From Peptococcaceae bacterium (GTDB lineage Bacteria; Bacillota; DSM-12270; Thermacetogeniales; Thermacetogeniaceae), in assembly GCA_003160265.1 (NCBI GenBank), contig PLQY01000024.1, forward strand, positions 12,765-25,735: a stretch of DNA of 12,971 bases. The letters are read 5' to 3'. The notes beneath the pieces are model-generated. The model worked only from the letters and a program-made list of their open reading frames with translations. It was not told where the DNA came from and did not search any database. Positions 1 to 12,971 of the stretch are shown piece by piece; the first letter of the stretch is position 1; each line of letters starts with the position of its first letter. The position numbers and the translations under genes are program-made.

Positions 1-54
1 CCGCCGGGGCGGGCGTGGCGCGGTAGCCGGAAAAGAGACGGCCTGAGTCTGAAC
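1..54 (+). other. left edge: probable 3' tail of an upstream gene
   Basis: These bases precede phnE and are GC-rich in the first 30 positions. Frame 3 closes with TAG at 24-26 and frame 2 closes with TGA at 44-46, so the end of an upstream gene could be in either frame. In other phn operons a phnC, phnD or second phnE would be expected here, but too little is visible to name it. The frame of phnE stays open from base 1, with no ATG, GTG or TTG before 55. No strong ribosome binding site precedes ATG 55, which would fit translational coupling to the upstream gene. Confidence 0.3.
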
Positions 55-849
55 ATGGCCAAGCCACTTGACAAGGCGGCTCTTGCTATCCGCCTCACTT
101 TGCTGGTATTGGCAGTAACGACAATCTATGCCTTGCTGACGATGGATGACCAGGGTATCAACATACTGAAAGCGATCCTCGATACTCTGAGTAATTTTAA
201 GACGATTTTTTTCCAGCCATACTCACAACACTTTACTGTGTGGCAGGCCTTCTGCGAAATAGTGATTACTTTGGGGCTGGCATTTCTGACCACTTTGTTC
301 GGCGGCGTGATCGCCCTCTTTCTGGGCCTTATGGCCGCGCAGAACTTGTCCCCTAAATGTCTCACAAATGTTATCAAAAGTTTTGTTGCTTTCATCCGGG
401 CAGTTCCAACGATCCTCTGGGTTTTAATTTTTGCGGTGGCTGCCGGGTTGGGGAGTACGGCGGTGGTAATCGGTCTGACTTTCCACTCGGTCGCCTATTT
501 GACCAAGGCATATTCCGAGTCTTTTGAAGACTTGGACCGGAGTGTGATTGAAGCGCTAATGGCCACGGGCGCCAATTGGTGGCAAATTGTTTTTCAGGCG
601 GTAATACCGTCCACGGCTACCTATCTGCTGTCCTGGACGTTCTTGAGGTTTGAAATAAACTTCGCCAATGCCGTTGCCATGGGCGCCGCCGCCGGAGCAG
701 CCGGGATCGGCTTTGACCTGTTCATGGCCGGCGAGTATTACTTCAACCTGCATGAGGTGGGCCTGATCACATATTTCATCTTGGCTTTTGCCATTGTCTT
801 GGAGATGCTGGCCACAAATATGAAGAGTAAGCTCCTGAAAAAGGCTTGA
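55..849 (+). CDS. phnE: phosphonate ABC transporter, permease protein PhnE
   Basis: This is a 264-residue integral membrane permease of the phosphonate importer, which normally works with a PhnC ATPase and a PhnD binding protein (neither is in the window). Hydrophobic segments lie near residues 10-28, 64-92, 109-131, 134-150, 180-196 and 236-252. The cytoplasmic EAA loop that docks on the ATPase is clear at 166-185 (EALMATGANWWQIVFQAVIP). Length matches the family (about 260-275). The start is ATG 55, the only usual start codon at the 5' end; the ribosome binding site is weak. The first half is clearly AT-richer than the rest of the operon (positions 181-240 are 35% GC by hand count). A 68-bp spacer separates it from phnG. 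Family assignment is secure; the exact substrate (phosphonate rather than phosphite) is inferred from the adjoining C-P lyase genes. Confidence 0.93.
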   Translation: MAKPLDKAALAIRLTLLVLAVTTIYALLTMDDQGINILKAILDTLSNFKTIFFQPYSQHFTVWQAFCEIVITLGLAFLTTLFGGVIALFLGLMAAQNLSPKCLTNVIKSFVAFIRAVPTILWVLIFAVAAGLGSTAVVIGLTFHSVAYLTKAYSESFEDLDRSVIEALMATGANWWQIVFQAVIPSTATYLLSWTFLRFEINFANAVAMGAAAGAAGIGFDLFMAGEYYFNLHEVGLITYFILAFAIVLEMLATNMKSKLLKKA

Positions 850-865
850 TGATCGGGATAATAGC

Positions 866-901
866 CGTATACTCATTACCCATCACTCGAAAAATTGTTG
901 A
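866..901 (+). repeat. heptamer repeat remnant in the phnE-phnG spacer
   Basis: The spacer contains two adjacent 7-mers, TCATTAC (873-879) and CCATCAC (880-886). They match the right arm of the larger heptamer element between phnK and phnL, where TCATTAC and CCAGCAC occur. The 10-mer AAATTGTTGA at 892-901 also recurs exactly at 4995-5004 in that element. I read this as a degraded copy of the same intergenic repeat, in rearranged order. The match is short, so chance is not excluded. Confidence 0.45.
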
Positions 902-917
902 CAAGGAGATGAAGGCA

Positions 918-1334
918 GTGGAACCACAGGAGATTCTGGCCGAGGGCAGGTTGGATGTATGGCAGCAGTTAACCGCTGCGATCGAAGTCAGGCATAATGT
1001 GAAGACAGTCAAGGCGCCGGAGACCTGCCTGGCGATGATGCAGGCGGTGGATAGCGTGGGAGAGACCCCTTTCTACCTGGGCGAGGTGCTGATGTGCGAA
1101 GCGGCTGTCAGGGTCGATGGGGTGATCGGTTACGGTTTTGCCCTGGAGGATGATCCAGAACGGGCCTGGTGCCTGGCGGTGCTTGATGCCGCCCTGGCCG
1201 CCGGACTGCCTGAAGGGCGGGAGATCAGGGCGGCCATCGATGGCGAGGGAAGGCAGTTGCTGGAGGAACGCCGCCTGGTGCAGGATCTGGTGGCCGGCAC
1301 CATGGTGCGTTTCGCAGTGATGGAGGGTCAGTGA
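918..1334 (+). CDS. phnG: C-P lyase core subunit PhnG
   Basis: PhnG is a small subunit of the C-P lyase core complex (PhnG2H2I2J2). With PhnI, PhnH and PhnL it supports transfer of the phosphonate to the C1 of ribose of ATP, releasing adenine. The 138-residue product aligns over its length with E. coli PhnG (150 aa): the ETCLAMMQAVDSVGETPFYL stretch, then CEAAVRVDGVIGYGF and the ALxDAALA helix, ending in a conserved TMVRF. I chose GTG 918 because AAGGAG at 903-908 is 9 nt upstream. ATG 909 in the same frame directly abuts that site, and ATG 846 would overlap phnE and add residues with no family match. Its stop overlaps the start of phnH by one base (TGATG). Confidence 0.92.
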   Translation: MEPQEILAEGRLDVWQQLTAAIEVRHNVKTVKAPETCLAMMQAVDSVGETPFYLGEVLMCEAAVRVDGVIGYGFALEDDPERAWCLAVLDAALAAGLPEGREIRAAIDGEGRQLLEERRLVQDLVAGTMVRFAVMEGQ

Positions 1335-1939
1335 TGGGCACAAATCTGGAATCTAATTTTGATCAGGTGTTCACGTCGCAGCAGATCTACCGCCTGCTGC
1401 TGGATGCCATGGCCCGCCCCGGCAAGATCGTGACGCTGGCCAGGCTGGAGATCGATCCCCCCGAGGGGCTCTCCTGGTCGATCGCCGGCCTGGCTTTCAC
1501 CCTGCTCGACCAGGAAACAACCTTCGCCGCGCTCCCGGACCATGAGTCCTGGGGCCACTACCTGTGTCTGAACACAGGCAGCCGGCAAGCAGCGGTATCT
1601 GAGGCGGAGTTCATCATTATTGACGGCAGGGTTGACCTGCCGGAGCTCCTGGTAGTCAACCGGGGTGATCTGCTCTTTCCTGACCGGGGGGCGACCCTGA
1701 TGGTCATGGTGTCGTCGGTCGGCGGTGATGGTGCTGACAACAGGCTGACCCTGCAGGGACCCGGTATACCCGGCCAGGTGAGCCTGACTTTAGGCGGCCT
1801 GTGCCCGGGCAACCTGGAGCGGGTGCAGACCCTGAACAGGGAGTTTCCCCTGGGAGTTGACCTGATGATCAGCGATAACCGTGGCGCTCTGGTCTGCATC
1901 CCCCGCTCCAGCGCCATCACAGCGGAGGTGAATGGCTGA
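1334..1939 (+). CDS. phnH: C-P lyase core subunit PhnH
   Basis: PhnH is a structural subunit of the C-P lyase core complex, needed for making alpha-D-ribose 1-phosphonate 5-triphosphate; it has no known active site of its own. The 201-residue protein compares with 194 in E. coli. Family landmarks are the N-terminal QxxYRLLLDAMARPGKI segment, the RGATLMVMVSSVGG strand, LTLQGPGIPG, and the C-terminal FPLGVDLMISDNRGALVCIP block. The start is ATG 1334, in a TGATG overlap with phnG and with GGAGGG at 1322-1327, 6 nt upstream. GTG 1331 in frame is a less well placed alternative. The stop overlaps phnI in the same way, so the three genes are probably translationally coupled. Confidence 0.95.
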   Translation: MGTNLESNFDQVFTSQQIYRLLLDAMARPGKIVTLARLEIDPPEGLSWSIAGLAFTLLDQETTFAALPDHESWGHYLCLNTGSRQAAVSEAEFIIIDGRVDLPELLVVNRGDLLFPDRGATLMVMVSSVGGDGADNRLTLQGPGIPGQVSLTLGGLCPGNLERVQTLNREFPLGVDLMISDNRGALVCIPRSSAITAEVNG

Positions 1940-3063
1940 TGGGATACGTGGCAGTAGCCGGCGGTGAAGAGGCGATCACCAACGCCGAGGCGTTAGTGGC
2001 TTTCTACAGGCTGAAGGGGGGATCGACGCCCGTCCAGGTGCGCCAGATCCGGGAACAGATGCGGCTGGCGGTTGACAAAGTGATGAGCGAGGGCTCTCTG
2101 TATGCCCCCGGCATCGCTGCCCTGGCCCTCAAACAGGCGGAGGGGGATGGGATCGAGGCCTCCTTTATCGTTCGGGCCTACCGGGCGACGCAACCGCGGC
2201 GCTACGTCTCGCTGCCTGTCGACACCCGGCAGATGAGGGTCATCAGGCGCATCAGCGGCGCCTTTCAGGACGTGCCCGGCGGTCAAGTCCTGGGTCCGAC
2301 CAGGGATTACACCCAGAGACTGGTGGACTTCGCGCTGCTTGGGGAGACCCCGGAACTCGCGGCCGGCTTTTTTAAGAAGATCGGTGTCCAGACGTCTAGA
2401 TCTGCATTGCCGGACACCTTTCCCAAGGTCATCGACCTGCTGCGCCGCGAAGGTTTGATGGCGGAGCCCGGCGATCGGGACCGGGCACTGTCCGATATCA
2501 CCCGGGAGGCTATCTCCTTTCCCTGCAACCGATCGGCCAAACTGCAATCCCTCGCCCGGGGCGAGACCGGGGTGATGATGGCGCTAGCCTATAGCTCTAT
2601 GCGCGGCTTCGGAGACATCCATCCCTACCTCGGCGAACTGCGGGTGGGCACGGTACCGCTCTTCATCAACCACCGGGCCAAGAAACACCCGGTGTACCTC
2701 GGGCCGGTGCTGGTGACCGAAGCGGAGATCATTTCCGGACAGTACGAGGATGACCAGGGCATACCGAAACTGACCCTGGGCTATGGGCTGTGTTTCGGCC
2801 ACAACGAGCTGAAGGCGATCGCCATGGGGGTGCTCGACCGTACCATGCAGAGCCAGGCCCCCCAGAGGGCCCCGGCGGAGGACGAGGAGTTCGTCCTGTA
2901 TCATATCGATGGCATCGAGTCCTCGGGCTTTTCAGCCCATTGGAAGCTGCCCCATTACGTGACCTTCCAATCTACCCTGGACCGCCTGCGCCGGACTCAA
3001 AAACTGAAAGAGGAGGCGGATACTCTTGGGCGTGAACCAGAACCGGAAACACCGGGGCTATAA
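1939..3063 (+). CDS. phnI: C-P lyase core subunit PhnI (nucleosidase)
   Basis: PhnI is the catalytic nucleosidase of the pathway. In the presence of PhnG, H and L it replaces adenine of ATP with a phosphonate to give ribose 1-phosphonate 5-triphosphate. The protein is 374 residues against 354 in E. coli. Conserved landmarks include the N-terminal GYVAVAGGEEAI, ALALKQAEGD, QVLGPTRDYTQRLVDFALL, FPCNRSAKLQSLARGETG, LTLGYGLCFGHNELKAIAMG, and near the C-terminus DEEFVLYHIDGIESSGFSAH followed by WKLPHYVTFQ. The start is ATG 1939 in a TGATG overlap, with GGAGGTG at 1924-1930. The last 38 bases overlap phnJ. The small excess in length lies at the C-terminus, which is charged and poorly conserved. Confidence 0.96.
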   Translation: MGYVAVAGGEEAITNAEALVAFYRLKGGSTPVQVRQIREQMRLAVDKVMSEGSLYAPGIAALALKQAEGDGIEASFIVRAYRATQPRRYVSLPVDTRQMRVIRRISGAFQDVPGGQVLGPTRDYTQRLVDFALLGETPELAAGFFKKIGVQTSRSALPDTFPKVIDLLRREGLMAEPGDRDRALSDITREAISFPCNRSAKLQSLARGETGVMMALAYSSMRGFGDIHPYLGELRVGTVPLFINHRAKKHPVYLGPVLVTEAEIISGQYEDDQGIPKLTLGYGLCFGHNELKAIAMGVLDRTMQSQAPQRAPAEDEEFVLYHIDGIESSGFSAHWKLPHYVTFQSTLDRLRRTQKLKEEADTLGREPEPETPGL

Positions 3064-4054
3064 CTTTGCTTTTCTGGACGAGAACACCAAGCGGGAAATC
3101 CGGCGCAAGCTGCTCAAGGCGGTCGCCATTCCCGGCTACCAGGTGCCCTTCGCCTCACCGGAACTGCCCATTGCCCGTGGTTGGGGCACCGGAGGTTTAC
3201 AGATCACCATGGCCATCATCGGCCCCGGGGATGTCTTGAAAGTGATCGATCAGGGCTGCGACGGCAGCGTCAATGCGGTCAACATCCGTAAACTGCTGGT
3301 TAAGACCACCGGTGTGGCCACTACCTTCGACACCAACGCTGCCAGTATCATCCAGACCAGGCACCGGATCCCTGAGGAGGCGATGCGCCAGGACCAGATC
3401 CTGGTGCTGCAGGTGCCGATCCCAGAGCCGCTGCGCTATGTTGAGGCCAGCGAGGCGAAGACCCGGGAGATGCACGGGGAGATGGACTACAGCCGGATGT
3501 GGGTCTACCTCTACGAGAACATCGTGCAGTACGGAGAGATCACCATCGGGGCGCGCTACCCCTCATTGGTCAACCGGCGCTACCTGATCGATCCCTCGCC
3601 GATCCCGCGCTGGGATGTGCCCAAACTAAACCAGGCGGAGACGCTGTATCTCTTCGGGGCAGGCAGGGAGAAGAGAATCTACGCCGTACCGCCGCACACA
3701 CTGGCCGAGCCTCTGGAATTCGAGGACTTCCGCTTTCGGGTGGAGGATTTCACGGGGCGCTCCTGTATTCGCTGCGGCGCCACTGATACCTACATGAACG
3801 AGATGTACGATAGCTCCAGCGGCCGGAAGCTGTTTGTCTGTTCGGACAGCGGCTACTGTGACCGGCGTCGGGAACAGTCGGTCACGCAAAACTTGGCTTG
3901 CGCCGAGCCGACGGGGCACCCTCTGGGTCGGGTACCCCCGAAGGCGGAAGCCTTGGTTGCGCCGATCCAGGAACGTAGTCGCTCTTATCCTACCGCTTCA
4001 AAAGAAGCGGGGGCATTAGAGCAAGTAGTTATCGAGGGAAAGGAGGCCCGGTGA
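3026..4054 (+). CDS. phnJ: C-P lyase radical-SAM catalytic subunit PhnJ
   Basis: PhnJ cleaves the C-P bond of ribose 1-phosphonate 5-phosphate by S-adenosylmethionine radical chemistry. It yields an alkane (methane from methylphosphonate) and 5-phosphoribosyl 1,2-cyclic phosphate. Key residues of the E. coli enzyme are present: the glycyl-radical glycine is Gly37 (AIPGYQVPF), and the cysteines correspond to Cys247, Cys250, Cys272 and Cys278 (CIRC, VCSD, GYC), three for the iron-sulfur cluster and the last for the thiyl radical. The start is probably TTG 3026, 9 nt after AGGAGG at 3011-3016 and inside phnI; GTG 3032 is less well spaced. The protein is 342 residues against 281 in E. coli. The excess is a 64-residue tail after Cys278 (9 residues in E. 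coli), rich in Ala, Glu, Arg and Pro, with no recognised domain and a perfect hairpin in its DNA. Confidence 0.96.
   Translation: MGVNQNRKHRGYNFAFLDENTKREIRRKLLKAVAIPGYQVPFASPELPIARGWGTGGLQITMAIIGPGDVLKVIDQGCDGSVNAVNIRKLLVKTTGVATTFDTNAASIIQTRHRIPEEAMRQDQILVLQVPIPEPLRYVEASEAKTREMHGEMDYSRMWVYLYENIVQYGEITIGARYPSLVNRRYLIDPSPIPRWDVPKLNQAETLYLFGAGREKRIYAVPPHTLAEPLEFEDFRFRVEDFTGRSCIRCGATDTYMNEMYDSSSGRKLFVCSDSGYCDRRREQSVTQNLACAEPTGHPLGRVPPKAEALVAPIQERSRSYPTASKEAGALEQVVIEGKEAR
3993..4010 (+). repeat. perfect inverted repeat inside the phnJ 3' extension
   Basis: CCGCTTC (3993-3999) and GAAGCGG (4004-4010) form a perfect 7-bp stem with an AAAA loop. It lies in the extra C-terminal coding segment of phnJ, 44 bases before phnK begins. 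There is no T-run after it, so it is not a typical intrinsic terminator. It could be an mRNA stability or attenuation structure between the phnJ and phnK messages, or part of an inserted repeat that created the extension. Confidence 0.5.
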
Positions 4055-4899
4055 TGGCTGCAACCGGAGAGGCGGTACTGGATGTGCGGGGCCTGACCAG
4101 GCTCTATGGGGCGGGTTGCCCGGACTGCCTGGTGCTAACAGGTCCTGATGCCGGGACCAACATCTGTCCACAGTGTCACGCCATCGTGGCCTGCAACAAC
4201 ATCAGCTTTGACCTGGAGCAGGGGGAGATCCTGGGGATCGTGGGGGAGAGCGGCTCCGGCAAGAGTACCCTGCTGCGCTGTATCTGTTTCGATGAAGAGG
4301 CCACGGCTGGAGAGTGCTATTTCGCGGCCTTCGGCACCGGCCGGGATGACGCCTTCTCCCAGACCGGCCAGGCCCGGCGCTATATCAGAAACCACCTGCT
4401 GGGGATCGTCTACCAGAACCCATTGATGGGGATCAAGCCCCATTTCACCGCCGGCGGCAATGTGGCAGAGAAACTGTTGACGGCGGATGTGTACAATGTC
4501 TCCCTGATCAGGCAGCGGGCGGCCACCTTGTTGCAGCGGACCGAGGTGCCCCTGGCCCGGATGGACGACTTTCCGGCCAACTTCAGCGGTGGCATGCAGC
4601 AGCGGGTGCAGATCGCCAAGGCCCTTGCCAACAATCCTCCGGTGCTGCTGCTAGATGAGGTCTCTACCGGCCTGGACGTATCGGTGCAGGCCCGGGTGCT
4701 CGATCTGATCAAGGAGATCCAGCGTGACCTGGGGATTGCCATGATCGTGGTTTCCCACGACCTGGGCGTGATCAGGCTGTTGGCTGACCGCACCGGTGTG
4801 ATGCAGCACGGTCAGGTTATAGAGTTCGGGCTCACTGACCAGATCCTGGAAGATCCGCAGCACCGCTATACCCAGTTACTGGTACATTCAATGCTCTAA
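4054..4899 (+). CDS. phnK: C-P lyase ABC-type ATPase subunit PhnK, with a five-cysteine insertion
   Basis: PhnK is an ABC-type ATPase that docks on the PhnJ face of the C-P lyase core complex; it is cytoplasmic and not a transporter. The 281-residue protein has Walker A GESGSGKS (64-71), Q-loop Gln121, the signature SGGMQQR (178-184), Walker B LLLDE (198-202) and switch His235. The Walker B segment reads DEVSTGLD where DEPT is usual. Compared with E. coli PhnK (252 aa) there is an insertion at about residues 20-47 with Cys22, Cys25, Cys38, Cys41 and Cys47, a CxxC-x12-CxxC-x5-C pattern suggesting a bound metal, probably zinc. The start is ATG 4054 in a TGATG overlap with phnJ, 7 nt after AAGGAGG (4040-4046). 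A 169-bp spacer follows, the largest gap inside the operon. Confidence 0.93.
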   Translation: MAATGEAVLDVRGLTRLYGAGCPDCLVLTGPDAGTNICPQCHAIVACNNISFDLEQGEILGIVGESGSGKSTLLRCICFDEEATAGECYFAAFGTGRDDAFSQTGQARRYIRNHLLGIVYQNPLMGIKPHFTAGGNVAEKLLTADVYNVSLIRQRAATLLQRTEVPLARMDDFPANFSGGMQQRVQIAKALANNPPVLLLDEVSTGLDVSVQARVLDLIKEIQRDLGIAMIVVSHDLGVIRLLADRTGVMQHGQVIEFGLTDQILEDPQHRYTQLLVHSML

Positions 4900-4903
4900 A
4901 CAA

Positions 4904-5047
4904 GTAATGAGTAATGAGCTATGAGTAATGAGTAAAAGCAAAAAGCAAAACTTCTACGGGCAGGAGTCGGAAGTCAAACACTTCTTTCGTCTGTAAATTG
5001 TTGAAAGCAGACTTGAGTTTCATTACTCAGCACCCAGCACTCAGCAC
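4904..5047 (+). repeat. intergenic element with inverted 7-bp repeat arrays
   Basis: This element fills most of the 169-bp phnK-phnL spacer. The left arm (4904-4931) is four phased heptamers: GTAATGA, GTAATGA, GCTATGA, GTAATGA. They run on into GTAAAAG and CAAAAAG (4932-4945). The right arm (5020-5047) is TCATTAC, TCAGCAC, CCAGCAC, TCAGCAC. TCATTAC is the exact reverse complement of GTAATGA, so the arms are imperfect inverted arrays flanking about 70 bp of unique, AT-rich sequence. No ORF or convincing promoter is visible inside. It resembles the short heptamer arrays I know from intergenic regions of some Clostridia, and is best read as a small non-coding repeat or MITE-like element. Confidence 0.7.
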
Positions 5048-5068
5048 TGAAGTAGTGAGGAGGACAAC

Positions 5069-5911
5069 ATGGGCAATGTCTTATCGGTAAGGCAGTTATC
5101 CAAGCATTTTATTTTGCACATCCTGGGTGGAAAGGTGATCGCCGGCTGCGAGGAGATCGGGTTTGACTTGAAGCAGGGGGAATTCCTGGGCCTGACCGGC
5201 CCCAGCGGGGCGGGCAAGTCCACCGTTCTCAAGTGTATCTACCGCACCTACCTGCCGACATCAGGACAGATGCTCTATACAGGCAAAGATGGCCGGCAGA
5301 TCGATCTGGCCTGCGCCCCGGAGCGGGAGATGATCCGGTTGCGGCGTCGGGAGATCGGTTATGTCAGCCAGTTCCTGAAGGTCATGCCCCGGGTGCCGGC
5401 TGTCGACGTTCTGGCCGGGGAGTTGCGTCAGAAGGGCTGGGAGATGGAGCGTGCCCGGCAGCGTGCCCGGGAGTTCTTGAAGATCATGGACATCAACCAG
5501 GCGCTCTGGGATGCCTATCCATCCACCTTCAGCGGCGGCGAGCAGCAGCGGATCAACCTCGCCCGGACGCTGATCACGGAGCCGCGCCTGCTGCTGTTGG
5601 ACGAACCGACCGCCTCCCTGGACATTGTCACGAGGCAGATCGTGATCCGGGTGCTCAAGGACTCGAAAGCTGCCGGGGCCACGATGATTGGTGTTTTCCA
5701 CGATCTGGATGTCATGGGGCGTCTGGTCGACCGGGTGTTCGGTATCGAGGCTGGCCGTTCCAGCACTCAATGCAGTCCGCCACAAGTCGCAACTGACTTG
5801 ACACCTGTTCCTGGACACTATTATGATTCTGCTTCTGTTGAGTGCGGCGCGGGTGCCAGTACTGACAGGCGTGGAAGCGGGAGGATCGCCTCCCGGGAGG
5901 ATACTCTATGA
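5069..5911 (+). CDS. phnL: C-P lyase ABC-type subunit PhnL, with a C-terminal extension
   Basis: PhnL is the second ABC-type ATPase of the C-P lyase system. It is required with PhnG, H and I for ribose triphosphate phosphonate formation and can pair with PhnK on the core complex. Motifs are Walker A GPSGAGKS (44-51), Q-loop Gln101, signature FSGGEQQR (154-161), Walker B LLLLDEP (174-180) and switch His211. The SQFLKVMPRVPA and DEPTASLD stretches are typical of PhnL. The start is ATG 5069, 5 nt after GAGGAGG (5057-5063). The protein is 280 residues against 226 in E. coli. Family similarity stops near residue 232, and residues 233-280 are an unmatched tail rich in Ser, Gly and Ala. The repeat-like 10-mer CCAGCACTCA falls at the junction. 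The stop overlaps phnM (ATGA). Confidence 0.94.
   Translation: MGNVLSVRQLSKHFILHILGGKVIAGCEEIGFDLKQGEFLGLTGPSGAGKSTVLKCIYRTYLPTSGQMLYTGKDGRQIDLACAPEREMIRLRRREIGYVSQFLKVMPRVPAVDVLAGELRQKGWEMERARQRAREFLKIMDINQALWDAYPSTFSGGEQQRINLARTLITEPRLLLLDEPTASLDIVTRQIVIRVLKDSKAAGATMIGVFHDLDVMGRLVDRVFGIEAGRSSTQCSPPQVATDLTPVPGHYYDSASVECGAGASTDRRGSGRIASREDTL
5879..5900 (+). promoter_or_regulatory. hairpin next to the phnM ribosome binding site
   Basis: GGGAGG (5879-5884), loop ATCG, and CCTCCC (5889-5894) form a perfect 6-bp stem. It is followed at once by a second GGGAGG (5895-5900), which is the ribosome binding site of phnM, 7 nt before ATG 5908. CCTCCC can therefore pair with the upstream copy or interfere with the binding site itself. 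The site lies within the end of phnL. A translational role is inferred. Confidence 0.45.
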
Positions 5912-7143
5912 AGCACTCGTTGCTGATCACCAACGGCCAGGTCGTGCTTCCGGACCGGGTGATCGTTCCGGGCGAGGTATTGATTGAGGATGGGGTCATC
6001 CTCTATGCAGGCAAGCAGATCGAGAAACACGGCAAGACTGCTCAAAACGTGCTGGACGCCAGGGGTTGCTACGTACTGCCCGGCCTGATCGATCTGCACA
6101 GTGATTCCATCGAGAAAGAACTGGAACCGCGTCCGGGGGCGATCTTTGGTGCGGAAATGGCTTTCAGTGAGCTTGAGAAGAGGCTTGTCGGCAATGGCAT
6201 CACCACCATGTACCACTCCTTCTCCTTTGCCGGGGCCGAGTGGGGCATTCGCAACGATGGGCATGCTGCTGACTGCATGCGCAAGATCGTGGACATGTCC
6301 AGCAAGACCTGGCTAATCCGCAACCGTGTGCACCTGCGGTTCGAAATTACCAATGTCCAGGGAGTGGAGACGGTCAGATCCCTGATCGATGACGGCATGG
6401 TCGACCTGCTCTCCTTTATGGACCACACTCCGGGTCAGGGACAGTACCAGACCGCCGAGGATTACCGGCGCTACATGGAAAAGACCTACCATCTTCCTTT
6501 GAGCCGCATTGAAGAGAACATCGCCGCCAGGGAACAGGGACGGTCACAGGCATCCGCCAGTATAGAGCAACTCAGCGCCACCGCCAGGCATAATGAGGTT
6601 CCCATGGCCTCGCACGACGACGATAATATCGAGCGGTTGGCCTCTTACAGGAACTGCGGCGTCACCATCCACGAGTTTCCGATCAACCTGGCTGTTGCCG
6701 AAGCTGGCCGCTGGATGGGAAGCCACGTCTGCGTCGGAGCTCCGAACGTGGTGCGGGACGGATCGACAGGCAAAGGGATGCGGGCCATGGAAGCCATCAC
6801 CGCCGGGGCAGCCAATATCATCTGCTCTGACTACCACCCTCCGGCTATGCTGCAGGCAGTTTTCAAGCTGTCGAGGGAAGCGATGACCCTGTCCCGGGCA
6901 GTATGCCTGGCGTCTCTGGAACCAGCCCGGGCAATAGGCCTGAAGCTCCTGGGAAGCCTGGAGCCGGGACATCTCGGGGATGCCATCGTGGTGAGCCTGC
7001 GGGGAGGCATTCCGGTAGTTACCGATGCTGTGGTGGGAGGAGTGCAGGTCTACCGGGTCAGCTACTGCAATCAGGTGAAGAGTGTTCATGAACCTGCCGG
7101 GTGGCGCCTTCCCGCTGTCAGATCGCAGCAGGTGCTGCGCTAA
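5908..7143 (+). CDS. phnM: ribose 1-phosphonate 5-triphosphate diphosphatase PhnM
   Basis: PhnM is a metal-dependent amidohydrolase-superfamily enzyme that removes pyrophosphate from alpha-D-ribose 1-phosphonate 5-triphosphate, giving the PhnJ substrate. The 411-residue protein (378 in E. coli) shows LIDLHSDSIEKELEPRPG (60-77, metal-binding region with His64 and Asp66), MDHTPGQGQY (171-180), ASHDDDN (234-240), HEFPINLAVAE (255-265), GAPNVVRDGSTGKGM (277-291) and CSDYHPPAML (306-315). The start is ATG 5908, overlapping the phnL stop by 4 bases, with GGGAGG 7 nt upstream. The C-terminal 30 residues or so exceed the E. coli protein and carry no recognised motif. An 80-base gap without a terminator follows, so the next gene is probably cotranscribed. 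Confidence 0.95.
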   Translation: MKHSLLITNGQVVLPDRVIVPGEVLIEDGVILYAGKQIEKHGKTAQNVLDARGCYVLPGLIDLHSDSIEKELEPRPGAIFGAEMAFSELEKRLVGNGITTMYHSFSFAGAEWGIRNDGHAADCMRKIVDMSSKTWLIRNRVHLRFEITNVQGVETVRSLIDDGMVDLLSFMDHTPGQGQYQTAEDYRRYMEKTYHLPLSRIEENIAAREQGRSQASASIEQLSATARHNEVPMASHDDDNIERLASYRNCGVTIHEFPINLAVAEAGRWMGSHVCVGAPNVVRDGSTGKGMRAMEAITAGAANIICSDYHPPAMLQAVFKLSREAMTLSRAVCLASLEPARAIGLKLLGSLEPGHLGDAIVVSLRGGIPVVTDAVVGGVQVYRVSYCNQVKSVHEPAGWRLPAVRSQQVLR

Positions 7144-7223
7144 ACAGCGGTCAGGCGCTGCACCAGAGGCCGGGTTTCTTCGGTCAAGCTGTTAACCGGA
7201 TATGCATGGAGGGGGAGATTGGA

Positions 7224-8192
7224 TTGCAGGTGGCAGGGATCGCTATCAACGCTGACGCCGTCGGGCTGGACGGCAACCTCGATGTGCTGCGGGAGGAGTT
7301 GGATCACCACGCAGGGATCGGCTTTGCCTATGTAGAGATCGCTCCGCATGGGGCTGGCGTGATCCACGGTGGCGGCCTGCACCGGGAGCAGATGAAAAAA
7401 CTCCTGAAGGTGCTATCTGCCTATCCTTTCAGGTATGTGACGCACGGCCCGAATCCGCTGAATCTGATGGATCGGGAGCATCTGGAACTGGAGAAGCGCC
7501 TGTTTATGTCCAGCCTGCAGTTCGCAGGGGAGACCGGATCCGGGGTGATGGTCTACCACGCAGGGCGCTGGCTGCCCGAGGAGCAGTTCCAGTTGCCGGA
7601 TATTGGGATGCCGGAGCCGGATCAGCAAAAAGTTATGTGGGAACTGGAACGCACGCTGCTCCAGGAGATGGGCGTCTTGGCGGAGCAGTACGGGGTGACC
7701 ATTGCCGTGGAAAACGCCCGCCCCTATCTGGATGCCAGTCCGTATTGCTACGGCGAATTTCTGCAATCCCTGGCGGAGATGATCGTGCAGGTCAACCATC
7801 CCCGGGTGGGGATCACCCTGGACCTGGGACACGCCTTTCTGGCCTCCCGCCATCATGGCTACAATCTATTGGAGGGGGTGGATGCGGTGCGGCCATATAT
7901 CAGGCACATCCACCTGCACGACAACTATGGGCGTTGCTGCGCCTCCTATGAGAAGAAGCAGGGCGAACTGCTGGCCACCGGCCGGGGTGACTTACACCTG
8001 CCGATCGGCTGGGGAGAGGTGCCGGCCCGGGAAGTGTTTGCCCGCCTCCAGGACTACCGGGGCGTGGTTACCCTGGAAATCAGGCCACGCTACCGGGCCT
8101 TCTATGAGGAGGCTCTGACAAATGCCCGGGTTTTGTTTGCGGCGAAAGGCCTGGCAGAAGATCCCGGCGCGGCTAAGCAAAAAAAAGTTTGA
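7224..8192 (+). CDS. xylose isomerase/endonuclease IV-like TIM-barrel metalloenzyme
   Basis: This 322-residue protein belongs to the AP_endonuc_2 (sugar phosphate isomerase/epimerase-like) TIM-barrel family. The candidate metal ligands correspond in order and type to all nine of E. coli endonuclease IV: His74 (VTHGPN), His112 (YHAG), Glu163 (VEN), Asp200 and His203 (DLGH), His230 (HIH), Asp256 and His258 (GDLH) and Glu285 (LEIRP). Mononuclear sugar epimerases of this fold need only about four. It is the last gene of the phn operon and the window has no phnP, so opening of 5-phosphoribosyl 1,2-cyclic phosphate is a plausible role. A sugar isomerase or epimerase remains possible. I chose TTG 7224, which has GGAGG (7208-7212) 11 nt upstream; ATG 7206 would add six residues but lacks a site. 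The reading frame is open further upstream into phnM, without family similarity there. Confidence 0.85.
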   Translation: MQVAGIAINADAVGLDGNLDVLREELDHHAGIGFAYVEIAPHGAGVIHGGGLHREQMKKLLKVLSAYPFRYVTHGPNPLNLMDREHLELEKRLFMSSLQFAGETGSGVMVYHAGRWLPEEQFQLPDIGMPEPDQQKVMWELERTLLQEMGVLAEQYGVTIAVENARPYLDASPYCYGEFLQSLAEMIVQVNHPRVGITLDLGHAFLASRHHGYNLLEGVDAVRPYIRHIHLHDNYGRCCASYEKKQGELLATGRGDLHLPIGWGEVPAREVFARLQDYRGVVTLEIRPRYRAFYEEALTNARVLFAAKGLAEDPGAAKQKKV

Positions 8193-8207
8193 CTCAGTGC
8201 AGCGCAA

Positions 8208-8230
8208 CGTCTTACAATAAAGGTAAGACG
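8208..8230 (+). promoter_or_regulatory. inverted repeat before the toxin-antitoxin pair
   Basis: CGTCTTAC (8208-8215) and GTAAGACG (8223-8230) are perfect 8-bp arms around a 7-base centre. The right arm adjoins GGGGAGG (8230-8236), the ribosome binding site of the antitoxin gene. No T-run follows on either strand, so it is not a standard terminator for the phn operon. Antitoxins of this class bind such palindromes to repress their own operon, so an operator is the likely reading. A hairpin limiting translation is possible too. Confidence 0.5.
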
Positions 8231-8253
8231 GGGAGGCGATAAACCTGGACACT

Positions 8254-8481
8254 GTGACTCTTTCATCAAAAGGCCAAATTGTGATTCCGAAAGTCTTACG
8301 CAGCCTGCTCAAACTGTCAGAAGGGGATAGACTCACAATAACGCTTCACCAGAACAGGTTGTTGTTAGAGCCTGTGGATGAGAAGAGACTTGCAAACTGG
8401 CGCTCGTGGGAGGGAGTGTTGAAAAATACTCACGCTCTTCAGGATCATGTTGCCGAGCATGCCGAAGAGGTTGACAAATGA
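8254..8481 (+). CDS. AbrB/SpoVT-fold antitoxin (VapB/MazE type)
   Basis: This short protein (75 residues from GTG 8254) has the swapped-hairpin DNA-binding signature TLSSKGQIVIPKVLR followed by LKLSEGDRLTITLHQNRLLLEPV. After it comes a charged helical tail (about residues 44-75) that would bind and inhibit the partner toxin. It should neutralise the PIN-domain toxin encoded next and, with it, repress the pair. The canonical start GTG 8254 lies 17 nt from the only good ribosome binding site (GGGGAGG, 8230-8236). An in-frame CTG at 8245 has ideal 8-nt spacing and would add the residues M-D-T, giving the N-terminus usual in this family (xxTVTLSSKGQ). The true start may therefore be 8245. The stop overlaps the toxin start by ATGA. 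Confidence 0.88.
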   Translation: MTLSSKGQIVIPKVLRSLLKLSEGDRLTITLHQNRLLLEPVDEKRLANWRSWEGVLKNTHALQDHVAEHAEEVDK

Positions 8482-8918
8482 AGCAAGCAGTTCTCGACGC
8501 CTACGCTATTCTGGCATGGATGCAACAGGAGCCTTGTGCCCCGGTTGTGAGCAACTTGTTTGCCCAGGCGGAACAGGAAGAAAATATTGAGCTTTTTCTT
8601 TCCTGTATCAATGCCGGCGAGGTCTACTACAGGCTTTATAAAACGGCTGGTTCAAGGGCAGCCAATGATTTCAAGGAAGCTCTCCTACAACACAAATTTC
8701 CACTAATACTCGTTACTGCCAGTAATACTCGGGTATGGCGCGCGTCTGGTCTAAAAGGGCAGTACCGGATCTCCTATGCAGATGCATTTGCAATAGAACT
8801 GGCGATTGATAAGGGAGGACAGCTGGTTACAGGTGACCCGGAAATTTTGGCTCTAGCAGCACAGGGCGTGGTTGATACCTGCGACCTGACGAGTACTGGA
8901 GATCAGGCAACAGAATGA
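8478..8918 (+). CDS. PIN-domain toxin, VapC-like ribonuclease
   Basis: The 146-residue protein is a PIN-domain ribonuclease, the toxin of the pair. The four acidic residues that hold the catalytic metal are visible: Asp7 (VLDAYAILAW), Glu48 (NAGEVYY), Asp102 (SYADAFA) and Asp120 (VTGDPEI). In the family, VapC toxins cut tRNA or rRNA and stop growth when the antitoxin is lost; which RNA this one cuts cannot be told from sequence. ATG 8478 overlaps the antitoxin stop (ATGA) and has GAAGAGG (8464-8470) 7 nt upstream. Length and motifs are complete, so it appears intact. Codon use is a little AT-richer than in the phn genes, consistent with a mobile module. Confidence 0.92.
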   Translation: MKQAVLDAYAILAWMQQEPCAPVVSNLFAQAEQEENIELFLSCINAGEVYYRLYKTAGSRAANDFKEALLQHKFPLILVTASNTRVWRASGLKGQYRISYADAFAIELAIDKGGQLVTGDPEILALAAQGVVDTCDLTSTGDQATE

Positions 8919-8976
8919 CCGGAACGGCTGCTGCATGATGCAATACATACATTCGAAGCGAGAGAGGAGCAATGAT

Positions 8977-9624
8977 ATGTCCAGGAAGAAGATCTCGTCC
9001 AGCGCCCGAATTACGGGACCGTCTCCCGAGCAGATCAGGAAAAGGAATCTGATCATCGGCATCCTGATCGTTGTCGCGGTGGCTCTGGTTGCCACGATCA
9101 CCGTGAGCATAAACAGAGAGGAAAATCCGGCAGCCAACAACAGCCCGAAATCAACCTCGACGAAGACCGCCGGCGGCACAACCGGACAGACGGCGGCTGC
9201 GTCCAAGACTGCAGGTGCCCAGAGTACGGCTGCGGGTCAGCAGCCGGCAGCCCCGGCCAACGCCAAAAATGCCCAGAATGCGGCCTTGCGTAATATACAA
9301 GGCATGACTGTTCAGGATATTAAAGAAGGCACTGGAAAAACAGCAGAAAATGGAGATCAAGTTACCGTAAATTATGTGGGGACACTCACGAATGGAACAG
9401 TCTTTGACTCGAGTATTGCAAGAAATCAGCCATTTACATTTACTATCGGCGCCGGTCAAGTAATCAAAGGATGGGATTTGGGAGTAGCGGGAATGAAAGT
9501 TGGAGGAGAAAGAAAACTTGTTATTCCTCCGTCTCTGGGATATGGATCTTCAGGTGCTTCAGGAGGCTCCATACCACCAAATGCAACCCTAGATTTTACA
9601 GTTGATCTTCTTAAAATTAGTTAA
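8977..9624 (+). CDS. membrane-anchored FKBP-type peptidyl-prolyl isomerase (mosaic gene)
   Basis: The 215-residue protein has a basic N-terminus, one membrane helix (about 25-43), an Ala/Thr/Gln/Ser/Pro-rich low-complexity linker (about 48-103) and a complete FKBP domain (about 108-215). The domain ends in LLKIS. Active-site landmarks are Tyr133 (VNYVG), Phe143-Asp144 (FDSS), QVIKGWD (161-167), Tyr189 (LGYG) and the IPPNATL motif. By the positive-inside rule the FKBP domain faces outward, suggesting folding of exported proteins. I chose ATG 8977, with AGGAG (8965-8969) 7 nt upstream, rather than ATG 8935, which lacks a site. GC content is 59% for 8977-9300 but 42% for 9301-9624 (hand counts), so the catalytic half looks acquired from a low-GC source. 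Confidence 0.93.
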   Translation: MSRKKISSSARITGPSPEQIRKRNLIIGILIVVAVALVATITVSINREENPAANNSPKSTSTKTAGGTTGQTAAASKTAGAQSTAAGQQPAAPANAKNAQNAALRNIQGMTVQDIKEGTGKTAENGDQVTVNYVGTLTNGTVFDSSIARNQPFTFTIGAGQVIKGWDLGVAGMKVGGERKLVIPPSLGYGSSGASGGSIPPNATLDFTVDLLKIS

Positions 9625-9662
9625 AGAATAACGGCACGGCTGTGCTTAGAGGAGAGAACCAA

Positions 9663-10136
9663 TTGTCCGAAGATCAGAACCCGAACCAAGAAAGGCCGGC
9701 GCAGTCGGAACCGGCTGCTCAGAAAATCGTCATCGACACCGCCAGGGGGCAGATCATGCTCGAGGTCTACCCAGACCTGATGCCGGTCACCGTGGCCAAC
9801 TTCGACAAGCTGGTAAAGGCCGGCTTCTACAACGGGCTCACGTTCCACCGGGTCGAGGACTGGGTGATCCAGGGGGGTGATCCGAAAGGAAACGGCACCG
9901 GCGGCCCTGGCTGGCAGATCAAGCTGGAGACCAGCCCCCGGCTCAAGAACATGCGGGGGGCGGTGGCTATGGCCCGGTCCATGGACACCGACTCTGCCGG
10001 CTCGCAGTTCTATATCCTCAAGAAGGATGCCTCCTGGCTGGACGGTCAGTATGCCGTGTTCGGCATGGTGGTCCAGGGGATGGACGTGGTCGACCGGATC
10101 CAGATCGACGACAAGATGCTGACAGTTAAGGAATGA
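9663..10136 (+). CDS. cyclophilin-type peptidyl-prolyl isomerase
   Basis: This 157-residue cyclophilin catalyses cis-trans isomerisation of prolyl bonds. The fold is complete: VIDTARGQIMLEVYP (first strands), FHRVEDWVIQGGDP with the catalytic Arg of FHR, the short bacterial GNGTGGPGW loop, MARSMDTDSAGSQFYI, and LDGQYAVFGMVVQGMDVVD. A Gln/Glu/Pro-rich stretch of about 20 residues precedes the domain, with no signal peptide or membrane helix, so it is probably cytoplasmic. The start is probably TTG 9663, 8 nt after AGAGGAG (9648-9654); GTG 9642 is upstream of that site. It lies 38 bases after the FKBP gene and is GC-rich like the general background. The two genes are likely cotranscribed, although the enzymes belong to unrelated families. 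Confidence 0.94.
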   Translation: MSEDQNPNQERPAQSEPAAQKIVIDTARGQIMLEVYPDLMPVTVANFDKLVKAGFYNGLTFHRVEDWVIQGGDPKGNGTGGPGWQIKLETSPRLKNMRGAVAMARSMDTDSAGSQFYILKKDASWLDGQYAVFGMVVQGMDVVDRIQIDDKMLTVKE

Positions 10137-10190
10137 TAGCGTGCCTGTGGTGAAAGAGCCGGAAAAGTTCCCCGCTTGTCCGGACGATGG

Positions 10191-10211
10191 TGATATAATA
10201 GAACCCGGTTC
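10191..10211 (+). promoter_or_regulatory. extended -10 promoter for the DUF554 gene, with adjoining palindrome
   Basis: TGATATAAT at 10191-10199 is a perfect extended -10 element (TGn plus TATAAT). No good -35 hexamer lies at 17 bp, which extended -10 promoters can tolerate. The expected transcription start near 10206 falls within the inverted repeat GAACC-C-GGTTC (10201-10211), a possible repressor site. The rest of the 121-base gap (10137-10257) shows no terminator or gene. Confidence 0.55.
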
Positions 10212-10257
10212 AAAAAGCGGCTAAAGCGGGGTTGATTGGCCCGGGGAGAGGGAACTG

Positions 10258-10956
10258 TTGTTAGGAACCATCGTCAATACAGCAGCCATCATTCTTGGAG
10301 CAATCCTGGGGAATTTTCTGAAGAACGGTTTTCCGGAGCGGTTCAAGGCCACGCTGATGCAGGCGATCAGCCTGGCGGTGATCCTGATCGGGCTGTCCAT
10401 GGCATTGAAGACCCAGAACGTGATGGTGGTCACCCTGAGCATCGTCATCGGGGGCGTCATCGGAGAGTTGCTGCGGATCGAGGACTGGCTGAACAGCCTT
10501 GGACTAAAGCTGGAACAGCGTTTCGGCGGCGATAACGGCAACTTTGCCAAGGCCTTCGTGTCCGCCAGCTTGGTCTATTGCGTGGGCGCCATGGCGATCA
10601 TGGGGTCACTGGAGAGTGGTCTGACCGGTCATTACAATACCCTGTTCGTCAAGTCCATCCTGGACGGGGTTTCTTCCATCGTCTTTGCCTCCAGCATGGG
10701 GATCGGAGTGGCCTTCTCGGCCCTGCCGGTCTTCCTCTACCAGGGCGGCATCACCCTGGCAGCCGCTCACATCAAGCCCCTCCTCACTGATGCCATCATC
10801 CGGGAGATGACCGCCACCGGCGGCCTGCTGATCTTCGGCATCGGCGTCAACCTGCTGACGGGAGGCAAGATGCAGATCAAGGTCGGCAGCCTGCTCCCGG
10901 CCATCTTCGTGGCCATCCTGGTCGTCGTCCTCTTTACCCACTTCCACATCATGTAG
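10258..10956 (+). CDS. DUF554 family integral membrane protein (YdfK-like)
   Basis: This 232-residue protein belongs to the DUF554 family, predicted membrane proteins of unknown substrate that are common in Firmicutes. About seven to eight hydrophobic segments are visible, near residues 2-20, 33-50, 56-71, 99-117, 131-155, 158-175, 186-200 and 213-228. Family features include the N-terminal GTIVNTAAIILGAILGN, the central SLVYCVGAMAIMGSLESG and the ILDGVSSIVFASSMGIGVAF block, and the late IFGIGVNLL. The start is TTG 10258, with GGAG (10245-10248) 9 nt upstream and an extended -10 promoter before it. It is convergent with the MFS gene on the other strand. Family membership is confident; function is unknown. 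Confidence 0.9.
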   Translation: MLGTIVNTAAIILGAILGNFLKNGFPERFKATLMQAISLAVILIGLSMALKTQNVMVVTLSIVIGGVIGELLRIEDWLNSLGLKLEQRFGGDNGNFAKAFVSASLVYCVGAMAIMGSLESGLTGHYNTLFVKSILDGVSSIVFASSMGIGVAFSALPVFLYQGGITLAAAHIKPLLTDAIIREMTATGGLLIFGIGVNLLTGGKMQIKVGSLLPAIFVAILVVVLFTHFHIM

Positions 10957-11010
10957 AAAAAACGCAACTGCTCAGCCTATGCCGCAAGCCATGCGACCCC
11001 CGACGTCTGT

Positions 11011-12243
11011 TTACGCGCGGCTTGTGTTATCACGTGTCCGGCGGCCGAGCAGCAACAGGTAAAAGACGGCCATGGCGAACAGGATGGTGGCGGAGACCCC
11101 GAAGGTAAAGCGAAAGCCGTAGGTATCTCCCAACTTTCCGCCGATCACGGGACCCAGGGCCATTCCCAGGCCGTCGATGCTCATGAAGATGGAGTAGAGG
11201 CTGCCTCGCACCGAGCTGGGCATCATGTGCGCCAGCAGCCCGTTCCACGATGGCAGGATTAAAGCATAGGAAATGCCGAACAGGATAGCGTAGGGGTAGA
11301 GCAGCAATGGTTTGGGGTAACCGGAGATAGCCAGCATCAACACCCCGGCCAGGAAGCACCCCGTCACCAGGAACAGGCGGTACCCCAGACGGTCCACCAT
11401 CTTCCCGACCGGTACCATGATGGCGATCGTGATGGCGCCGACAACAAGGATAAGCAAGCCATAAGCGGTCTGATCCAGGCCGTAGACCACCCCGAAGAAG
11501 GGGATCAGCAGCGGTATCAGCATGCTCGTGGCCAGGGTCTGGGCGAAGGAGCCTGTCATCAGCATCCGGAGGTTCCAGACCTCCCGGATCATCTGGATCA
11601 GGTGACGCCTGGGGCCGGAAACCGTGTTGGCGTGTTTCCGGGAGAGCCACTTGCGGGTGTTGAAGGCCAGCAGGAGTGGGAGGCAGAAGATGCCCAGCAG
11701 GACCGTGATCAGGAGCTTCGGTCCCAGGTGGAAGAGCAGGTTGATCAGAACATACCCCGATCCCATTCCCAGCATCCAGGCTACGAAGACGGAGCTGAGG
11801 GTTCCGGCCTGTTCATCGCTCGGGGAGTGCTCCACCAGGGTGCTTACCACCGCGGGCCAGACCGGGGAACATCCCAACCCGAAAAGGATCGCCCCCAGCA
11901 GCAGGACCGGTCCGGACCTGCTCCACAGAAAGGTGCTGAGCCCCAGCAGCGCCAAGGGCAGACTGAACAGCAGGGTCCTCCGGGGGCCGAAATAATCCAC
12001 CAGCCAGCCGGAGGATGGCTTGGCAATGGTATCGGCGCCATACATGGCGGAGATGATGGCGCCGCTCAGGAAGACGGTGATTCGGAAGTGGTGGTGGATG
12101 TAGACGGGATCTGCCAGGTGAGGGACGAAGATGGGGACAAGGGCAAGAAACATCGCGCCCCGCACGAATTCCACCGAACCGATAAGGCTGAGGAGGATCC
12201 AGGAAAAACGCCGGAAGTAGGCCTCTTTAAGGCTATCGCCCAT
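11011..12243 (-). CDS. MFS transporter, possibly an LtaA-like glycolipid flippase
   Basis: This 410-residue protein has twelve hydrophobic segments in two halves, as in the major facilitator superfamily. The motif A loop GWLVDYFGPRR (79-89) follows helix 2, with its counterpart GKMVDRLGYR in the second half. The start on the minus strand is ATG 12243, with AGGAG (12259-12255) 11 nt upstream; a longer reading to 12336 has no site and adds polar residues. It lies 117 bases downstream of a UgtP/MGDG-type glycosyltransferase on the same strand, the arrangement of staphylococcal ypfP-ltaA. Helix 1 carries Glu25-x-x-Arg28, similar to the Glu-x-x-Arg that I recall being important in LtaA. A drug or sugar efflux pump is the alternative. 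Specific function is inferred, and the family is certain. Confidence 0.9.
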   Translation of the reverse strand: MGDSLKEAYFRRFSWILLSLIGSVEFVRGAMFLALVPIFVPHLADPVYIHHHFRITVFLSGAIISAMYGADTIAKPSSGWLVDYFGPRRTLLFSLPLALLGLSTFLWSRSGPVLLLGAILFGLGCSPVWPAVVSTLVEHSPSDEQAGTLSSVFVAWMLGMGSGYVLINLLFHLGPKLLITVLLGIFCLPLLLAFNTRKWLSRKHANTVSGPRRHLIQMIREVWNLRMLMTGSFAQTLATSMLIPLLIPFFGVVYGLDQTAYGLLILVVGAITIAIMVPVGKMVDRLGYRLFLVTGCFLAGVLMLAISGYPKPLLLYPYAILFGISYALILPSWNGLLAHMMPSSVRGSLYSIFMSIDGLGMALGPVIGGKLGDTYGFRFTFGVSATILFAMAVFYLLLLGRRTRDNTSRA

Positions 12244-12325
12244 CCGCTGATAATCTCCTAATAATCGGCTGTTAGCCCGGCACTGACCTGATTTAGCAGC
12301 TTGGCCGAGTTTACCGTAATTTGCT

Positions 12326-12344
12326 ACCAGCAGCATATGCTGGT
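12326..12344 (-). repeat. palindrome between the glycosyltransferase and MFS genes
   Basis: ACCAGCA (12326-12332) and TGCTGGT (12338-12344) are perfect 7-bp arms, and CAGCATATGCTG (12331-12342) is itself a perfect 12-bp palindrome. It lies 17 bases beyond the glycosyltransferase stop and about 80 bases before the MFS start. No T-run follows on the minus strand, so it is either a weak terminator or hairpin, or a protein-binding site controlling the MFS gene. Confidence 0.4.
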
Positions 12345-12360
12345 CGTTGGTATGTGTTCG

Positions 12361-12971
12361 TTAAACGGTGCTGGCGGTCATTGCCGGTGCGCTGCCGGGA
12401 TATTCTCCCGCCAGCAGCGACAGCAGGATCCTGGCAGCCACATTGGCGGCTTCCGGGCGTCCCGCAGCCTGTGCCCGGGAACGCAGTGCTTCATAGAAAT
12501 GCTTTTGGGTCAGAACGAGGTGCAGTTTCACCTTCAGCTCTTTCAGGTCGTAAACCGGCAGCGCTGCTCCCGCATCAAGCAAATAGCGGGTGTTTTCCGC
12601 TTCCTGGCCTGGGATCGGACGGTAGATCAGCATCGGCAGCCCCACGGCCAGGGCCTCGGAGATAGTTAGGCCTCCGGCCTTGGTGATGAGTAGATTGGAC
12701 ACCGCCATGAACTCCTCCACGTTGTCGATAAACTGGTAGATCTTGAACAGCTTGTTGAATCTGCCTCTCTGCTCTATCAAGTGCTGATAGAGACCCTTGT
12801 CCTTGCCGGTGATCACCATTACCTGCAGGGGCAGGGGGAACTCGTCCAGCACCTGGCAGAGGGCCGGAATTCCCCGCAGCATTCCTACCGCGCCGGTCAT
12901 GACCAGAATCACCGGGATCTCGGGCCTGAGCCCGAACTTGGCATACAGGGTTTCCCGGGGAGGTGTCCGGG
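12361..12971 (-). CDS. UgtP/MGDG synthase-type glycosyltransferase, 5' part beyond window
   Basis: About 203 C-terminal residues are visible; the reading frame stays open to the window edge, so the gene is cut by the window and not broken. The segment is the sugar-nucleotide-binding half of a GT28-type enzyme: VILVMTGAVGMLRG (donor-domain start), QVMVITGKDKGL, then KIYQFIDNVEEFMAVSNLLI, TKAGGLTISEALAVGLPMLI and the PGQEAENTRYLLDAGAAL stretch. These are typical of monogalactosyldiacylglycerol synthases and processive diacylglycerol glucosyltransferases (UgtP/YpfP). The missing N-terminal half should hold the acceptor domain. The enzyme would glycosylate diacylglycerol at the inner membrane face, and the MFS gene follows on the same strand. 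MurG is a more distant relative and fits less well. Confidence 0.88.
   Translation of the reverse strand, partial: RTPPRETLYAKFGLRPEIPVILVMTGAVGMLRGIPALCQVLDEFPLPLQVMVITGKDKGLYQHLIEQRGRFNKLFKIYQFIDNVEEFMAVSNLLITKAGGLTISEALAVGLPMLIYRPIPGQEAENTRYLLDAGAALPVYDLKELKVKLHLVLTQKHFYEALRSRAQAAGRPEAANVAARILLSLLAGEYPGSAPAMTASTV

Follow-up and report, generated by a model that had tools for sequence, protein, structure and literature searches.

The window, by which we mean the whole stretch of 12,971 nucleotides that was analysed, taken from a Peptococcaceae contig (PLQY01000024.1), carries a C-P lyase (phn) operon on its forward strand. It opens with phnE, encoding a phosphonate ABC permease (55..849; PF00528, and TIGR01097 at 184.9 bits, below the cut-off of 216.7), and continues with phnG (846..1334; PF06754, and TIGR03293 at 93.7 bits, above cut-off), phnH (1331..1939; PF05845, and TIGR03292 above cut-off), phnI (1939..3063; PF05861, 450.5 bits), phnJ, the C-P lyase itself (3026..4054; PF06007, 454.4 bits), phnK (4051..4899; top NCBIfam match TIGR02323, 216 bits, below cut-off), phnL (5069..5911; TIGR02324, 268 bits, above cut-off) and phnM, encoding the triphosphate diphosphatase (5908..7143; NF011990, 407.7 bits, above cut-off). 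Upstream of the window, the same contig has genes reading as phnD, phnC and another phnE, of which phnD and phnC were named from their reading frames, without a family scan. On the same strand, 80 bp after phnM, lies a gene for a TIM-barrel protein (7224..8192), which we propose to be the cyclic phosphodiesterase of the C-P lyase pathway on the basis of its family (PF01261), a predicted model with a pLDDT of 95 and its linkage to phn genes. A promoter/terminator scan, a weak method, found no terminator-like site on the forward strand between the two genes. The gene starts with TTG at 7224, preceded by GGAGGGGG, and translates to 322 residues and a stop; an alternative start, ATG at 7206, fits a database entry of 328 amino acids (P0002). 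PF01261 is the only Pfam family matched (111.9 bits versus a cut-off of 31.1), and relatives of the protein are named 'sugar phosphate isomerase/epimerase' in the databases. A short AbrB/MazE-like antitoxin frame, identified by eye, and a PIN-domain gene (PF01850) come next (8243-8918), likely forming a toxin-antitoxin pair, so the TIM-barrel gene is probably the end of the operon. A homologue of 482 amino acids (P0014), with 64% identity to the window protein, carries in addition a fused acetyltransferase domain that recalls PhnO (aminoalkylphosphonate N-acetyltransferase).

The preliminary description had read this last gene of the operon as encoding a TIM barrel with candidate residues at the nine metal-ligand positions of endonuclease IV (Nfo), and the reading stands: in a multiple alignment with E. 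coli endonuclease IV, the window genome's own Nfo and MJ1311, all nine positions match. With the aligned Nfo residues in brackets, and all on the forward strand, they are His74 (7443..7445; His69), His112 (7557..7559; His109), Glu163 (7710..7712; Glu145), Asp200-x-x-His203 (7821..7832; Asp179 and His182), His230 (7911..7913; His216), Asp256-x-His258 (7989..7997; Asp229 and His231) and Glu285 (8076..8078; Glu261). The spacing noted earlier for the DxxH and DxH pairs is likewise that of Nfo, as is the local spacing more widely (H-x5-N-L, D-x2-H and D-x-H-x3-G-x-G). In the same alignment, where such distant rows are somewhat doubtful, four of the nine ligands are missing in each of E. coli Hyi, UlaE and YcjR, and two in FrlC. 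Within the family, the nine are invariant across the 27 rows of a first alignment, window included; in an alignment of 61 rows, seven remain invariant and conservation of Asp200 and His203 is 90% or more; and the set is intact in 94 of 95 family proteins of at least 230 residues (92 of 93 before two rows were added), the sole exception, L078, being a cut-short open frame. Left out of the 93-row count, and of the tree described below, were L002 (which repeats the window's gene), L085, L086, L091 and L097 (duplicates of kept rows), L092 (added later) and pieces shorter than 230 residues (L140, L078 and L097). Judged from the aligned sequences, the agreement at the nine ligands is far above chance. 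When the predicted model is compared by whole fold, epimerases rank after MJ1311, and endonuclease IV is absent among the 50 structure matches listed. A Pfam search finds two PF01261 proteins in the window genome, which encodes a separate Nfo. A profile-profile comparison with a small Nfo alignment (probability 19%, first His off by one) was dropped; its second row was another ORF.

PhnJ releases 5-phosphoribosyl 1,2-cyclic phosphate (PRcP), which in E. coli is opened by PhnP, a protein unrelated to the TIM barrel. A scan of a collection of species genomes found 264 places encoding a relative, of which the best 80 were examined; these are the top scorers and are thus biased toward the window's own branch. 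Core phn genes are present at 69 of these best 80 loci (in fetched stretches of at most 10 kb on each side), and at 56 of the best 80 the family gene lies less than 200 bp from phnM, a strong and recurrent linkage of the kind whose lack would, by the preliminary description, have spoken against the proposal. At three further loci (L025, L039 and L050) a phnE-like gene stands just before the family gene in a stretch that has no core phn gene. Among the hosts are Peptococcaceae, Sporomusa and Paenibacillus, a large number of Desulfobacterota, members of the Nitrospirota and Omnitrophota, a lineage of Actinomycetota and, from the archaea, Methanoliparum. In seven Desulfotignum loci, fetched for carrying the family gene, the gene comes after phnM. 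One locus (L007, 6795-9984), with two phnM-like frames, one of them truncated, and with a hexapeptide acetyltransferase-like gene that precedes the family gene, looks as if two operon types had merged.

Two phylum samples, whose labels were inferred from named relatives, were scored for co-occurrence. Among 297 genomes of Desulfobacterota, the phylum of Desulfuromusa, phnJ is found in 21 and the family in 11, all 11 of which have phnJ (hypergeometric 1e-14, ignoring shared ancestry). Among 398 genomes of Bacillota, the phylum of the window, phnJ is found in 20, the family in 13 and both in 6 (hypergeometric 1e-5, again ignoring shared ancestry); the 7 of 13 family-positive Bacillota genomes without phnJ count against a role on PRcP. 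Each sample was centred on a genome picked as positive (G000 and G442), and without G442 the overlap in Desulfobacterota is 10 of 10. G207 was scored family-negative despite a weak match (E 1.2e-4); in G216 and G697 the family gene consists of two overlapping open-frame pieces, which were not joined, and both genomes were scored positive. Identical matches make G147 the same as G400, and G216 the same as G443.

Reference-protein searches of the stretches fetched from the 41 phnJ genomes of both samples divide these genomes by their candidate for the cyclic-phosphate step: the family is found in 17, a PHP protein in 7, DUF1045 in 4, PhnP together with PhnN in 1, and none recognised in 12, five of which are on short contigs (G109, G166, G153, G730 and G539). 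In one family-positive genome (G737) the phnJ contig alone was read and the family gene is on another contig. PHP, DUF1045 or PhnP thus occurs in the stretch read in none of the 17 family-positive phnJ genomes versus 12 of the 24 family-negative ones (Fisher 4e-4, or 5e-5 without the five short contigs, shared ancestry being ignored in both). Half of the family-negative operons therefore have a known or proposed PRcP enzyme, and the other 12, with no recognised enzyme in the stretch, imply that some operons manage otherwise. Five phnJ operons (L137, L142, L145, L087 and L093) have no recognised known or candidate cyclic-phosphate enzyme in the stretch read. Another phn operon, in which neither PhnP nor PHP was found (L088, 4664-6216), has inositol-monophosphatase and metallo-β-lactamase genes at its end; the metallo-β-lactamase is nearest to cyclic-nucleotide phosphodiesterases (130 bits versus a cut-off of 400) and is another candidate stand-in.

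The absence of phnP from the window, noted in the preliminary description, extends beyond it. Reference proteins for PhnP, PHP, DUF1045 and PhnN find no counterpart in the window or in the rest of its 41,478-bp contig, and no PhnP-like match at E<=0.001 is found in the window genome (G000, 84.7% complete), in its congener G108 (98%) or in G149 (99%). The PhnP model (TIGR03307) is over its cut-off in none of 49 family-positive genomes and in none of the 20 phnJ-positive Bacillota genomes, and passes in 1 of 14 control genomes, presumably E. coli. Matches to it at E<=0.001 occur in 39 of the 49 family genomes and in 11 of the 14 controls, and because weak matches are common in the controls too, only passes of the cut-off and complete absence were used. 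There is no PhnP-like match whatever in 10 of the 49 family genomes, and 16 of the 49 encode distant full-length PhnP-like proteins (82-133 bits versus a cut-off of 272), so the genome-wide absence of PhnP is firm only in the ten and in G000, G108 and G149. In the 80 fetched stretches, PhnP-like frames are found at two loci only (L024 and L033), both without core phn genes. PhnN, for its part, is over cut-off in none of 55 family-positive records (53 distinct genomes); 51 of the 55 have sub-threshold matches (20-67 bits), which are presumably guanylate kinases. DUF1045 is found in 1 of these 55 records, as against 4 of 4 genomes picked for having it.

The family gene and another candidate enzyme do meet in a few places. 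At five of seven Paenibacillaceae loci (L060, L069, L074, L079 and L082, not L058 or L083) it occurs together with a PHP gene, in two of these five in the order phnL, family gene, phnM, PHP; the one PHP protein scanned, that of L069, is nearest to the PRcP diphosphodiesterase model NF041661 (242 bits versus a cut-off of 500). At the contig edge, L007 shows a partial match to PHP (90 bits), and a Desulfobacula locus (L071) has the family gene together with DUF1045. The earlier proposal of the TIM barrel as a candidate replacement for PhnP is supported, with no phnP, PHP or DUF1045 gene elsewhere on the contig and with recurrent phn linkage, but the replacement is not clean at these seven loci; the pairing of TIM barrel and PHP in Paenibacillus is the main contrary fact, and the two enzymes there may be redundant or may split the two ester bonds between them. 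Seven Bacillota operons without the family gene (L095, L096 and L098-L102) have a PHP gene. In five of the seven a hexapeptide acetyltransferase-like gene stands between phnM and phnL, three (L098, L101 and L102) have an inositol-monophosphatase-like gene, and the PHP proteins of L101 and L102 have as their best model the phosphoribosyl 1,2-cyclic phosphate diphosphodiesterase (NF041661; 219 and 294 bits versus a cut-off of 500).

A parallel is found in haloarchaea, where a Natribaculum plasmid operon has a distinct TIM-barrel protein after phnM. A search finds this protein in 11 plasmid records, of which 8 were read: 7 of these have it after phnM, and in 3 of the 8 an overlapping gene for a HAD-family hydrolase follows it, while the eighth record (50% identical) has no phn genes in the stretch. 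A PF01261 protein stands at the end of the phnG-M operon in L106 (11938-13458), L124 (8019-8801), L125 (7986-8795), L126, L127, L128 and L129. The haloarchaeal protein resembles the window family only remotely (29 bits) and comes closer to CbiR (67 bits versus a cut-off of 105), and the same nine ligands are present in all three haloarchaeal proteins aligned. Two archaeal strains with phnGHIJKLM and without phnNOP are recorded in the available portion of a review (PMC10574752).

Relatives that are not linked to phn genes help to separate what is general in the family from what goes with the operon. In a tree built by a quick method and rooted at the midpoint, 12 of 16 unlinked rows cluster together (SH-aLRT 100), and three of these 12 (L031, L033 and L043) lie near a contig end and were counted as unlinked on a partial neighbourhood; of the remaining four, one is isolated and the other three make up a further small group within the linked rows. 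Linked and unlinked members share the metal ligands. Arg115, Glu119, Arg166 and Pro167 are fixed in all 77 phn-linked rows, and Tyr168, Gln246 and Arg287 are present in 76 of the 77; these positions vary in the 12-row unlinked group, where, for instance, Arg115 is Arg in 4 of 12. As far as conservation can tell, the residues fixed in the phn-linked set are natural candidates to hold the 5-phosphate and the ribose. Among eight unlinked loci read, two have an adjoining phosphate transporter (PHO4 and a PhoU-like protein at L121, 9400-11079; a Na/Pi cotransporter at L119, 6638-8263) and at five the relative adjoins ABC importer genes (L115, L118, L119, L120 and L121), which fits phosphate release by the wider family and suggests a phosphate-releasing role of the unlinked relatives on other substrates.

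Taken together, these observations favour, with a probability that we put at roughly 70%, the reading that the product of the 7224..8192 gene is the phosphodiesterase which the C-P lyase pathway uses in this lineage, opening PRcP in place of PhnP. The TIM barrel would bind three divalent metals through its nine His, Asp and Glu residues, in the manner of endonuclease IV, and would activate a water molecule to hydrolyse the cyclic phosphodiester of PRcP; the 5-phosphate might be clamped by Arg115, Arg166, Tyr168 and Arg287. As PhnN is missing as well, the product probably does not go on to PRPP, and may instead be dephosphorylated, by the same site or by another phosphatase, to phosphate and ribose 5-phosphate. 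For a single site that does both there are precedents in the PHP enzyme Elen0235 and in endonuclease IV, each of which acts on diesters and monoesters, and endonuclease IV has 3'-phosphatase activity. A bolder version, in which the TIM barrel cuts both esters of PRcP in turn, a large set of bacteria thereby taking C-P lyase through to ribose 5-phosphate and free phosphate without PhnN, PhnP or PRPP, and haloarchaea recruited a second branch of the superfamily for this step, with a HAD phosphatase as partner in some, is a tentative proposal to which we give clearly less than even odds.

Other roles can be imagined. The protein might be a phosphomonoesterase that acts on ribose 1,5- or 2,5-bisphosphate after an unrecognised cyclic phosphodiesterase, as could be read from the PHP genes at the five Paenibacillus loci, from the lack of PhnN over cut-off in the 55 records and from the 3'-phosphatase activity of endonuclease IV; we consider this unlikely, as no other known or proposed enzyme for opening PRcP appears on the window's contig or in the stretches of the 17 family-positive phnJ genomes, and as three of the seven family-negative PHP operons have the inositol-monophosphatase-like gene, which could do the monoester step. 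Hydrolysis of phosphodiesters imported through the phosphonate transporter, such as glycerophosphodiesters, instead of the PRcP step is a quite unlikely role: the ABC importers at five of the eight unlinked loci, two of them also with phosphate transporters, speak for it, as the wider family may act on imported phosphodiesters, but against it stand the closeness of the gene to phnM at 56 of the best 80 of 264 loci and the conserved residues that phn-linked members have of their own, and it would leave PRcP without an enzyme in the genomes that have no PhnP match. A sugar phosphate isomerase or epimerase working on a downstream ribose phosphate would agree with the fold ranking and the database names, and Glu163, Asp200, His230 and Glu285, the four ligands that make up the epimerase site, all belong to the nine; each of the four aligned E. 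coli isomerases and epimerases, however, is short of two to four of these nine, and the window protein matches no epimerase model at E<=0.001, which makes this role highly improbable. Ligand set and linkage lead us to reject it, together with the barely tenable notion of a DNA-repair endonuclease IV placed in the operon by chance, for which the nine common ligands speak, but which is at odds with the separate Nfo of the genome, with the lack of any Nfo model match at E<=0.001 and with a phn linkage that is not chance.

Opening of PRcP by the TIM barrel, the reading we prefer, would bear on operons that have been described as incomplete. Desulfotignum phosphitoxidans can grow with several phosphonates as its only source of phosphorus and has an 'atypical' cluster without PhnN and PhnP, according to the accessible text of PMC4046663; by name, that strain is absent among the 120 matches listed in a protein search. 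For its operon (PMC4046663) and for those of haloarchaea (PMC10574752), both without phnP and phnN, no stated opener of PRcP was found in the available text of these papers. The family supplies a candidate opener in a broad range of bacteria and a single archaeon, and for haloarchaea there is a related one. Among the matches listed in the open-licence literature, including PMC7733943, PMC10574752, PMC9426474, PMC11656708, PMC4046663 and PMC3840354, the text available reports no TIM-barrel, xylose-isomerase-like or endonuclease-IV-like protein in C-P lyase, and the passages at hand of a study on phosphonates in serpentinizing systems (PMC9426474) make no mention of phnP, phnN, an isomerase or an endonuclease. 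The preliminary description had counted the protein as a candidate third solution to the PRcP step, a ranking that has to be given up: RcsF/DUF1045, with a 2H fold, was already proposed as a PhnP analogue in operons without phnP, going by the available parts of PMC10574752 and PMC3840354, and a survey of 54 operons found PhnP in 27 and RcsF in 16 of those without phnP, as stated in the part of PMC10574752 at hand. With the PHP fold also reported for the step, the TIM barrel is about the fourth. If our reading is true, a metal-dependent TIM barrel joins the unrelated folds used for one reaction, the entry point of phosphonate phosphorus into metabolism is shifted, and the database names 'sugar phosphate isomerase/epimerase' are to be corrected.

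Among known systems, the ketose 3-epimerases and hydroxypyruvate isomerase have their fold in common with the window protein, but no epimerase or isomerase model matches it at E<=0.001. Endonuclease IV belongs to the same PF01261 superfamily and, by alignment, has the same nine ligands, which in Nfo form a trinuclear zinc site, but neither of its models (TIGR00587 and PRK01060) matches the protein at E<=0.001, and the gene stands in a phn operon. MJ1311 (PDB 3wqo), about 25% identical, aligns with the window protein at all nine ligands. CbiR, from the same superfamily, is described in the available text of PMC7733943 as a cobamide-remodelling small-molecule phosphodiesterase inhibited by EDTA, so the superfamily includes a metal-dependent enzyme of this kind. 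Its model, NF041277, is the sole NCBIfam match of the window protein and a weak one (27.5 bits versus a cut-off of 105), and the neighbours of the window gene are phn genes, with no cobamide genes beside it. The PHP cyclic phosphate dihydrolases (NF041661) are a different case, as the window protein has no PHP match. Elen0235, a PHP enzyme, hydrolyses both esters of a cyclic diester; its substrate is the product of C-P lyase. PhnP, with its metallo-β-lactamase fold, catalyses the very reaction proposed here, the opening of PRcP, but is unrelated in fold, has a model (TIGR03307) that does not match the window protein and is not found in the phn loci that carry the family gene. Where phnP is missing, PhnPP/Elen0235 (PHP fold) is reported, and RcsF/DUF1045 (2H fold) proposed, to take this step; both folds are likewise unrelated to the TIM barrel, which most probably adds one more unrelated enzyme for the step of PhnP.
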